From contig JABLXB010000003.1 of assembly GCA_013178305.1 (NCBI GenBank), positions 1 to 64,000 on the forward strand: 64,000 nt of DNA, in the 5' to 3' direction. Below are positions 1 to 64,000 of this stretch, one piece after another. The first letter of the stretch is position 1; the number at the start of each line of letters is the position of its first letter. Under the pieces are notes generated by a model. The model was not told the origin of the DNA and did not search any database. It was given only the letters and a program-made list of their open reading frames with translations. This DNA comes from Bacillota bacterium. Its GTDB lineage: Bacteria; Bacillota; Sulfobacillia; JABLXB01. A program made the translations under genes and the position numbers.

Positions 1-76
1 GGGCAGGCGCCCTCCGCTGCCGAACGCATCCCCACTGCCGAGAAACCTGACTCTGACAGGGTTCACGGGTCCCATT

Positions 77-397
77 TCAACACCCTCTCCCCACAGCATT
101 TCGCTTCATGCGCTGTCGAGTCTCTTCGACTGCAAGCTGGAAGTCGCCTGCCAGAAGGCGAAGAGCTCGCTCGGCGGGACCCGGCTGGCGTGAAACCCGG
201 GCAACTGCGCCCGCGGGGATGTTAGTGTGGTGCACAGGGACCTGGAGGTTGATGTGACGGCCTTCGGTGCTGGTGTGCGGAAACTGGGGATAGTGGCTCC
301 TGTCGCCGTTCCTGGCCATGAATTCCAAAGGCCCGTTGCCGGGCTCGCGCAAGCCGTATTCGACGCTGGCCCCCCAGAATCTTGCCCGCCGGGTCAT
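77..397 (-). CDS. hypothetical protein following thiW remnant
   Basis: This is a 106-residue open frame whose ATG overlaps the stop of the thiW remnant in an ATGA arrangement. That is the usual sign of a second gene in a translationally coupled operon. I do not recognise the protein. It has an aromatic N-terminal stretch (FWGASVEYGL) and a basic helical C-terminal tail, with no signal peptide or membrane segment. It lies in a stretch where every neighbouring gene is broken, so it may itself be a fragment. Coding status is uncertain. Confidence 0.3.
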   Translation of the reverse strand: MTRRARFWGASVEYGLREPGNGPLEFMARNGDRSHYPQFPHTSTEGRHINLQVPVHHTNIPAGAVARVSRQPGPAERALRLLAGDFQLAVEETRQRMKRNAVGRGC

Positions 398-582
398 GTG
401 TTGTCCGCTCCGGTTTTTCGGGTGCTCCTGCCGGCAGCCGCCCGCATGAAGCCCGTGCTGTGCAGCGCCACAACCAGGACGAGCCCAAGGCCGGCGCCAA
501 CGGCGCTCGACAGGCTGAAGGGGATCACGTAGGCCAGGGCTGCCACCGGCTTGCCCAGGACGACTCTGGCTACCGGTTCATT
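394..582 (-). pseudogene. thiW: thiW remnant (ECF thiazole transporter S component, C-terminal part)
   Basis: Only the last ~60 codons of a ThiW-like membrane protein remain. They show the PVARVVLGKPVAALAY segment and a final transmembrane helix with SLSSAVGAG, which match the C-terminal end of ThiW, the substrate-binding subunit of a thiazole/thiamin-precursor ECF transporter. The family is about 160-170 residues long, so roughly the first 100 codons are missing. A ribosome site (GGAGGAGGGG, around 588-597) survives just upstream, but no start codon lies in frame with the tail. The frame follows a complete TPP riboswitch, which is the normal regulator of thiW. The deletion therefore removed the 5' coding part and left leader and tail. 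Confidence 0.6.
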
Positions 583-644
583 CCGACCCCTCCTCCAGTT
601 TTTCCAATGGTTAACCGACACGTTCCCCGGTGTCTCCGGGCGAA

Positions 645-693
645 CCACCAAAAAAGGGAACCGCTTCCGCCGAAAACGTCCGGAAAGAAGCGG
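645..693 (-). terminator. riboswitch-linked intrinsic terminator
   Basis: On the minus strand CCGCTTC and GAAGCGG form the outer stem (693 to 661), with an inner CCG/CGG pairing, followed by TTCCCTTTTTT. It sits between the TPP aptamer and the thiW ribosome site, as expected for the expression platform of a transcription-terminating thiamin riboswitch. Confidence 0.65.
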
Positions 694-712
694 CCCTGGC
701 GCAAATCGGTCA

Positions 713-803
713 CCACTTTCCTGCGCTGGCATTATCCAGATCAGGTCCAGGGGTCAAGGGAGATTCAATCCCTTTTCTCAGCTCCCAGGAGCTCCCCCAG
801 TGG
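713..803 (-). promoter_or_regulatory. TPP riboswitch (THI element)
   Basis: Read on the minus strand, the segment has the conserved CTGAGA box. It also has the hallmark GACCTGATCTGGATAATGCC core, then AGCGCAGGAAAGTGG. The terminal stem P1 pairs CCACT (803-799) with AGTGG (717-713). The CTGAGA and CTGATCTGGATAATGCCAGCG boxes are the diagnostic thiamin pyrophosphate binding elements. The aptamer looks intact although the downstream gene is truncated. Confidence 0.93.
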
Positions 804-836
804 TCACGACCCTCTTCACTTGTCGCTCTCAATTGT

Positions 837-864
837 ATTATACGCTTGCAGGAGTTGGCAGCAA
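837..864 (-). promoter_or_regulatory. sigma-A-like promoter of the TPP leader
   Basis: On the minus strand TTGCTG (864-859) and a perfect TATAAT (842-837) are separated by 16 bp. The start point would lie about 25-30 bases before the aptamer, so the leader is probably still transcribed. Confidence 0.6.
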
Positions 865-994
865 CTGTCCCGTGCGGCCGGGGGGCGGTGGCCCCAACTG
901 TGCCAGAGTCAACATTTGCCTCTGCAGGAACCTGCTGTGGTGCTGCCGAACCATTTTGACCGCAGGGATTCCCGCCCAGTCTAAATGCCACGAA

Positions 995-1502
995 CCTTTT
1001 GCCGGCGTGAAGACGCCCCCGTAGATGCCGCCAAGTATGATGACCGGCATCACCAGAGCGAGGATGGCGTCCTTGAATGCTTTCGCAAACACCCCGAGAC
1101 TCGTGGGCTCGCCGGTTGGCAGTTTCATCCTGGGCGGAGACCCAGATGATCGCAATGAGGGATAGCGCCATCACGATTCCCGGGATGAACCCCGCGAGGA
1201 ACAGAATGGCTATCGAGACGCTGGCCACCACCCCGTAGGTCACCATCGGGATACTCGGGGGTATGATGACGCCGAGCGTCCCCCCCCGCCGCAGCCACCG
1301 CGGCGGCGAAATCCCTCGGATAACCGGCTTTCACCATAGCCGGGATCATGATCCCGCCGATAGCTGCCACCGTTGCGGGATTGGACCCCGAAATGGCGCC
1401 GAACACCAGGGCCGTTATCGAGGCAAGCCCCAGGGCCACTCCAATCGGGATGTTCAGTAGAAGGAGAACCAGTAGAGTGCCGAATAGCAGCGCGGGCGTC
1501 AT
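995..1502 (-). pseudogene. TRAP transporter large permease (DctM) pseudogene
   Basis: Conceptual translation across three frames gives recognisable DctM blocks in order. First is an N-terminal hydrophobic LLLNIPIGVALGLA segment, then FGAISGSNPATVAAIGG, then LGVIIPPSIPMVTYGVVA, and finally ILALVMPVIILGGIYGGVF. About 75 residues are missing between the first and second blocks. The frame shifts at the eight-C run at 1280-1287. A second disruption lies near 1150, and the protein stops after the FTP motif, so the C-terminal half is gone. DctM normally has about 430 residues and 12 or more membrane helices; this copy cannot be functional. A miscalled homopolymer could explain one shift but not the deletions. 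Confidence 0.75.
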
Positions 1503-1591
1503 GCTTCTTACCCCATTAATCTCGCATACTGCGCGGCCACGATTATGGCCGTCTCCATGCTGAACCGCACTGCCACCCCCTTGCCCGCGAT

Positions 1592-1954
1592 GGGCTGCAG
1601 GGCGAGCCCGGGGGCGTGGTCGTGTTGGGTCTCCTGGAAAAAGTGAAGCGCGGGGAGATCCTCCTCAGCATGTGCGTGGTCAACCTGGGCGAGGTCCTTT
1701 ACATCATAGAGCGAGAGGAGTCGGTCCAGGCTGCTCAGATAGCGCTGGCGACCATCGACGGCCTTCCAATCAGGCAAGTGAACGCTTCCCGCGAACTGAC
1801 GCTCCAGGCGGCGCACTACAAGGCGCTGTACCGGATGTCGTACGCTGACTGCTTTGCGATGGGTCTTGCCAGGCAACTGGGCGCGGTGCTGGTCACCGGC
1901 GACCCCGAACTACGAGCGCAAGATGAAGTCGAACTCCTCTGGATGGGGAATTGA
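1592..1954 (+). pseudogene. 5'-truncated PIN-domain toxin (VapC-like)
   Basis: The frame carries the middle and C-terminal part of a PIN-domain ribonuclease: VNLGEVLY (conserved acidic residue), MSYADCFAMGLA and VTGDPE. It starts within the LQGEPGG motif that normally follows the first catalytic Asp, and the N-terminal strand with that Asp is missing. Upstream sequence belongs to the TRAP remnant region, so the loss looks like a deletion. A GTG at 1616 could start a 112-residue product, but without the first Asp it would not be an active nuclease. No antitoxin gene is adjacent. Confidence 0.6.
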
Positions 1955-2064
1955 CTTACTCCAAACCGCCCTGCGACTGTCTTCGATGATCTTTCCGGCG
2001 TAACGTTCTCGCGACAGGAACCCACTGGCAAGGCCGGTTGCAGCGTGTTAGTATCGTTCATGTG

Positions 2065-3774
2065 ATGAACAGAACCGTGACGAAGTCCTGTATCATGGTC
2101 GTGGCTGTGGTTGCGCTCAGCATTTCGGGCTGGTCTCCGCCACAACCGGACCATGCGATTGCCGCGACGTTCGCCGGCGCCGGCTTTATGGGGTCGGATA
2201 CCACCGGCGAAGTGCTGATCTACCAGGATGGCATGCTGCTTGCGTCGGGCAACCCAGACTTCAGTCGAGACGTGAAAGTCATCAGGCGGCTCGCGAGCGG
2301 TAAGCGCCTGGTGAACTATCCGGCCGGGTATCAGGTAGACATGCCGGAAGACATGGAGATGGATTTCCGTTATTCACCGGCCTATGTCCGGGCGTCCAGC
2401 TCCACGCTGGATATCAAGATCTCCAGGGAACACTCCCCGTACGAGGATGTGGAGATGTACCTCAGGGATTACCCAAACCGCTTCATCGCCCGAGAAGACT
2501 ACGCGGGCTACCGGCAGGTCAATGGTATTCACCTCATCGATGATACCTGGCTGGTTATCGGCGGGCACCGTACTCGAATCATCAGTTTTCGACGTGATGC
2601 CGGCGCCGGTAGCCCGGAGACTCAGAACGAATACCTCCTGGCATACGTCTTAGCCCCACGTCGGCAGGACTTCCACGCTCTTTTCTTCAGGACCAGTTCT
2701 CTGGCCACGCAACGTTCCACGATTTTCGGGGTCCTGGAGTCTTTTACGTTAATCGAGCCCAGGGGCACCGAACGGTTCAACCTGGACCTGCACCCGGTTC
2801 CTGGCAAGTGGAATGCGGAAACGCAAGCGCTCTATGACCGCATAGCCAATGGCAAGCAGTTCATGTGGGGCATCTTCTCCCCCTGGGCTCTCACGAAACC
2901 GGAGGAATACCAGAGGATAGCCTCCATTGAGGACAGACTGGGCTTCAATTTCCCGATTATCCTCCACTACCTTTATACAGGTGACGACTTTCCCACCGAA
3001 GGAATGCAAAAGGCGTTCAATCGTGGCCAGGTGGTTGAGCTCACGATGCAGGTGGCAACGTTTGACAATGGGAACGCCAACGTCAGGAATGCCAATTTCG
3101 ATCTTCTGGACGGCCGGCTCGACGAGGCAATCCGGAAGTTTGCCCGCAGCGCGAAGGCCTTTGGGCACCCGTTCCTGTTCCGTCTCAACAACGAGATGAA
3201 TACGGACTGGTCTCAGTACAGTGGGGTGTGTACACTGAACGATCCAGACATCTACATTAAGGTCTGGCAACGGGTCTACAGGATCTTTGACGAGGAAGGG
3301 GTCGACAACGCGATCTGGGTCTTCAATCCCAACGGTCGAAGCTTCCCCCCCATGAACTGGAATCACGAAGTCTGCTATTATCCTGGGAATGGCCACGTGC
3401 ACCTGATCGGGCTAACCGGCTACAACACGGGCGATTACTACCATTCGGTTACGGGAGAAAACTGGGCCTCTTTTCGCCAGATCTACGATCCGCTTGTAGC
3501 AGAGTACAGGGCGTTGTATGGCCGGTTCCCCTGGCTGATTGGCGAGTTTGCCAGTAGTTCAGTTGGGGGCGACAAAGCACAATGGATTCGAGACATGTTC
3601 ATGGTCCTGCCCGATTACCCCGAAATCAAGGCGGCGGTGTGGTGGTCATACGCAGACTTCGACTACCGACCCGGCAAGGAAGGCGCACCCGCTCGGAGAT
3701 ACTGGCTTGATGAGAAGGACGAGTACCTGGAGGTTTTTCGGGAGGGACTGCGAAGGCAGGGGCTGCTGAGGTAA
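2065..3774 (+). CDS. secreted glycoside hydrolase, family GH26-like
   Basis: The protein has about 569 residues and an N-terminal signal peptide (basic MNRTVTK start, then a hydrophobic stretch), so it is exported. The first ~230 residues form a domain I do not recognise. The C-terminal ~300 residues read as a GH26 (beta/alpha)8 barrel. FRLNNEMN holds the likely acid/base Glu near residue 377, and WLIGEFASS holds the likely nucleophile Glu near residue 494, with WWSYADFDY after it. GH26 members are endo-beta-mannanases or related beta-glucanases acting on extracellular polysaccharide. An upstream in-frame TTG at 2038 would add nine residues before the signal peptide and is less likely. It is monocistronic as far as can be seen. 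Confidence 0.75.
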   Translation: MNRTVTKSCIMVVAVVALSISGWSPPQPDHAIAATFAGAGFMGSDTTGEVLIYQDGMLLASGNPDFSRDVKVIRRLASGKRLVNYPAGYQVDMPEDMEMDFRYSPAYVRASSSTLDIKISREHSPYEDVEMYLRDYPNRFIAREDYAGYRQVNGIHLIDDTWLVIGGHRTRIISFRRDAGAGSPETQNEYLLAYVLAPRRQDFHALFFRTSSLATQRSTIFGVLESFTLIEPRGTERFNLDLHPVPGKWNAETQALYDRIANGKQFMWGIFSPWALTKPEEYQRIASIEDRLGFNFPIILHYLYTGDDFPTEGMQKAFNRGQVVELTMQVATFDNGNANVRNANFDLLDGRLDEAIRKFARSAKAFGHPFLFRLNNEMNTDWSQYSGVCTLNDPDIYIKVWQRVYRIFDEEGVDNAIWVFNPNGRSFPPMNWNHEVCYYPGNGHVHLIGLTGYNTGDYYHSVTGENWASFRQIYDPLVAEYRALYGRFPWLIGEFASSSVGGDKAQWIRDMFMVLPDYPEIKAAVWWSYADFDYRPGKEGAPARRYWLDEKDEYLEVFREGLRRQGLLR

Positions 3775-3931
3775 TACTTGGGGTATGGAAATGGGTTTTA
3801 TGATGGTCAGGAATAGTAGCCTGATGGTTCATTACCGAGACCGATCGAAATTGCCATACTCGATTACGAAATCGTCATTTCAGTCACCCGAATGGTTCAA
3901 TTTGTGTAAGAGACCACGAGGAGTAACTGCT

Positions 3932-4050
3932 ATGTCGAAAGTCATAACTCCTGAGCAAGGGCCGCAGCGTTAATCAAGGATGGAGTCACCATATGGGTCA
4001 AGCACGATGGGGTTGGCTGGATGGCCCGAAACATTTGCTTGCTTTCGTAG
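3932..4050 (+). pseudogene. decayed N-terminus of a CoA-transferase-like gene
   Basis: An ATG at 3932 has a good ribosome site (GAGGAG) and begins MSKVITPEQ. After a one-base shift the sequence continues AAALIKDGVTIWV before a stop at 4048. This resembles the N-terminus of acetate/3-oxoacid CoA-transferases (MSKV...EEAA.LIKDGDT). Only about 40 codons remain. The surrounding DNA (3775-3930) is less GC-rich and holds no other gene that I can see. Confidence 0.4.
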
Positions 4051-4060
4051 TAATCCGTGA

Positions 4061-4172
4061 TATGCTTAACACGCAATCCTAGAAGGAAATGGTTGAAGCG
4101 CAGAGGGCCTTGCATCTCCCAGTCCTTTTCCGATTGTAAATCGCTCCAACCGAGAGCAGGAGGACTGAGAAG
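4061..4172 (+). promoter_or_regulatory. promoter and structured leader of RRM gene 1
   Basis: TATGCT at 4061 serves as a -10 box, with TTGCTT at 4039 as a possible -35. The ~105-base leader contains CAGTCCT (4120-4126), exactly complementary to AGGACTG (4161-4167), which overlaps the AGGAGG ribosome site of the gene. The same pairing occurs in the second copy at 5549-5596, and the single-stranded segment ATTGTAAA is also shared. The pairing could hide the ribosome site and give translational control. Confidence 0.55.
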
Positions 4173-4442
4173 ATGACAAAGACCCTTTATGTTGGCAACC
4201 TACCGTTTACGTGCGAGGATCGAGACCTCGCGGCAGCTTTCGGTTCCGCTGTTGAGGTCGTTTCTGCCCGCGTGGTGACAGACAGGGAGACCGGTAGGTC
4301 ACGTGGTTTCGGATTCGTTGAGATACCTGCCGATAAGGTGGAAGCCACCGTTTCGAGTTTCAACGGAACGGACTTGGGCGGTCGGCAGATCGTAGTAAAC
4401 GAGGCCAGGGAACGGAGCGAGCGCCCGAGCAGGCGCTGGTAG
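4173..4442 (+). CDS. RRM-domain RNA-binding protein, copy 1
   Basis: An 89-residue single RNA-recognition-motif protein. RNP2 (LYVGNLPF) is at residues 4-11 and RNP1 (RGFGFVEI) is near residue 48, each with the aromatic residues that stack on RNA. The C-terminal tail is Arg-rich (ERSERPSRRW). Bacterial single-RRM proteins of this length bind single-stranded RNA and are often cold- or stress-induced; the target here is unknown. The ATG is preceded by AGGAGG at 11 bases. A near-identical paralogue lies 1.16 kb downstream with the same leader and terminator architecture. The two flank a gene on the other strand. Confidence 0.9.
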   Translation: MTKTLYVGNLPFTCEDRDLAAAFGSAVEVVSARVVTDRETGRSRGFGFVEIPADKVEATVSSFNGTDLGGRQIVVNEARERSERPSRRW

Positions 4443-4463
4443 CAAATCTGAGATAGCGCACCT

Positions 4464-4500
4464 GAGGCAGCCCCCAGGGCCCGGGGCTGCCTTGGCATTT
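4464..4500 (+). terminator. intrinsic terminator of RRM gene 1
   Basis: GGCAGCCCC (4466-4474) pairs with GGGGCTGCC (4483-4491), extended by A-T and G-T pairs, followed by a weak T-containing tail. The same hairpin follows the second copy. Confidence 0.65.
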
Positions 4501-4548
4501 CTGGAGCCAGCGGGCGAAACCACCCCATGCCGGGGCCGGCGGGCGTCC

Positions 4549-5370
4549 TCAGTGGAATCCCCGGTAGAGCCCGGCCCTGAACCCCTTCAGGAAGTGTCTG
4601 CAGTGCTCATCCCTGCCCAGCAGCATCGCCGACGCGCGAACAGCCGCGGTCATTTGCTCGTCCAGTTCAAGCAACAGCAGGTCGGCTCCCCACGTCACGC
4701 ACATCACGGTCAACGTCTGATCCACGAGGCCCGTTGCAGGCAAGCCGAACGACACGTTGTCGGGAGCGCAGGATATACGCATGCCCAATTTTGCTTTCGC
4801 GAGCAACAGGGTGTCCCTGAATGTGAGGATATTCTTGCGGTCAGTTCCGATCGGCATGACAAGTGGGTCAAGGAAGATCCGCTCTGCGGGAATACCGGCG
4901 GATAGGGCATGCTCTACGATCTTCGCCCCTGCTGACACCCTTGCATCGGGGGTAGGGGGGACCCCGCTTTCGTCGAGCATTAGCCCCACCAGGAAAGCGT
5001 CGTACCTGCTCGCAAGGGCCGTCATGGCACGGAGCCTATCAGGTTCCGCCGTTGCTGAGTCGACGAAAGGTGGGCCACACGAATCGTCGTACGCAAGTAA
5101 CCCCGATTCCATTGCGACCGGGTTCGGCGTGTCTATCCACACCGGGAGCCGGGTGGACTGCTGGACGGTCTTGACCAGCCAGGCCACGTCCTTTTCCTCG
5201 CTGTCGACCCTGGTCCCCGCATTTACTCCTATGGCACAGGCACCGAGATCGCGTTGGTAAATGGCGAGATCTGCTATGGACTTCGAATCCCTGGAATCAA
5301 CCATCCGGTCTATCCCTGGAAGCGACGTGTTTATCCTACCTCCAACGATGATCACCGGGAACCTCCTCAT
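4549..5370 (-). CDS. pterin-binding (DHPS-like) methyltetrahydrofolate methyltransferase
   Basis: The product of about 273 residues has the TIM-barrel pattern of the pterin-binding enzyme family, which includes dihydropteroate synthase and methyltetrahydrofolate:corrinoid methyltransferases such as AcsE/MtgA/MtrH-like proteins. GGRINTS comes near the start, where the family has the GERIN(T/P)T motif. It is followed by a conserved Asn (GVNAG), WIDTPNP, FLDPLVMPIGT and CAPDNVSFGLP. These point to a methyl transfer between methyl-tetrahydrofolate and a corrinoid protein rather than folate synthesis. No corrinoid protein gene is adjacent. I chose ATG 5370 because the family starts here; an upstream extension to 5436 adds 22 unrelated residues. 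The gene lies inverted between the two RRM genes. Confidence 0.75.
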   Translation of the reverse strand: MRRFPVIIVGGRINTSLPGIDRMVDSRDSKSIADLAIYQRDLGACAIGVNAGTRVDSEEKDVAWLVKTVQQSTRLPVWIDTPNPVAMESGLLAYDDSCGPPFVDSATAEPDRLRAMTALASRYDAFLVGLMLDESGVPPTPDARVSAGAKIVEHALSAGIPAERIFLDPLVMPIGTDRKNILTFRDTLLLAKAKLGMRISCAPDNVSFGLPATGLVDQTLTVMCVTWGADLLLLELDEQMTAAVRASAMLLGRDEHCRHFLKGFRAGLYRGFH

Positions 5371-5489
5371 CAGCGATGCCTCTCGCGTTGTGATCTTCAC
5401 CGCGGATTGCCTGCTCCCCTCCCGCGCTCTGGGCAACGCTTCAGGAGACGCTCAGCAAAGTGGGCGGTGCTTTTGGGCGACAGCTGTGA

Positions 5490-5601
5490 TATACTGGTAA
5501 GGCAATCTAGAAGGAACATGGTTGACGTGCAGCGGGCCCTGCATCTTCCAGTCCTTGTATGATTGTAAACTACCGCAAGTGTCAAGTGGAGGACTGAGAA
5601 G
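5490..5601 (+). promoter_or_regulatory. promoter and structured leader of RRM gene 2
   Basis: TATACT (5490-5495) is a good -10 box. The leader aligns with that of copy 1 through most of its length (shared GCAATC, TAGAAGGAA, GGTTGA, GGGCC, TGCATCT, CAGTCCTT and GATTGTAAA). CAGTCCT (5549-5555) is complementary to AGGACTG (5590-5596), which overlaps the GGAGGA ribosome site. Confidence 0.55.
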
Positions 5602-5871
5602 ATGACCAAGACCCTTTATGTTGGCAACCTGCCGTTCTCGTGTGGAGACCAGGATCTTGCCGCAGCTTTTGCCTCCGTTATCGAAGTCGTTTCGGCTCGT
5701 GTTGTGACCGATAGGGAGACCGGAAGATCGCGCGGTTTCGGTTTCGTCGAGGTTCCTGACGACAAGGCGGAGCTCGCCGTTTCGAGCTTCAACGGAGCCG
5801 AACTCGGCGGCCGGCAGATCGTAGTAAACGAGGCCAGGGAACGGACTGAGCGCCCGAAAAAGCGCTGGTAG
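5602..5871 (+). CDS. RRM-domain RNA-binding protein, copy 2
   Basis: An 89-residue single-RRM protein, very similar to the copy at 4173 (RNP2 LYVGNLPF, RNP1 RGFGFVEV, tail ERTERPKKRW). Differences cluster in the first helix (CGDQD versus CEDRD) and in the tail, so both copies seem under selection to remain functional RNA binders. It has the same SD-adjacent leader pairing and the same type of terminator as copy 1. Such paralogous pairs could divide labour by temperature or growth phase; nothing in the sequence decides this. Confidence 0.9.
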   Translation: MTKTLYVGNLPFSCGDQDLAAAFASVIEVVSARVVTDRETGRSRGFGFVEVPDDKAELAVSSFNGAELGGRQIVVNEARERTERPKKRW

Positions 5872-5892
5872 CACGCTAGGGTAATCTACGCT

Positions 5893-5930
5893 GAGGCAGC
5901 CCTGAGGCCCGGGGTTGCCTCGTTTTGTTC
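5893..5930 (+). terminator. intrinsic terminator of RRM gene 2
   Basis: GAGGCAGCCC (5893-5902) pairs with GGGGTTGCCTC (5911-5921), followed by GTTTTGTT. Confidence 0.75.
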
Positions 5931-6052
5931 ATGAGGCTCATGGCCTACGGGAATGAAGAACCGCGACGACGCACGTTGCGGTCTTTGACTACGCTCCGGC
6001 ACCTCGACCTCAGTCTATGGTGATTCAGCGGTGCGTTGAGACCTCAGGGTTA

Positions 6053-6157
6053 TTAGTCGGCGAAGCCGGTCCTCACGATCTTTTGGGCAGCCGCGGCATG
6101 GGCGGCCACCGTCAGTACCACGCTTATCGCCAGGATTATCGAGATCGTCTTCTTCAT
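6053..6157 (-). CDS. tiny exported peptide, 34 residues
   Basis: A short frame with a strong ribosome site (AGGAGGG, 9 bases upstream) starts at ATG 6157. It encodes a lysine-led hydrophobic signal sequence (MKKTISIILAISVVL), then an Ala-rich putative cleavage region (AAHAAAAQ). The last nine residues are KIVRTGFAD. The layout, a signal peptide plus a very short mature tail, resembles secreted signalling-peptide precursors of Gram-positive bacteria, but no cognate receptor gene is adjacent. It could instead be the remnant of a longer exported protein. It lies just downstream of the P-type ATPase gene on the same strand. No function can be assigned. Confidence 0.55.
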   Translation of the reverse strand: MKKTISIILAISVVLTVAAHAAAAQKIVRTGFAD

Positions 6158-6245
6158 GAATTATCCCTCCTGTAACGCTAATTCGTTGAGGAACGGCGAT
6201 TTTAGGGGGGACGATGTGCCCGGAACGTTTAAATACCCGCCGTAG

Positions 6246-8978
6246 TCACGCGCTCGCTGTGCGCCGCCTGAGCGCGGCCTTCAGCAGCTCGCCCAGGGGG
6301 ATAACGGAGGCCGCCGCGAGCACCACCACCGCGAGGTCGCCGGCCGCGAGCGGCACGGCGCCGAAAGCGCGGCGTAGCGGGCTGAATACCGCCAGCCCTT
6401 GCAGGACTAACGAAGCCAGCAGCGCCAGGTTGACGGGCCTGCTGCGGAAAAGTCCCATCCCCAGCAGTGAGCGGCGCGGGGAGCGGCAGTTCTGAGCGTG
6501 GAACATCTGGCTCAGCGCGAGCACCAGGAAGCAAACCGTCCTCGCATAATCGCGACCGCCCCGCGCCAGCGCGAACCAGTACCCGCCCAGCCCCAGCCCG
6601 CCTATGAGGAGACCCTCTGCCAGCAACCGCACGGTCATGCCGGCGGAAAGCAGATTATCTCTCGGGTTGGGCCGCGAGAACCGCAGCACGCCGGCCTCTG
6701 AACGATCCATACCCAGGGCGATCGCCGGACCCGCGTCCGTCACCAGGTTCACCCACAGGATCTGTATGGGGGACAGGGGTGAGCCGAGCCCCGCCAGGAT
6801 GGCGCCCGTCACCGTGACCAATTCCCCGGAATTGCACGAAAGGAGGTAACGTATCGCCTTGACGATGTTGGAGTAGACGATCCGCCCTTCTTCAACGGCG
6901 GCGACGATCGTGGCGAAGTTGTCGTCGGCCAGTATCAGGTCGGAGGCTTCCTTCGCCACGTCGGTTCCTTTCAGGCCCATGGATATCCCGATATCCGCCC
7001 ACTTCAGGGCGGGGGCGTCGTTCACCCCGTCTCCGGTCATCGCCACGACCTCGCCGCCCCGTTTCAGGGCATGTACGATCCGGGACTTGTGCTCGGGCGA
7101 GACCTCGGCGAAGACGCTGCTGCGCTTCACCATCTCTGCGAGCCGGTCGTCGCTGGACCGGTCTATCTCCGCCCCGGAAACAGGCGGCATCCCGCCGGTG
7201 GCTATCCCGACCGAGTGCGCTATTGCCATCGCGGTCGGCGCCTGGTCTCCAGTAATCATGACCGGGCGAACACACGCCGCGCGGCAGTCCTCCACGGCCT
7301 TCCTGGATTCGGGCCTCGGCGGGTCGATCATCCCCCACAGACCCACGAAGGTGAGCCCCTCTTCAATGACCTCGCCGGCCGGTTCGGGCCTGTGGTCGAA
7401 TCGGTGGTAACCCAGCGCGAGCACTCTCAATGCCCGCTGTGCCATGTCCTGTGACGCGGCGGCGATCTGCGATCGTACTTCTGCGGTGAGCGGTACGACA
7501 CCCCCGTCCATCCAGGCGTGCGAGCATCGCTCGAGTACGATCGAGGGCGCGCCCTTCGTCAGCGTGACGTGAGACGCCTGGCCGTCAGCCGGAGCGTACC
7601 GGTGGATCGTGCTCATCATCTTCCTCGCTGAGTCGAACGGGATCTCGTCAACTCTCGGATATACTGGGGCGAGGGACTCGCGCCCCAGCCCCGCCTTCGC
7701 GGCGACGACCACCAGGGCGCCCTCAGTCGGGTCTCCGACGATCTCCCAGCCGCTCTCGCCCTGCTGCAGCTCGGCGTCGCTGGCCAGAACCCCGCCCGCG
7801 AGGAGCGCCTCCAGGGGACCGCGCAGGCCATCAGGCCCGCTGGCGCCGCGTGGCGCGGTCAGCGGCGCAGGGGGCATGGGGATGCCGTCCACGTCCACAG
7901 GGATGACCTCACCCAACGGGTCGTAACCCCCGCCGGTCACAACGTATTTCCTGCCACCTGCGAGGAGTTCGGTTACGCTCATCTCGTTTCGCGTTAGCGT
8001 GCCTGTCTTGTCCGTGCATATGACCGTCACCGAGCCAAGCGTCTCGACCGCGGCGAGCCTCCTCACGATCGCCCGCCTCGCGCTCATCCTCTGGGTCCCG
8101 ATCGCCAGGACGATCGTGACGATCGCCGGGAGACCCTCGGGTATGGCAGCGACGCCGAGACTGACCGCCGCCAGCAGCATTTCGAGGGAGGGTTCTCCCC
8201 GCAGGATGCCGGCCACGAACGTCAGTCCGATGAGTACGACCGCAGCGATGCCGAGGTTCTTGCCCATTTGCTCGAGTTTCCGCTTCAACGGGGGCTCCTC
8301 GTCCGGCGCAGACGATAGCGTAGCCGCGAGTCTACCGACGCGGGTGTCCATCCCCGTGAGGTCGACCCGCCCCTTGCCGCGGCCGTATACCACGGTGGTG
8401 GTGGCGTACAGGGCCGAATCACCTCCGGCGCGAGAGCCGGCGGCCGGCATCTTTTCAACTGGTACCGACTCGCCCGTGAGGATGGATTCGTCGACCCGCA
8501 GGTTGGCCGATTCCAGGAGGATCAGGTCGGCAGGGACGCGGTCGCCGGCCTCGAGCGACACGACGTCTCCGGGTACGAGGTCACGGGCGGGTACTGCCGT
8601 CCACGCCCCGTCTCTCAAGACCCTGGCTACGGGCGCGGCGAGCCGCTTGAGCGCCTGCAACGCTTTCTCGGCGCGGTATTCCTGCAGCACTCCGATCGCC
8701 GCGTTGATGACCACGATCGCGAGGATCGCGGCGAAATCCAGCCACTCCCCGGCTGCGGCCGAGATGATGGCCGCCGCGAGGAGCATTATCACCAGGACCT
8801 GCTTCAACTGCTCTGCGAATCTCAGCAGGATGCCCCTGGACGGCTCCGGCCTGAGCTCGTTCGGGCCGATCTTCTCGAGCAGCTCCTTTGCCTGCGCTTT
8901 CGTGAGGCCCGTGAGGTCTACAAAATCGTCTCCGCCTACGGCGACGACCGAACCTCGCCCCGCGCCCGCGGATAACAT
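6246..8978 (-). CDS. P-type cation-transporting ATPase (P2A Ca/Mn type)
   Basis: The protein of about 910 residues has the full P-type layout: an N-terminal cation-ATPase domain, then TGES in the actuator domain near residue 168. PEGLP in membrane helix 4 near residue 280 is followed by the phosphorylation motif DKTGT near 323 and TGDGVNDAP in the hinge. Later helices carry NSGEL and NLVTDAGPA. PEGLP with N..TD is typical of the Ca2+/Mn2+-pumping P2A branch. The ATPase would export divalent metal from the cytoplasm. A yybP-ykoY riboswitch directly upstream, on the same strand, favours Mn2+ as the physiological trigger. ATG 8978 with GGGGGGTG upstream is my chosen start; a TTG at 9020 lies beside the terminator stem and is less likely. 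Confidence 0.9.
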   Translation of the reverse strand: MLSAGAGRGSVVAVGGDDFVDLTGLTKAQAKELLEKIGPNELRPEPSRGILLRFAEQLKQVLVIMLLAAAIISAAAGEWLDFAAILAIVVINAAIGVLQEYRAEKALQALKRLAAPVARVLRDGAWTAVPARDLVPGDVVSLEAGDRVPADLILLESANLRVDESILTGESVPVEKMPAAGSRAGGDSALYATTTVVYGRGKGRVDLTGMDTRVGRLAATLSSAPDEEPPLKRKLEQMGKNLGIAAVVLIGLTFVAGILRGEPSLEMLLAAVSLGVAAIPEGLPAIVTIVLAIGTQRMSARRAIVRRLAAVETLGSVTVICTDKTGTLTRNEMSVTELLAGGRKYVVTGGGYDPLGEVIPVDVDGIPMPPAPLTAPRGASGPDGLRGPLEALLAGGVLASDAELQQGESGWEIVGDPTEGALVVVAAKAGLGRESLAPVYPRVDEIPFDSARKMMSTIHRYAPADGQASHVTLTKGAPSIVLERCSHAWMDGGVVPLTAEVRSQIAAASQDMAQRALRVLALGYHRFDHRPEPAGEVIEEGLTFVGLWGMIDPPRPESRKAVEDCRAACVRPVMITGDQAPTAMAIAHSVGIATGGMPPVSGAEIDRSSDDRLAEMVKRSSVFAEVSPEHKSRIVHALKRGGEVVAMTGDGVNDAPALKWADIGISMGLKGTDVAKEASDLILADDNFATIVAAVEEGRIVYSNIVKAIRYLLSCNSGELVTVTGAILAGLGSPLSPIQILWVNLVTDAGPAIALGMDRSEAGVLRFSRPNPRDNLLSAGMTVRLLAEGLLIGGLGLGGYWFALARGGRDYARTVCFLVLALSQMFHAQNCRSPRRSLLGMGLFRSRPVNLALLASLVLQGLAVFSPLRRAFGAVPLAAGDLAVVVLAAASVIPLGELLKAALRRRTASA

Positions 8979-9025
8979 CACCGCACCCCCCTGGCCCGCG
9001 CCACGACTATTGTTGACCAATTAAA

Positions 9026-9059
9026 AGGACCTCCATCCACGTCATCCTGGATGAAGGTC
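9026..9059 (-). terminator. expression-platform terminator before the ATPase gene
   Basis: On the minus strand GACCTTCATCCA and TGGATGGAGGTC form a 12-bp stem with one mismatch, followed by CTTTTAATT. Its 5' arm overlaps the 3' end of the aptamer, as in metal-responsive antitermination. Confidence 0.75.
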
Positions 9060-9150
9060 TCACTCTCGACTTACAATCACCCGGGTGGGGGTCCACCGTG
9101 CTGACGGGCGACAGGGCCACGGCGAACCGCGGCGAGTTACTCCCCTTCAC
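9048..9150 (-). promoter_or_regulatory. yybP-ykoY (Mn2+-sensing) riboswitch
   Basis: On the minus strand the element opens with AAGGGGAGTAAC (around 9147-9136). It continues with GTCGCCCGTCAGCACGG and closes with GTGAGACCTTC. The AAGGGGAGUA start, the CAGCACG segment and the terminal GAGACC are the conserved boxes of the yybP-ykoY family, known to bind Mn2+ and to control Mn exporters and P-type ATPases. The downstream gene is such an ATPase and a terminator overlaps the 3' end. Confidence 0.8.
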
Positions 9151-9191
9151 TTATCCGGTTGGCGCGCCGGTTTGCCGGCCGCTTGCAACAG

Positions 9192-9221
9192 ATAGTACCA
9201 CGCGATGCGGGGGCCGGTCAA
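9192..9221 (-). promoter_or_regulatory. sigma-A-like promoter for riboswitch and ATPase
   Basis: On the minus strand TTGACC (9221-9216) and TACTAT (9197-9192) are 18 bp apart and lie about 45 bases upstream of the aptamer. Confidence 0.6.
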
Positions 9222-9303
9222 TTGGCATGTCTGGAATCCTGGGGACTCTAATAGAGGGATCCGTTCACCCCTCGCCAAAGGGGATTGCAGGGGGGAAAAC
9301 AAC

Positions 9304-10224
9304 TTGATCAAGACGGTCAACCTGTCGAAGCGTTTCGGCACGAAAGTCGCCGTGGACGACCTCAACCTGGAGGTCGGCGAGGGAGAAGTGCTCGGGATCC
9401 TTGGGCCGAACGGCGCCGGCAAGACGACGACAATCCGCATGCTGGCGGCTCTGATAGCGCCTTCCAAGGGTGAGGCGTACGTCGCGGGATACAGGACTGG
9501 GGTCGACGACCGGCGGATCAGGTCGGTTACCGGGATCCTCACCGAGACGCCCGGTTTCTACGACAGGCTCAGCGCCTGGAGGAACCTCGAGTTCTATGCC
9601 CAGATGTACGAGATGCCCGCGCCGGCCAGGCGGGAGCGCATAGGCCGGCTACTCGAGATGATGGGTCTCAAGGAAAGCGCGTCATCCCCGGTCGGGACGT
9701 TCTCAAAGGGGATGAAGCAGAAGCTCGCCATCGCGAGGGCGCTACTGCACGAACCGAGGGTCGTCCTGCTCGACGAACCCACGTCCGGGCTGGACCCGGA
9801 ATCGGCGAGAACGGTGCGCGAGATGATCCGCGACATGAGGGCCGCGGGGAAGACCATGCTCGTGTGCACGCACAACCTGGAGGAGGCCGAGAGGCTCAGC
9901 GACAGGTTAGCCATCGTCAGGCAGCGCCTGATACGCTTCGACACCGCCGAGAATCTCCGGCGCGAGCTGTTCGGAAGGCGTGTGGTGATGAGGCTCGACT
10001 CCCGCGCGACTGACGTCGAGGACGTGGTGCGCCGCCTGCCCCACGTGCGGGGTGTGTCGGCTTCGAACCGGACGCTCACCCTCGACGTGGCGGACCCCGA
10101 GCGTCACAACCCCGACGTCATCAAAGCGGTCGTTGAGGCGGGCGGGCGCATACAGTTCGTCGACGAGGAGCGCTTCACCCTTGAAGACGTGTACTTGAGG
10201 CTGATTGGGGGGGACGAGCGGTGA
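9304..10224 (+). CDS. ABC transporter ATP-binding protein (DrrA/NatA-like)
   Basis: About 306 residues. Walker A GPNGAGKTT is near residue 36, the signature reads FSKGMKQKLAIARAL (the SGG-type signature is FSKGM here), Walker B is VVLLDEPTSGLDP and the H-loop is CTHNLEEAE. A C-terminal DUF4162-like region follows, as in DrrA/NatA exporters. It energises the permease encoded next, with which it overlaps by four bases. The start is TTG 9304 with a GGGGGG ribosome site; a longer frame from 9205 adds residues outside the family. Substrate is unknown; such pairs export Na+, drugs or lipids. Confidence 0.9.
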   Translation: MIKTVNLSKRFGTKVAVDDLNLEVGEGEVLGILGPNGAGKTTTIRMLAALIAPSKGEAYVAGYRTGVDDRRIRSVTGILTETPGFYDRLSAWRNLEFYAQMYEMPAPARRERIGRLLEMMGLKESASSPVGTFSKGMKQKLAIARALLHEPRVVLLDEPTSGLDPESARTVREMIRDMRAAGKTMLVCTHNLEEAERLSDRLAIVRQRLIRFDTAENLRRELFGRRVVMRLDSRATDVEDVVRRLPHVRGVSASNRTLTLDVADPERHNPDVIKAVVEAGGRIQFVDEERFTLEDVYLRLIGGDER

Positions 10225-10940
10225 GGATCGCGGCCATTATCAGGAAGGAATGGGAAGAGGCCTTGCGAAACTGGCTCGTCCTGTCGTCGATAGTCATCCC
10301 GCCGGTACTGTTCATCGGCATTCAGCTGATGGCGTTCCGTGAGGCGCTGTCGAAGACCGCGGACCCGCGCATGCAGCAGGCGCTGGTGTCGCAGATGATG
10401 ACGATGTACCTGTTCATCCCGCTCATCGCGCCGACGTCGATACTGGCGTACAGCGTGGTCGGGGAGAAGACCAACCGCAGCCTGGAACCGCTGCTGGCGA
10501 CCCCCATCACCGACTCCGAGTTCATGCTCGGCAAGGCGCTGGCGGGGATCATCCCCGGCCTGGCGAGCACCTGGGGGGCTTACGGCCTGTTCCTGGTTGC
10601 GGCCTGGCTCGTGATAGGCCCATGGATAATGCCCGTGGTCGCCTCGCCGACCTGGCTGCTGATCATCCTTGTGATGGGGTCCATCCTGTCTTTCGACGCC
10701 GCCATGCTCGAGCTCATCGTTTCCTCCCGTGTCAACGACCCCAGGGCAGCGCAACAACTGGGCGCTATGCTGGTGATACCCGTCGTCATCCTCTCCATCG
10801 GACTGGGGTTGGGGAAGGTGCTGATCGGTCCGGTTACCGTCCTCGCGGCGTGCGCCGTGCTGCTGGTGGTGGGTTGCTTCATGTTCCGCGCCGCCGTATC
10901 GTTGTTCCAGCGCGAGACGATTTTGACCCGCTGGAAGTAA
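10221..10940 (+). CDS. ABC-2 type permease
   Basis: A 239-residue membrane protein with about six hydrophobic segments and a cytoplasmic N-terminus (IIRKEWEEALRNW), typical of ABC-2 permeases. The motif GEKTNRSLEPLLATPITDSEFMLGK is cut into the usual coupling-helix region, where a conserved E (GEKE/T..LE.LL.TP) contacts the ATPase. The GTG start overlaps the stop of the ATPase gene. It is shorter than NatB (~390 residues) because the large extracellular domain is absent. It probably acts as a dimer with two ATPase subunits. Confidence 0.85.
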   Translation: MRIAAIIRKEWEEALRNWLVLSSIVIPPVLFIGIQLMAFREALSKTADPRMQQALVSQMMTMYLFIPLIAPTSILAYSVVGEKTNRSLEPLLATPITDSEFMLGKALAGIIPGLASTWGAYGLFLVAAWLVIGPWIMPVVASPTWLLIILVMGSILSFDAAMLELIVSSRVNDPRAAQQLGAMLVIPVVILSIGLGLGKVLIGPVTVLAACAVLLVVGCFMFRAAVSLFQRETILTRWK

Positions 10941-10964
10941 TCACGGCAGGAGAATCGAGGAGCG

Positions 10965-12524
10965 GTGTTCAAGTCATCCCCCGATCTCAGGAAGGGGGCT
11001 ACCGGCATAGGCGTTTACGCAGTCATCATGGCCGGCGGGTCGGGTGAGCGGTTCTGGCCGCTGAGCAGGACGGATAGGCCCAAGCAGTTCCTCAACTTCT
11101 TCGGTGAAGCGACCCTTCTCCAGGAAGCGGTGCGCCGCGCGAGACTCATCACTCCTCCGGGCAACGTCTTCATCGTCACGGGCCGGGCGCACTTCGCGCT
11201 CGTGCGCCAGCAGGTCCCCGGCGTGCCCCAGGGAAACGTGATCTGCGAGCCGGTGGGAAGGGACACGGCGCCCTGTATCGCCATCGCCGCCGCCCGCATA
11301 CGGGCCGTCGATCCGGATGGCGTCATGGTCGTGTTACCGTCCGATCACTTCATCAGGGATGATGACGGGTTCACCGGGACGATCCGGGCCGCCATTCAGA
11401 CGGCCAAAGATACGGGTGGCCTGGTCACGATAGGCATCAGGCCCACAAGGCCGGAAACGGGGTACGGTTACATCCAGTTGAGCGAGGCTGCGGGTGAGGC
11501 TGCACGTGAGCCGGCTGCCGGGGCGGGCGGTGGCGCGAGCGCCGCGGCGCACCCCATCCGGGTCGAGCGATTCGTCGAGAAGCCGTTGCTCGAGCGAGCG
11601 CGGGAATACCTTGCGTCCGGCCGGTATCTGTGGAACAGCGGCATGTTCGTCTGGACGGTCGGGGCGATACGCGGGGCGATTGAAGAATGCATCCCCGAGA
11701 TCGCCGCAGGAATCAGGCCGGTTGAGGAAGCGATCGGCGGGGGAGACGGGGACGTGGAGGCTGCCATGGCGTCCTGCTTCCCCTCGCTCAGGAAGGTCTC
11801 GATCGATTATGGTGTCATGGAGCGCGCCACCAACGTCTGGGTCGTGCCCGCGTCATTTGAATGGGACGACGTCGGGAGCTGGACTGCCCTCGAGAGGGTG
11901 TTGTCCCTCGACGACGCCGGCAACCAGGTGACGGGTAACGCCCTGCCGGTTTCGACCACGAACTCGATCATCGGGTCCCACGCTACGGGCAGGCTGGTGG
12001 CGACGTTCGGCCTCGATGGTGCGGTAGTCGTGGACACGCCTGACGCGGTGCTGGTGACCACAAAGGACCGCGCGGCCGACCTGAAGGAGTTATTGGCCGA
12101 GATGCAGGCGCGGGGCCTCGGGAGGTACCAGTCGTCCTCGCCGGAAGGGGCGGGGAAGGTGGCGTTGAGCGACGTGTGCGATGCGCTCTCGGGATGCTGC
12201 CGGTTCGTGGAGAAGCCGTGGGGCAGGGAGATATGGTGGAGCGTCACCGGCCAGTTCGCGGGGAAGATCCTCCAGGTGAAGGCGGGACACTCGCTCAGCC
12301 TGCAGTACCACAGGAAGAAGCACGAGACGATGCTGTTCGTCGAGGGCGAGGCGCGAATGGAGATAGACGGCCGCCAGCTGGACGTCAAGCCGCCCCGCAT
12401 AGTAGACCTGCCGCCGGGAGTGGTTCACAGGGTTACAGCCGTTACGAACGTCACTTTCCTGGAGGTCTCCACTGCCGACCTGGATGACATAGTCAGGCTG
12501 GAGGATAGCTACGGCCGGCCGTGA
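10965..12524 (+). CDS. manC: mannose-1-phosphate guanylyltransferase / mannose-6-phosphate isomerase
   Basis: This 519-residue bifunctional-type enzyme has an N-terminal nucleotidyltransferase domain (signature MAGGSGERFWPLSR from residue 25, then RPKQF, VEKP and WNSGMF). Its C-terminal cupin domain carries EKPWG near residue 410 and QYHRKKHE, the type II phosphomannose isomerase metal site. It would convert fructose-6-phosphate to mannose-6-phosphate and mannose-1-phosphate plus GTP to GDP-mannose. A small Ala/Gly-rich insertion (EPAAGAGGGASAAA) lies near residue 185. The GTG start has GAGGAG only a few bases upstream; no better start precedes the catalytic motif. It is convergent with the glycosyltransferase gene and probably supplies its sugar donor. 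Confidence 0.88.
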   Translation: MFKSSPDLRKGATGIGVYAVIMAGGSGERFWPLSRTDRPKQFLNFFGEATLLQEAVRRARLITPPGNVFIVTGRAHFALVRQQVPGVPQGNVICEPVGRDTAPCIAIAAARIRAVDPDGVMVVLPSDHFIRDDDGFTGTIRAAIQTAKDTGGLVTIGIRPTRPETGYGYIQLSEAAGEAAREPAAGAGGGASAAAHPIRVERFVEKPLLERAREYLASGRYLWNSGMFVWTVGAIRGAIEECIPEIAAGIRPVEEAIGGGDGDVEAAMASCFPSLRKVSIDYGVMERATNVWVVPASFEWDDVGSWTALERVLSLDDAGNQVTGNALPVSTTNSIIGSHATGRLVATFGLDGAVVVDTPDAVLVTTKDRAADLKELLAEMQARGLGRYQSSSPEGAGKVALSDVCDALSGCCRFVEKPWGREIWWSVTGQFAGKILQVKAGHSLSLQYHRKKHETMLFVEGEARMEIDGRQLDVKPPRIVDLPPGVVHRVTAVTNVTFLEVSTADLDDIVRLEDSYGRP

Positions 12525-12579
12525 AGTCCGGGCTGCAGACACCGGCCGCGCAGACACCACGCTATGCAAGGCAGCTGCG

Positions 12580-14889
12580 TTAGTTCGCGGCTGCCTCCCT
12601 GTCTGCCTCGGGTGTCGCGGCCTGGCGTATCAGCTTCTGATGCTGCACCTGGTGCATGCGGTGGAGCGCCATGAGCCAGCTCACGGTTGACTCCGCCCCC
12701 TCGTTGCCATTCACCCCGGAGGGGTGCAGCCCGTCGTGGCAGCCGCCGCTGGCGAAATCGTACAGCACCTCACGCACGTCGTTCCGCCCCATGAACCAGT
12801 CGAAGCACCTCTGCATGTTCTCGAGCCACCGCTCGTCGTCGGTGGCGAAGTACGCCTCGTAACATGCGTCGACCAGGGCGGAAACCTCTATGGGCTGCTG
12901 GTCGAAGCGCGCTCTCTCCTTGCCCTTCTGGTACCAGCCGGCGGTCCCGACCGGCGACAGGTGGCCGTCGTTCGGGTCGCTCTGCAGCTCGAGCAGCCAC
13001 TCGAGGGATGTGAGGCCCGCCTGAAGCAGTGCCTGATCGGCGAACCGGTTGCCCGCCACGATCAGCGCCTGCGAGAGGCGCGCGTTATCGTAAGCCACAA
13101 TATCCTCGAACCAGTGCCACCCCGCCGTGGTGTTCGCCTGAAGCATCTCGTGCAGGCGGCGGGCGTGGCTGTACGCAACCTCCCTCGCGTCTCGGTCGCC
13201 CCCGAACCTCTTCAGGTACTCGAGGCAGCCCAGGACGAGGTGCGCGCACGCCCGTGGTGAGGTCATGGTGGAGCAGCGCCCGAGGATCCTGTTGAACAGC
13301 CGCGTGCTGAGGCCCAGTATGGAGTCGTTCGGCGCCAGCGCGACGCAGTGTCCGAGCGCCCAGGCCGTCCTACCGTGGCAGTCCTCGGAGCCGGCCTCCT
13401 CCAGCCACCTGCGCTCGTACGACATGAAATTCCTCACGCTACCCGTGTGCCAGTCGATGGCATGGTTAACGAAAGCGAGGTACACCTGCATCAGCGCCAG
13501 GACGCTCTCCTCGTTGAGGAGGTGCCAGTTCATGATCGTGGCTATCAGCGCCCTGGCGTTGTCGTCCGTGCAGTACCCGTGGATCCTGTCGGGCGTCGTG
13601 AAGAACGCGTGCTGCAGTAACCCCACGTCATCCGTGAGCGTCTTGAGGTGATTGAGGTTGATGTCGAGTAACGGCGACGGGCCCGATGCCGTTACCCACG
13701 TCACGTCGGACGCCATGGCGGCGTACTCGGCGACGGCATTCTGGAACACAGCGAGGTACCTCGCCGCTACTTGCGGCCATATCATCTGTCGCCCATACTG
13801 GTACGCCTGCTTCCGGATGCGGTCGCGGAGGTTCTGGTTACCGAGGAGCATCACGAGCTTCTCCGCCAGGGCGTCGGAGTTCCTGAACGGGACCAGCATC
13901 CCGCGACCCTCGGACAGGAGTTCCTCGGCGTGCCAGTATGGGGTGGAGACTATTGCCTTGCCGCACGCCATGGCGTAGGAGAGCGTTCCTGAAGTGATCT
14001 GCTCCTTTGACAGGTACGGGGTCACGTACACGTCGGATGCCACCAGGAACTTGACCAGCTGCTCGTTCGTGACGAACCTGTCGTGGAACGAAACGTTGCC
14101 CTCGAGGCCTTTCTCCCTCACGAGCTGTTCGAGGCTGAGGCGGTATACGTCGCCGAACCGCCGCCGTACCTCGGGATGAGTGACGCCCAGGACTATGTAC
14201 ATGACGTCCGGGAACTGCCGCACTACGGTGGATACCGAGCGAATGGCGTATTCGATACCCTTGTTGGGGCTGAGCAGCCCGAAGGTGAACACGAGCGGCC
14301 TTCCTTCCGCGCCGCATTCGTCCTTGAAGTACGCCGGGTCGAGGAACGGCACGTCCGGGGCGCCGTGGTGGATCATGACGATCTTCCGCCGCGGGACGTC
14401 GAACACGCGCGCCAGCATTTCGACCGCCCGCTCTGCCTGAACGACGACGAACGTGGATAGCGCGCATATCGTCTTCAGGGTCTCCCTCTGGCCGGGACTC
14501 GGCTTCTCCAGCACGTTGTGAAGGGTCGTCACGATCGGCTTCTTGAGAGCGCTCAGGAGGTGGATTACGTGGTTGCCGTCCTCACCGCCGAATATGCCGT
14601 ATTCGTGCTGGAGCAACACCACGTCGATGGGCGAGAGGTTGATGAGGTCCGCCGCCTCGCGGTAGTCGGCCCGCTTCTGTTCGTGGATCGTGAGGTGTAC
14701 CTCCGGCGGGTAGTCGTACTTGTAGTGCGAGCTGTCGATGGCCACCACCTGCAGGTTGGTGTGGGCGGCGCCGTGCTGTTCGTAAACCTCCTGCAATCCG
14801 AGCCGCAGGTCTCGCGTGAACGTCGCGATCCCGCACTGGCGCGGAGGATAGGTTGAAACGAACGCGACCCGGATTTGTGTGCTCATCAT
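12580..14889 (-). CDS. GT4 glycosyltransferase with C-terminal alpha/alpha-barrel-like domain
   Basis: About 769 residues in two parts. Residues 1-400 are a GT-B fold glycosyltransferase of family GT4: the N-terminal Rossmann domain opens with STYPPRQCGIATFT, then LQHEYGIFGG. The donor-binding C-terminal domain has FGLLSPNKGIEYAI and the E-x7-E region after PYLSKEQITSGTLSYAMACG. Residues 420-750 are helical, with repeated Trp/His-rich segments (GYCTDDNARAL, GRTAWALGHC, GWHWFED, DGHLSPVGTAGWYQKG), like an (alpha/alpha)6 glycosidase or phosphorylase-type toroid. This hybrid commonly sits next to GH130 phosphorylases, as here. The start is ATG 14889 with CGGAG upstream. A role in mannoside synthesis or turnover is inferred. 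Confidence 0.8.
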   Translation of the reverse strand: MMSTQIRVAFVSTYPPRQCGIATFTRDLRLGLQEVYEQHGAAHTNLQVVAIDSSHYKYDYPPEVHLTIHEQKRADYREAADLINLSPIDVVLLQHEYGIFGGEDGNHVIHLLSALKKPIVTTLHNVLEKPSPGQRETLKTICALSTFVVVQAERAVEMLARVFDVPRRKIVMIHHGAPDVPFLDPAYFKDECGAEGRPLVFTFGLLSPNKGIEYAIRSVSTVVRQFPDVMYIVLGVTHPEVRRRFGDVYRLSLEQLVREKGLEGNVSFHDRFVTNEQLVKFLVASDVYVTPYLSKEQITSGTLSYAMACGKAIVSTPYWHAEELLSEGRGMLVPFRNSDALAEKLVMLLGNQNLRDRIRKQAYQYGRQMIWPQVAARYLAVFQNAVAEYAAMASDVTWVTASGPSPLLDINLNHLKTLTDDVGLLQHAFFTTPDRIHGYCTDDNARALIATIMNWHLLNEESVLALMQVYLAFVNHAIDWHTGSVRNFMSYERRWLEEAGSEDCHGRTAWALGHCVALAPNDSILGLSTRLFNRILGRCSTMTSPRACAHLVLGCLEYLKRFGGDRDAREVAYSHARRLHEMLQANTTAGWHWFEDIVAYDNARLSQALIVAGNRFADQALLQAGLTSLEWLLELQSDPNDGHLSPVGTAGWYQKGKERARFDQQPIEVSALVDACYEAYFATDDERWLENMQRCFDWFMGRNDVREVLYDFASGGCHDGLHPSGVNGNEGAESTVSWLMALHRMHQVQHQKLIRQAATPEADREAAAN

Positions 14890-14949
14890 CCCCACGCTCC
14901 GGATTATGGATTTGTACGCCCGCCGCGGTAGCGCGTTACGCCCGCCGCG

Positions 14950-15912
14950 CTAGTCGGCGAATGCTGGTGATGGACATTTCAGGATGTATTCGACCAGGTC
15001 GTCGATGTTCGCGACCGCCAGCGCCACGCTGGAGTCGGCGGCGCCGTAGTACATGTAGAGTTCCCGCGTTTTCTCGTTGAGCGTTACCCCTGTTGGGAAC
15101 GTTACGCCGGGTACGTCCCCCCTCTGTTCGTAGACCTCCTGGGGGCTGAAAACCCATTCGTCACTGCGCCTGAGCACTCGCCACGGCTCGTCGAGGTCAA
15201 GCAGGGCCAGTCCCACGCGATACAGCAGGCCGGCTGCGGTCGCCCGCACCCCGTGGTAGATTACGAGCCAGCCCTCGGGCGTCTCTATGGGCGGGGGCCC
15301 CAGCCCGACCCTGTTGTTGTCCCAGCAACCGGGGCGGACCGGTATGAGGACCTGGTGCCGTCCCCAGAATTCGAGGTCTGGAGACATCGCGATCCATATG
15401 TGGGCTTCGCCCCGTATTATCGGCCTGTGTATCAGGGCGAACAACCCGCCGATGCGCCTGGGGAAAAGGGACGCGTCCTTGTCTTCGGGCGGTAACAGCG
15501 CGCCGAACCTCTTGAAATTCACGAAATCTCTGGTCGTCGCAAGCGATACGACGGGACCGCCTCTCGAGAACGAGGTGTAGGTGATTGCATACTCGCCGAG
15601 TTCTCTCACCCAGACCGCGCGCGGATCCTCGGTCCCCCAGTGCTCCTCGTGGTAATCCGGGTCCGGATAGAACGTCGGTCTTGGATCGATTCGCCAGTCT
15701 GTCTTGCCATCCCTGCTGCGGGCGGCGGTGAGGTGCGAATTCCCGCGAAGGTCCTCAACCCGCACGAGTAGCAGCGTTTCGTCATTGAACCGCACTGCGG
15801 CGGGGTTGAAAACGGCGCTCACAGAGTACGGCCAGGAGCGCCTCGTCAGTATAGGATTGCCTTCGTACCTGCGGAATAGAGAAGTGGGGTCAGTGCTTCT
15901 GTGAGATGACAT
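14950..15912 (-). CDS. GH130 family glycoside phosphorylase
   Basis: About 320 residues with a five-bladed beta-propeller pattern typical of GH130. Markers are NPILTR, FNPAAVRFNDETLLLVRVED, the catalytic-region Asp of GTEDPRAV, SLFPRRIGG, and WDNNRVGLGPPPIETPEGWL, with YHGV following. GH130 enzymes phosphorolyse beta-mannosides (for example mannosyl-glucose or beta-1,2-mannobiose) to mannose-1-phosphate. That product would feed the ManC reaction encoded nearby. It precedes the GT4 gene by 60 bases on the same strand and is probably co-transcribed. Three start codons (15924, 15921, 15912) are possible; 15912 has the best spacing from GGGAG. The exact substrate cannot be read from sequence. Confidence 0.88.
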   Translation of the reverse strand: MSSHRSTDPTSLFRRYEGNPILTRRSWPYSVSAVFNPAAVRFNDETLLLVRVEDLRGNSHLTAARSRDGKTDWRIDPRPTFYPDPDYHEEHWGTEDPRAVWVRELGEYAITYTSFSRGGPVVSLATTRDFVNFKRFGALLPPEDKDASLFPRRIGGLFALIHRPIIRGEAHIWIAMSPDLEFWGRHQVLIPVRPGCWDNNRVGLGPPPIETPEGWLVIYHGVRATAAGLLYRVGLALLDLDEPWRVLRRSDEWVFSPQEVYEQRGDVPGVTFPTGVTLNEKTRELYMYYGAADSSVALAVANIDDLVEYILKCPSPAFAD

Positions 15913-16061
15913 ACGGCACATCACTCCCGGGGTTTAGTCTGGCGCGGGCCAGGCCGCAAATTGCGGGTCGAAAGATGGTGAGGGAGATTCGACTATACTG
16001 CGCCTATTCCTGCTTATGATAGGCCGTCGCAGGATGTGCTATGCCGATCGCCGCCTGGCTT

Positions 16062-17018
16062 TCAATCGCCCTTCCGCGCATGCCTGACGCTGATGGCCTT
16101 CCCGTCGGTTTCGACCACGACCGTCCCGTGCAGGTCCGTCCTGTATACCCTGGCCCCGGCCGCGTGGAGCCTGGCCAGCGTCCGCTCGGATGGGTGGCCG
16201 AACGCGTTGCCGGCGCCCACCGAGATGATGGCGTAAGACGGCGAGACGGCCTTGAGGAATCCGGCCGAACTCGACGTGCCGCTCCCGTGGTGGCCGACCT
16301 TCAACACGTCAGCGCGGGGTGAGACCTCCGAGGCCAGGAGCATCTCCTGCTCGGACCTGGCTCCCGCGTCTCCTGTCAGGAGGATGATTGCGTCTCCGTA
16401 CTCGATCCGCGCGACGGCCGACCAGTCGTTGAGTTCGGCGTAGTTCTTGCCCGAAGGGGCGATGAAGGAGATCGAAAGGCCCCCGGTGTCGAGCACTCTC
16501 ACTCCTTTCCGGGCCTCGTTCACCTTGAGGTCGCGCTTTTTCAGTTCGCGCAGGAATTCCTCGTAGTGCGCCGAGGTGTGACCCGTCTTCGGCATGTAGA
16601 CGTCGCCCACTGCAAACGCCCTGACGACCTCGGCCATCCCGCCTATGTGGTCGGAGTGCGGGTGCGTGGCCACCAGGTAGTCTATCTTACTGACCCCTTC
16701 CGCCTTCAGGTACGCGACGACTACCTTACCCTTGCCGGGCTCGGCGGCGTCGACCAGCATGGTCCTTCCATCCGGGAGCTTCACTAGTATGCCGTCGCCC
16801 TGGCCCACGTCTATTACGTGAACCGACAGGGCCGGGCGCGCCGGCTCAGCGGGTGTGGACGGGGGAGGAGCGGGGGAGGACGGCGGTTTTTCGGCGGCGC
16901 CTGGACCCGGCGACGCGCCGGGCGGCGCGGGCGCTGGGACGAAGCAGCCCGGCAGAAGCGTCAGCAGCAAGACGATTACGAGACAGATCCGGCCGTGCGA
17001 GTACAGGAATCGCTTCAT
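16062..17018 (-). CDS. ComEC/Rec2-like metallo-beta-lactamase lipoprotein
   Basis: This 318-residue protein has a lipoprotein signal (LLTLLPGC, Cys near residue 25), then a Pro/Ala/Gly-rich linker to about residue 60. Next comes a metallo-beta-lactamase domain like the C-terminal domain of ComEC. VIDVGQGDGILV is followed by the metal motif THPHSDHIGG, LLTGDAG and KVGHHGS. Secreted proteins of this type are nucleases or phosphodiesterases in DNA uptake or cell-surface nucleotide metabolism; the exact substrate is unknown. The gene follows DUF3006 by 21 bases. DUF3006 proteins are often encoded beside such lipoproteins, which supports a joint function. Confidence 0.85.
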   Translation of the reverse strand: MKRFLYSHGRICLVIVLLLTLLPGCFVPAPAPPGASPGPGAAEKPPSSPAPPPSTPAEPARPALSVHVIDVGQGDGILVKLPDGRTMLVDAAEPGKGKVVVAYLKAEGVSKIDYLVATHPHSDHIGGMAEVVRAFAVGDVYMPKTGHTSAHYEEFLRELKKRDLKVNEARKGVRVLDTGGLSISFIAPSGKNYAELNDWSAVARIEYGDAIILLTGDAGARSEQEMLLASEVSPRADVLKVGHHGSGTSSSAGFLKAVSPSYAIISVGAGNAFGHPSERTLARLHAAGARVYRTDLHGTVVVETDGKAISVRHARKGD

Positions 17019-17039
17019 GGGCGCCCTCCGGGAGCGGAG

Positions 17040-17261
17040 CTACTTGAACAGTTCTGCCTCCAGTGTTCTTATGCTCTCGCGACGTCGTTTAGTGCTTGCC
17101 GCGTCTACATCGAGGCTGAACCGCAGGACGTCGCCTTCCTTTGCGCCGGGCGGGATTACCGACCTCGGAACGCTGAACGGTGTGCCCGCCAGTTCCAACA
17201 CGGCCCAGTCACCCTCAAAACGGTCGATAATGAGATAATCACGGGTCAACGGCGATTCCAC
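17040..17261 (-). CDS. DUF3006 domain protein
   Basis: A 73-residue protein with the DUF3006 pattern: LIIDRFEGDWAVLE, then V.RS.IPPGAKEGDVL, and a basic helical C-terminus. It is a small beta-rich domain of unknown function that is usually found next to ComEC-like metallo-beta-lactamase proteins, as here. The GTG at 17261 lies inside the 3' end of the HD-GYP remnant; a TTG four codons later has better ribosome-site spacing (AGGCAGGTGG). It was probably once translationally coupled to the intact upstream gene. Confidence 0.8.
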   Translation of the reverse strand: MESPLTRDYLIIDRFEGDWAVLELAGTPFSVPRSVIPPGAKEGDVLRFSLDVDAASTKRRRESIRTLEAELFK

Positions 17262-17385
17262 CTGCCTTCATGTGGCGTCGCACCGGGGTATTCCACTGCC
17301 CGGCAGTCAGCAAGATGAACCCCTCGATGACACCCGGGTCGAACTGGGCCCCGGAGCTGCGCCGCAATTTCGTTATAGCCGCAAC
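17246..17385 (-). pseudogene. HD-GYP-type C-terminal remnant
   Basis: On the minus strand the frame reads ITKLRRSSGAQFDPGVIEGF before a stop at 17246. This resembles the final helix of HD-GYP c-di-GMP phosphodiesterase domains (..LRR.AGTQFDP.VVEAF). A TAA lies immediately upstream in the same frame (17388-17386), and no further HD-GYP sequence is found in the next 100 bases. It is a leftover C-terminus of about 46 codons. Confidence 0.45.
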
Positions 17386-17495
17386 TTATGTGGTGTTTCA
17401 AGACCCGCACTCACTGTTCCTTCAGCACAATCAGTTGAAAGAGCACCACACGGGTGCTCTTGTCGGGGTCGTTCAGCCGGACACAGCGGAGCATG

Positions 17496-17639
17496 TCACG
17501 GTTTCTCGGCGATCGCATGGAGCGTATCAGCTATGTCCTTCATAAGCCAGAGCAACGGGACGGTCATAAGCACGGAAACGAGCGCGAGCATTCCCATCCC
17601 CATGGCTCCCCGCCCCCTGTGCCGCATACCCATCATCAT
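17496..17639 (-). CDS. small Met-rich single-pass membrane protein
   Basis: A 47-residue frame starts at ATG 17639, 8 bases after GGGGAGGTG. It begins with a Met/Arg/Gly-rich stretch (MMMGMRHRGRG) and has one hydrophobic segment (MLALVSVLMTVPLLWLM). It ends in an amphipathic acidic tail (KDIADTLHAIAEKP). I do not recognise a family. The strong ribosome site and clear membrane segment argue for a real gene. No adjacent partner suggests its role. Confidence 0.55.
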   Translation of the reverse strand: MMMGMRHRGRGAMGMGMLALVSVLMTVPLLWLMKDIADTLHAIAEKP

Positions 17640-17821
17640 GTCAAAACACCTCCCCGGTTATTGTTGACCTTTCGCCGGGGCGCAAACAGGCGACTTGATG
17701 GCATCCAATCCAATCCGTGGGTTCGGTACGCCGCAAAGGTATTCGAGATACCGACGGCGAAAAGCGGCTTCAGGGACCTCAGGCTGCGAGTTCGCGGGGT
17801 TTCGTCAGGCGGTGCGGGCAA

Positions 17822-18238
17822 TTGAGAATAGCGGTTGTCGACGGTCAGGGTGGCGGAATAGGCAAGATTATAGTTGCCCGGCTCAAGCAAGATTTGAGCG
17901 GCGCCGAACTCATCGCGTTGGGCACCAATGCACTCGCCACGGCGGCCATGCTGAAAGCGGGCGCTGATCACGGAGCCACGGGCGAGAACGCGATTGTTCA
18001 AACGGCTGCCGCGGTGGACGTCATCGCCGGTTGCCTCGGAATAGTCCTGGCGCATTCGATGTACGGCGAACTCACTCCCAGGATGGCCGAGGCGATTGCG
18101 AAAAGCAGGGCCAGGAAGGTCCTGTTGCCGGTCAATCGTTGCGGTGTCGATGTTGTAGGTATTGGACAGGAGACCCTGCCGGAGCTGGTCGGCCGGCTGG
18201 TCGAAATGATACGGGGTGAAGCCGGCGGCGCGCTGTAA
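17822..18238 (+). CDS. DUF3842 family protein
   Basis: A 138-residue protein that starts at TTG 17822 with LRIAVVDGQGGGIGK, a glycine-rich nucleotide-binding-like loop. It continues with ALGTNALATAAMLKAGAD, GATGENAIV and a conserved SRARKVLLPVNRCG segment. This is the DUF3842 pattern, found in anaerobic Bacillota and of unknown function. The upstream frame to 17717 has no family similarity and was not used. The leader (17700-17820) has a small hairpin (GGTAT/ATACC at 17739-17753) inside a CGCCG/CGGCG stem but matches no riboswitch I know. Confidence 0.8.
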   Translation: MRIAVVDGQGGGIGKIIVARLKQDLSGAELIALGTNALATAAMLKAGADHGATGENAIVQTAAAVDVIAGCLGIVLAHSMYGELTPRMAEAIAKSRARKVLLPVNRCGVDVVGIGQETLPELVGRLVEMIRGEAGGAL

Positions 18239-18410
18239 AGGACGAGCCAGCGCGGACGCCGGCCACGGCCGCGCGTGCGGTAAGTTGGGAATAATACCAG
18301 CGGTAGAAGGGAATGGAAGGGGTTCGAGGAACTCATACATCCAGGAGGCGAGACCCCATTTGAGTAGCCGGCGCGTGTGCGCGGCTGATGGTAGCTCAGC
18401 GGGAGCACCA

Positions 18411-18524
18411 CGGATCCGCGAGAAGTTCCAGGCGATACTCCACGAGACTTTGCATGCCGCAAAGCGGGTCTACGGCGAGCGGCTTGTCAGCCTACTCGTG
18501 TTCGGGTCCGTGGGGCGCGTCTGA
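18411..18524 (+). pseudogene. truncated minimal nucleotidyltransferase (MNT) fragment
   Basis: The last ~37 codons of an open frame read REKFQAILHETLHAAKRVYGERLVSLLVFGSVGR and then stop. This is the N-terminal helix and first strand of a minimal nucleotidyltransferase ending in the GSxGR motif, interrupted before the catalytic DxD. No start codon with a ribosome site precedes it. A broken gene is the simplest reading. Confidence 0.5.
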
Positions 18525-18535
18525 GCCTCCTTGAC

Positions 18536-19717
18536 CTACAGTAGCATCCTCTCAACAGCCCGCACGTATATCCTCGCAGCATCGAGCATCTTGTCGATCT
18601 CGACGTATTCATCCGGCTGGTGCGCAAGCGCGGGGTCCCCCGGTCCGCAGATTATCGACGGAGCGCCGAGCGCCGGGACGAAAACCGCCGCCTCGGTCGC
18701 GAATGGGACAGCCCCAGGGGTAAGCCTCTGGCCAGTGACGCCGGCGACCGCATCGATGAATAACCGCACCGCGGGGTGATCGGGAGCGGTCTCGACCGCC
18801 GGCAGGTCGTGGACGGCCCTGACTGACCCCCTGAACGACTGATCTGTGGCCTCCGCATCCGAGAGGAGGCGCTCCACCTGTTCGAGTATCCCGGCGTGGG
18901 ACTGCCCGGGCACGGTGCGCATGTCGACCGTCGCCACGCAGCGGTCGGGCACGACGTTCGTCTTTACGCCGCCCGCAATCGTGTTGATGCTGCGAGTGAA
19001 TCCGCCCAGCAGCGGATGCCTGGTAAACGGGATATCGAGCCGGTCAAGCCGCTGAAGCAGCGGGAGCATCATCATTATCGCGTTTTTGCCCAGGTGAGGC
19101 GTGGAGCCGTGAGCGGTCTTGCCGCAGGTGGTGATCTCCAGCCAGAACAGCCCACGCTCCGCTACACCGATCCGGTTGTCGGTCGGTTCCGCTATGATGA
19201 TCGCCTGTGCGCCCGCGAGGTCGTGCTCCACCACCAGCGCCTTCGCGCCGGACATATCCACTTCCTCTCCTGCTGTCGCCGTCAGCACGATGTCCCCGCG
19301 GAGCGGCGGACCCGCCTCGGCGATCGCCTTCAGGGCCACCATCATGGCGGCAAGCCCGCCCTTCATGTCGGCCGAACCACGCCCCCAAACCCTGCTGGAC
19401 TGGATCGTACCTTCGAATGGATCGACAGCCCACTTCTGCGTACCCGCGGGGACCACATCCAGGTGGCCGTTGAAGACCACTGCGGGGGCGTCACCCCGGC
19501 CCCTCAGCCTGCACAACGCGGTTGCCCGCGAATCACCGTGTTCCAGCAGTCGTCCCTCGAATCCGTATCTGCCGAGGAAATTGACGACGTATTCCGCGGC
19601 CGCCTTCTCGTCACCCGGCGGGTTGACGGTGTTGATCCGGACGAGGTCGCGGCACACGCCCGTAACGAGGTTGGCGTCGAGCCTTTGCAGGAACCCGAAT
19701 TCCCTTTGCCTGGCCAT
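18536..19717 (-). CDS. M20 family metallopeptidase (ArgE/DapE/CPG2-like)
   Basis: A 393-residue zinc-dependent amidohydrolase. Motifs in order are FNGHLDVVPAG (metal His plus Asp), GRGSADMKGG (bridging Asp), AGEEVDMSG (catalytic Glu-Glu), AEPTDNRIG, and a dimerisation domain with KTAHGSTPHLGKN. The C-terminal metal His lies in LAHQPDEYVEI. The family cleaves N-acyl groups or small peptides (acetylornithine, succinyl-diaminopimelate, carboxypeptidase G). I cannot choose the substrate. The start is ATG 19717 with GAGGTG upstream. A longer open frame to 20176 is antisense to the B3/B4 gene and was rejected. It is divergent from the B3/B4 gene across 154 bases. Confidence 0.88.
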   Translation of the reverse strand: MARQREFGFLQRLDANLVTGVCRDLVRINTVNPPGDEKAAAEYVVNFLGRYGFEGRLLEHGDSRATALCRLRGRGDAPAVVFNGHLDVVPAGTQKWAVDPFEGTIQSSRVWGRGSADMKGGLAAMMVALKAIAEAGPPLRGDIVLTATAGEEVDMSGAKALVVEHDLAGAQAIIIAEPTDNRIGVAERGLFWLEITTCGKTAHGSTPHLGKNAIMMMLPLLQRLDRLDIPFTRHPLLGGFTRSINTIAGGVKTNVVPDRCVATVDMRTVPGQSHAGILEQVERLLSDAEATDQSFRGSVRAVHDLPAVETAPDHPAVRLFIDAVAGVTGQRLTPGAVPFATEAAVFVPALGAPSIICGPGDPALAHQPDEYVEIDKMLDAARIYVRAVERMLL

Positions 19718-19871
19718 ATCCGCACACCTCAAATTAATCAGGATTATGGCCATAATATTCCAGGGGAGGCGTCGTTTCCCTCCAGGCCCGGCGTCACGGC
19801 GGTGCCGGCTTGTGCGAGGTCCGCGTGAAGCGCTAATATGTAAGCGTCGGCATGGACAGGAGGAAACCCCG

Positions 19872-20594
19872 ATGCCCGTATTTCGCGTAAGCCGTGAACT
19901 GTTCGCCGCGTTCCCCGAGGCGTGTTTCGGGGTGGTGGCGGCGGAGGGGATCCCGCCAAGGGAGCCCGACCCGTCCCTCGAATCCGCGCTCCGCGCCGAA
20001 TGCGATAAATTGCGGGGGCTCTTCAAGAGCGTACAGGATGTGCGTGAGCACCCCGGCGTGGCTGCGTGGCGGGATGCGTTCACCAGGCTCGGCTGGAATC
20101 CCAACCGCTTCCCGAGCTCGATCGAGGCTTTGCTCAGCAGGCTGGCGAAGGGCGGGGGACTGCCCAGCATCAACAACGTGGTTAACGGCGCGAACGTAGT
20201 GTCCTTACGTCACGTGGTGCCTATCGGAGCGCATGACATCGATTCGTTCGCAGGTGACGTGGAGATAAGACCCTCGCGGGATGACGACACGTTCACCCCG
20301 TTCGGCTCGGCCGGATTCGAGGTTGTCCCGCCCGGCGAGATGGTTTACGTAAGCGGCAATCAGATACGTACTCGCAGGTGGGTCTGGAGGCAGAGCGAAA
20401 ACGGCAAGATAACGGCATCTTCCGGACGGGTGTTCTTCCCGATCGACGGGTTTTACGGAAAGACCTCGGATCAGGTGCGCGCGGCCAGGGAGGACCTCGC
20501 ATCGCTGTGCAAAACGGTACTTGAGGCGGCCCTCGTGACGGAGTTCTGGGTTGATGCGGGGTCACCCGAGGCGGACTTGAGCGTTGGAGTGTGA
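19872..20594 (+). CDS. B3/B4 (tRNA-binding) domain protein
   Basis: A 240-residue protein of the B3/B4 domain family, found in the beta subunit of phenylalanyl-tRNA synthetase and in stand-alone proteins. It shows FPEACFGVV near the start, WRDAFTRLGWNPNRFPSS, and the conserved LPSINNVVNGANVVSLRHVVPIGAHD. Stand-alone members are proposed to hydrolyse mischarged tRNA or to act on non-protein amino acids; the role here is open. ATG 19872 follows AGGAGG. It is three bases from the transporter gene and is probably translated with it. Confidence 0.82.
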   Translation: MPVFRVSRELFAAFPEACFGVVAAEGIPPREPDPSLESALRAECDKLRGLFKSVQDVREHPGVAAWRDAFTRLGWNPNRFPSSIEALLSRLAKGGGLPSINNVVNGANVVSLRHVVPIGAHDIDSFAGDVEIRPSRDDDTFTPFGSAGFEVVPPGEMVYVSGNQIRTRRWVWRQSENGKITASSGRVFFPIDGFYGKTSDQVRAAREDLASLCKTVLEAALVTEFWVDAGSPEADLSVGV

Positions 20595-20597
20595 GAT

Positions 20598-22193
20598 TTG
20601 ACCGGAGGCATTCGCGCGGTTTTCGCATCGTTGCCACTGCTCGTAGTACTGGCCGGAATGCTCAGCCTTGGGTGGAACGCCTCCAAGGCGGGCGCGGCAG
20701 GCTGGGTCACAGCCATGGGAGTCGCTGCAACCGCGTACTGCCTCAACCTGTCCAACCTCGCGATCGCAAACGCGAAGGGCATGAGCCTCGCGGTGTTCAT
20801 CATCACTATTATCTGGGGCGCCTCACTGCTGTACAACATCGTGCGCGGTGGCGGCGGCGTCAGGGTCATCTCCCGCGGCGTGTCCCTGCTCGGTGGGACC
20901 CCCGTCGCTGAGGCGCTCATCCTCGCGTGGTGCTTCACAGGGGTAATGCAGGGCATCGGCGGCTTCGGCGTGCCCGTGGTCGTTATATCCCCGATACTGG
21001 CGGAGCGGGGTTTCCCGCCGCTGGCGGCTGTGACGGCGACGTTGCTCGGTCATTCGTGGTCGATTAACTTCGGCTCCATGGCGACGTCCTACTGGGCTAT
21101 ACAGCTTGTGACCGGCCTTCCGAAAACCGCACTTGCCCATCAGTCGGCGGTAATGGCCGTTGTACCCATCCTGCTCACAGGCCTGGGTGTGGCGTATATC
21201 GCCGGTGGACGACGGGGCCTTCTCGAGAACACCGTGGTTGTCGTGGTCACTGGATCTGCGATGGCGCTCACGCAATGGGCTGTGGTTACGAACGGGGTCC
21301 CCGAAGGCGGCGCCATCATTTCGGGCGCTGTGGGGTGCCTGACTGTGTTCCTATTATCGAATCTTTGTGCCCCCCGGGGCTGGCGGCGGGGCGCCGGCCC
21401 GCAGGCGGTGGATGGGTGTGCAGCGGCGGAGGCGTGCGCGCTGCCGGCCGCCCCATGGTGGGTTACGCTCGCGCCTTACCTGGCGATGGTCGTGATGCTC
21501 GTGATGGCTCAGGTCCCCGCCGTCAAGACCGGCCTGAAGAGCTTTGGCTGGGGACTCTCGTACCCGGGCTACACCACTCCGCTTGGCCTCGTGGTCAAGC
21601 CGGAGGTACGATACAGCTGGATCGGGCTGGTGAGTCACCCGGCGCCGGTACTCCTGATCGCTACCGCGCTCGGCGTGGCGATCTACCGTGCATGCGGGCT
21701 GATGACTCCGGACGCTATCCGCCAGGCGTGGAACGATTCTCTCAGGCAATGCCTGCCTGCCGCATTGTCGACGGCGTTCCTCGTAATGATGGCGCTGATA
21801 ATGAACGATTCCGGCATGACGACCGACCTGGCCGTGGCGTTCGCATGGTTATCCGGCAGGTTCTTTCCAGTGATATCGCCGCTACTGGGGGGCCTCGGTA
21901 GCTTCCTGTCGGGCAGCAACGCGAGCTCGAACGTCCTTTTCGGGAAGTTCCAGGTTGAGACCGCGAGGGCGCTGGGCATGGACCCGGTGGTGTTGGCGGC
22001 CGCCCAGACCGTGGGTGGGTCAGTGGGGAGCCTGGTCGCGCCGTCCAAGATCGTCCTGGGCGCCGCCACAGTAGGCCTCGAGGGGTGCGAGGGCCGCCTC
22101 ATGAGGGATGCGTTGCTGTACAGCGTCCCGGTCATCGTGGCAACCGGCGTGCTGTGCATGATAATCGCGTCACGGACCGTGGTTGTGAGGTGA
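20598..22193 (+). CDS. L-lactate permease family transporter (LctP)
   Basis: A 531-residue membrane protein of the lactate permease family (TC 2.A.14) with about 12-14 hydrophobic helices. Conserved patterns are GVMQGIGGFGVPVVV, LLGHSWSINFGSMATSY, GSFLSGSNASSNVLFG and VGGSVGSLVAPSKIVLG; the last two are the repeated signature of the family. Members import lactate or glycolate with protons. Co-occurrence with a peptidase and a B3/B4 protein does not define the substrate. The start is TTG 20598. Confidence 0.88.
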   Translation: MTGGIRAVFASLPLLVVLAGMLSLGWNASKAGAAGWVTAMGVAATAYCLNLSNLAIANAKGMSLAVFIITIIWGASLLYNIVRGGGGVRVISRGVSLLGGTPVAEALILAWCFTGVMQGIGGFGVPVVVISPILAERGFPPLAAVTATLLGHSWSINFGSMATSYWAIQLVTGLPKTALAHQSAVMAVVPILLTGLGVAYIAGGRRGLLENTVVVVVTGSAMALTQWAVVTNGVPEGGAIISGAVGCLTVFLLSNLCAPRGWRRGAGPQAVDGCAAAEACALPAAPWWVTLAPYLAMVVMLVMAQVPAVKTGLKSFGWGLSYPGYTTPLGLVVKPEVRYSWIGLVSHPAPVLLIATALGVAIYRACGLMTPDAIRQAWNDSLRQCLPAALSTAFLVMMALIMNDSGMTTDLAVAFAWLSGRFFPVISPLLGGLGSFLSGSNASSNVLFGKFQVETARALGMDPVVLAAAQTVGGSVGSLVAPSKIVLGAATVGLEGCEGRLMRDALLYSVPVIVATGVLCMIIASRTVVVR

Positions 22194-22381
22194 TGCCCAT
22201 GCTCAGACTGCCTTGCCCTGGCCCTGTTTCCCGGCTGGTCCTCCTCGTGGGGTCTTTCCCACTCCTCTACTACGGTGGAACGCGTGGCGTGACGTGGTGC
22301 GCCGTTATCGGTACTGCTCTAGCGGTTTACACGGCCGCCTTGTGCATCTTCCGGCCGGGGGACTGCGCGAAGGACCGCTAG
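22193..22381 (+). CDS. small two-helix membrane protein
   Basis: A 62-residue protein starting at ATG 22193, which overlaps the TGA stop of the lactate-permease gene by one base, so it is probably translationally coupled. It has two hydrophobic segments (VLLVGSFPLLYYGG and AVIGTALAVYTAALCIF) and a short charged C-terminus. I do not recognise the family. It may be an accessory subunit of the transporter. Confidence 0.6.
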   Translation: MPMLRLPCPGPVSRLVLLVGSFPLLYYGGTRGVTWCAVIGTALAVYTAALCIFRPGDCAKDR

Positions 22382-22485
22382 GAGACCCCTGGCCCCGTTA
22401 ACCCTCACCCGACCGACCGTGCTGTCAACCAATGCAGGCCCGCACACGCCCGCTGACATTGGCTCCATTCATGCCTCGCCGATCA

Positions 22486-22515
22486 TTGACATGCACGACA
22501 TTACTTGGATATAAT
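22486..22515 (+). promoter_or_regulatory. consensus sigma-A promoter of vapBC
   Basis: TTGACA (22486-22491) and TATAAT (22510-22515) are both perfect, with an 18-bp spacer. ACATGCA occurs at 22490 within the spacer and again as ACATGCATGC just after the -10 (from 22526), a plausible pair of RHH antitoxin contacts. Confidence 0.8.
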
Positions 22516-22554
22516 GAACACAGCGACATGCATGCGCATAATGAAGGGACGGCA

Positions 22555-22875
22555 ATGAGCATGGAAAGGCGACCGCTCCAGGTGTACCTAGACGAACGCC
22601 AGATCGAGTTGCTCAGGGACATCGCGGAGAGAAGGAAAACGTCCATGGCCGACATCGTCAGGGAGAGCATAGCCCAGTACTTCGCCAGCTTGCCCCTCGA
22701 GGACGACCCCGCGATGAGAATAATCGGCCTCGGAAGGTCGGACGTGACGGACGGGCCCGAGAACCACGATTACTACGTCGCCGAGCACGTCATGGCCAAG
22801 TTCGATGGGGGCGGGGATAGCGCCACCGGGGACCGGAAAGCTGGCCGGCCACCAGTGAAAGGGGGGCGCCGGTGA
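22555..22875 (+). CDS. ribbon-helix-helix antitoxin (VapB/CopG-like)
   Basis: A 106-residue protein. The N-terminal strand RPLQVYLDERQIELL and helices ERRKTSMADIVRESIAQY form a ribbon-helix-helix DNA-binding unit. The C-terminal ~50 residues are acidic/flexible and end in a Gly/Arg-rich tail, the usual toxin-wrapping segment. It would neutralise the PIN toxin encoded next and repress the shared promoter. The start at 22555 follows GAAGGGA; an ATG at 22528 is also possible. It overlaps the vapC GTG start by four bases. Confidence 0.85.
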   Translation: MSMERRPLQVYLDERQIELLRDIAERRKTSMADIVRESIAQYFASLPLEDDPAMRIIGLGRSDVTDGPENHDYYVAEHVMAKFDGGGDSATGDRKAGRPPVKGGRR

Positions 22876-23291
22876 ACGAGGTTTTCGTTGACACAAGCGC
22901 CTGGGTCGCACTGGTTGATACCAACGAGCTCAACCATAAGGCGGCCGCCGGGGTGTATGAGAGTCTTCTGAAGAATTCGCGCCTGGTCACCACGAACCTG
23001 GTCCTGGCCGAGACACACACGACGTTGATGAGGAGAGTCAACAGCAGAGTAGCCTTCGCTTTCATCGAAAACACGACGTCGAGCGGCCGAATCCAGATTG
23101 TCTATTCGAACAGGGGGATCGAGGAGGAGGCACTCCGGGTCCTGCGCAAGTACGCTGACCATCCGATAAGCTATGTCGACGCGGCGAGCTTCGCCGTGAT
23201 GTCAGGCCGCTCCATTCGGGACGCCTTTTGCTATGACAAGCATTTCGTTGTAGCGGGGTTCAATGCCGTCGGTATGACGGGATCTCGATGA
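22872..23291 (+). CDS. vapC: PIN-domain ribonuclease toxin (VapC)
   Basis: A 139-residue PIN-domain protein with all four acidic positions in place: VDTSAWVAL (Asp), NLVLAETHT (Glu), SYVDAASFAVM (Asp) and FCYDKHF (Asp). VapC toxins are Mg2+-dependent endoribonucleases that cut tRNA or rRNA. The start is GTG 22872 inside the GTGA overlap with the antitoxin gene. Unlike the vapC remnant at 1592, this module is complete. Confidence 0.88.
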   Translation: MNEVFVDTSAWVALVDTNELNHKAAAGVYESLLKNSRLVTTNLVLAETHTTLMRRVNSRVAFAFIENTTSSGRIQIVYSNRGIEEEALRVLRKYADHPISYVDAASFAVMSGRSIRDAFCYDKHFVVAGFNAVGMTGSR

Positions 23292-23380
23292 TGCGGCGGC
23301 AGGTCCCGTGGTCAAAACGCAAGGGGCCGCCGAGGCGGCCCGAAGTAGAGCGAGCCTCCAACCGAGACCGCGAGGCCGTA

Positions 23381-23441
23381 CAGTAAACTTTTCACAACAG
23401 CAAACTTTTCGCTTGACATGCGGCCACTCGGATGCTAGATA
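23381..23441 (+). promoter_or_regulatory. promoter of the lysine-riboswitch transcript, with direct repeat
   Basis: TTGACA (23413-23418) and TAGATA (23436-23441) have a 17-bp spacer. Just upstream a 13-base repeat (CAGYAAACTTTTC) occurs at 23381 and 23398, exactly 17 bases apart, possibly an activator or UP-like element. Confidence 0.7.
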
Positions 23442-23485
23442 TTAAACAAACGGAATATCGAGTATACGCCTCATCTCCTTCAAAA

Positions 23486-23642
23486 GGGGTGAGTCAGAGG
23501 CGCGGCGTTCATGAGTAACCGTGGGTGAGCAGGGCGAGTACGCTTTCGAGCGTCAACCCGTGAGCGAAAGGGACCGCCGCCGAAGTCCGGCCGCCAGGCC
23601 GGGCTGGGGTCGCAGCCGAACAGGTGCGACACTGTCACCTGG
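23486..23642 (+). promoter_or_regulatory. lysine riboswitch (L-box)
   Basis: Conserved L-box segments appear in order: AGAGGCGCGGCG, ATGAGTAA, GTGAGCGAAAGGGACCGCCG (23560 region), CCGAAG, GGGCTGGGG and GACACTGTCACC. P1 pairs GGTGA (23488-23492) with TCACC (23635-23639). The 3' P1 strand CACCTGG (23636-23642) can alternatively pair with CCAGGTG (23657-23663). The downstream gene is lysA, matching the ligand. Confidence 0.92.
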
Positions 23643-23718
23643 ATCTGCCCGATGGTCCAGGTGGAGCGCTACTCACAGGGCGGGGAAGGGAGGGTATTGC
23701 GGTAAGTCGAGGCTTTCG

Positions 23719-23754
23719 GGCCACCGCAGTGCGCTGCTGGTGGCCTTGACGTTT
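23719..23754 (+). terminator. lysine-riboswitch terminator
   Basis: GGCCACC (23719-23725) pairs with GGTGGCC (23739-23745), followed by TTGACGTTTT, between the L-box aptamer and lysA. Confidence 0.65.
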
Positions 23755-23791
23755 TCCCAGGGGGTATACCAATTCAGGGAGGTCTCCATAA

Positions 23792-25366
23792 ATGGAAGAA
23801 GGCATGATCGAGACACCTGTCGAGAATCCCGGGGGAAACCACGGGGTCCAGGGTATTCCGGGCAGCATGGGTATATGCAGCGGCTTGAGGGTCAACGGGG
23901 CCGGTCACCTGGAGATGGGCGGCGTTGACCTGGCGGTCCTGGCCAAGAGGATGGGCACACCGCTGTATGTACTGGACGAATCGTTCATCCGCGCTCAATG
24001 CAGGCGTTACCGCGAGGCATTCACGCAGAATTACCCCCACTGGGACGTGGCGTACGCATCCAAGGCTCTCTCCAATCGCGCGCTAGTCAGCATCATGCAC
24101 CAGGAAGGACTCTCCCTGGACGTGGTCTCGGGGGGAGAACTCCACACCGCCGTCACCGCCGGTTTCCCGCCCGAGCGCATCTACTTCCACGGCAACAACA
24201 AGTCCGATGAGGAGATCGCGCTCGGCCTCGACTACGGCGTCGGCCGGTTCGTGGTGGACAGCGCGATCGAGCTCGAGGTCCTGGGCCGCCTGGCGGCGGC
24301 CAGGGGGCGAAACGCGGCCATCCTGATCCGCGTAAGGCCCGGCATCGAGGCGCACTGCCACCACTACGTGCAGACGGGGACCACGGATTCGAAGTTCGGA
24401 GTATCGCTGCGGGAGGCCGCCCACCTCGCGCGTTCGGCCGCGAGGTCGGGTGTCCTGGCGGTTAAAGGCATCCACTGCCACATCGGTTCCCAGATACTCG
24501 AGACGAAGCCTTTCGAGGCCGCGTCGTCGGTAATGGTCCAGACCCTCGTCAGGGTCAGGAGCGAGATCCAGCGCCAGACCGGCGCGGCGTTCGCCGCGAG
24601 GGATCTGCCGGACGAACTCAGCCTCGGCGGCGGGCTAGGGGTCGCGGATGCCACTGGTCAGAGACCGCCATCCATTGAAGACTACGTGAAGTCGTTGTGC
24701 CGCACAGTCAAGGAGGAATGGAGGAAGGCCCATCCCGGCGACGCCGGCGACGGCAGCTACGCTAGCGCGCAGTTGCCGAGGATAATCATCGAACCGGGCC
24801 GCTCCATCATCAACGGCGCAGGCGTGACGCTGTACACCGTGGGGGGCACCAAGCTCTCCGGTAACCGCAGGAACTACGTATTCGTCGACGGTGGGATGGG
24901 CGACAACCCGCGCCCGGCCCTGTACGGCGCCAGATACACCGCTGCGCTCGCCAACCGGGCGGGAGAGGCGCCCGAGACCGAGTACAGGGTAGTCGGCAAA
25001 TGCTGCGAATCTGGCGACGTGCTGATAGAGCAGGCCGGCATGCCGCGAGCGCACAGGGGCGACATCCTGGTCACGTTCGGGACGGGAGCCTACAACTACT
25101 CCATGGCATCCAACTATAACCGCCTGCCGCGACCGGCGATGGTACTCGTGCGCGACGGCAAGTGGGACGTCATAGTCAAGCGCGAGACATTCGAGCACCT
25201 CACCGCGCTCGACGTGGTGCCGCCGAGGCTCCACGCCTGGGCATGGCCGGGCGCGGCCGAGCGTACAGGCGGCCTCGGGGGGCAGCCTTCATGCTGCGGG
25301 GGCGAGCACGGGATGCTCGACAGTGAAAACGGGGTTGCCGGTCGTGCAGTGGGGTTGACGCGTTAG
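23792..25366 (+). CDS. lysA: diaminopimelate decarboxylase
   Basis: The final step of lysine synthesis: decarboxylation of meso-diaminopimelate. PLP-lysine motif VAYASKAL (Lys near residue 91), HIGSQI, the phosphate-binding GGGLGV, IIEPGRSI, and the active-site CCESGD with a YNY segment near the C-terminus are all present. At 524 residues it is about 100 longer than usual: extra N-terminal residues precede PLYVLDE, an insertion follows GGGLGV, and a Gly/Cys-rich tail runs from about residue 470. ATG 23792 has GGGAGGT upstream. Expression is controlled by the L-box. It probably forms a single-gene transcript. Confidence 0.93.
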   Translation: MEEGMIETPVENPGGNHGVQGIPGSMGICSGLRVNGAGHLEMGGVDLAVLAKRMGTPLYVLDESFIRAQCRRYREAFTQNYPHWDVAYASKALSNRALVSIMHQEGLSLDVVSGGELHTAVTAGFPPERIYFHGNNKSDEEIALGLDYGVGRFVVDSAIELEVLGRLAAARGRNAAILIRVRPGIEAHCHHYVQTGTTDSKFGVSLREAAHLARSAARSGVLAVKGIHCHIGSQILETKPFEAASSVMVQTLVRVRSEIQRQTGAAFAARDLPDELSLGGGLGVADATGQRPPSIEDYVKSLCRTVKEEWRKAHPGDAGDGSYASAQLPRIIIEPGRSIINGAGVTLYTVGGTKLSGNRRNYVFVDGGMGDNPRPALYGARYTAALANRAGEAPETEYRVVGKCCESGDVLIEQAGMPRAHRGDILVTFGTGAYNYSMASNYNRLPRPAMVLVRDGKWDVIVKRETFEHLTALDVVPPRLHAWAWPGAAERTGGLGGQPSCCGGEHGMLDSENGVAGRAVGLTR

Positions 25367-25394
25367 AATTGAGATAGTCCGGTTAACAGGGTCA

Positions 25395-25426
25395 GGGCCG
25401 CCGGTTTGCGAGCCGGTGGCCCTTTT
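25395..25426 (+). terminator. intrinsic terminator of lysA
   Basis: GGGCCGCCGG pairs with CCGGTGGCCC around a TTTGCGAG loop, followed by TTTT. Confidence 0.85.
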
Positions 25427-25580
25427 GCCTTGAGGTAGCGCTCGGCCGTGAGGACTCCTGACCCTGGGGGCCGCTCAGGCCGGGGGGCGTGTGTGGGGAG
25501 GATATCGACCGAGGGCTACAGAATACAGTAGCCGCACGACGAGAATATACTAGGCGAAACGTACTTGAACTGGAGTTGAG

Positions 25581-26834
25581 ATGGTGAACATCGCGTTGCT
25601 TGGGGCGGGTACAGTGGGGGGCAGCCTTCTCGAAATCCTCTCGCGTGACAGAGAGAGGATAGCGGGAGTGAACGGTGCTCCCGTCACCATAACGAAGGTG
25701 CTGGAGCCCGACCGGTCCAAGCACGAGCGCATACGGGCCTACGGTGCCTCAATCGCGGCCACCCTCGACGACATCACCGGGGACCCGTCGGTGGAGGTCG
25801 TAGTGGAACTGATAGGCAGGATCGACCCCTCGCGCGAGATGGTGCTGCGCTCGCTCGAGGCGGGTAAACACGTGGTGACTGCGAACAAGGACCTCATCAG
25901 CGAGCACCTCGACGAGTTTCTCGAGGTCGCTTCGAGGAGGAACGTCGCCATCTTGTTCGAGGCCAGCGTTTGCGGGGCGATCCCGATAATCAAGACGCTG
26001 GCCAACCACCTGAGGTCGAACAGGATAGACCGCATCGCCGGCATAGTCAACGGGACCACCAATTACATACTCACGAAGATGGCGGAGACGGGCGCTTCGC
26101 TGGAGGATGCGCTGAAGGAGGCGCAGCGCCTTGGATACGCGGAGAGCGATCCGACCGCGGACGTGCGAGGGCTCGACGCTGCGAGGAAGATATGCATCCT
26201 GGCCAGGCTCGCGTACGGTGTGCCCGCCCGGCCGGGCGGGATATCCGTAGAGGGGATCGAGAACGTCACGGCCGGTGACATCAGTGCAGGCAAGGCGACG
26301 GGGATGGTGCTCAAGATTCTCGCTGTCGCCGCGCGTCAGGACGGAGGGGACGGCGTCGAGGTGAGGGTGCACCCCGCGTACGTTCCAGCCACCCACCAGC
26401 TGGCATCCGTAACGGATTCGTTCAACGCGGTGGAGATCCGCGGATTCCCAATGGATAACTTGTTCTTCGTTGGTCGCGGGGCCGGCGGTATGCCGACTGC
26501 CAGCGCCATTGTTGGAGACCTCCTCGAGATCCAGAGGGCCCGGGAGTCGGCCGCGGTGTCATCCCTGAACGATTACGGCATCAGCAGGCTTCTGCGGCCG
26601 GAGGAACTGCGCTCGCGGTGGCTGGTGCGGGGGCGGCCCGGCGCCGGCGGCGGCGTGGCGAAGGTCCTCAGGTCGTGCGGCATGGCGCTCGAACGCACGG
26701 TGGTTGTCGATCCGGCGACGGGAGAGGTGGCCGCGTTTACAGGGGCGGTACTGGATCAGGAGATGAACCGTTGTATGGAGCGCCTGGCGGCGCAAGGATT
26801 CAGCGGCGCCCGCGCGCTACGATATCTCACGTGA
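25581..26834 (+). CDS. hom: homoserine dehydrogenase
   Basis: A 417-residue NAD(P)-dependent enzyme reducing aspartate semialdehyde to homoserine for threonine and methionine synthesis. The Rossmann GAGTVGG is at residues 8-14, TANKDLISEH follows, then FEASVCGAIPIIK, and the substrate motif GIVNGTTNYIL. The signature GYAESDPTADVRGLDAARK carries the catalytic Lys/Asp. The C-terminal ~70 residues occupy the ACT-domain position but read as a divergent ACT (RGRPGAGGGVAKVL). ATG 25581 follows CTGGAG. No riboswitch was recognised in the ~150-base leader. Confidence 0.93.
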   Translation: MVNIALLGAGTVGGSLLEILSRDRERIAGVNGAPVTITKVLEPDRSKHERIRAYGASIAATLDDITGDPSVEVVVELIGRIDPSREMVLRSLEAGKHVVTANKDLISEHLDEFLEVASRRNVAILFEASVCGAIPIIKTLANHLRSNRIDRIAGIVNGTTNYILTKMAETGASLEDALKEAQRLGYAESDPTADVRGLDAARKICILARLAYGVPARPGGISVEGIENVTAGDISAGKATGMVLKILAVAARQDGGDGVEVRVHPAYVPATHQLASVTDSFNAVEIRGFPMDNLFFVGRGAGGMPTASAIVGDLLEIQRARESAAVSSLNDYGISRLLRPEELRSRWLVRGRPGAGGGVAKVLRSCGMALERTVVVDPATGEVAAFTGAVLDQEMNRCMERLAAQGFSGARALRYLT

Positions 26835-26869
26835 ACGACGCCGCAAGTCCCAGTGCCATGTAGAAGACC

Positions 26870-26892
26870 CCCCCGCCACGAGCGGGGGTTTT
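26870..26892 (+). terminator. intrinsic terminator of hom
   Basis: CCCCCGC pairs with GCGGGGG over a CACGA loop and is followed by TTTT. Confidence 0.88.
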
Positions 26893-26990
26893 CATGCGCC
26901 CGCCACCCCACGCGGAGGCGCACACGCACGCCTGCCCACGTTTATCCATGGAACCCCGCCCCATACTGCGTCGTCGTAATCTCAGGGGGT

Positions 26991-27680
26991 ATGAGAGTGT
27001 CCCTGGTCGAACTCAATTCGGTTGGCAAGGTATACCGCTCCGGCAAGGTGGAGGTCCACGCGCTCCGGGAAATCAGTCTCCGCGTTGGCAGCGGTGAGTT
27101 CGTTTCCATCATGGGGCCGTCGGGCTCCGGCAAGTCCACGCTGCTCAATATAGTGGGGTGCCTGGACAGGCCCAGTTCGGGGTCATTCCGGATCGGGGGG
27201 ACGGCTGTGGACCGGCTCGGGGACGGCCAGCTCGCCGACCTGAGAAACAAGTGTCTCGGGTTCGTGTTCCAGGGATTCCACCTCCTCCCGCGCCTTACCG
27301 CCCGGCAGAACGTTGAGATGCCCCTCGTCTATCGTGGGGTGGTGCCACGTCAGCGCCGCGAGAAGGCGGAGGCGATGCTCGCCGCCGTCGGGTTGGCCAA
27401 CGAGACAGGGCGTTTGCCTACGGAGTTATCCGGCGGGCAGCAGCAGCGCGTGGCTATAGCGCGGGCCCTCGTCGGAGAACCCGTTATCGTGCTGGCCGAC
27501 GAGCCCACCGGGAACCTCGACAGCAACACGGGCAGGGAAATCATGATTCTCCTGCAAAACCTAAACAGCGAGCGCGGGGTTACGATTGTCCAGGTCACGC
27601 ACGACCAGGCGATGGTGGCTTACGGAAGGCGCGTCATCCGGTTGAAGGACGGATACGTTGTCGACGACAGTCCGGCATAG
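26991..27680 (+). CDS. ABC transporter ATPase, MacB/LolD-like
   Basis: About 229 residues. Walker [11 protein letters not shown]-loop [10 protein letters not shown], signature [15 protein letters not shown], Walker [14 protein letters not shown] and the H-loop VTHD are intact. The [14 protein letters not shown] stretch and the NLDSNTG motif are typical of the MacB/LolD/FtsE branch, which couples to FtsX-like permeases. It is the first gene of a three-gene set with an HlyD-type adaptor and a MacB-like permease. ATG 26991 is close to its ribosome site; GTG 26997 is an equally plausible start. Confidence 0.9.
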
Positions 27681-27763
27681 CGGGACTGACCCGCGTACGA
27701 CCGGGATGTGGCGGCGGCGACGGTGGTCGCGGCCAGGCGGAATTTGAAGGAGTGGTCGGGTCG

Positions 27764-29431
27764 ATGAGCGAGGTGCCTCGGGTTACGGTCAGTCGTAAGA
27801 CTATCGGGTTGTTGCTGGTGGGCGCGGTCGTCGCAATCGGCGGGCGCGCCGCCTACGGCAGGCTGACCTCCGAGGGTAAGGACAAGGCTGCCGCGCCGGT
27901 ATACGCCACCGCGCAGGTGCAACGCGGGACGATCCGCGTGGCGGTGGAAGGGGCGGGGCAGCTTCAGCCGATATTCCTCAGTAATCTCGAAGCCCCCGCA
28001 GACGGCACAATCGAAGAGATGCTCATCGATCGCGGCCAGAAGGTTGAGAAGGGCCAGGTCATCGCCAAGCTGAGAAACGAGCAGGTATCGTACGAGGTGG
28101 CGGAACTCGAGTTCCAGTTGGAGCGCGCCATACTCCAGCTCGCTAACGTGCTCGGTGTACCCAAGTCGGAAGTCACCCGAGTCGACCCGGGCCGGGGCGT
28201 GTATGTGATGGCGCCGATCGGGGGACGACTGGTCAGCCTCGACGTGAAGGTCGGAGACAATCTGGCCGAAGGGACGCTCGTGGGTCGAATCGTCGACGAT
28301 TCATCGGTGATCACTGTGGCTGAACTCGTCTCGACCGAGATGCCCGGCGTCGCGAAGGGCCAGCAGGTAACCATGAGGTTCGGTGAGTTTTCGGGTTTTG
28401 CGCGCGGAACAGTCACCGACGTCGACCCGACGCCGATCCCCAAAGGCGAGGGGTTCGTGTACCGGGTGACGATTGAGGCCGACAACCCCGGGTTGTTCAA
28501 GCCGGATCAGGAGTTCAGGGCGACGATACACACCCCGCGGGGCGACGTATCCGTCGGGTCGCCTCTCAAGGTCGACCGGTACAAGCAGGAGACCGTCGTC
28601 AGGTCGCTCGCCGAGGGTACCGTCACCGCGGTCAACGTTCGCAATCTTGGCCTCGTCAAATCGGGGCAAACCCTTGTGACGCTCGGTGGCGAGGCGACCA
28701 AGCGTTATGTAGAGCAGAAGCAGCTCGACATCCGCGAACTCGAAGTGAAGATAGCCAAGAAGCAGGAGATCCGCGACAAGATGGTCGTGGTGTCGCCGAT
28801 CACCGGGACGGTGGCGTGGATTCGCGGCGGCCCCGGCACCTACGTCAGGGCGGGCGAGCCGCTCGGTAACATATTCGACAACTCCAAGATGAACGTCATG
28901 ATACGCGTCGACGAGCTCGACGTTGTGCACCTCCAGGACGGCCAGGAAGCGGGGGTGAGCGTCGAGGCGCTTCCCGGGAAGAAGTTCAAGGGGAAGGTGC
29001 TCAGGGTCGACATGATGGGTCAGACGGAGGGCGGGTTCGCCCAGTACGGGGTGTTCCTCGAGGTGGAGGGGACACAGGAGCTCAAGCCTGGGATGACCGC
29101 CAACATCACCATATTCATAGACGAGAAAAAGGACGTCCTCCTTATGCCCATCGAGGCGGTATTCGAACAGGGCGGCGAGGCAATGGTGGAGGTACTGACG
29201 GATAAGGGGCCGAAGGCTGTGCCCGTCAAACTAGGACTTGTCAACGACGAGGTGGCCGAGGTGCTGAGCGGGCTCGACGAGGGGCAGGCGATCATCACGG
29301 GTAGCTCGCTGGACCGCCTGGACCGCGCCCGCAACGAAGCGGAAAACAAGGAAGAGGGCAAGAAGAAAGAGCCCCTGGTGATGCCGCAGAAGAGGCCGGT
29401 GGACTCACCGGCGCCGGCTCGCAAGCCATGA
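27764..29431 (+). CDS. periplasmic/extracytoplasmic adaptor protein (HlyD/MacA family)
   Basis: About 555 residues with one N-terminal membrane anchor (TIGLLLVGAVVAIGG), so it is mostly outside the cytoplasmic membrane. It contains two biotinyl/lipoyl-like half-motifs (APADGTIEEMLIDRGQKVEKGQVI and a second near VVSPITGTVAWI...GEPLGNIFD), a predicted helical stretch (YVEQKQLDIRELEVKIAKKQEIRDK is split around position 320), and a beta-barrel domain. It is longer than MacA (~370 residues) because an additional lipoyl/barrel segment is present in the N-terminal half. It links the permease to a partner or stabilises the pump. ATG 27764 has GAAGGAG upstream; a GTG at 27752 is too close to it. It overlaps the permease gene by ATGA. 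Confidence 0.85.
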   Translation: MSEVPRVTVSRKTIGLLLVGAVVAIGGRAAYGRLTSEGKDKAAAPVYATAQVQRGTIRVAVEGAGQLQPIFLSNLEAPADGTIEEMLIDRGQKVEKGQVIAKLRNEQVSYEVAELEFQLERAILQLANVLGVPKSEVTRVDPGRGVYVMAPIGGRLVSLDVKVGDNLAEGTLVGRIVDDSSVITVAELVSTEMPGVAKGQQVTMRFGEFSGFARGTVTDVDPTPIPKGEGFVYRVTIEADNPGLFKPDQEFRATIHTPRGDVSVGSPLKVDRYKQETVVRSLAEGTVTAVNVRNLGLVKSGQTLVTLGGEATKRYVEQKQLDIRELEVKIAKKQEIRDKMVVVSPITGTVAWIRGGPGTYVRAGEPLGNIFDNSKMNVMIRVDELDVVHLQDGQEAGVSVEALPGKKFKGKVLRVDMMGQTEGGFAQYGVFLEVEGTQELKPGMTANITIFIDEKKDVLLMPIEAVFEQGGEAMVEVLTDKGPKAVPVKLGLVNDEVAEVLSGLDEGQAIITGSSLDRLDRARNEAENKEEGKKKEPLVMPQKRPVDSPAPARKP

Positions 29432-30855
29432 ACGCTACCGTGCAGCAGCAGGCACAGCCGCAGCCTGGCATGCAGGCGCCTCCGCCGGCCCGGCCGGATT
29501 CCGCGCCGGGCGGGTGGCTTCCCGTAGTCCTCACGCGGGCCGTGTTCGGGGTGGAGATGGCGCTCGGCGGTGTGGCGATGAACCGCCTGCGCTCTGCGAT
29601 CACCGTGATCGGCGTCACGATCGGCGTGGCTTCGATAGTGAGCCTGGTGGGCATCGGCGAGGGTGCGCGGCTGGCAATAGTACGCCAGTTCGAAAGCCTG
29701 GGGACGAACCTCATCAAGATCGAAAGCCATCACTGGCGCGCCGAGCTGCGCCCCGAGGACGCGCGTGCACTGGAGTCGCGCGTGCCCACGATATCCCTTG
29801 CCATGCCCGTCGTGAAAGCGGAGGGCCAGGTGAAGTGGAGGCGTCGCGCCCAGGAGGTCAAGATCATCGGGGTCTCCGAGGATTTCCCGGCCTTGCGGCA
29901 GCACCGGCTCCTTGCGGGCAGGTTCTTCTCACACCTCCACGTCAAGGAGCGGCTCCGCGTGGCCGTGCTGGGATTCAATGTGGTGGATTCGCTGTTTCAG
30001 GGCCGCAATCCGATCGGGCAGCGCATCTACATCGACGGTCAGAGGTTCACCGTAATAGGCGTGCTGGAACCCAAGGGGACCGGGATGGCGGACGACATCG
30101 ACGACAAGATCGTGCTGCCGCTGACGTCGGCGCAGCGCTTGACGCGGAGCTATCGCGTGAACGAGTTGTGGGCACAGGGCGTTTCCCGCGAGGCGGTTGA
30201 CGCGGCCGTGGTGCAGATCAGCCGGATCTACAACAAGAAACTCGGTCTCGACAAGCAGCAACCCGACGACGAGAAGGCGATCAAAATGCGGGGGGCGTAC
30301 GGCCTGTATAGTCCGTATGGGCGCTACTACCCGCGCGGCGGGTGGGGATCATCGGGGTCCGTCAGGATGGAGATGCCGAAGCCCTACGAGAAGGACAAGG
30401 GCCTCGGCCCCGAGACGTTACTTTCGGTCACAAGCCTGAACGAACTCGTGCAGGAGGCCAGCCAGGCCAATCGCGTGATGACGCTGATGCTTGGAGGAAT
30501 CGCCGGCGTATCGCTTCTGGTCGGCGGGCTTGGCATCATGAACATCATGCTCGTGTCGGTGACTGAGCGCACATCGGAGATCGGCCTGCGAAAGGCGTTC
30601 GGCGCCAAGCGTGGCGACCTCATATTCCAGTTCCTCGTTGAAGCGTTCCTCCTGAGCGCGGCCGGCGGGCTGATCGGACTCCTGCTGGGCGTGGCCGGTT
30701 GCCGCGCGATAGCCTCTTACGGCATCGAAGCCGAAGTCACGTGGAACGCCTGCTGGGTGGCTATTACGTCGGCCCTGGCTGTCGGACTCCTGTTCGGCGT
30801 CTATCCCGCGTACCAGGCTTCGGGCCTGTCGCCGGTCGAGGCGCTGCGGCAGTAA
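29428..30855 (+). CDS. MacB-like ABC permease (FtsX fold)
   Basis: A 475-residue permease. The first membrane helix is preceded by MNRLRSAITVIGVTIGVASIV, the MacB/LolC N-terminal signature. A large extracytoplasmic domain with VLGFNVVDSLF and IGQRIYIDG follows, and three C-terminal helices begin at MTLMLGGIAGVSLLVGGLG. The MLVSVTERTSEIGLRKAFGA motif marks the coupling region. It has a ~40-residue Gly/Tyr/Arg-rich insertion (GAYGLYSPYGRYYPRGGW, residues ~290-308) in the outer domain that I do not know from MacB. Together with the two upstream genes it forms an exporter or mechanotransmission pump for an unknown substrate. Confidence 0.88.
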   Translation: MNATVQQQAQPQPGMQAPPPARPDSAPGGWLPVVLTRAVFGVEMALGGVAMNRLRSAITVIGVTIGVASIVSLVGIGEGARLAIVRQFESLGTNLIKIESHHWRAELRPEDARALESRVPTISLAMPVVKAEGQVKWRRRAQEVKIIGVSEDFPALRQHRLLAGRFFSHLHVKERLRVAVLGFNVVDSLFQGRNPIGQRIYIDGQRFTVIGVLEPKGTGMADDIDDKIVLPLTSAQRLTRSYRVNELWAQGVSREAVDAAVVQISRIYNKKLGLDKQQPDDEKAIKMRGAYGLYSPYGRYYPRGGWGSSGSVRMEMPKPYEKDKGLGPETLLSVTSLNELVQEASQANRVMTLMLGGIAGVSLLVGGLGIMNIMLVSVTERTSEIGLRKAFGAKRGDLIFQFLVEAFLLSAAGGLIGLLLGVAGCRAIASYGIEAEVTWNACWVAITSALAVGLLFGVYPAYQASGLSPVEALRQ

Positions 30856-30885
30856 GGCGCCAGTATGAGCCACCCGGCCTTGCGG

Positions 30886-31308
30886 TTATCCTGAAATGTA
30901 CGCCAGTATCTGATCCTTGAACCGCCTTATGTCATCCAGGTCCGTCCTGATGATCTCGTGCAATTCGTCGTTGGAAACCTGATGGTACAAATGAACCAGC
31001 CTGTTCCTGTAACCCGCCATCTTGACCAGTTGCAGTTGTAAGTCAGCAGTCACAATGCCCATTCTTCCGAGCCCCAGGGCGATGCCCTTGTATTCCATGG
31101 CCATATCCGTTCCACCGTTCTTGGCCAGGATGTGCCGGCCGATATCGAATACCGCCTCCAAAGCGCGCCTCAGGAAACTCTCGGCGGAGGCGGCAGTCCG
31201 GGCATTGAGGAATTCTTCCCTCGGCAGCAGGGAGAGTGCCTCGAGTTCGGTGAGGCATGTACTGATCAGGGCAAGTCTCTGCTTCACCAGCAGCCTGTCA
31301 ACTGGCAT
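30886..31308 (-). CDS. hepT: HepT-like ribonuclease toxin (DUF86)
   Basis: A 140-residue helical protein with the HepT motif RNRLVHLY (R-x4-6-H-x-Y type active site) near residue 104. Helices before it read FDIGRHILA and GLGRMGIV. HepT is the HEPN-domain RNase toxin of the type VII HepT/MntA system and is silenced by polyAMPylation of its Tyr. The gene follows mntA directly on the same strand, with the start at ATG 31308 two bases from the mntA stop. Confidence 0.85.
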   Translation of the reverse strand: MPVDRLLVKQRLALISTCLTELEALSLLPREEFLNARTAASAESFLRRALEAVFDIGRHILAKNGGTDMAMEYKGIALGLGRMGIVTADLQLQLVKMAGYRNRLVHLYHQVSNDELHEIIRTDLDDIRRFKDQILAYISG

Positions 31309-31309
31309 G

Positions 31310-31738
31310 CTAAACCCCCTCCAGGACCTCATCCAGATATCTCTCGAGAAACGGGCGAAAGTCCGCTGCACGGCGGAGTACGTTCTCCTCGTATTCGCTC
31401 CTGAACCCGGCATCCAATGAGTACACGCATTGCCCGCAAATGGCGTTGCCCTGGAATACCGAATGAGTCTCCTGCAAGAGCACCAGGTCAACGGGATAGG
31501 GAGCAAACACGTCCTGCAGAGCGTTGTGTATCGAACTGTACAGGTCAATCCTGCCCCGCGGCCCGGGAAGACCGTCTCGAAAAACGACTCCAACGTCGAT
31601 GTCGGCAAGGGGGTCGACCCTTTCCCGCCGGGCACCCTGCAGGATCTCCATTGCAGCCTTAACCTGCGAGCCAAAGATGTACATCAGGGCAACCCCGTTT
31701 TCGCGGGCGATATTATCAATTGTCTTCTGCTTGTCCAC
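31310..31738 (-). CDS. mntA: MntA-like nucleotidyltransferase antitoxin
   Basis: A 142-residue minimal nucleotidyltransferase. The GS of FGSQ and the catalytic DID of LADIDVGVVF are separated by about 21 residues instead of the usual ~10; the extra segment (AMEILQGARRERV) is basic. PVDLVLLQ supplies the third acidic residue. MntA AMPylates HepT. GTG 31738 has GGGAGGCG upstream. The pair appears intact. Confidence 0.8.
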   Translation of the reverse strand: MDKQKTIDNIARENGVALMYIFGSQVKAAMEILQGARRERVDPLADIDVGVVFRDGLPGPRGRIDLYSSIHNALQDVFAPYPVDLVLLQETHSVFQGNAICGQCVYSLDAGFRSEYEENVLRRAADFRPFLERYLDEVLEGV

Positions 31739-31812
31739 TGTTCGGGCGCCTCCCGCTCATAGTGTACCATTTTTCGGAAGGTGGGTGATAGGTTCCTCCG
31801 CGCGGTACTATC

Positions 31813-31920
31813 TCAGGAATTCGACCTTGAGAGCCTGTCGAACCCCTGCTCGGATACGCGCCTGGCAATCCTCGTGAGTTCCGCGGCTATCTCGTTCACG
31901 TTGGATTGCAGCTCGGCCAC
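31813..31920 (-). other. possible short coiled-coil ORF or remnant
   Basis: A 35-codon frame from GTG 31920 reads VAELQSNVNEIAAELTRIARRVSEQ then a short tail, an amphipathic helix with heptad-like spacing. No convincing ribosome site precedes it. It could be the C-terminal remnant of a larger protein. Coding status is doubtful. Confidence 0.2.
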
Positions 31921-31994
31921 AGTCGAGGGGTATGGGCCGCAAAGGCCACTTTGTGGTAGTATTAGGGTGTTGGATTCGACAGGAGGCGCGACGA

Positions 31995-32804
31995 ATGCCT
32001 GAACTACCCGAGATCCACAACCTCGCTCGCCAGATGGACGAGGAACTCAGGGGGAGGACCGTCGGTGCAATCGAGATCCGGCAGGTCAAATGCCTGAACG
32101 TGCCGGTCCCGGAGTTCGAATCCCTCGTGCTCGGCAAGACACTCGGGCGCTCGGCGTCGAAGGGGAAATGGGTGTTTACGGACCTTGAACCGGGCGTGAC
32201 CTTTCTCCTCAATCTGGGCATGGGGGGGAACGTAGTCTACCACAAGTCACCGGAAACCCTGCCGGCGAAGTATAACGCCAGAGTCTACTTCAGTGATGGC
32301 TCCGCGCTCAGCATCGGGTTCTGGTGGTTTGGATACATACATGCGGTCAAGGCCGGCGACATTTCGTCGCACAAGATGACAGCCAGGCTTGGAATGGACC
32401 CGCTTTCGGAATCATTCACGTTCCAGGCTTTCAACGCCCTGCTCGAAGGAAAGAGGGGCGCGATAAAGACGGTCCTGCTGGATCAGGAGTGCATCGCCGG
32501 CATTGGGAACGTGTACGCCCAGGACATCTTGTTCAAGGCCCGACTCCACCCCAACCGGCGGATACCGGACATCGGCGAATCCGAACGGCGGCTTCTTCAC
32601 CGTGCAATAGTCGCAAACCTGAAGGGGGCCGCGGCGCTGGGCGGCCTGGCGTACGAAAAAGACCTGTATGACAGGCCCGGTGGCTTCAAGGAGTTCCTGG
32701 TTGGGTACAAAGAAGGGCAGCCGTGTCCTACCTGTGGCTCCACGATCCTCAAGGTGAAGACGGGGGCCACGGCGTCGTACGTCTGCCCCTCGTGCCAGAA
32801 GTGA
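31995..32804 (+). CDS. Fpg/Nei family DNA glycosylase
   Basis: A 269-residue base-excision-repair enzyme. It begins MPELPEI: the N-terminal Pro is the nucleophile and PE the catalytic Glu. The Lys of SKGKWVF, LLNLGMGG, and the H2TH domain signature CIAGIGNVYAQDILFKA are present. The C-terminal zinc finger is CPTCG...CPSCQ. The finger loop reads KTGATASYVCPSC without the Arg found in E. coli Fpg and Nei; related clostridial proteins have a similar Ser/Thr-rich loop, so lesion preference may differ. ATG 31995 follows AGGAGG. It is convergent with the DUF3795 gene. Confidence 0.9.
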   Translation: MPELPEIHNLARQMDEELRGRTVGAIEIRQVKCLNVPVPEFESLVLGKTLGRSASKGKWVFTDLEPGVTFLLNLGMGGNVVYHKSPETLPAKYNARVYFSDGSALSIGFWWFGYIHAVKAGDISSHKMTARLGMDPLSESFTFQAFNALLEGKRGAIKTVLLDQECIAGIGNVYAQDILFKARLHPNRRIPDIGESERRLLHRAIVANLKGAAALGGLAYEKDLYDRPGGFKEFLVGYKEGQPCPTCGSTILKVKTGATASYVCPSCQK

Positions 32805-32817
32805 TCGAATCCGCGCC

Positions 32818-33273
32818 CTAGTAGCGCGGTATCGACTTCTGCTCCTCGTAGTACCTTTCGACGCCGACCTCCTTCATTCGGTCATTGATCTGCTTCCACC
32901 TTAGCAGATGCACCTCGTCGTACCTGTTTCTCTCGCACGGGTACTCCCTGCACTGGAAGCAGTACTCTACCCTCATCTCACGATAGCAGTCCTTCGCCGA
33001 GCAGGCCGGATATACCCCTCCCCCTGCGCGACACCCGGGGCACGATGCCTTACTGAAATGCTCGAGCATGTCCCTGAACTGTGGGTAGCCCGCGAACACC
33101 GGCATGAAACCGGCCATCGTGGTCGCGATCTTCCCGTAGTCCCCCAGCGCCTAGAGCAACTGAGCGCTGAGTTTCTTCACAACGCCGTCGTGGTACCCCA
33201 CGCACCTCGCGCACGAGATGCCGCAGGGCGCCAGGTCGTTCAGGATTCCCGGGTCAAGTTGCTTTTTCTCCAA
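32818..33273 (-). pseudogene. DUF3795 protein gene with in-frame amber codon
   Basis: From TTG 33273, with GGAGG upstream, the frame reads LEKKQLDPGILNDLAPCGISCARCVGYHDG with the first Cys cluster. It meets TAG at 33153-33151, then continues ALGDYGKIATTMAGFMPVF and the second Cys cluster (CPGCRAGGG, CYREMRVEYCFQCREYPCE) to the true stop. This is one continuous DUF3795 protein (metal-binding Cys-rich, function unknown) of about 151 codons broken by a single nonsense codon. Internal restart at ATG 33117 would yield only the C-terminal two-thirds. Readthrough cannot be excluded. Confidence 0.7.
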
Positions 33274-33381
33274 GATAATATGCCTCCCCGCGAGTGCAAT
33301 TCCGCGCCCGGTTACAGGCGCAGTCCCACAGTCCTATATGTGAGGATGCTCTCGATACGAGAAAGGTGCGGTGGTGTTCCC

Positions 33382-34251
33382 TTATTCGCGCAAGGCACGG
33401 ATTACGCTTGTATACCAGGCGTCATCCGGCTTGCGCTCGGGCAGGCTGCGGAACAGCGCCAGTACCCGGGACATGGTGTCGGGATCACTTCTCGCGGCGT
33501 AAGCGGGGTCAGTGAAGTCCGGGGGTTCGGCGCCGAGTTCCTTGAGTCGGTTCCGGACGGTGGCGCGGTCCCGCACGAACGCCGCCCATGCGCGGCAGCG
33601 GCATGCGTTCTCGGGCAACACCCACTCACAGTGATGGCCGAAGAACGCGTTCATGTTCTCGCGAGCCCTGTGCAACACCGCCTTGGCTGCGGGCACTGAC
33701 TTACCGAGCACCACTGCAACCTCGGCTACTTCGACCCCGAATATGTCGACCAGCGCAAACGCCACTCGCTGTTCGAGTGGCAGGCGGGTAGCCATCGCCG
33801 TGAAGCACCCGTCGCGGATTTCGCGGACTGCCTCATCCACGATGAGCTCGTCCTCGGGTGACGGGTCAGAGGAAGCCGGTTCGGTGGGCACCCAGCGGTC
33901 GATGCCATCTTTCGAAGAGTGAACGTAATGCTCTTCCGGGAGCTCACGGGCTGCCCGCCTGCGCGCGTGCTGGAAGAAGGCATTCACGCATATCCGCCTG
34001 ATCCAGGACGGCAGCGCGTTGCGCTCGCGCAACTGCCCCCGGGACTTCCAGGCAAGGAGTAGAGTGTCCTGGACCAGGTCCTCGGCGTCGTCACGTGTGC
34101 CGGTCAACCGGCAGGCCAGGGAGAAGATGTGGTTACGACGATGATAGAGCTCACGGGTGAACCACTCATCGTCCACGACGGCCGCGCCAGGGACGGTTGA
34201 TCTGGCGCCGGTCTCACCAGGACCCGCTGGCATGCCACGCCCCCTACTCAT
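33382..34251 (-). CDS. ECF-type RNA polymerase sigma factor
   Basis: A 289-residue sigma factor. Region 2 is YHRRNHIFSLACRLTGTRDDAEDLVQDTLLLAW to ALPSWIRRICVNAF (split here at the linker), and region 4 is LPLEQRVAFALVDIFGVEVAEVA with VPAAKAVLHRARENM. It is ~100 residues longer than simple ECF sigmas: the C-terminal part has Cys residues (CEWVLPENACRCRAW) and a helical tail, possibly an internal regulatory domain. No anti-sigma factor gene is adjacent. The ATG overlaps the stop of the Lon-like protease gene (ATGA at 34251-34248), so the two are translationally coupled, which suggests a shared stress response. Confidence 0.85.
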   Translation of the reverse strand: MSRGRGMPAGPGETGARSTVPGAAVVDDEWFTRELYHRRNHIFSLACRLTGTRDDAEDLVQDTLLLAWKSRGQLRERNALPSWIRRICVNAFFQHARRRAARELPEEHYVHSSKDGIDRWVPTEPASSDPSPEDELIVDEAVREIRDGCFTAMATRLPLEQRVAFALVDIFGVEVAEVAVVLGKSVPAAKAVLHRARENMNAFFGHHCEWVLPENACRCRAWAAFVRDRATVRNRLKELGAEPPDFTDPAYAARSDPDTMSRVLALFRSLPERKPDDAWYTSVIRALRE

Positions 34252-36689
34252 TCCTGCTTGTCGCCCTGGGCAGGCTGTTCCCTGTCCCGGCCTGCCTCGG
34301 TCCCCAGCTTTCGTATCCTGTCGGACATCTCTTGCAGGCGCTTCTGTACCAGGTGATAGACCGTACCCTCGGGGAACGAGCCATCCGGCTGCCTTTCCCC
34401 GGCCGGCATCCCCGTCAGTATCTCGATGCCATCTCCTATAGTCTTCACGGCGTATACGTGGAAGCCATCCTCCCTGACGGTCTCGACGACCTGCTCCTTT
34501 AGCATGAGGTGCTCCACGTTGCTCTCGGGGATTATCACACCCTGATCGCCCGTCAACCCCTTGAGCCTGCACACCTCGAAGAACCCCTCGATCTTCTCGT
34601 TTACGCCGCCGATCGCCTGGACCTCGCCCCTTTGGTTCACGGAGCCGGTCACCGCCATGCCGCGCCTGATCGGGACGCCCGAGATAGCCGAAAGCAGAGC
34701 GTATAATTCCGCCGAGGAGGCGCTGTCGCCGTCAACCATGTCGTAGCTCTGCTCGAACACGAGTCGCGCCGACAGGCTCAGCGGGAAGGCCTGCGCGAAA
34801 TGCGCGGTCAAATAGCCTCCGAGTATCATCACGCCCTTGCTGTGCAGGCGCCCTCCGAGCTTGGCTTCGCGCTCGATGTCGATGATGCCGTCGCGCCCGA
34901 GACCCACGCTTGCGGTTATGCGCGACGGCCTTCCGAACGCGATGTCGCCGAGGCTTATCACCGACAGGCCGTTGATCTCCCCGACGGCGCTCCCCGTTGT
35001 CTCGACCTTGAGGATACCGCGCGTGGTCATCTCGCGGAGCCTGCTCTCGATGAGGTTCGAGCGGTAGACCTTGGACTCGATCGCCCTGACCACATGGCCA
35101 GGGCCGACGTGGTGCACGTTGTCACGAGCCGCATAGAAGTTGGCCTCGCGAATGATGTCGGCGATCTCGGCGAAGTGGGTCGACAGCTTGGTCTGGTCTC
35201 CCGCGAGCCTCGAGCTGTGCTCTACGATCTTGGCTGCGGCGCCGGCGTCGAGGTAGCGGAGATCCTCCTTCCGGCACAACTTGCACAGGAATGACGCGTA
35301 CGTCCTTACGTTGACCGGCGTGCGCTCCATCCTGGTATCGAACTCCGCTTTGATCTTGAAGAGTTCGTTGAAGTCCGGATCGAGGGCATAAAGCTGCTGG
35401 TAGAGCGCAGGGGTTCCTATCAGGATGACCTTCACGTCCAGCGGTATCGGCTGAGGACGCAGGGTCTTCGTGGCCATCAGGCCGAGGCGCTCGCCGGCTT
35501 CCTCTATCACTATCTCGCGGCTGCGCAGCGCGCGCTTCAGCCCGTCATACGCAAGCGGGTTCCTGAGGATCTCCTCAACAGGGATTATCAGGTAACCCCC
35601 GTTGGCGCGGTGCAGTGAACCGCTCCTGACCAGGGTGAAATCCGTGACCAGCACGCCCAGCTGGGCTTCCTTTTCGATACGCCCGAACAGGTTGTTGTAC
35701 GTCGGGTTTATCTCCATTACGACGGGAGCCCCTTCGAGCCCCGTGTTGTCGACCACCACGTTGATGGCGTATTTCCGGAACGGGATGTCCCTGACCCAGC
35801 CCGGCGTGACCCCCGGGGGAAGCCCCTCGGGCTGAGGCACGTTCTGGCCGCGGAGCTGGGGGATGTTCTGCAGAAGGTCCTCACGCATTTCGTCCATGTG
35901 CGACACAACGTCGGGGTTGTCCTTGAACGCATCTTTGATCTGCTCGAATTGGTGCCCGACCGTGAATATCACGACCTCGCGATCGAGATCCTCGATGGCC
36001 GATGCCGCGTCGCGATCGATCCGGCGGATCTCGCGCAAGGTGTCCAGCAGCTCGGACTCAAGCGCGCTGCGCCTGGCCGTAATCTGTTCCTTTGCGTCGT
36101 TGGGAAGCGCGGCGAACTCCTGGTCGCTCATTGGCCGGCCCTGGACCAGAGGGACTATCAGCAGGCCAACGGGAGTGGCCTGGATTACGAACCCCTCGGC
36201 CTGGGCGCGCTGATTCAGCGCGCCAATGAGCTGCTCGCGCCTGCGTCCGAATGTTGCGAGCCGCTCCTCCTTCTGTTTCGCGTACTGCTCACCCTCGAAT
36301 GCTTTGGGCACTTCCGCGCGCGCCGCGGATACGAGCGCAGCCACGTCCCGCGCGAATCGTGCGCCCTGGCCGGCGGCTACGCGGATCGCCCTGGGCTGGT
36401 AGGGATCGCGGAAGTTGTGCGCGTAACACCAGTCGGACGGGGCGGGCTTCATCCTGGCGAAGTGCCCCACGAACTCGTTGACCGCAGTTGAACGCCCCGT
36501 GCCGGCTTCGCCCGCAACGTATATGTTGAATCCCTCGCCGCTGATGGCAAGCCCCAGCTCCAGAGCCTGAATGGCTCTGTCCTGGCCCACGATGCTCTCG
36601 ATGGGTTGGAGTTCCTCCGTCGACTTGCACCCGAGGTCGTCCTGCTTGCACACCGCCCGCAGGTCGTTTGCTCCAATCTGCCGTGCCAT
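34248..36689 (-). CDS. Lon-like ATP-binding protease (AAA_32 / LonB-related)
   Basis: An 813-residue protein. The N-terminal ATP-binding part has GEAGTGRST at residues 60-68, where Arg stands in place of the Walker A Lys. A long helical insert follows (residues 140-260), then the second half of the AAA module (GGYLIIPVEEIL, VILIGTPALYQQL). The Lon protease domain has the catalytic Ser in DGDSASSAELYALLSA and the Lys in GGVNEKIEGFFEVC. This branch lacks the Lon N-terminal substrate domain and is soluble. It should degrade regulatory or damaged proteins. ATG 36689 has GAG-rich upstream sequence. It is coupled to the downstream sigma gene. Confidence 0.88.
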   Translation of the reverse strand: MARQIGANDLRAVCKQDDLGCKSTEELQPIESIVGQDRAIQALELGLAISGEGFNIYVAGEAGTGRSTAVNEFVGHFARMKPAPSDWCYAHNFRDPYQPRAIRVAAGQGARFARDVAALVSAARAEVPKAFEGEQYAKQKEERLATFGRRREQLIGALNQRAQAEGFVIQATPVGLLIVPLVQGRPMSDQEFAALPNDAKEQITARRSALESELLDTLREIRRIDRDAASAIEDLDREVVIFTVGHQFEQIKDAFKDNPDVVSHMDEMREDLLQNIPQLRGQNVPQPEGLPPGVTPGWVRDIPFRKYAINVVVDNTGLEGAPVVMEINPTYNNLFGRIEKEAQLGVLVTDFTLVRSGSLHRANGGYLIIPVEEILRNPLAYDGLKRALRSREIVIEEAGERLGLMATKTLRPQPIPLDVKVILIGTPALYQQLYALDPDFNELFKIKAEFDTRMERTPVNVRTYASFLCKLCRKEDLRYLDAGAAAKIVEHSSRLAGDQTKLSTHFAEIADIIREANFYAARDNVHHVGPGHVVRAIESKVYRSNLIESRLREMTTRGILKVETTGSAVGEINGLSVISLGDIAFGRPSRITASVGLGRDGIIDIEREAKLGGRLHSKGVMILGGYLTAHFAQAFPLSLSARLVFEQSYDMVDGDSASSAELYALLSAISGVPIRRGMAVTGSVNQRGEVQAIGGVNEKIEGFFEVCRLKGLTGDQGVIIPESNVEHLMLKEQVVETVREDGFHVYAVKTIGDGIEILTGMPAGERQPDGSFPEGTVYHLVQKRLQEMSDRIRKLGTEAGRDREQPAQGDKQE

Positions 36690-36881
36690 GCTCTCACCTC
36701 ACGCATAGGCTCATTGTGCCGCCTGTCTCCGGTTCTACGAGGAGGACGAAAACCCCTTTTGGGTGCCCGGATAGCGCCAGCCTCCCGTTTCCGGGGGTTC
36801 GCCGCGGCTTAGCGGTGTTATGTAACCATTGGCATCGATGCGAATATAATGTCTCAGAAAAACCGCAAGGGGGTGATCGAC

Positions 36882-36983
36882 GTGCCCGAAGGCAAATGGG
36901 GCGGTGGCTTCTGGGGCAGCAGCTGGGTTTTCATCATTTTCATCGTAATAATCCTACTGTTCTTCTGCTCGGGTTGGAGTTGA
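36882..36983 (+). CDS. YjcZ-like tiny membrane protein, copy 1
   Basis: A 33-residue protein from GTG 36882, with AAGGGGGTG six bases upstream. A short polar/glycine-rich head (EGKWGGGFWGSS) precedes one hydrophobic helix (VFIIFIVIILLFFC). This is the layout of YjcZ/tiny-TM sporulation proteins of Bacillota. A TATAAT at 36845 may be its -10 box. The family is made during sporulation in Bacillus; function is unknown. Confidence 0.8.
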   Translation: MPEGKWGGGFWGSSWVFIIFIVIILLFFCSGWS

Positions 36984-37005
36984 TGCCGGGGCCGGATCGA
37001 GACGA

Positions 37006-37031
37006 CGGGAGCCGTCCAAGGACGGCTCCCG
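37006..37031. terminator. bidirectional terminator-like hairpin
   Basis: A perfect 12-bp stem, CGGGAGCCGTCC / GGACGGCTCCCG with a two-base loop, lies between two convergent YjcZ-like genes. The T-tracts on both sides are poor. Confidence 0.6.
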
Positions 37032-37049
37032 TATAGTTGGGGGTCCTGT

Positions 37050-37151
37050 TTAGCTGAAACAGCCGTCGCCGAACAGGAGCAGGATGAGGACCAGGAAGAT
37101 TATGAACACGAAATTGCCACCGAAGAAACCGCCACCCTTTACCTCGGCCAT
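37050..37151 (-). CDS. YjcZ-like tiny membrane protein, copy 2
   Basis: A 33-residue protein from ATG 37151 with an ideal GAAGGAGGTG. Head EVKGGGFFGGN, helix FVFIIFLVLILLLF, tail GDGCFS. Same family as the neighbours. Codons and helix composition match copy 3 more closely than copy 1. Confidence 0.8.
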   Translation of the reverse strand: MAEVKGGGFFGGNFVFIIFLVLILLLFGDGCFS

Positions 37152-37255
37152 AACTTACACCTCCTTCTCTCGCGGTAACCTCGATTGCCGTCATTCCGGC
37201 TCCAGGGTCACCAGCCGGACCCGTCGCCGAAGATGAGAAGGGTCAGGACAGGGCT

Positions 37256-37351
37256 CTAGTTGCCGAAGATCAGCAGGATGAGGATCAGGAAGATGATGAA
37301 CGCGAAATTGCCACCAAAGAGCCCGCCTCCATCCCATTTCGCCTCAACCAC
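37256..37351 (-). CDS. YjcZ-like tiny membrane protein, copy 3
   Basis: A 31-residue protein from GTG 37351 with AAGGAGGTG. Head EAKWDGGGLFGGN, helix FAFIIFLILILLIF, then a stop after GN. In the same frame after the stop the DNA reads SPVLTLLIFGDGSGW, resembling a second helix end and tail of copy 2. This suggests a partial internal duplication or an early stop acquired in an older, longer copy. Confidence 0.75.
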   Translation of the reverse strand: MVEAKWDGGGLFGGNFAFIIFLILILLIFGN

Positions 37352-37549
37352 TGCTAGCGCACCTCCTTAACAGGCCAGCCTATCTTGCGATACATAGTAT
37401 TCGGGCGCGCTATCCAGAGTTACATAAGCCACAACCTGTAGACGCGAGACCGGCCCCGCCGATAGACGCGTGCACCACCATCAGTGCTTGACCCATCCGC
37501 TCACATTTGCTAAATTGAAGGTGACAGTATTGTATATCGTGAAATTCTG

Positions 37550-37563
37550 TTCAGATATCTGAA
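37550..37563. promoter_or_regulatory. perfect palindrome, candidate operator of the PTS cluster
   Basis: TTCAGATATCTGAA is a perfect 14-bp palindrome 53 bases before the aldolase start and just after a TATTGTATAT promoter-like stretch. It is a candidate site for the SorC-type regulator encoded at the end of the cluster (46791). Confidence 0.45.
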
Positions 37564-37615
37564 GCCACGCCCCGTATAACCGATCGCTCCAAACCGGCGT
37601 CTGGGGGGTAAGCGC

Positions 37616-38272
37616 ATGTTACTGGAGGACCTACGCTCGGAGGCACTGGCTACAGCAGTCGAACTGGAACGCCTCGGACTGGCGTCCGTGGGCCCCGTCA
37701 AAGGCAGCCTGTCCGCGCGCGACGCGGGTAGCGGCAATGTGGTAATGTCGCCTAGCGGCATGCGCTACGGGAACCTCGCCCCCGCGGACTTTGTTGTGAT
37801 CGACTCCGCTGCCGGCGTGCTGGAAGGCGCTCGGAAACCCTCACTCGACCTCGTGTTTCACCTGGCCATCTACGCCGCGCGTCCCGATGTCTCGGCCGTT
37901 ATTCACACGCACTCCCCGTACGCCTCCGCGTTCGCCTGCCTGAACCGCGAGATACCCGTTATAATGCTGAGTCAGGCAAATACGATCGGCGGTGCAATCA
38001 AGGTCGCCCCATTTGAATTCCCCGACACAAGAGATCTCGGGGAGTCCATCGCGAGGACTATCGGGCGGCTGAACGGGGTGCTGCTGGAGAACCACGGCGT
38101 GGTCGCGGTCGGTAAGAGTCTCGGCGAGTGTCTCACCAACGCCTGCATCATCGAGAACTGCGCAGAGATCTACGCTATCTCGAGCAGCCTCGGTTCGCCC
38201 CGGGTACTTGACAACGACCTGATAGACAGGGCGCGGCGGTTCTACGCGTCGCGCTACGGGCAACGCGGCTGA
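37616..38272 (+). CDS. class II aldolase/adducin family protein
   Basis: A 218-residue zinc aldolase or epimerase of the FucA/AraD/UlaF family. KGSLSARD and MSPSGMRYGNL form the phosphate-binding part. HTHSPYASAF supplies two metal His residues and LLENHGVVAVG the third. The catalytic acid is in DLVFHLAIY (D/E before the His). Members cleave fuculose- or rhamnulose-1-phosphate or epimerise ribulose-5-phosphate. The adjacent ascorbate-type PTS and lactonases suggest a UlaF-like or aldol-cleaving step on a phosphorylated sugar acid. The ATG has GGGGGTAAGC upstream. It is the first gene of the cluster. Confidence 0.85.
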   Translation: MLLEDLRSEALATAVELERLGLASVGPVKGSLSARDAGSGNVVMSPSGMRYGNLAPADFVVIDSAAGVLEGARKPSLDLVFHLAIYAARPDVSAVIHTHSPYASAFACLNREIPVIMLSQANTIGGAIKVAPFEFPDTRDLGESIARTIGRLNGVLLENHGVVAVGKSLGECLTNACIIENCAEIYAISSSLGSPRVLDNDLIDRARRFYASRYGQRG

Positions 38273-38340
38273 AGACGCGGCGGAATGCGCGTCGGGCATG
38301 GCGGAAGACGTGGCTGAACGACCGATACGAAGGTGATTAC

Positions 38341-38784
38341 TTGCTGGCCGAACTCCTTAACGAAAACACGATCGCGCTAAAGCAGAAAGCGGTCGACTGG
38401 AAGGAGGCGGTGTCCCTGGTGGGCAACCTCCTCGTGAAATCCGGCGGCGTGGAACCCGCATACGTCGAGGCAATGAGACAAACCGTCGTGGAGTGCGGGC
38501 CATACATAGTACTGGCCCCCGGCATTGCCCTCCCGCACGCCCGTCCCGGGGAATCCGTCAAGCGCACCTCCATGGCTCTCGCTACCCTGGAGCGGCCGGT
38601 TGAATTCGGGGTTCCGCACAACGACCCGGTCGACATACTCATCTCGTTTGCCACGACCGACAACCAGTCGCACATCCAGGCGCTCGCCGAGCTGAGCGCC
38701 ATACTCATGGAACCCGCGAACATCGAGCGGATCCGCGCCGCGACCAGCGCAAGGCAGGTAATGGCCCTCTTTGGGCGCGAATGA
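38341..38784 (+). CDS. PTS EIIA component, ascorbate/mannitol type
   Basis: A 147-residue EIIA type-2 domain. The phosphorylated His lies in GIALPHARPGES (His66), with the conserved VEFG..NDPVDILISFA strand after it. Domain order and length match the stand-alone UlaC-type EIIA. It accepts phosphate from HPr and passes it to the EIIB encoded next. TTG 38341 has a GGTGA upstream. HPr and EI are not in this window. Confidence 0.88.
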   Translation: MLAELLNENTIALKQKAVDWKEAVSLVGNLLVKSGGVEPAYVEAMRQTVVECGPYIVLAPGIALPHARPGESVKRTSMALATLERPVEFGVPHNDPVDILISFATTDNQSHIQALAELSAILMEPANIERIRAATSARQVMALFGRE

Positions 38785-38850
38785 CTGGCTCGAGTACAGC
38801 CACGTGGGCGGCTTAAGTTGCTTACTCGGGTGAGGGGAGGTGAACTGAGA

Positions 38851-39162
38851 ATGGATGACAAGGGCAACCTGAAGATCCTCGTGGTCTGCACTTTCGGCGC
38901 GGGGAGTAGCCTGATGCTGCGGCTGAACATCGAGGGAGTGCTGAAGGAGGCGAAGATCCCCGGTGTCACGGTGGAAGTGGCCGATACCGGCACATTCAAG
39001 GGGAAGGAAACCGACATCATCGCAGTGAGCGCGTCACTGGAGAAAGCAGTGCAGGGACACCCCACGGCGAAGAAGGTGGTCCCGATCAAGAGTTTCTTCG
39101 ACAAGAAGGAACTCAGGGACAAGTTCGGCGCCGCTATTGACGAGCTCAGGGCAGCCAGGTAG
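38851..39162 (+). CDS. PTS EIIB component, ascorbate type
   Basis: A 103-residue EIIB. VVCTFGAGSSLML carries the phosphocysteine (Cys13) in the CxxGxGSS loop typical of the lactose/ascorbate-like IIB fold. VADTGTFKGKETDIIAVS and the C-terminal PIKSFFDKKELRDKF match UlaB-type proteins. ATG 38851 has GGGGAGGTG upstream. It transfers phosphate from EIIA to the incoming sugar on EIIC. Confidence 0.88.
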   Translation: MDDKGNLKILVVCTFGAGSSLMLRLNIEGVLKEAKIPGVTVEVADTGTFKGKETDIIAVSASLEKAVQGHPTAKKVVPIKSFFDKKELRDKFGAAIDELRAAR

Positions 39163-39192
39163 CAATCAATAACGGATCAAGGGGGAGTTGAA

Positions 39193-40479
39193 GTGGCTTT
39201 CCTCGATTTCTTCATTAACCAGGTCCTGCGCCAGCCGGCGAACTTCCTGGGCTTGATCGTTCTCATCGGCTGTATTCTCCAGGGGAAGGGCGCGAAGGAC
39301 TCGATCGTCGCCACTGTCAAGACGATAGTCGGCGTCAAGGTCCTGCAACTTGGCTCGGGCACGCTGGTCAGCGCGTCTAAACCCATAATGGAGGCTCTTA
39401 CCAAGGCGTACAACATCCGCGGCGTCGTCATGGACCCGTGGACGCACGTCGGCGAGGCCATGCAACGGATGCCAAAGGACATCGTGGCGAACGTCGGGCT
39501 CATCATGGTAGCCGGGTGGTTGCTCCACCTGCTGTTCGCAAAACTCAGCCCTATTAAGGTTGTCTACCTGACCGGCCACGTCGCGTTCAGCGACACGGTC
39601 TGCCTGACCTGGTTCGTGTACGAATGCATGAGGCTTGATGGCACCGCGGCTATAGCCGTGTCTACCCTCATATGCGCCATATACTGGTGGTTCTTCCCAT
39701 CGTTGATCTATCCGTACCTCAAGAAATTCATCGGCGATACCCCGATCACCCTCGGACACAACCTGTGCATCTCGGGTATCATCACCACCTACCTTGCCAG
39801 AGTCGGTAACCCCGACGACAGCGCCGAGAACCTCAAGCTCCCCGGCTGGCTGTCGATGTTCGGCGACTCCGTCGTGGCGTACGGTCTCGTCATGGCCGTC
39901 CTGTACTTCGCGTTGACCGCGTTCATCGGTCCAGCGGCGCTCGCCAAGGACGCCGCCGCCGCCGGCCAGAATTACCTGTTCTACGGTGCGATGCAGGGTG
40001 TCCAGATCGCGGTCGGCATTACCGTGCTTCTCATGGGTGTCAGGATGTTCCTCGCGGAGCTGCTGCCTGCGTTCAAGGGATTCGCGGACAAGGTGATCCC
40101 GGGCGCCATCGCGGCCGTTGACAACCCGGTATTCTGGCCCTACGCACCCACCGCGGCTCTACTCGGCTTCGTCGCCACGGTTGTCGCGCAGCTCGTCGCG
40201 CTCGGCCTGCTCGTCGCGTTCAAGTCGCCTATCATCGCCATCCCGTCAGTCATCCCGCTGTTCTTTGGCGGGTGCACCCTGGGCGTGTTCGCAAACGCTT
40301 ACGGCGGGTGGAAGGGAGTCCTGTTCGCTTGCTCGGTGATGGGCTTCGTTAACGTGTTCGGCTCCGCAGCTCTCGCGGCGGTCGGCAACCTGTCGGTCGG
40401 CGTTGCGGGCCATACCGACTACAGCACGATCTGGCTCGCGTTCTTCGGGCTCATGAGGGCCATCTTCGGCGGCAGATAA
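39193..40479 (+). CDS. PTS EIIC component, ascorbate type (UlaA-like)
   Basis: A 428-residue permease of the UlaA/SgaT family with about 11 hydrophobic segments. Family marks include NFLGLIVLIGCILQGK, GFKVLQLGSG-like VKVLQLGSGTLV, and GYLGHNLCISGI-like TPITLGHNLCISGI. NPDDSAENLKLPGWLSMFGDS and GHTDYSTIW near the end are also typical. UlaA brings in L-ascorbate with phosphorylation at C6; here relatives with phosphofuranose-lactonase neighbours may import another sugar lactone. GTG 39193 follows AGGGGGAGTT. Confidence 0.88.
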   Translation: MAFLDFFINQVLRQPANFLGLIVLIGCILQGKGAKDSIVATVKTIVGVKVLQLGSGTLVSASKPIMEALTKAYNIRGVVMDPWTHVGEAMQRMPKDIVANVGLIMVAGWLLHLLFAKLSPIKVVYLTGHVAFSDTVCLTWFVYECMRLDGTAAIAVSTLICAIYWWFFPSLIYPYLKKFIGDTPITLGHNLCISGIITTYLARVGNPDDSAENLKLPGWLSMFGDSVVAYGLVMAVLYFALTAFIGPAALAKDAAAAGQNYLFYGAMQGVQIAVGITVLLMGVRMFLAELLPAFKGFADKVIPGAIAAVDNPVFWPYAPTAALLGFVATVVAQLVALGLLVAFKSPIIAIPSVIPLFFGGCTLGVFANAYGGWKGVLFACSVMGFVNVFGSAALAAVGNLSVGVAGHTDYSTIWLAFFGLMRAIFGGR

Positions 40480-40512
40480 CACGACTGACAACAAGGCCAT
40501 GTCCTCCATATC

Positions 40513-40550
40513 CGTCGCCTGCCCGGGTTCCACCGCCCGGGCGGGCGACG
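40513..40550 (+). other. strong GC hairpin between PTS and lactonase genes
   Basis: CGTCGCCTGCCCGGG and its near-complement around a TTCCACC loop form a 14-bp stem with no T-run. It lies in the 183-base gap between the EIIC gene and the first phosphotriesterase-like gene. It may act as an mRNA-stability or processing element that sets different levels for the two gene groups. Confidence 0.5.
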
Positions 40551-40662
40551 GGGCACTCCATGCGAACGCGGCCAGTACCGCGCGGGCGGGCGCCTGCGGA
40601 TAGTGCCCAACCCGACAGACAGTCAAAGAGACAGGCAGTCAAAGGAAAGGAGGGTGCTTGAC

Positions 40663-41586
40663 ATGGGCAGGATTCAGACCATTCTCGGAGACATCAAACC
40701 CGGAGAAATGGGCGTAACGTACTCGCACGAGCACCTGATGACCAGGCCACCCAACAACGTAATCAACGGCGATGTGGACCTTCTGGTAGACGACCCGTCC
40801 AAGCCGCGCCAGGAGCTCGCGATTTTCAAGGCGGCTGGAGGCGAGACGGTCGTGGAAATGACACCCAGGCACTATGGACGGAACCTCCCCGTGATGGTCG
40901 AGGCATCCAGGACCACAGGCGTACACGTCATCGCTTGCTCCGGATGGCTCAAGGGGGCTTATTTCCCCAGGGAGACCGAGGAGCTCTCCAAGACGCAGCT
41001 AGCCGACATCGTGATAAGGGAAGTCACCGAGGGGATGGACGGCACCAGGATCAAGGCCGGCGTGGTCAAGGCAGGGACCATGTACAACACCATGAGCGCG
41101 ACAGAGGAGAAGGTCCTCCGCGCAGTGGCGATAGCGGCGAAAGAAACCGGCGCGCTCGCATCGACGCATACCGAGAAGGGGACCATGGGAGTCGAGCAGG
41201 TCGAGGTCATGGTTTCCGAGGGGCTGGACCCCTCCAGGATAGCCATCGGCCACATCGACCAGAACATCGACCCCTACATTCACCTGAAGATCGTCAGGAT
41301 GGGCGCGTACGTGCTATATGACGGGTTCTCCAAGATCAAGTACGGCCCCGACGCGGAGCGCGTTTCGCTCCTGCGCATGCTGAGGGAGAAAGGGTACGGA
41401 AAGCAGATCCTGATCTCGTGCGACATGGGCCGGCGATCGTACTGGAAGAGCTATGGTGGGGGGCCCGGGTTCGACTACATCTTGAAGAAGTTCCTCCCAA
41501 GGCTCCTGGACGAGGGCTTCCCGAAAGAGTTCGTCGACGACCTTATCCTGGCGAACCCGCACAGGGCATTCGCGATAGAGAAGTAG
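40663..41586 (+). CDS. phosphotriesterase-family lactonase, paralogue 1
   Basis: A 307-residue amidohydrolase-fold enzyme of the phosphotriesterase (COG1735) family. Metal ligands are visible in order: the HEH of YSHEHLM, a Lys in KAGVVKAG, STHTEKG, IGHID and SCDMGR. GGGPGFDYILKKFLPRL and NPHRAF at the end are family-typical. Members next to ascorbate-type PTS genes hydrolyse phosphorylated pentono-1,4-lactones; that is the most likely reaction here. ATG 40663 follows AAAGGAGGG. The paralogue follows 21 bases downstream. Confidence 0.85.
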   Translation: MGRIQTILGDIKPGEMGVTYSHEHLMTRPPNNVINGDVDLLVDDPSKPRQELAIFKAAGGETVVEMTPRHYGRNLPVMVEASRTTGVHVIACSGWLKGAYFPRETEELSKTQLADIVIREVTEGMDGTRIKAGVVKAGTMYNTMSATEEKVLRAVAIAAKETGALASTHTEKGTMGVEQVEVMVSEGLDPSRIAIGHIDQNIDPYIHLKIVRMGAYVLYDGFSKIKYGPDAERVSLLRMLREKGYGKQILISCDMGRRSYWKSYGGGPGFDYILKKFLPRLLDEGFPKEFVDDLILANPHRAFAIEK

Positions 41587-41606
41587 GTCGAGAGGAGCTG
41601 AATCAC

Positions 41607-42557
41607 ATGGCATCTGTTCAGACCGTCCATGGGCCGGTCGCTCCCGAGAAACTCGGGGTCACGAACATGCACGACCACCTTTACCGTGGCGGCGGAATGG
41701 AGGTCATCATCGACTCCGACTTTCTCATGAACGACATTGAGAAGGGGACGCAGGAGCTCAAGAGTTTTTACGAGGCCGGCGGCCGGTCGTTCGTGGAGAT
41801 GATGCCGATCGGTTGCGGCAGGAGCGTCAACGCCTACCTGCAGATGGCGAAGGAAGTCCCTGTGAACATCATCGCTGCGACAGGCTTCCACAAGGGCAAG
41901 TTCTACGAGAGGACTCATTTCGTGCACAACTACTCCGTGGACCAGCTCACGCAGCTGATCGTCGAAGAGGTCACGACGGGCATCGAAACCCACGATTACA
42001 ACGGCCCGTTCGTGGAACGCAGCAAGGCGAAGGCCGGGATCATCAAGGGCGGCACAGGCTACTACACAGTCAGCCCGCTGGAGGTCAAGATGCTGAAGGC
42101 GGCGGCGAGGGCCCACCTCGAGACCGGCGCGCCCATAGCCACGCACACGGAATACGGGACGATGGGGCTCGAGCAGCTCGAGATCTTCCGCAAGGAAGGC
42201 GTCAACCTCGAGCGCGTGGTCATCGGCCACCTCGACAGGAACCCCGACCCGTATTATCACCTCGAGGTGCTGAAAAGCGGGTGCTACGTGCAGTACGACT
42301 GTGCTTCAAGGGCGAAATACCACTCTGAGAGCTTCACGGTCGACCTGATAAAAGCGCTGGTCAAGGCGGGGTATGGGAAGAAGATCGTCTTCGGCGGCGA
42401 CCTCGGGAGGAAGTCGTACTTCAAGGCATACGGCGGCGGCCCCGGCCTGGCCTACATCCTCGAGTCGTTCGTACCGCGGCTGCGGGTCGAAGGCATTCCC
42501 GGCTCTGTCATCGAAGATATCTGGGTGAACAACCCCGCGCGGATACTCGCTTTCTAG
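41607..42557 (+). CDS. phosphotriesterase-family lactonase, paralogue 2
   Basis: A 316-residue paralogue of the preceding enzyme. HDH in NMHDHLY replaces HEH; KAGIIKGGT, THTEYGTMG, IGHLDRNPD and GGDLGRKS supply the other metal ligands. It has an extra segment (HDYNGPFVERSK) before the Lys strand. Two paralogues in one operon may act on different lactones (for example epimers or ring sizes), or form a heteromer. The ATG has GAGGAG upstream. Confidence 0.85.
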   Translation: MASVQTVHGPVAPEKLGVTNMHDHLYRGGGMEVIIDSDFLMNDIEKGTQELKSFYEAGGRSFVEMMPIGCGRSVNAYLQMAKEVPVNIIAATGFHKGKFYERTHFVHNYSVDQLTQLIVEEVTTGIETHDYNGPFVERSKAKAGIIKGGTGYYTVSPLEVKMLKAAARAHLETGAPIATHTEYGTMGLEQLEIFRKEGVNLERVVIGHLDRNPDPYYHLEVLKSGCYVQYDCASRAKYHSESFTVDLIKALVKAGYGKKIVFGGDLGRKSYFKAYGGGPGLAYILESFVPRLRVEGIPGSVIEDIWVNNPARILAF

Positions 42558-42578
42558 TGGACGGAGAGGGGAGAACGA

Positions 42579-43394
42579 ATGTCCGAGGTCAGGATGGCGG
42601 CCATCGACGTCGATGGGACTCTTATCGACGACGATGACAGGATGCCTCCGGAGAACGCCGGGGCGGTCAGGAGGGCGATGGCCGCCGGCGTCAGGATCGT
42701 CCTGGCGACGGGGCGGGCCTACGAGGGAGTCAGGTACATAATCAAGGAGCTCGGGCTCACGGACCCCCTCGTCCTTCTCGGCGGATCGATCGTGATGACG
42801 GCTTCGGGGCGGGTCATGAAATCTTACGCAATGCCTTCCGCCCATGTGAAGGCCGTGTACGAGTTCTGCAGGCAACGCGACCTGTCAGTGAGGGCGCAGG
42901 GCCCGTATGGGATGTACCTTTTGTTCAGGAACCCCGAGCACCCCGACGTGGCACTGATTCAGAGGCGACTGCGTGAATGGGCCCCGTACGACTACGCGGT
43001 CATCTACGATTACGGGCGGCTGCCGGTGCGGGGCATCAACAAGGTCACGATTCTCTTCGACACCGTTGCCGACATGCACAGGCTGCGGCTGGAGATATGC
43101 TCGAGCCTGCAAGGCGTGAGCTACGCGCAGGCGTACAGGAACTGGATTGAAGTCACGTCTCTGGGTATCAGTAAACTGAAGGGGATCAAGTACGTTGCCA
43201 GAATTCTTGGCGTAAAGCGACGGAATATCGTAGCAATCGGCGATAATGAGAACGACCTCGAGCTTGTGAAGTGGGCGGGTCTGGGCATATACGCCGATAC
43301 GGCTCCCGCGGTCCTCAAAGAACATGCGCGCATGATCGTGCCCGCAGGTGAACCCGCGGTTGCCTGGGGACTGTCCCGCCTGGTTTCCGTGTGA
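42579..43394 (+). CDS. HAD-superfamily hydrolase, Cof type
   Basis: A 271-residue phosphatase with the HAD motifs: nucleophile DVDGTLID (residues 9-16), motif II ATGRAY, motif III Lys in ISKLKGIKY, and motif IV IGDNENDLEL. The cap is of the Cof (type IIB) class. It would dephosphorylate a sugar phosphate or phospho-acid. In this operon it may remove a dead-end phosphorylated lactone or release a product of the lactonases. The ATG has GGAGAGGGGAG upstream. Confidence 0.87.
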   Translation: MSEVRMAAIDVDGTLIDDDDRMPPENAGAVRRAMAAGVRIVLATGRAYEGVRYIIKELGLTDPLVLLGGSIVMTASGRVMKSYAMPSAHVKAVYEFCRQRDLSVRAQGPYGMYLLFRNPEHPDVALIQRRLREWAPYDYAVIYDYGRLPVRGINKVTILFDTVADMHRLRLEICSSLQGVSYAQAYRNWIEVTSLGISKLKGIKYVARILGVKRRNIVAIGDNENDLELVKWAGLGIYADTAPAVLKEHARMIVPAGEPAVAWGLSRLVSV

Positions 43395-43411
43395 CTTGAG
43401 GAGGTGGCTGA

Positions 43412-44422
43412 TTGAGCGCGAGAAAGGCGAACCTGCCACTGTCCAGGGACAAGTTGCTCTGGGCCCTCGACACCATGTTGAAGAACAGGTACTTCGAGGA
43501 GAAAGTGGACGAATTCTTCGCACAGGGTAAGATACACGGCACCACCCACCTGTCCATAGGCCAGGAGGCGTGCGCAGCCGGCGCAATGGCCGCGATCGAG
43601 ACGGGTGACTACATCACGGCTACGCACCGCGGCCATGGCCAGACCCTGGCCAAGGGCGCCGACGTCAACCGGATGATGGCCGAGCTGCTGGGGAAGGCGA
43701 CCGGCTACTGCAAGGGTAAGGGCGGTTCGATGCACATAGCGGACATCGAAAGCGGGAACCTCGGGGCGAACGGGGTCGTCGGGGGCGGAATCGCCATAGC
43801 GGTCGGAGCTGCGCTCGCTCTGAAGATGCAGAAGCGGCCCAATGTCGTACTGTGTTTCTTCGGCGACGGCGCCATCGCGCAGGGCGTCTTCCACGAGTCC
43901 GCGAACCTCGCCTCGGTGTGGAAGCTGCCCGTAGTGTTCGTCTGCGAGAACAACCAGTACGCGATGTCCATTTCCAATGAAAGGGCGCTGGCCTGCCGCG
44001 ACGCGGCAATCAGGGGGCAGGCGTACGGCATGCCGGGCGAGCCGGCGGACGGCAACGACGTGCTCGCGGTGTACGGAGCGGTTAAGAAGGCCGTCGATCG
44101 CGCGCGCCGCGGCGAGGGGCCGGGCTACGTCGAACTCCAGACGTACAGGTGGAAGGGCCACTCCAAGAGCGACGCGAACCGCTACCGCACCAAGGAAGAG
44201 ATCGCCCAGTGGAAGCTCAAGGATCCAATCAAGCGATTCAGGACCTTGCTCATCGAGAACGGTGTGATCGACGAGGCCGTCTTTGAGGCCATGGACCGCG
44301 CGGCGCGCGAGGCCGTAGAGAAGGCGGTCGAGTTCGCGCAAAACAGTCCCGACCCCGGCCTCGAGGAATTGACCACAGACGTATACGTCGAGACCGCTGC
44401 GGGGGGTGCCGTGAATGCGTGA
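43412..44422 (+). CDS. 2-oxoacid/acetoin dehydrogenase E1 alpha subunit
   Basis: A 336-residue thiamin-dependent E1 alpha. [36 protein letters not shown], and the TPP/Mg site [15 protein letters not shown] to ENNQYAMS are present. It pairs with the E1 beta encoded next to decarboxylate pyruvate or another 2-oxoacid, or to cleave acetoin as in AcoA. TTG 43412 has GAGGAGGTGG at good spacing. The frame overlaps E1 beta by eight bases. Confidence 0.9.
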
Positions 44423-45392
44423 GCTCACCGGGGCGCAGGCGATCAGGGAAGCGCTGCGCGAGGAGATGATACGCGACCAGCGGGTCTACCTCGCCGGGGA
44501 GGACATCGGCCTCTACGGCGGGGCGTTCGGCGTTACGGCCGGCCTTGTGGAGGAGTTCGGCCCCGAAAGAGTGAGGGAGACCCCGATCTCCGAAGCGGCT
44601 ATCATAGGCACGAGCATCGGCGCCGCCCTGCTGGGCATGAGGCCCGTCGCCGAGATCATGTTTTCGGACTTCATCACGATCGGCATGGACCAGCTTGTGA
44701 ACCAGGGGGCTAAGGTCCGCTATATGTTCGGCGGGAAAGCCAGCGTGCCGATGGTCCTCCGCGCGCCGGGCGGGTCCGGCACCGGCGCCGCGGCGCAGCA
44801 CTCACAGAGTCTTGAGGCCTGGTACGTTCACGTGCCGGGGCTGCTCGTGGTCATGCCGTCCACGCCTTACGACGCCAAGGGCCTGCTTAAGTCGTCCATC
44901 CGCGACGACAATCTGGTCGTGTTCCTGGAGCACAAGCTCCTGTACCGCGCCAGGGGGGACGTTCCGGAGGGTGACTACACGATCCCCCTCGGCAAGGCCG
45001 ACGTGAAGAGACAGGGCACTGACGTGACCATCGTCGCCACGTCGATGATGGTACACAAGGCGCTCCGCGCGGCCGGGGATCTGGCCGGCAAGGGGATCAG
45101 CGCCGAGGTCATCGACCCGCGCACGCTGGTGCCGTTCGACAAGGAGACCGTTATATCGTCTGTCGCAAAGACGGGGCGGCTTGTCATAGTGCACGAAGGG
45201 GTCAAGAGGGGCGGCTTCGGTGGCGAGGTCGCGGCCATTATCGCGGACAGCGAGGCGTTCTATTACCTCGATGCCCCCATCAGGAGGGTGTGCGGCTACA
45301 ACATCCCGATACCGTACAACCCCGTCCTGGAGAAGCACGCGGTCCCGACGGAGGAGTCCATAGTGGCTGGAGTGCTGGAATTGTTCAAGTGA
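44415..45392 (+). CDS. 2-oxoacid/acetoin dehydrogenase E1 beta subunit
   Basis: A 325-residue E1 beta with [25 protein letters not shown] (catalytic-region Glu), [14 protein letters not shown] and [16 protein letters not shown]. The C-terminal domain has [12 protein letters not shown]. This is a typical transketolase-like beta subunit. Within the AcoB/PdhB group the sequence alone does not fix the substrate. It is coupled to E1 alpha and followed by E2. Confidence 0.9.
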
Positions 45393-45457
45393 TACAGCGG
45401 ACTGTCACGGGCCGGCCGCGGGCCGCCGCGAGTCTGCAGGGTTGGGGGGTCTGGAAT

Positions 45458-46714
45458 ATGCCTGTACCAGTGATAATGCCCAAGCTCAGTATGACGATGG
45501 AGCAGGGCGTCATAGTATCCTGGTTCAAGGAAGAGGGCGCCCGGATCGAGAAGGGCGAGCCGCTGCTCGAGGTGAGCACCGACAAGGTGAACTTCGAGGT
45601 CGAGTCGCCGGCGTCGGGCATCCTCGAGAGAATCATCGCGAAACCCGGAGACCAGATCGCCGTCACGGAGACGATTGCGCTCATATCGCAACCTGATGAA
45701 ACCGGGAAGGAGGCTGCGGCTCCGGCGCCGTCCGCGGCACAGACCGCGGTGGCGCAACCAGCCGCTCCGGCGGCCCCAGTCGGCCCCGCGCCGCCACCGC
45801 CTCAGGCGCCGGCCGCTATACCGCCGGAAGCCCCATCGAGACCCCGGGCGACGCCAGCCGCGCGAAGGCTCGCGAGGGAAGGCGGCGTCGAGATCTCCAC
45901 GGTACCAGGCACGGGACCGGGTGGCGCGGTTACGTCGGCGGACGTGTCAAGCGTCCTGGGGACGGTCGCCGCCGGGCCCGCCCGCACGACCCAGGCGCCG
46001 GCGGCGGTTTTGCCCGCGCCACCCGCTGAGAGGATCCTGCCGTACGAGGGCGTGCGGAAGACCATCGGCGACAGGATGACGCTCAGCCAGCATACGGCGC
46101 CGCAACTCGCCATGTCGACGCTTGTGGACTTCACCGCCGCCGCGGATATGCGCGAGCGCCTCTCCGCCCACGTCGAGGCAGGTGGCGGTCCGAAGCTGAC
46201 CTACACCGACATCATAGTCAAGGTCGCTGCCGCCGCGCTGAGGTCGCATCCGAAAGTCAACTCGTCGCTACACGACGACGGCATACACGTGATGGCCGGC
46301 GTCAACGTCGGGGTTGCGGTCGCCCTCACTGACGGCTTGGTAGTGCCGGTGATACGCCAGGCGGACAGGAAGGGCCTCGCCGCGATAGCTCAGGAGAGGG
46401 CCGTGCTCGTCGACAAGGCCAGGAAGGCCGCGCTCAGGCCCGAGGACGTAGGCGGAGGGACGTTCACCGTTTCGAACATCGCGCAAAGGGATGTTGACTG
46501 GTTCGCACCGATCATCAACCCGCCCGAGGCCGCTATCCTGGGGATCGGCCGGATCGCGCCGAGGGCTGTTGTAGACGGTGACCAGGTTGTCCCGAGGCTG
46601 TCAGCCTATTTCACACTCGTGTTCGACCACCGCGTGCTGGACGGGGCGGACGCGGCCGAGTTCCTTCAGACCCTGAAAGACTTCATGGAAGACCCGGCGT
46701 TGCTGCTCGCCTGA
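45458..46714 (+). CDS. dihydrolipoamide acyltransferase E2
   Basis: A 418-residue E2. An N-terminal lipoyl domain has the lipoyl Lys in STDKVNFEV (Asn where most have Ala). An Ala/Pro-rich linker (residues ~85-140), a peripheral-subunit-binding domain (RATPAARRLAREGGVEIS), and the catalytic domain follow. That domain shows FDHRVLDGADAAEFL near the end, with the His-x3-Asp-Gly active site. No E3 (lipoamide dehydrogenase) gene is present in the window; a shared E3 must come from elsewhere. ATG 45458 has GGGGGG upstream. Confidence 0.9.
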   Translation: MPVPVIMPKLSMTMEQGVIVSWFKEEGARIEKGEPLLEVSTDKVNFEVESPASGILERIIAKPGDQIAVTETIALISQPDETGKEAAAPAPSAAQTAVAQPAAPAAPVGPAPPPPQAPAAIPPEAPSRPRATPAARRLAREGGVEISTVPGTGPGGAVTSADVSSVLGTVAAGPARTTQAPAAVLPAPPAERILPYEGVRKTIGDRMTLSQHTAPQLAMSTLVDFTAAADMRERLSAHVEAGGGPKLTYTDIIVKVAAAALRSHPKVNSSLHDDGIHVMAGVNVGVAVALTDGLVVPVIRQADRKGLAAIAQERAVLVDKARKAALRPEDVGGGTFTVSNIAQRDVDWFAPIINPPEAAILGIGRIAPRAVVDGDQVVPRLSAYFTLVFDHRVLDGADAAEFLQTLKDFMEDPALLLA

Positions 46715-46790
46715 CCCCGCCGCCTGAAGCGAGGTTGTCGGGCAGCGTGCGGCGGCCGGATTTAGCGAAGGGGGGATCGCGTCCCACCCG

Positions 46791-47765
46791 ATGTCGACGA
46801 TACTGAGCAGGACCGGAAGCCGTGGCGGCTCGACCGCCCACCCCGACCTTTCGCTACTTACGAAGGTCGCGCGGCTGTATTACGAGGAAGACCTGTCGCA
46901 ACGGGAAATCGCCGCGCGACTGCAGATGTCGCGTCCCACCGTGTGCAGGTTGATAAAGCGGGCCAAGGAATCCGGCCTCGTGCGAATCTCAATCGTCTCA
47001 CCGGTCCGGCAATGCTCCGCGCTGGAGATCGGCCTCGAGAAGCGCTTCGGCCTCCGCCAGGCTGTTGTCGTGACCGCCCAGGGGGTGGAGCCGAAGCAGG
47101 CCATCGCTGGAGCGGCTGCGGACCTCCTGGTGAGGATCATCAAGCCGGACGACGTCGTGGCGGTATCGTGGGGGAGCACGCTGCGGGCGGTTGTCGACGC
47201 GCTGAAACCGGTGAAGGTGAAGGGCGTGACAGCGGTCCCGCTCATCGGCGGCGCCGGCAACACGAGTATGGAAGTGCACTCGAACAGCATCGCGGTGGAT
47301 CTGGCGCGGAAGCTCGGCGGGTCGTGGAGGGTGCTGTACGCCCCGGCGGTAGTAGGCAGCGCGGAGCTCCGGGATGCCATCGTCGACGACCCGAACATCA
47401 AGGAGGTCCTGGACACCGCGCGGGCGGCCGATATAGCGATGGTCGGAGTGGGCGTCCCCGTCGAGACGTCCACCATGGTGAAGACCGGCTATCTCAAGCC
47501 GGAGCAGATCCGGGAGCTCAGGGACCACGGCGCCGTGGGCCACATCTCCTGGTTCTACGACATCGATGGGAAGATCTGCGACGCCGAGGTGAACCGCCGC
47601 ATCGTCGGGCTCCCGCTCAGGGAGTTCAAGGGGATCAAGCGAGTCATCGCCGTCGCTGCCGGCCCGGGCAAGGTCGAGTCGATCCGGGGCGCGCTCCGCG
47701 GGGGTTTCTGCGACACGCTGGTGACCGACGACCGGACGGCGGAATCCATTCTCAAGGGGTCGTAG
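46791..47765 (+). CDS. SorC-family sugar-binding transcriptional regulator
   Basis: A 324-residue regulator. The helix-turn-helix reads YYEEDLSQREIAARLQMSRP with recognition helix TVCRLIKRAKESG. The C-terminal sugar-phosphate-binding domain has VSWGSTLRAVVDAL, PLIGGAG, GVGVP and a GHISWFYDIDG segment. SorC/CggR regulators sense phosphorylated sugars. It is the last gene of the cluster and probably controls it; the palindrome at 37550 is a candidate site. It uses a rare high-Arg N-terminal extension (~18 residues). Confidence 0.88.
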   Translation: MSTILSRTGSRGGSTAHPDLSLLTKVARLYYEEDLSQREIAARLQMSRPTVCRLIKRAKESGLVRISIVSPVRQCSALEIGLEKRFGLRQAVVVTAQGVEPKQAIAGAAADLLVRIIKPDDVVAVSWGSTLRAVVDALKPVKVKGVTAVPLIGGAGNTSMEVHSNSIAVDLARKLGGSWRVLYAPAVVGSAELRDAIVDDPNIKEVLDTARAADIAMVGVGVPVETSTMVKTGYLKPEQIRELRDHGAVGHISWFYDIDGKICDAEVNRRIVGLPLREFKGIKRVIAVAAGPGKVESIRGALRGGFCDTLVTDDRTAESILKGS

Positions 47766-47823
47766 AAGCGCCGGCTCGAGGCCGCGAAGCGTACGCGGCT
47801 CACGGGACCGGCGCTCAGTGTCT

Positions 47824-48465
47824 CTACGCGGACAGGCCGTGCATGAGCAGGTCCATGACCTTGCCCGCGATGCTCTCGACAGGCGTACCGCCCGCGCCGG
47901 GTTCGAGGCAGGAGATCCGGTACGTGGACAGCATCACGTGGAGCATCGAGAATAGGAAACACGATGCCACGCAGGTGTCCACGGGCCGCAGGCTCCCTTC
48001 GTCCACCCCTTGCTGGATGATCCTCGCGAGAGCATCGTGGATGAACCGCGCCCTGTGGCTCCACGCCCAGTGCTTCAGTTCGACGCTGACAGGCTCAGGG
48101 TCGTTCAGGACCAGGAACGTGATCGCGTTCTCGCCCGAGATCATGGCCGCCTGGCTTTCGATTATCCGTCTTATCTTGTCCCTGGCGTCCGACCCCGCCA
48201 GAATGTACTCCGCCGCCTGCCTCCAGAACCTCCCGAGGTGGTATTTCACGGTCTGCTCGAACAGGTCCGTCTTGTTCTCGAAGTACTCGTATATGGTGCC
48301 CTTTCCCACGCCTGCGGCCACTGCTATGTCCTCGACCTTGGCCTCGTGAAAACCGCGGACTCGGAACACATCGAGAGCGGCCTTGAGCATCTGTATCTGC
48401 TTCTCGGGCAGGTCATCCCACAGCGCAGGGCGCAGGTCCTCAGCTACAGCACGCGAGTCTAGCAT
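47824..48465 (-). CDS. TetR-family repressor
   Basis: A 213-residue regulator. The N-terminal helix-turn-helix (VEDIAVAAGVGKGTIYEYF, then ENKTDLF) is of TetR/AcrR type, and the C-terminal all-helical domain would bind a ligand. It is the last gene of the efflux operon (16-base gap after the TolC gene). The 18-bp palindrome in that operon's promoter is its likely operator. ATG 48465 has GGAGGG upstream. Confidence 0.9.
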   Translation of the reverse strand: MLDSRAVAEDLRPALWDDLPEKQIQMLKAALDVFRVRGFHEAKVEDIAVAAGVGKGTIYEYFENKTDLFEQTVKYHLGRFWRQAAEYILAGSDARDKIRRIIESQAAMISGENAITFLVLNDPEPVSVELKHWAWSHRARFIHDALARIIQQGVDEGSLRPVDTCVASCFLFSMLHVMLSTYRISCLEPGAGGTPVESIAGKVMDLLMHGLSA

Positions 48466-48481
48466 TTACCGTTCCCTCCGT

Positions 48482-49702
48482 TCAGAAGCCCATCCCCGAT
48501 GGTTTGGACCCGCTCGACGCGCCACCCGACGACGAACCCGACCCCGCCGAAGACGACATCGATGAGGACGACAGGTGGCCACCTTCTTTCAGGAACTCCC
48601 ACTTCGCAGCCGCCAGCGCGTAATCGAACTGAGCCTGGATCGCCTGGGCTTCGATCTGCCTCAGCGTCGAGTCCGCCGACGTCACCTCGAGGCTGGTGCC
48701 CACGCCCGAATCGTACCTCAGCTGCGCGAGGCGGAGGTTCTCCGAAGCCTGCTCGAGGCTTTTCACAGTCAGGTGGTAACGCTCGTCGGCCTCGAGGAGG
48801 CTCTGGTGCTGCAACCGTATTTCGAGCTCCGCCGCCTGGCGTGCGATATCGAGCCCCAGCCGTGTCGACTCCACGTTTATGGCGGCCTGCTTTACCGTCC
48901 ACACGTTCGGGCTGAAGTGGTCCAGCGCGAGCTTGTGATACAGTTCGGCCATCCGGAGGGACTCGGACGCCTTCCTTATGTCGAGGCGCTTACCCAGGGC
49001 GTTCGCGACCACCTGCGATGGGTCGCCTGCCTTCGGGGTGTCGTACTTGAACTCCGCCGCGACTGCCACCTTCCTGGATAGGTCGTTACCCAGCAGCTGG
49101 TTGAGGGACATCACAGCCATGTCGCGGGCCTTCGAAGCCGAGGCAAGCGAAACCTTCGCGCTCGACACACCGACTTCGGCCGCGAGGACGTCGGTTCTCG
49201 GGACGAGGCCCGCCTCGAATGAGGCCTTCGCGGACTCGAGCTGCTCCTCGGCCCGCTTGACCCCCGCTACTTGCGCGTTGAACATCGCTTCGGCCTTCAA
49301 CACGTTGTAGTACGCATCGGCCACCGTGAGCTGCATCTGCTTCCGCGTGATCTCGTCGCTGGTCCTCGCCGTTTCCAGCGCGGACGCGGCGTTCTCGGGG
49401 TTGTAGTACTTGACGAGGCGCAGGTCCCACGTCGTGACGAAACGCTCGTCGAGCGAATGAGCTGTCTCCTCCGCCTGGTCCGCAGAGAGCTCGGCCTGCT
49501 TGACAGCCAGTCTCGACTGCGCGATCACCGTGCTCGACTTGAGCGCCTGCTGATATGCGTCTTCCAGGGAGAGCACCGGCGTCTCACCGGCCGCCATCCC
49601 CGTTGCGGCCACGAGGCACGCAACCATTACCCCCGCCAGCAGCACCGCGGCGATCCTTTTGCCCCCGCGGGACTGCGACCGCGAGACAATTGAAGTCTTC
49701 AT
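48482..49702 (-). CDS. TolC-family outer-membrane-type efflux protein
   Basis: About 406 residues with a signal peptide (VLLAGVMVACLVAATGMA). The two helical-hairpin halves of the TolC family follow: VLSLEDAYQQALKSS in the first half, YYNVLKAEAMFNAQVAG, then LDIARQAAELEIRLQHQSLLEADERY is split in the second half. A Ser/Gly-rich C-terminal tail (~35 residues) ends it. TolC channels span an outer membrane in diderm bacteria; in monoderms, relatives may serve as secreted coupling proteins. GTG 49708 overlaps the RND stop; ATG 49702 has better spacing. Confidence 0.85.
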   Translation of the reverse strand: MKTSIVSRSQSRGGKRIAAVLLAGVMVACLVAATGMAAGETPVLSLEDAYQQALKSSTVIAQSRLAVKQAELSADQAEETAHSLDERFVTTWDLRLVKYYNPENAASALETARTSDEITRKQMQLTVADAYYNVLKAEAMFNAQVAGVKRAEEQLESAKASFEAGLVPRTDVLAAEVGVSSAKVSLASASKARDMAVMSLNQLLGNDLSRKVAVAAEFKYDTPKAGDPSQVVANALGKRLDIRKASESLRMAELYHKLALDHFSPNVWTVKQAAINVESTRLGLDIARQAAELEIRLQHQSLLEADERYHLTVKSLEQASENLRLAQLRYDSGVGTSLEVTSADSTLRQIEAQAIQAQFDYALAAAKWEFLKEGGHLSSSSMSSSAGSGSSSGGASSGSKPSGMGF

Positions 49703-49704
49703 TA

Positions 49705-52700
49705 TCACTTACCCCCCGCTTCGCCGAGGGCCGGTTGCGCGCTGCGCTCCGCGACCGGCTTGTGGCGGTTCTTGCCGTATACCCTGGCGGTGATCCAATC
49801 CGACAGCCGCTCGACCAGGTCGTACGCCACCGGAATGACGATCAGCGTCAGCACGGTTGACGTGGCCAGACCCGCCGCGATGACCGTCGAGAGGGGCGCC
49901 TGTGTCTCCGCGCTTTCACCAATGCCCAGGGCCAGGGGCACGAGCCCGAGGATGGTAGTGAGGCTCGTCATGAGGATGGGCCGCAACCTGTTGGGGCCCG
50001 CCTTGAGCAGTGCTTCCCTCATTGACATCCCGTCGCGGCGCCTGAGGATGTTCACGTACTCGATGAGCACGATGGCGTTGTTGACCACGATGCCTACGAG
50101 CAGGATGAACCCCGTGTACGACACGATGCTGATGCTGCGTCCCGTAAGGAACAGCCCCCAGATCGCGCCGAGCGCCGAGAGCGGTACGGTGAACATGATC
50201 ACCAGCGGCTGCAGCAGGCTTTCAAACTGCGCCGCAAGTAGCATGTATATGATCAGGACCGCGAGGAGCAGCGCCTGCCCCAGGTCGCGGAACGACTCGG
50301 CCATACTCTGGCCCTCGCCGCTGAACTCCCACGAGTACCCCGGCGGCAGCGTGAACGTCCTCATCCTGGCCGAGACGTCGTTCAGTACGCTGGACAGGTC
50401 GCGGCCCGCTATGCGGGAGTTGACCGTCACTATTCTCGACTGGTTCTCGCGGCTTATCGAGATAGGACCGGCGCTCAGCGTAACCGTCGCCACGTCCTGC
50501 AGCATGATCGCCCCACCTGACGGAGTCGGGATCTTCAGGTTACTGAGATCCTCCAGCTGCTTCCTCTGTGACTCCGGCAGGCGCAACCTGACCGCTATCT
50601 CGTCGCCGCCTATGCGGAAGTTCGTCGAGACCTGGCCGGTCAACGCGGTCCTGATCGCGCTCGCCACCTGGTAAGTGCTCAAGCCCAGATCGGTCGCCCT
50701 GTCCCGGTCGACGAACACCTGCGCTTCCGGGAGCCTCGCCTCGATGGAAGTCCTGACATCCCTCGTACCCGGCACCGAGGCTATAATCTGCGCCACACCG
50801 GCGGCTGCCTCTTCGAGTATCTTGAAGTCGCGGCCCGCCAGGCGTACGGAGACCGGTGACCCGCCGCCACCCATGGACATGAACCCACCCGCGTCGATGC
50901 GGATCTTGGCCCCCGCAATCTGCGAGGTCTTCCGCCGCAGGGCCTCCATGACCTGGGCCGTCGATCTCTTCCTCCCGGCTTTCGGCACGAGCTGCACGTC
51001 GACCGAACCCATGTGTGTCCCGCCGCCGCCGAACCGCCCGCCTGAACCCGATGTTGCGAATATTGCCTCGACTTCCTCGACCGAAGCCAGTTCCTTTTCG
51101 ATGGCGCTTACGATCGCGTCGGTCTGGCTCAGCGAAGTCCCCGCCGGCATCTCGACGTTCACGCTGAACTGACCCTCGTCGGAGTCTGGCATGAACTGCT
51201 TCCCGACGAACGGGAACGCTGCCACCGTCAGGAGCACGCACACCACCGCCATAGCAACCACCAGGCCCCTGCGGTCCAGCGCCCATACGAGCCAGCGCCT
51301 GTAGACGCCGGGGATCGCCTCGTTCGTCCACCTGTGAATCCAGCCCAGGACCCGCGCGGCGCGCCCGCTCTGAGCCTCGCGCGTCTGCCCGCCGGAGACG
51401 AGGAGCATCCTGTAGCAAACCATCGGGACTACGGTCACAGCCACGAGCAGCGAGGCCAGCAGGGAAAACGTCACGGTGAGCGCGAGTTCCCTGAAGAACT
51501 GGCCTGTGATGCCCTTGACGAACAGGATGGGGAGGAACACCGCGATGTTGGTGAGGGTCGAACCCCATATCGCGCCGCCCACCTCCACGGTTCCTTCCAC
51601 AGCGGAAGTCCAGGGGTCGTGGCCCTCCTCCGCGTACCTGTAGATGTTCTCGAGCACCACGATGGAGTTATCGACCATCATCCCGACGCCCATCGCGAGG
51701 CCGCCGAGGGACATCATGTTGATCGTCAGCTTGCCGACATACATCATGAGGAACGTGGCGATTATCGAAATCGGGATGGATACACCGATGACGAGGGTGT
51801 GCCTGAGACTCTGCAGGAACACGTACAGCACGACCACCGCCAGCAGCGCGCCCCCGTATGCGTTGCTGTAGACGTCGTTTATCGATCGCTGAGTATACTT
51901 GGCCTGGTCGTAGACGGTCTTGATCTCCGTCCCCTCGGGGAGCCTCCTCGAGAGGCGCTTGACCTCCTCGGTGACCAGCTTCGATACCGTGACTGTGCTC
52001 GAGCCGCTCTGTTTCCTGATCTGTATACCCACGCTGGACTTCTGGTTCATCCGGGAGTACTGCTTGACCTCTTCCACCGTGCGCTCCACCCGTGCGACGT
52101 CGCGAAGGTTCACGGCGGCGCCCCTCGCAGAGCCGACTATCACGTTGCCGATTTCCTCCACCGACTTGAACTCGCCGAGCGTCCTGACGGTGTAAACCGA
52201 CCTGCCGGATTCGGCGCTGCCACCCGGCATGTTAACGTTTTCTGCCGTCAGTGATCGCGCGACGTCGTCGAACGTGAGCCCGTGGTGGTTGAGCATCTCC
52301 TGGTCGAGAGTGACGCGGATTTCTTCCTTGTTGCCTCCGGTGACGTCCACCGCGGCCACGCCCGGGATCCTCTCAAGGGCCGGCTTCACGGCGTCCTCGG
52401 CGAGTTTCCTCAGGGTCACGGGGTCCTGATTGCCGCCCATGCCCATGTACATGATGGGCATGGACCCCATGTCGAACTTGAATACCATCGGGGCGTCGGC
52501 GTCCTTCGGCAGTCTCGACTTGGTCTGCTCCGCCTTCTCTCTCACCTGGAGGGCGGCGTAGTCCATGTCGGTGCCGTATTCGAACTCGACCATGACGATC
52601 GAGGACCCTTCCCGGCTGGTAGACCGGACCTTCTTGGCGTTGCTCACGGTGGAGAGCGCCTGCTCGATCGGATTTGAGACGAGCCGCTCGATCTCCGCCG

Positions 52701-52869
52701 GACCTGCGCCCTGGTAGCCCGTGATTACCGCAACGGTGGGGAACTCGATCTTCGGGAACAGGTCGACGTCGAGCCTCTGGAACGAGAACGCCCCGAACAC
52801 CACGAGCACCAGTATGAGCATTGTCATGGCGACGGGCCTTCCGGCCGACGCCTGCGCGAGCCATTTCAT
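49705..52869 (-). CDS. RND-family efflux transporter (HAE1/AcrB-like)
   Basis: A 1054-residue inner-membrane proton/drug antiporter with the AcrB plan. An N-terminal helix (MTMLILVLVVFGAFSF) is followed by a first porter domain, helices 2-6 with GVGMMVDNSIVVLENI and FLPILFVKG, a second porter domain, and helices 8-12 with LVGIVVNNAIVLIEYVN. The proton-relay Asp in MVDNSIVVLE is present; the second relay Asp is NNAIVLIEY-like (Asn), as in many Firmicute HAE1 proteins. A Gly-rich loop (GSGGRFGGGGTHMG) lies in the porter region. It overlaps both neighbours by four bases. Confidence 0.92.
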   Translation of the reverse strand: MKWLAQASAGRPVAMTMLILVLVVFGAFSFQRLDVDLFPKIEFPTVAVITGYQGAGPAEIERLVSNPIEQALSTVSNAKKVRSTSREGSSIVMVEFEYGTDMDYAALQVREKAEQTKSRLPKDADAPMVFKFDMGSMPIMYMGMGGNQDPVTLRKLAEDAVKPALERIPGVAAVDVTGGNKEEIRVTLDQEMLNHHGLTFDDVARSLTAENVNMPGGSAESGRSVYTVRTLGEFKSVEEIGNVIVGSARGAAVNLRDVARVERTVEEVKQYSRMNQKSSVGIQIRKQSGSSTVTVSKLVTEEVKRLSRRLPEGTEIKTVYDQAKYTQRSINDVYSNAYGGALLAVVVLYVFLQSLRHTLVIGVSIPISIIATFLMMYVGKLTINMMSLGGLAMGVGMMVDNSIVVLENIYRYAEEGHDPWTSAVEGTVEVGGAIWGSTLTNIAVFLPILFVKGITGQFFRELALTVTFSLLASLLVAVTVVPMVCYRMLLVSGGQTREAQSGRAARVLGWIHRWTNEAIPGVYRRWLVWALDRRGLVVAMAVVCVLLTVAAFPFVGKQFMPDSDEGQFSVNVEMPAGTSLSQTDAIVSAIEKELASVEEVEAIFATSGSGGRFGGGGTHMGSVDVQLVPKAGRKRSTAQVMEALRRKTSQIAGAKIRIDAGGFMSMGGGGSPVSVRLAGRDFKILEEAAAGVAQIIASVPGTRDVRTSIEARLPEAQVFVDRDRATDLGLSTYQVASAIRTALTGQVSTNFRIGGDEIAVRLRLPESQRKQLEDLSNLKIPTPSGGAIMLQDVATVTLSAGPISISRENQSRIVTVNSRIAGRDLSSVLNDVSARMRTFTLPPGYSWEFSGEGQSMAESFRDLGQALLLAVLIIYMLLAAQFESLLQPLVIMFTVPLSALGAIWGLFLTGRSISIVSYTGFILLVGIVVNNAIVLIEYVNILRRRDGMSMREALLKAGPNRLRPILMTSLTTILGLVPLALGIGESAETQAPLSTVIAAGLATSTVLTLIVIPVAYDLVERLSDWITARVYGKNRHKPVAERSAQPALGEAGGK

Positions 52870-54014
52870 TGCGCTTTGCTACCTCCCCCGGTCGTGCCCT
52901 TGTCGCCCGGCGCCTTCACGGATACCGGCGCGCCGTCCGCAAGCAGGTGCTGGCCGCTGCTGACGACCAGCTCGTCGTCGGACAGGCCGCCGACGATCTC
53001 CACCATGGTCCCGTTGAACAGACCGGTGGTCACCGTGCGCTCTTGAGCCTTCGAAGGGGTTCCCGGCATGACGACGTAGACCACCTGCCTGCCCACCCGT
53101 TCGACCACGCAGTCCTTCGGCAAGGCGAGAACGCCCTCTTTCTTGCCAAGAGACAGCGCGACGCGCGCGAACATGCCCGGCTTCAGGTCCTCACTCGGGT
53201 TGTCGATCTCGATCTTTACCGGGTACGCTTTCGTCCGTGAGTCAGGACTTGGCCCGACGCTGTCAACGCGGCCCTTGCGGGTGATCCCGACTGCGTCGAT
53301 GCGGATGTTGACCTCCGCCCCGGGCTGGACTTTGTTGACTGCCCTCTCCGGGACTCCTATCTCAACGAACACGGTGCGAATATCGACTATCGTCACGAGC
53401 GGGGCCCCGGGCGAGACGAGATTCCCCGGGTCCACGGCTGCGCGGGACACGGTGCCTGCCTGAGGCGCCGTGAGCACCAGGCGCTCGCCGTTCGGGCCGC
53501 CGGCGACTCCTCCCGCCTGGCTGAGTTGTTCCTTTGCCGCGCGATACTGCGCCTCCGACAGGTTGACCCTGTTCTGGGCGGCTTCCCATTGCTGTCTCGA
53601 TATCGCCTGCTGTTTGTACAGGGTGTCGAACCTCTGGAAGCTCAGCTTCGCGTCCGAGAGGTTGATCTCCGCCTGAGTCAGGGCTGCGCGCAGCGAAGCG
53701 AACTCCGCGCTGTCTATCTCGAGTAATGGCTCTCCGGCGGCAACCTTCTTGCCCACGGACGCCAGGACTCGCACGACCCTGCCGGGGATTTTGCTGGTGA
53801 CCTGCACTTCCGAACCCGGCGCCACGTTGCCGCCCATCTCGAGTCTCTCCTCAATAGTGACGCGACCCACGCGGATCGCCTCGACGACCTGGGCGACTTC
53901 CTCCGTCCTGGCCACCTTGCCGGAGTTCCTTTGCTGGGTGATCCTGAATCCCGCAACGGCAACTATGACGGCCGCGATCAATATCCACACCAGCTTTGAT
54001 GTCAACCGCTTCAC
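52866..54014 (-). CDS. membrane fusion protein of RND efflux (AcrA-like)
   Basis: About 382 residues. One N-terminal membrane helix (VWILIAAVIVAVAGF) is followed by the split lipoyl half-motifs around a helical hairpin (GRVVRVLASVGKKVAAGEPLL and VLTAPQAGTVSRAAVDPG) and a beta-barrel. A C-terminal membrane-proximal domain ends in a Gly/Lys tail. The chosen start is GTG 54014, which has AAGGAGGT eight bases upstream; the longer frame to 54161 runs through the operator. First gene of the operon. Confidence 0.88.
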   Translation of the reverse strand: MKRLTSKLVWILIAAVIVAVAGFRITQQRNSGKVARTEEVAQVVEAIRVGRVTIEERLEMGGNVAPGSEVQVTSKIPGRVVRVLASVGKKVAAGEPLLEIDSAEFASLRAALTQAEINLSDAKLSFQRFDTLYKQQAISRQQWEAAQNRVNLSEAQYRAAKEQLSQAGGVAGGPNGERLVLTAPQAGTVSRAAVDPGNLVSPGAPLVTIVDIRTVFVEIGVPERAVNKVQPGAEVNIRIDAVGITRKGRVDSVGPSPDSRTKAYPVKIEIDNPSEDLKPGMFARVALSLGKKEGVLALPKDCVVERVGRQVVYVVMPGTPSKAQERTVTTGLFNGTMVEIVGGLSDDELVVSSGQHLLADGAPVSVKAPGDKGTTGGGSKAQ

Positions 54015-54100
54015 TCGCACTACCTCCTTGATCGACCTTTCCAGCAATTCCATACGGGGGACGGCCCGCCAGGTCTGAAGGGGGGAAGGCGTTTTCACCA

Positions 54101-54118
54101 ACCGACCGGCCGGTCGGT
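54101..54118. promoter_or_regulatory. perfect 18-bp TetR-type operator
   Basis: ACCGACCGGCCGGTCGGT is a perfect palindrome lying about 15 bases downstream of the -10 box of the efflux operon promoter. The ACCGACCGGTCGGT core is a common binding pattern for TetR/AcrR regulators, and a TetR gene closes the operon. Confidence 0.8.
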
Positions 54119-54132
54119 AGCAACACAACACA

Positions 54133-54161
54133 TATATACCACGGTGGGACTGCAGGATCAA
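54133..54161 (-). promoter_or_regulatory. promoter of the efflux operon
   Basis: On the minus strand TTGATC (54161-54156) and TATATA (54138-54133) have a 17-bp spacer. The operator palindrome overlaps the expected transcription start region. Confidence 0.7.
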
Positions 54162-54300
54162 CCAGTTTAATCAAGATTTTATAAATGGTTCCTACCTGCG
54201 GCGAAGATGCCAGATGTGGGGGAATATGGGGGGCGACGGGCCCGCCGCGCCGGCTACCGGAGGCACGATCTGAAGTGCGCGCGTGGCGGGCCGGTGTACC

Positions 54301-55458
54301 TCAGAGCGTCGGCCCGATCCTGTATATCCCGAACTCGTCGTGCCCCAGGACCTCGGAGCGCGTGAGCTTCCCGTCGCACACCGCGAGCACTTCCCTGGCG
54401 ATGGCGTCTCCGACGGAGGCGACGGTCTCCGGCCCCTCGACGATCGTTCCGGCGTTAATGTCCATGTTATCGCGCATCCCGCTAAACGTGCCCGAATTGC
54501 TCGCGACCTTGATCACGGGCACAATAGGGGAGCCGAGTGGGTTGCCGCGACCCGTGGTGAAGACTACTATCTGCGCGCCCCCTGCCACCATCCCGACGAG
54601 CTGGTCGACGTCCATGCCGGGGGTGTCCATAACGACGATGCCTTTTCGGGTCGGGCGTCCGGCGTACTCTATCACCTCGTTCACCGGCCCCTTGCCGGCC
54701 TTGTGTATGCAGCCGAGGGACTTCTCTTCTATGGTGGTGATGCCGCCGCGGATGTTCCCCGGGCTGGGCTGTGTCCCGCGCATGTCGACCCCCATCTTGA
54801 ACGCGCCGTCCTCGATCCGCTTGACTATCTCGACGCACCTGCCCGCCACTGATGGCGTGCACGCCCGCTGCGCGAGGAGGTGCTCGGCGCCGATGAGCTC
54901 GGTGGTCTCGGCCAGGATTATCGTCGCGCCGTGCTCCGACAGGGCATCGCACGCGTGGCCCAGCGCGGGGTTGGCTGAAAGGCCGGAGCAGGCGTCGGAC
55001 CCGCCGCACTCGGTCCCGAGGATCAGGTCGGACACCGGGCACTCCGCCCGTCTCGCCGTCGACGCCTCGATGGCCATCTCGGCGGCAAGTCGAGCGCCCC
55101 GGGCGATGGCCTCGATCGTGCCTCCGGCCTCCTGGACCGTTATCATCTGCACGGGCTTCCCATGGTCGCGTATGGCATCGCGGACCGCTTCCGGTTCGAT
55201 GACCTCGCAACCCAGGCCGACCACGATCGTTCCGTACACGTTCGGGTGGGCCCCGAGACCCACCAGGGTCCGGAATGTCTGCTCCTTGTCGGCTCCGACC
55301 TGCGCGCAACCGTGCTGGTGGCTGAACGTCACGCACCCGCGCACGAGCGAAGCGATCCCCGCCGCGGCGCGGCACGAGCACGACACCGTCGGGAGAATCA
55401 GAACGTGGTTCCTGACTCCGGCGCGGCCGTCGGGCCGCCTGTAACCCGAGAACTTCAT
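54301..55458 (-). CDS. UxaA-family hydro-lyase, C-terminal (large) part
   Basis: A 385-residue protein matching the C-terminal domain of altronate/galactarate dehydratases (UxaA/GarD). It has GYRRPDGRAGVRNHVLILP near the start, then SHQHGCAQ, GLGCE, LGTECGGSDACSGL (Fe-binding Cys region) and GNPLGSPIVPVIKVASN. The N-terminal SAF domain found in fused UxaA is absent and no gene for it is adjacent. UxaA removes water from altronate to give 2-keto-3-deoxygluconate. It is divergent from the creatininase-like gene, across a shared 216-base regulatory region. ATG 55458 has GAGGAG upstream. Confidence 0.85.
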   Translation of the reverse strand: MKFSGYRRPDGRAGVRNHVLILPTVSCSCRAAAGIASLVRGCVTFSHQHGCAQVGADKEQTFRTLVGLGAHPNVYGTIVVGLGCEVIEPEAVRDAIRDHGKPVQMITVQEAGGTIEAIARGARLAAEMAIEASTARRAECPVSDLILGTECGGSDACSGLSANPALGHACDALSEHGATIILAETTELIGAEHLLAQRACTPSVAGRCVEIVKRIEDGAFKMGVDMRGTQPSPGNIRGGITTIEEKSLGCIHKAGKGPVNEVIEYAGRPTRKGIVVMDTPGMDVDQLVGMVAGGAQIVVFTTGRGNPLGSPIVPVIKVASNSGTFSGMRDNMDINAGTIVEGPETVASVGDAIAREVLAVCDGKLTRSEVLGHDEFGIYRIGPTL

Positions 55459-55612
55459 GTGGACTCCTCCAAAATACAACCTGGTCTCAGTCTAGGGTTA
55501 CGGCGCGCAGGATTCAAGCGGCTTCTCGCCGCCCGCGAGGAAATTTGCCGCGCTTCGGGGGTGCGAGTGGGAAGGAATCCCGACAGCGCGCGTAGAAAGC
55601 CATGGTATGAAG

Positions 55613-55624
55613 CTGGTATACCAG
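55613..55624. promoter_or_regulatory. palindrome, candidate GntR operator
   Basis: CTGGTATACCAG is a perfect 12-bp palindrome, and its TGGT-AT-ACCA core fits the operator pattern of FadR-type GntR regulators. Half-sites lie beside it (TGGTAT at 55603, GTACCA at 55629). It sits between the divergent UxaA and creatininase genes; a GntR regulator is encoded 1.1 kb away. Confidence 0.6.
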
Positions 55625-55674
55625 CATTGTACCAGAATTCACGAACGAACACGAGAAAGCGGGAGGGCGACGGA

Positions 55675-56652
55675 ATGAGCGACGAGCGTTGGGAGATACC
55701 CCCGAAAAGCGGGCACCTGGATAGCCCTTCGGGCATTTACTTTCAGAACATGACCATGAATGAGGTCGCCGAGCGGCTGAATAGGTGCGACCTGCTCATC
55801 ATCCCCATTGGGAGCACCGAGGCGCACGGTCCACACGCTTGTTATGGGGAGGACACGTTCCTCGTCACCAGGATGGCCGAAGCCGTTGCGCAGCGCACCG
55901 GGTGCACTGTGTCGCAACCCGTATGGTTCGGGACGCACCCGTACCATCACATCGGGATGCCGGGCACTGTCCCCGTCGACGAGGACACGTTCACGGCCTA
56001 CCTGTCGAGCATCATCGCGGGGTTCTGGAACGCCGGATTCCGCAAGCAGATCCTGCTCAACGGGCACGGGCAGGAATACGTCATCCCGACCGCGATCCAC
56101 AGGTTCGCGCGCCGGTTCCAGGTCCCGAGCCTCATCATCAACCTCAACTGGTATTACGCGATCCCGCAGTTCGTGAAGGACAAGGCGCACGGTGGGCCGT
56201 TCGAGACCCCGTTCGTCCACGCCGACGAGTGCGAGACATCGTTCTCGCTCGCGCTTTTCCCCGAGTACATCAAGATGAAAGACGCGGTCGACACCCAGTT
56301 CCACGGTTTCCTGCCCCCCGGCCACGTTGACAGCGCCGCAAACGCGTACCAGCGGCCGATTCCGTGGTACGCGCACGCGGGAGCCGGGACCATCGAGATA
56401 GCGGGCAATCCCGAGGGCGTCGTGGGTAAGGCCACGCTTGCCAGCGCCGAGAAGGCGAAACCGGGGGTCGAGGCGCTGCTCGACTACATGGAGAGACTCG
56501 TGAACGACATCATGAAGACGTTCCCACCGGGGAAGGTCCCGCCGGCTTCGAAGGTGACCCAGCGGTTCAGCCAGGAGGAAGTCGACCAGTTCCTGAAGGG
56601 CCCGCTCAATGGTGGGAAGCACCTGTACACGATAGCCTGGCCGCCGTATTGA
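55675..56652 (+). CDS. iolN: creatininase-family hydrolase, probable 3-dehydro-scyllo-inosose hydrolase
   Basis: A 325-residue metal-dependent amidohydrolase of the creatininase family: IPIGSTEAHGPHACYGEDTFL with Glu, His and Asp metal ligands, WFGTHPYHHIGMPG, and NGHGQEYVIP. The opening WEIPPKSGHLDSPSGIYF and the segment FVHADECETS are those I associate with the IolN type, which opens the ring of 3-dehydro-scyllo-inosose to 5-keto-L-gluconate in the Thermotoga inositol pathway. The neighbouring UxaA-type dehydratase and two zinc dehydrogenases support this. ATG 55675 has GGGAGGG upstream. General creatininase activity remains the alternative. Confidence 0.7.
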   Translation: MSDERWEIPPKSGHLDSPSGIYFQNMTMNEVAERLNRCDLLIIPIGSTEAHGPHACYGEDTFLVTRMAEAVAQRTGCTVSQPVWFGTHPYHHIGMPGTVPVDEDTFTAYLSSIIAGFWNAGFRKQILLNGHGQEYVIPTAIHRFARRFQVPSLIINLNWYYAIPQFVKDKAHGGPFETPFVHADECETSFSLALFPEYIKMKDAVDTQFHGFLPPGHVDSAANAYQRPIPWYAHAGAGTIEIAGNPEGVVGKATLASAEKAKPGVEALLDYMERLVNDIMKTFPPGKVPPASKVTQRFSQEEVDQFLKGPLNGGKHLYTIAWPPY

Positions 56653-56707
56653 GAGGCGTGCCGGCAGGCGTATTGCGGACATCAGTGACGGAGGATCGAC
56701 ACGAATC

Positions 56708-57373
56708 ATGGCAGACTGGGGTAGCGTACAGGCGCATCCGGTGATCCTGGGCAGGACGGCCTACGACCGGATCAAGACCGCCATAATGGAGAACCAGTTG
56801 AAACCCGGCGTGATGCTGCAGGAACGCAGCCTCGCGGCGAGCCTCGGGGTAAGCAGGACGCCGGTGCGGGAGGCGCTGAGGCAGCTAGAGAAGGACGGCC
56901 TGGTGGAGTTCATCCCGGGCAAGGGGGCTCTCGTCCGGAGGATCTCGCTCGAAGACGTGCGCGACATCATGCAGATCCGCCAGGTGCTCGAGGGTATGGC
57001 TGCGCGGCTGGCGGCCGAGAACGCGTCGCCATCCGCGCTGGAGAGCATGACGGCGGCGGTCGACGAGATGGACGAGGCTTTCGAAAAGGGAGACCTCCGG
57101 CGATTCACCGAGCTCGACCTGGGTTTCCACGAGATGCTCTACACCGAGAGCGGCAACCAGCGGCTCCACGAGATCCTGAACAACCTGAGGGATCAGGTCA
57201 CGCGGCTCACGATCCTCTCGCGGGACGACCCCGACAGGCAGAACCAGTCGAGGGGTCAGCACCGCCGCATACTCGAGGCCGTGCGCAGGCGAGACGGTGA
57301 CGAGGCGGAGAGGTGCATGAGCGAGCACGTTACCAGCGTGCGCGCGTACCTCTCAAACATGCTCCTGAAGTAG
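56708..57373 (+). CDS. GntR-family regulator (FadR/FCD type)
   Basis: A 221-residue repressor. The winged helix reads LQERSLAASLGVSRTPVREALRQL near residue 37, and the FCD ligand domain has an Asp and His metal-binding pattern (ELDLGFHEMLY; GQHRRILEAV; ERCMSEHV). These regulators bind carboxylates and control sugar-acid operons. The candidate operator is at 55613. Start at ATG 56708 has GGAGGATCG upstream. Confidence 0.9.
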   Translation: MADWGSVQAHPVILGRTAYDRIKTAIMENQLKPGVMLQERSLAASLGVSRTPVREALRQLEKDGLVEFIPGKGALVRRISLEDVRDIMQIRQVLEGMAARLAAENASPSALESMTAAVDEMDEAFEKGDLRRFTELDLGFHEMLYTESGNQRLHEILNNLRDQVTRLTILSRDDPDRQNQSRGQHRRILEAVRRRDGDEAERCMSEHVTSVRAYLSNMLLK

Positions 57374-57470
57374 AGGTTACGCTGGAGCGACTACCGCGGC
57401 GCGGCCGCCGGGCGGCGGCGCCCGGCTCTGCTGGCGATACTGACAAACACGACGTAATGGGGGCGCAGAC

Positions 57471-59003
57471 GTGTCCCGCCAACCACTGCTCGAACTCAAG
57501 AGTATAGTGAAGGAGTTCCCGGGGGTCCGCGCACTGGATCAGGTCATCTTCGACCTGTATCCGGGCGAGGTGCACGTCCTCGTTGGGGAGAACGGCGCGG
57601 GGAAATCGACCCTCATGAAGGTCCTCGCCGGCGTGTACCAGCCCGACGCAGGCGAGATCGTGCTGGAGGGGCGACAAGTCCGGCTTCGGGACCCCAAGCA
57701 CGCCGAGAACCTCGGTATCAGCATCATCTACCAGGAATTCAACCTCCTGCCGTACAGGGACGTTGCGTCCAACATCTTCCTGGGGCGGGAACAGGTCAAA
57801 GGTCCGCTGGGGAAGATCGACTACGCGAAGATGCACGCGGACTCGCGGGCCCTCCTCGACAGGGTCGGCCTGTCGGTGGACACGCGGGTCCTGGTGAAGG
57901 ACCTCGGTGTGGCACAGCAACAGATGGTCGAGGTCGCCAAGGCGCTCTCGCTGAAAGCCAAGATCCTGATAATGGACGAACCCACCGCGGCACTGACTTC
58001 ACGTGAGATAGCGAACCTGTTCTCGGTCATCAAGAACCTGGTGGCGGCGGGAGTGGGCATCATCTACATCTCGCACCGCCTCGAGGAAATCTACCGGATC
58101 GGCGACCGCGTGACGGTGTTGCGAGATGGCAAGTACATCGCCACTCTGCCCGCCGCGGACGCCAAGATGGACGCCCTCGTCTCCATGATGGTGGGGCGGG
58201 AGATAAGGAATCTCTACACGCGCGAACCGGTGGAACCCGGCGAGAAGGTGCTGAAGGTCGAACTCCTGACGCGCAAGGGCCGGTTTGAGAACTGCAGCAT
58301 CGTGGTAAGGCGCGGCGAGATAGTGGGCCTCGCGGGCCTGGTAGGGTCCGGCCGCACCGAGCTCGCGAGGGGTGTTTTTGGGATAGACCCCGTCGACAGC
58401 GGCGAGGTGCACGTTTGCGGTTCGAGGATCGCGGGCCGTTCCCCGGCGTGCTCGGTGGCCTCGGGCATGGGGCTTCTGCCCGAGGACCGCAAGGTCGACG
58501 GGCTCGCCCTGATAATGCAGGTCAAGGACAACATCGTGCAGGCGAGCCTCAAACGCCTGTTCCCGCTCGGCGTCATCAACTTCCGCAAGGAGCTGGAGCA
58601 GGCCAACAACTACGTCAAGGACTTGAGGATTGCCACTCCGTCAGTCTACAAGCAGGCCAAGTTCCTGAGCGGCGGGACGCAGCAGAAGGTGGTCCTGGCA
58701 AAGTGGCTGTGCTCCGGCTGCCAGGTGCTGTTGTTCGACGAGCCCACGCGCGGTATAGACGTCGGCGCCAAGGCCGACATATACCGCCTCATGGACCGCC
58801 TGACACACGAAGGGGCGGCGATCCTGATGATCTCCTCCGAGCTCCCCGAGCTCCTCGGGATGAGCGACAGGGTCTACGTAATGCGCGAAGGACGGATAGT
58901 CAAGGAACTCAACCGGGGCGACGCGACGCAGGAAGTCGTGATCAGCTACGCCATGGGGAAGGGGGATGAGTACCTTGGCAGCACTGGGACGCAGGGCCGG
59001 TAA
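57471..59003 (+). CDS. sugar ABC transporter ATPase, RbsA/MglA type
   Basis: A 510-residue protein with two fused ABC domains. The N-terminal half has the full Walker A GENGAGKST, signature LGVAQQQMVEVAKAL and Walker B ILIMDEPTAAL. The C-terminal half has the degenerate GLVGSGRTE loop, signature LSGGTQQKVVLAKWL and VLLFDEPTRGIDVG. This is the standard carbohydrate-uptake type-2 ATPase. It powers the two permeases downstream. GTG 57471 follows GGGGGCG. It overlaps the first permease gene by 38 bases. Confidence 0.93.
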   Translation: MSRQPLLELKSIVKEFPGVRALDQVIFDLYPGEVHVLVGENGAGKSTLMKVLAGVYQPDAGEIVLEGRQVRLRDPKHAENLGISIIYQEFNLLPYRDVASNIFLGREQVKGPLGKIDYAKMHADSRALLDRVGLSVDTRVLVKDLGVAQQQMVEVAKALSLKAKILIMDEPTAALTSREIANLFSVIKNLVAAGVGIIYISHRLEEIYRIGDRVTVLRDGKYIATLPAADAKMDALVSMMVGREIRNLYTREPVEPGEKVLKVELLTRKGRFENCSIVVRRGEIVGLAGLVGSGRTELARGVFGIDPVDSGEVHVCGSRIAGRSPACSVASGMGLLPEDRKVDGLALIMQVKDNIVQASLKRLFPLGVINFRKELEQANNYVKDLRIATPSVYKQAKFLSGGTQQKVVLAKWLCSGCQVLLFDEPTRGIDVGAKADIYRLMDRLTHEGAAILMISSELPELLGMSDRVYVMREGRIVKELNRGDATQEVVISYAMGKGDEYLGSTGTQGR

Positions 59004-59943
59004 TGGCCTCATCCTCGCGAAGATTCCCGGCGTCGTGTGGGCGTTCGCGGCAATGATCGCGTTCTTCGGTTTCGAGGGGCGCGGCTTCCTCTCGCTCTAC
59101 AACTTCATTAACATCATCAAGCAGGGATCGATACTTGCGATCGCCGCCACGGGTATGACGCTGGCCATATTATCCGCCGGCATCGACCTGTCCGCGGGTT
59201 CGGTGATGTCTCTCAGCGGCGTTATCCTTGGGTTGCTGCTTCACAGCGGATGGAGTATTCCGGCGGCCATACTGGTAGCACTTTGCGTTGGGCTCGCATG
59301 CGGCTGCGTCAACGGCTATCTCGTCGCGCACCTGAAGATCCATCACTTCATCGCGACTTACGGAATGATGGGGATGGCCGCCGGGATTCCTCTTGCGCTC
59401 ACGGAAGGGTCCGTCATACCGGGGTTCAGCCAGGCGTTCCGCTTCCTCGGGGAGGGCGCCGTGGGCGGACTGCCGCTGCTCGTCATAATTGCGGCGGCGG
59501 TGTTCGCGGTGTTTCATTTCACGCTCACCCGCACCAGATGGGGTGCCCACCTGTACGCGGTAGGGGGGAGCGACCAGGTCGCCAGGTATTCCGGGGTGTC
59601 TGCGGACCGCGTTCGTATGTCGGCGTACGTCTTATCGTCGTTACTTGCGGCGTTTGCAGGGGTGCTGGCTGCGTCGAGGGCGAATTCGGCCAGTCCAATC
59701 GCGGGTTCGGGATACGAATTCGACTCGATCGCCGCGGTGATCATCGGCGGGACGCCGTTCACCGGCGGCCGCGGCGGAGTTGCGGGGACCATGCTGGGCG
59801 TTGCCATGATCACGGTACTCAAGAACGGCCTGAACATCATGGGGTTCGCGGCGCCGTGGCAGCTGGCGATCATCGGGACGATGATCACGCTGGCGATCAC
59901 GTTTGATGTGATGGTCAACCAGAGACGAAAGGACCGGGTGTGA
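58966..59943 (+). CDS. sugar ABC transporter permease 1, RbsC type
   Basis: A 325-residue permease with about eight to ten hydrophobic segments: NFINIIKQGSILAIAATGMT with the GIDLSAGSVMSL motif near residue 70, and a late GGTPFTGGRGGVAGTMLG motif. The family dimerises and imports pentoses, hexoses or polyols. It starts inside the ATPase gene and is followed one base later by a second permease gene, so the pore may be a heterodimer. Confidence 0.92.
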   Translation: MSTLAALGRRAGNGLILAKIPGVVWAFAAMIAFFGFEGRGFLSLYNFINIIKQGSILAIAATGMTLAILSAGIDLSAGSVMSLSGVILGLLLHSGWSIPAAILVALCVGLACGCVNGYLVAHLKIHHFIATYGMMGMAAGIPLALTEGSVIPGFSQAFRFLGEGAVGGLPLLVIIAAAVFAVFHFTLTRTRWGAHLYAVGGSDQVARYSGVSADRVRMSAYVLSSLLAAFAGVLAASRANSASPIAGSGYEFDSIAAVIIGGTPFTGGRGGVAGTMLGVAMITVLKNGLNIMGFAAPWQLAIIGTMITLAITFDVMVNQRRKDRV

Positions 59944-59944
59944 G

Positions 59945-60898
59945 ATGGCGAGCATAATCCAGAAATGGTCCCGCGTGTTCGTTTTTGCGGCGGTGTTTCT
60001 CCTGCTCGCAGTCGCAAGCCCGTACTTCCTCACGAGGGAGAACCTGCTCAACGTCGTCCGGCAGGCCGCTCTCCTCACGATGCTGGGGATTGGTCAGACC
60101 ATGGTGATCGTCACCGGCGGGATCGACCTGTCGGTGGGATCGGTCCTCGCGTTGTCGTCGTGCGTGGCCGCCGAACCTATCAAGAACATGACAACCATCT
60201 GGCCGGGGGTTGGCCTGGCGCTCCTCATCGGCCTCCTCTGCGGCACCCTCAACGGTGCGCTGGTCGCGCACGTGAACCTGCCACCGTTCGTGGCAACCTA
60301 CGGCCTCCAGTGGGTGGCGCGCGGGGCGGTTCTCGTATACATGGCGGGCCACATCACATACGGGTTCGGACCCGCGTTCAGGTTCCTCGGGGCCGGCCAC
60401 GTGCTCGGGGCGCCGATGCCGGTGGTGTTCATGGTGACGGTGTTCGCCCTCGCGTGGTTCTTCATGCACCGGACCACGTGGGGACGCAACGTGTACGCCG
60501 TAGGGGCGAACCGCGCCGCGGCCGACATTTCGGGCGTCCGGTCGGCGAGGCTCGTGCAGTCTGTCTACATGATAAACGGGTTGATAGTGGCATTCGTGGG
60601 CCTTCTGTACATCTCGAGGCTCAACGCGGCTGAGCCGGTCATCGGCGAGAGCTTCGCCCTGGAGTCCATCGCCGCGACGCTCGTCGGGGGCACCCCGTTC
60701 ACCGGAGGCGAGGGCGGAGTGGCCAACACGGTGATAGGCGCTCTGATACTGGCGCTCATGTCGAACGGGATGAACCTTCTAGGTGTGTCGCAATTCTGGC
60801 AGCCAACCGTGCTCGGGGCCGTAATCGTTCTCGCAATCATCCTGGACAGGGTCTCGAAGAACCTGACGTCCGGAGAAGGTGTGAGACGCGCGGCCTGA
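59945..60898 (+). CDS. sugar ABC transporter permease 2, RbsC type
   Basis: A 317-residue permease paralogous to the previous one (GIDLSVGSVLALSS; GGTPFTGGEGGVANTVIGAL). Two different permease subunits per importer occur in some type-2 carbohydrate systems. ATG 59945 has GTGTGAG upstream, directly after the preceding stop. Confidence 0.92.
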   Translation: MASIIQKWSRVFVFAAVFLLLAVASPYFLTRENLLNVVRQAALLTMLGIGQTMVIVTGGIDLSVGSVLALSSCVAAEPIKNMTTIWPGVGLALLIGLLCGTLNGALVAHVNLPPFVATYGLQWVARGAVLVYMAGHITYGFGPAFRFLGAGHVLGAPMPVVFMVTVFALAWFFMHRTTWGRNVYAVGANRAAADISGVRSARLVQSVYMINGLIVAFVGLLYISRLNAAEPVIGESFALESIAATLVGGTPFTGGEGGVANTVIGALILALMSNGMNLLGVSQFWQPTVLGAVIVLAIILDRVSKNLTSGEGVRRAA

Positions 60899-61002
60899 CT
60901 GCGCTGGCGCGCTTGACGGGAGGGGGGATAGTCCCGAAGCAACCGAATCCTAGCACCGCATGACGCTTATTCGTGGGAGAGGTCAAGAAAGGGGGATACT
61001 CC

Positions 61003-61947
61003 GTGTTCAAGCGCACAATGTTAGTAGTCGTATGCCTGGCGGTCATGGCCTCGTTACTCGCAGGCTGCAGCCAGGGCTCGAAGCCCGCGGCCAAGCAGCG
61101 CGAGGTAGTGTTGATCGTCAAGAACCTGGTCAATCCGGTTTGGGTGGACTGCAAGAAAGCCGCTGAAGAGGCGGGAGCCAAGCTGGGCATCAAGGTAACA
61201 ACCCTTGCGCCGACGAAGCCGGACAACAACGAGGAGCAGCTCCGAGCAATTGAGGACTCGATTGCGAAGAAGGTAGACGCGATACTCCTCATCCCGGCCG
61301 ACACAAAGGGCATCGTGCCCGGCGTCGAGAAGGCGAACGCGGCCGGTATTCCGGTGTTCCTGCTCGGCTCGCCGATCCCGGGCGGCAAGATCGTGACCCT
61401 CATCGCCGTCGACAACGTCGAGGCGGCCAGGAGCGTCACCGACGCGATGGCGAAGAAACTCGGCGGCAAGGGCAAGGCGATCATTCTCGACGGCGTGCCC
61501 GGCTCGCAGAGCGCCGAGGACCTGCATAAGGGCATGATGGAAGCGCTCAAGAACTACCCCGAGATCGTGGTGCTTACCTCGCAGACCGCGAAGTTCCAGA
61601 GGGCCGAAGCCATGAAGGTCATGGAGGACCTCCTGCAGAGGTACCCCGACGTGACCGTTGTGTTCGGGGCTAACGACGAGATGGCGCTCGGCGCTATCGA
61701 GGCGATTGACGCGGCCAAGAAGTCCGGGCAGATCGCCGTCTCGGGTCTCGACGCCAACGCCGACGCCTGCAAGGCGGTCGATGCCGGCAAGATGCTCATG
61801 ACCTGCGACAAGGGCTGGGGCCGCACGGGTGCCATCGGCGTGGAGCAGGCGGACAAGTACTTCAAGGGCGAGAAGATCCCCGAGAGGATACTCGTCCCGA
61901 CGGCGGTCGTTGACAAGTCCAACGTGGACAAGTTCCTGAAGAAGTAG
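61003..61947 (+). CDS. sugar-binding lipoprotein, periplasmic-binding-protein type 1
   Basis: A 314-residue substrate-binding protein. The lipobox LLAGC places the lipidated Cys at residue 22. The mature part shows the type I periplasmic-binding fold: VLIVKNLVNPVWVDCKKAAEEAG, LLIPADTKGIVPGVEKANAAGIP, DGVPGS and VFGANDEMALGAIEAI (the ANDxMA motif). Ligands of this family are ribose, galactose, inositol and similar. It delivers substrate to the two permeases. GTG 61003 follows AGGGGG; a longer frame begins upstream without signal character. A GC-rich hairpin follows the stop (around 61953-61985). Confidence 0.92.
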   Translation: MFKRTMLVVVCLAVMASLLAGCSQGSKPAAKQREVVLIVKNLVNPVWVDCKKAAEEAGAKLGIKVTTLAPTKPDNNEEQLRAIEDSIAKKVDAILLIPADTKGIVPGVEKANAAGIPVFLLGSPIPGGKIVTLIAVDNVEAARSVTDAMAKKLGGKGKAIILDGVPGSQSAEDLHKGMMEALKNYPEIVVLTSQTAKFQRAEAMKVMEDLLQRYPDVTVVFGANDEMALGAIEAIDAAKKSGQIAVSGLDANADACKAVDAGKMLMTCDKGWGRTGAIGVEQADKYFKGEKIPERILVPTAVVDKSNVDKFLKK

Positions 61948-62098
61948 TGAACGGCGGCGCCCGGTACTCTTGCCCGGGCGCGCCGGGACATGGCTGGCCG
62001 GGGCGCCTGACCGCGACCTTTGACGGCTGCGACCCCCGGCCGCTCTTGTACGGCTATTGTGCGGTGTACGGTTCGTGTACCCCGCGGGGGTGGTGTTT

Positions 62099-63250
62099 GT
62101 GAAGGGCTGGATGGTCAAGGGCCCCGGCAACCTGGAACTCGTTTCTGCTCGGAAGCCGCGGCCTGCGGCGGGCGAACTGCTCGTTCGCGTCAACAGGGTA
62201 GGGATTTGTGGTTCGGATGTTCACCTTTACCACGGCACTTACAGGGGCCCGCACAGGTACCCGCTGTTCTTCGGCCACGAGTGGTCAGGTGCGGTTGAGG
62301 GCCTCGGTGAGGGAGTGCGGGGTTTTGAAGTTGGAGATCTGGTCACGGGTGACTGCTCCCAGTGGTGCGGGGCGTGCGAGATGTGCCCCGCGGACAGGAA
62401 CCTGTGTCTTTCGATAGAGAAGACGGGAATCACGATCGATGGCGCTTCGAGGGAGTACATGACGGTCAAAGCCTCCCACGCATACAGGGCGAATGGCTGC
62501 GATCCAGGGCTCCTGGCGTCGGCCGAGCCGCTCGCGGTGGCGGCGCATGCCTGCGAGAGGGTGGTTCGGGCGGCCGGCGGCGACTGGGCCGCCGCGGAGA
62601 CTCCCAGCGCTGAGGTGGCCGGGGTTGCGGCGGGATTGTCGCCGGGCGGTTCGCACCGGTGCGGCGCGCCGTTGTTTGGGCGCGGGCTGGTGATGGGCTC
62701 GGGCGCGGTCGGGCTGGCCGTGACCATGTTCCTGATCGACCGCGGCGTCGTGGGTTCACTTGACGTGCTCGACGTTCAGCCGTTCAGGCTGGAGGTCGCA
62801 TCGTCGCTCGGAGCGCGGGCGCTGACACCGGAGGACCTCGGCGGGCCGGCGGCCGCGCCCGCGACCGGGGCGGGAGGGTCTTCGTACCGCGACGCGTACG
62901 CGGCGGCCCAGTACGATCTGGTCGTTGAGACCACCGGGACGGAGCCGGGCTTCTCGACAGCGCTCAGCGTCGCAAGGCCCAACGCGTCCCTCGCGCTGAT
63001 CGGGTTCCTGCCGAAGGCCGGGTACGAGATGAGGACGGTCGTCACGAAGGCGTTGAAAATCGTCGGGTCGATCGGGGGGACGGGGAACTTCCCCGACGCG
63101 CTCGACCTCCTTCGGCGGAAGCCGGAGTTCGTCAGGAAGATGGTCAGTCACGTGTTCACCATGTCCGAGGCCGAGGAGGCGTTCAGGGTCGCCACCGATA
63201 CGGCCAGGGCCATCAAGGTACAGATCGATTTCGGCAGTCTCGGCACCTGA
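62099..63250 (+). CDS. zinc-dependent alcohol dehydrogenase (MDR superfamily)
   Basis: About 383 residues. The catalytic Zn Cys is in GICGSDVHLYHG and the Zn His in FGHEWSG; the structural-zinc region CSQWCGACEMCPADRNLC is complete. The Rossmann motif is GSGAVGLAVT. Two unusual low-complexity insertions stand out: ~45 residues rich in Ala/Gly (GGDWAAAETPSAEVAG...) before the Rossmann motif, and a Gly/Ala run (GPAAAPATGAGGSS) after strand 4. In this cluster it may act as a polyol dehydrogenase, possibly scyllo-inosose 3-dehydrogenase (IolM-like). GTG 62099 has GGGGGTG upstream. Confidence 0.8.
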   Translation: MKGWMVKGPGNLELVSARKPRPAAGELLVRVNRVGICGSDVHLYHGTYRGPHRYPLFFGHEWSGAVEGLGEGVRGFEVGDLVTGDCSQWCGACEMCPADRNLCLSIEKTGITIDGASREYMTVKASHAYRANGCDPGLLASAEPLAVAAHACERVVRAAGGDWAAAETPSAEVAGVAAGLSPGGSHRCGAPLFGRGLVMGSGAVGLAVTMFLIDRGVVGSLDVLDVQPFRLEVASSLGARALTPEDLGGPAAAPATGAGGSSYRDAYAAAQYDLVVETTGTEPGFSTALSVARPNASLALIGFLPKAGYEMRTVVTKALKIVGSIGGTGNFPDALDLLRRKPEFVRKMVSHVFTMSEAEEAFRVATDTARAIKVQIDFGSLGT

Positions 63251-63274
63251 CCCGGCAACACGGGGGTGGAATAC

Positions 63275-64000
63275 ATGAGTGATACGGCGAGTGTCCCTGC
63301 CACCATGCTTGCGGCGGTTTTGTATGGCCCCGGGGACCTGCGGCTGGAGAACAGGGCGGTCCCCGCGCCTGGACCCGACGAGGTCGTCATAAAGGTGAGG
63401 TCGTGCGCGATATGCGGCACCGACCCGAAGATCGTGGCGCACGGCTGGCCCGGCCAACCGGCCTACGGCGACTACATCCCGGGCCATGAGTACGCGGGGA
63501 CCATAGTGAAGACCGGCGCCGGCGTCACGGCGCTCTCCGTGGGCGACCGCGTGGTCGTCGAGCCGCACAAGGGGTGCGGCAAGTGCGAGAACTGCATGCG
63601 CGGGCTGTACACCACCTGTCTCAACTACGGGAAGATGGAGACCGGCCACAGGCATTACGGGTTTACCGCCAACGGCGGGTACGCCGGGTATGCGGTCAAC
63701 CACGTGAATACGTGCCACCCGATTCCCCACGGGATCACGTTCGATGAGAGTACACTTGCGACCACCGCCGGGACGGCGCTCTACGCGATAGAGAGGGCGG
63801 GCGGGGTCGAGGCGGGCTCCACCGTGGCGGTATTCGGCCCAGGGCCTATCGGCCTGATGGCGGTGCAACTCGCGAAATCAATGGGCGCCGGCCGGGTGAT
63901 CATGGTCGGAACCAGGGAATCACGCCTGGAGAAGGCCCGCCAGGTGGGGGCCGACAGGACCGTGAACAGCAAGGAAGCAGACCCCGTCGAGGCCATCAGG
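63275..64000 (+). CDS. zinc-dependent alcohol dehydrogenase, partial (window end)
   Basis: The first 242 codons of a second MDR enzyme, still open at the window end. CAICGTDPKIV and PGHEYAG give the catalytic zinc ligands; CGKCENCMRGLYTTC gives the structural zinc site; GPGPIGLMAVQLAKSMGA is the NAD-binding motif. The zinc-site spacing matches sorbitol or threonine dehydrogenase-like enzymes. ATG 63275 follows GGGGGTG. It is the second dehydrogenase of the presumed inositol cluster. Confidence 0.88.
   Translation, partial: MSDTASVPATMLAAVLYGPGDLRLENRAVPAPGPDEVVIKVRSCAICGTDPKIVAHGWPGQPAYGDYIPGHEYAGTIVKTGAGVTALSVGDRVVVEPHKGCGKCENCMRGLYTTCLNYGKMETGHRHYGFTANGGYAGYAVNHVNTCHPIPHGITFDESTLATTAGTALYAIERAGGVEAGSTVAVFGPGPIGLMAVQLAKSMGAGRVIMVGTRESRLEKARQVGADRTVNSKEADPVEAIR

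Follow-up and report, generated by a model that had tools for sequence, protein, structure and literature searches.

The leaders of two RRM genes in the window, the whole 64,000-nucleotide stretch of DNA analysed here, probably each act as a translational control element that masks the ribosome site (SD) of the gene behind it, whatever the trigger may be. We regard the element as probably real because its pairing is kept in three relatives and recurs with other letters. Sequence comparison also led beyond the earlier note on this DNA: within the class, predicted SD-masking leaders are enriched among RRM genes of a single type, and the leaders also carry a putative promoter, a uORF of 14-19 codons and a possible pairing of the 5' end with the ATTGTAAA loop.

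Leader architecture and conservation

The two RRM genes encode proteins that are 82% identical. Each is preceded by a leader of about 100 nt, and copy 1 and copy 2 agree at 73 of 100 positions with no gaps, which bears out the long alignable leaders described in the earlier note. The exact complementarity that it had reported between CAGTCCT (4120, 5549) and AGGACTG (4161, 5590) was found at these positions, overlapping the SD GGAGG. This anti-SD helix is called P2 below, a small hairpin P1, and the complementarity between the 5' end and the loop P0. The features are listed by position.

2038-3774, + strand: protein matching glycosyl hydrolase family 26, upstream of the RRM pair
4057-4066, + strand: copy 1 extended -10 promoter-like box GTGATATGCT, with TTGCTT 16 nt farther upstream (4039-4044); putative promoter
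4073-4078, + strand: copy 1 GCAATC, putative 5' end; P0 complement of GATTGT at 4132-4137
4089-4139, + strand: copy 1 uORF MVEAQRALHLPVLFRL with its own SD-like AGAAGG; uORF conserved in four of five leaders
4098-4115, + strand: copy 1 small hairpin P1 (GCGCAG / TTGCAT), from comparison of five leaders
4120-4126, + strand: copy 1 left arm CAGTCCT of P2, from complementarity, folding and conservation
4132-4139, + strand: copy 1 loop motif GATTGTAA (the ATTGTAAA of the earlier note); P0 partner and uORF stop
4159-4167, + strand: copy 1 SD GGAGG (4159-4163) and right arm AGGACTG (4161-4167), invariant in five leaders
4173-4442, + strand: RRM gene 1, 89 aa; Pfam RRM_1, 54.7 bits
4549-5436, - strand: pterin-binding-domain gene, between RRM genes 1 and 2
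5486-5495, + strand: copy 2 extended -10 promoter-like box GTGATATACT, from conservation; putative promoter
5502-5507, + strand: copy 2 GCAATC, putative 5' end; P0 with 5561-5566
5518-5562, + strand: copy 2 uORF MVDVQRALHLPVLV, from ORF reading and leader comparison
5527-5544, + strand: copy 2 small hairpin P1 (GTGCAG / CTGCAT), from comparison of five leaders
5549-5555, + strand: copy 2 left arm CAGTCCT of P2, continuing into CTTC at 5545-5548, from folding and the duplex test
5561-5568, + strand: copy 2 loop motif GATTGTAA, P0 partner, from leader comparison
5588-5596, + strand: copy 2 SD GGAGG (5588-5592) and right arm AGGACTG (5590-5596), exactly complementary and conserved
5602-5871, + strand: RRM gene 2, 89 aa; Pfam RRM_1, 63.3 bits

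Two riboswitches, a TPP riboswitch (701-808, - strand) and a lysine riboswitch (23486-23679, + strand), also lie in the window, both scoring well over the Rfam gathering cut-off.

Protein-level searching of 121 related genomes revealed RRM orthologues with 70-77% identity in three of them: G002, which belongs to the same family, and G028 and G046, which represent a second family of this class. All of them are preceded by this leader, giving a total of five genes in four species; in the synteny check, none of the ORFs tested at these three loci encoded a pterin-binding protein. The 7-bp helix P2 is standard-paired in all five leaders, and an A to G change in the left arm of G046 retains the pair as G-U. 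The proportion of invariant columns was 13/14 in the stem vs 45/93 in the remainder of the leader (Fisher p=0.003); the loop's 3' half has a single invariant column among 19. The pairing is thus kept although the flanks differ, as the earlier note had claimed from the two copies alone; that note had named homologous leaders lacking the CAGTCCT/AGGACTG pairing as evidence against its proposal, and SD masking was found in 5/5. Both-sided changes in P2 were absent among these five leaders, and therefore covariation speaks neither for nor against the helix within this family. P1 was paired in 93% of cells across the five leaders, with one-sided changes only.

A covariance-model search, as suggested in the earlier note, recovered the five loci, all with P2, and yielded no further copies in 154 genomes of the class and 398 of the phylum under strict filters. 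In these searches the leader accompanied every member of its RRM type and turned up nowhere else in the class. A pattern scan of an 84,980-species contig collection gave only two matches, both in genomes already known, and a scan of viral sequences gave none.

Folding against shuffles showed that the 65 nt before the start reach -17.5 kcal/mol in copy 1 (z -2.0) and -19.5 kcal/mol in copy 2 (z -3.1), the latter equalled by 0 of 200 shuffles; the full 120-nt leaders were no more stable than shuffles (z about -1). The predicted helix of copy 2 reaches CTTCCAGTCCTT/GGAGGACTG-A-GAAG. In the duplex test against shuffled upstream sequence, p was 0.005-0.01 for copy 2 and 0.06-0.2 for copy 1 alone, which falls short of clear significance. 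We count P2 as more than chance because it is conserved across the orthologous leaders.

Upstream of the helix, each of the five homologous leaders has a GTGATATACT-like box at the same position and constant distance, which would place the RNA start near GCAATC. A uORF with its own SD is present in each of the five, with the pattern M-x-[ED]-x-Q-R-A-L-H-L-P-V-L; it reads MDEMQRALRLPVLVRL in G002 and MGEMHRALHLPVLV in G028, and a one-base deletion in G046 breaks the frame after codon 10, so that its end becomes MDEVQRALHLRSLYDCRLW. The left arm of P2 forms the uORF codons PVL in 4/5 leaders, G046 being the exception. Within codons 5-13 the first codon position differs at two sites, and of 27 possible changes of this kind those two alone are synonymous, a chance of about 1 in 351 that was calculated post hoc. 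The 5'-terminal GCARTC is complementary to the loop GATTGY, with six standard pairs in 5/5 leaders and two one-sided changes that preserve pairing. P0 and the anti-SD helix together would form a pseudoknot. The duplex test for P0 was weak within this family (p=0.02), and it did not support P0 as a class-wide feature (WxV mean z -0.29, p=0.10). The earlier note had placed a shared ATTGTAAA between the arms; this holds for both copies of the window, and across species only GATTG is invariant. The motif can be explained either by the uORF or by the complementarity between 5' end and loop.

Ribosome-site pairing in other RRM leaders

Leaders were also taken from about 130 further RRM genes in the class. 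A selection of these was folded, and dinucleotide shuffles served as background for testing how well the ribosome site pairs with the upstream segment at 30-80 nt. Among control genes, 12/154 reached p<0.05 (mean z -0.21). The corresponding number was 15 of 38 leader clusters (mean z -1.40) for RRM genes of the WxV/C type, defined by GNLPWxV or GNLP(F/Y)xC, a subfamily that was named after its leaders had been seen. The difference from controls was significant (Mann-Whitney 4.9e-7; Fisher 7e-6), also with the leaders of our own family removed (11/33, Fisher p=3e-4). Other RRM genes of the class showed no enrichment (7/65, mean z -0.25), and SD masking as a trait of all RRM genes of the class was rejected, the enrichment being limited to the WxV/C type. 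Because this subfamily had been defined after inspection of the leaders, further leaders were fetched: four of six sequence-novel WxV leaders scored as SD-masking, and two of 17 others.

The letters of the arms are unrelated between families, for example CTTCGTGC/GCACGAAG vs GTCTCC..TGCACTtCC/GGAGTGCAGAGAC. In leader family A both partners have changed at two of the pairs (G-C to A-U in L202; G-U to U-G in three), and its covariation score was reached by 1 of 500 shuffles, a figure that is not a probability, the sequences being related. These few compensatory changes support a predicted helix in family A. On an RRM tree of 86 columns the SD-masking label was clustered, although these columns resolve little and near-copies help the clustering, and the clade of the genes studied here was not adjacent to the WxV clade.

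Other conserved leaders of the class, including L010, L012, L021, L022, L028 and their relatives (e.g., GGTGCCTGGGTCCCTGGCCAGGTGCC), carry no significant SD masking. Genome G089 (L013, L049, L051, L053, L078, L080, L084, L088) has 11 RRM genes, several of them in tandem, each with a leader of its own.

The SD-masking arrangement was not general among RRM leaders of other Bacillota classes. Three of these leaders (L144, L145 and L159) scored strongly for complementarity of the ribosome site with an upstream stretch, and their complementary arms, TTGTAATCAC/GTGATTTTACAA, TCACCGTG/CACGGTGA and GATTCACCTC/GAGGTGAAT, lie upstream of a motif, GYAHATAATACT. This strong motif is common to most of 21 leaders from other classes and was noted in L143-L151, L153, L159, L162, L164 and L165, about 40-65 nt before the start, with an EM log-likelihood of 57.9 vs 26-30 for shuffled sequences. 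Its role may be that of a -10 promoter box or of an RNA motif; in the former case the upstream arm in L144, L145 and L159 would be untranscribed. An identity of ATTGTAAA with GYAHATAATACT was rejected, as our own leaders score like control genes. The window leaders lack GYAHATAATACT.

Possible triggers and rival explanations

In the mechanism that we propose, transcription would begin close to GCAATC, which is conserved, and the 3' part of the leader, its second half, would fold into P2, which would hold the SD of the RRM gene. The default state would then be closed, and RRM translation would hinge on some event in trans by which P2 is opened or stabilised. Our tentative first choice for this event is a feedback in which the RRM protein acts on the leader of its own gene. 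Such feedback fits an SD-masking architecture that tracks an RRM type; a motif search of the leaders established no RRM binding motif common to them. A second, rather doubtful candidate is a ribosome passing or stalling on the overlapping uORF. In such translation attenuation, erm-like or by simple coupling, a ribosome on the last uORF codons would cover CAGTCCT and free the RRM site. The uORF with its SD in all five leaders, the PVL codons of the left arm in four of them and the post hoc coding signal are consistent with this, yet the helix is kept in G046, where the frame is broken, and conserved uORFs were not found in other leader families of the class.

SD-masking control as such is argued against by the lack of both-sided changes in our own five leaders and by full-length leaders that fold like shuffles, and further by the duplex result for copy 1 alone, by the naming of the subfamily after its leaders had been seen and by the place of our own clade in the RRM tree. 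The first two observations, in leaders so closely related and of such unremarkable overall stability, suit a static or incidental stem, whose likeness between copies would reflect recent duplication and descent and whose helix would set a low constant translation or do nothing. We consider this unlikely, given that sequence-unrelated SD-sequestering helices recur in the WxV/C subfamily and not in other RRM genes, and that family A shows compensatory changes. An RNA thermometer, in which heat would melt P2 or cold would alter the fold to expose the ribosome site, appears most improbable. The SD does sit in a helix, and cyanobacterial RRM genes are described, in the excerpted text of the source, as cold-regulated with conserved 5' UTR boxes (PMC9333190), but from 10 to 65 C the calculated SD accessibility did not pass through a melting transition: it rose from 0.00 to 0.17 in copy 1 and from 0.12 to 0.27 in copy 2, the unpaired probability at 65 C was at most 0.45 across the five leaders with no clear transition, and accessibility was below 0.1 in related leaders. 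The temperature-sensitive switch suggested in the earlier note is therefore unsupported, the SD being calculated as mostly closed up to 65 C, whereas its central proposal, that the leaders mask their own ribosome sites, is well supported by conservation in 5/5 leaders and by recurrence in a defined RRM subfamily. Returning to feedback by the RRM protein, a broader scheme could be imagined in which a fast-evolving feedback leader spans the class, with an SD-occluding helix and a 5'-end pseudoknot (GCARUC with GAUUGY), a uORF added in this lineage and a leader code for each RRM paralogue; we think this scheme improbable.

Comparison with known systems

Neither the leader element of the window nor any of 15 leader loci matched Rfam at gathering level, and a word search of the open-access literature returned nothing alike and no account of bacterial RRM genes with SD-masking leaders, in agreement with the earlier note, which was aware of no described element with this sequence. 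Ribosomal-protein and other autogenous leaders sequester the SD, and like the leaders studied here they belong to genes of RNA-binding proteins and can hide their own SD; the window leaders differ in resembling no known target RNA and in having no Rfam match. The leader peptide of ermC acts by translation attenuation, and ermC-type leaders likewise have a short uORF whose last codons form one arm of an SD-sequestering helix. In the window leaders, however, the uORF encodes a candidate leader peptide only, with the frame broken in one of five homologues. The fourU and ROSE elements are RNA thermometers in which the SD pairs with an upstream stretch, as it would here, but the window leaders match no Rfam family and, by calculation, do not melt at physiological temperatures.

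Cyanobacterial RRM genes, described in part in PMC9333190, also encode small single-RRM proteins and have conserved 5' leaders that are thought to control expression. They differ, as compared by description, in belonging to another phylum and in carrying cold-response boxes, and the excerpted account mentions no SD-sequestering helix or uORF (PMC9333190). For Porphyromonas and Bacteroides, the discussion of RRM proteins concerns their trans targets (PMC12119571). Small single-RRM proteins occur in many bacteria, and in the literature searched the control of their synthesis is little described outside cyanobacteria. If it is true that in a Bacillota class one RRM subfamily retains SD masking in its leaders even as the leader sequences diverge, these leaders would be natural candidate RNA targets of their own proteins, and a single purified protein and short RNAs would suffice to test what bacterial RRM proteins bind.
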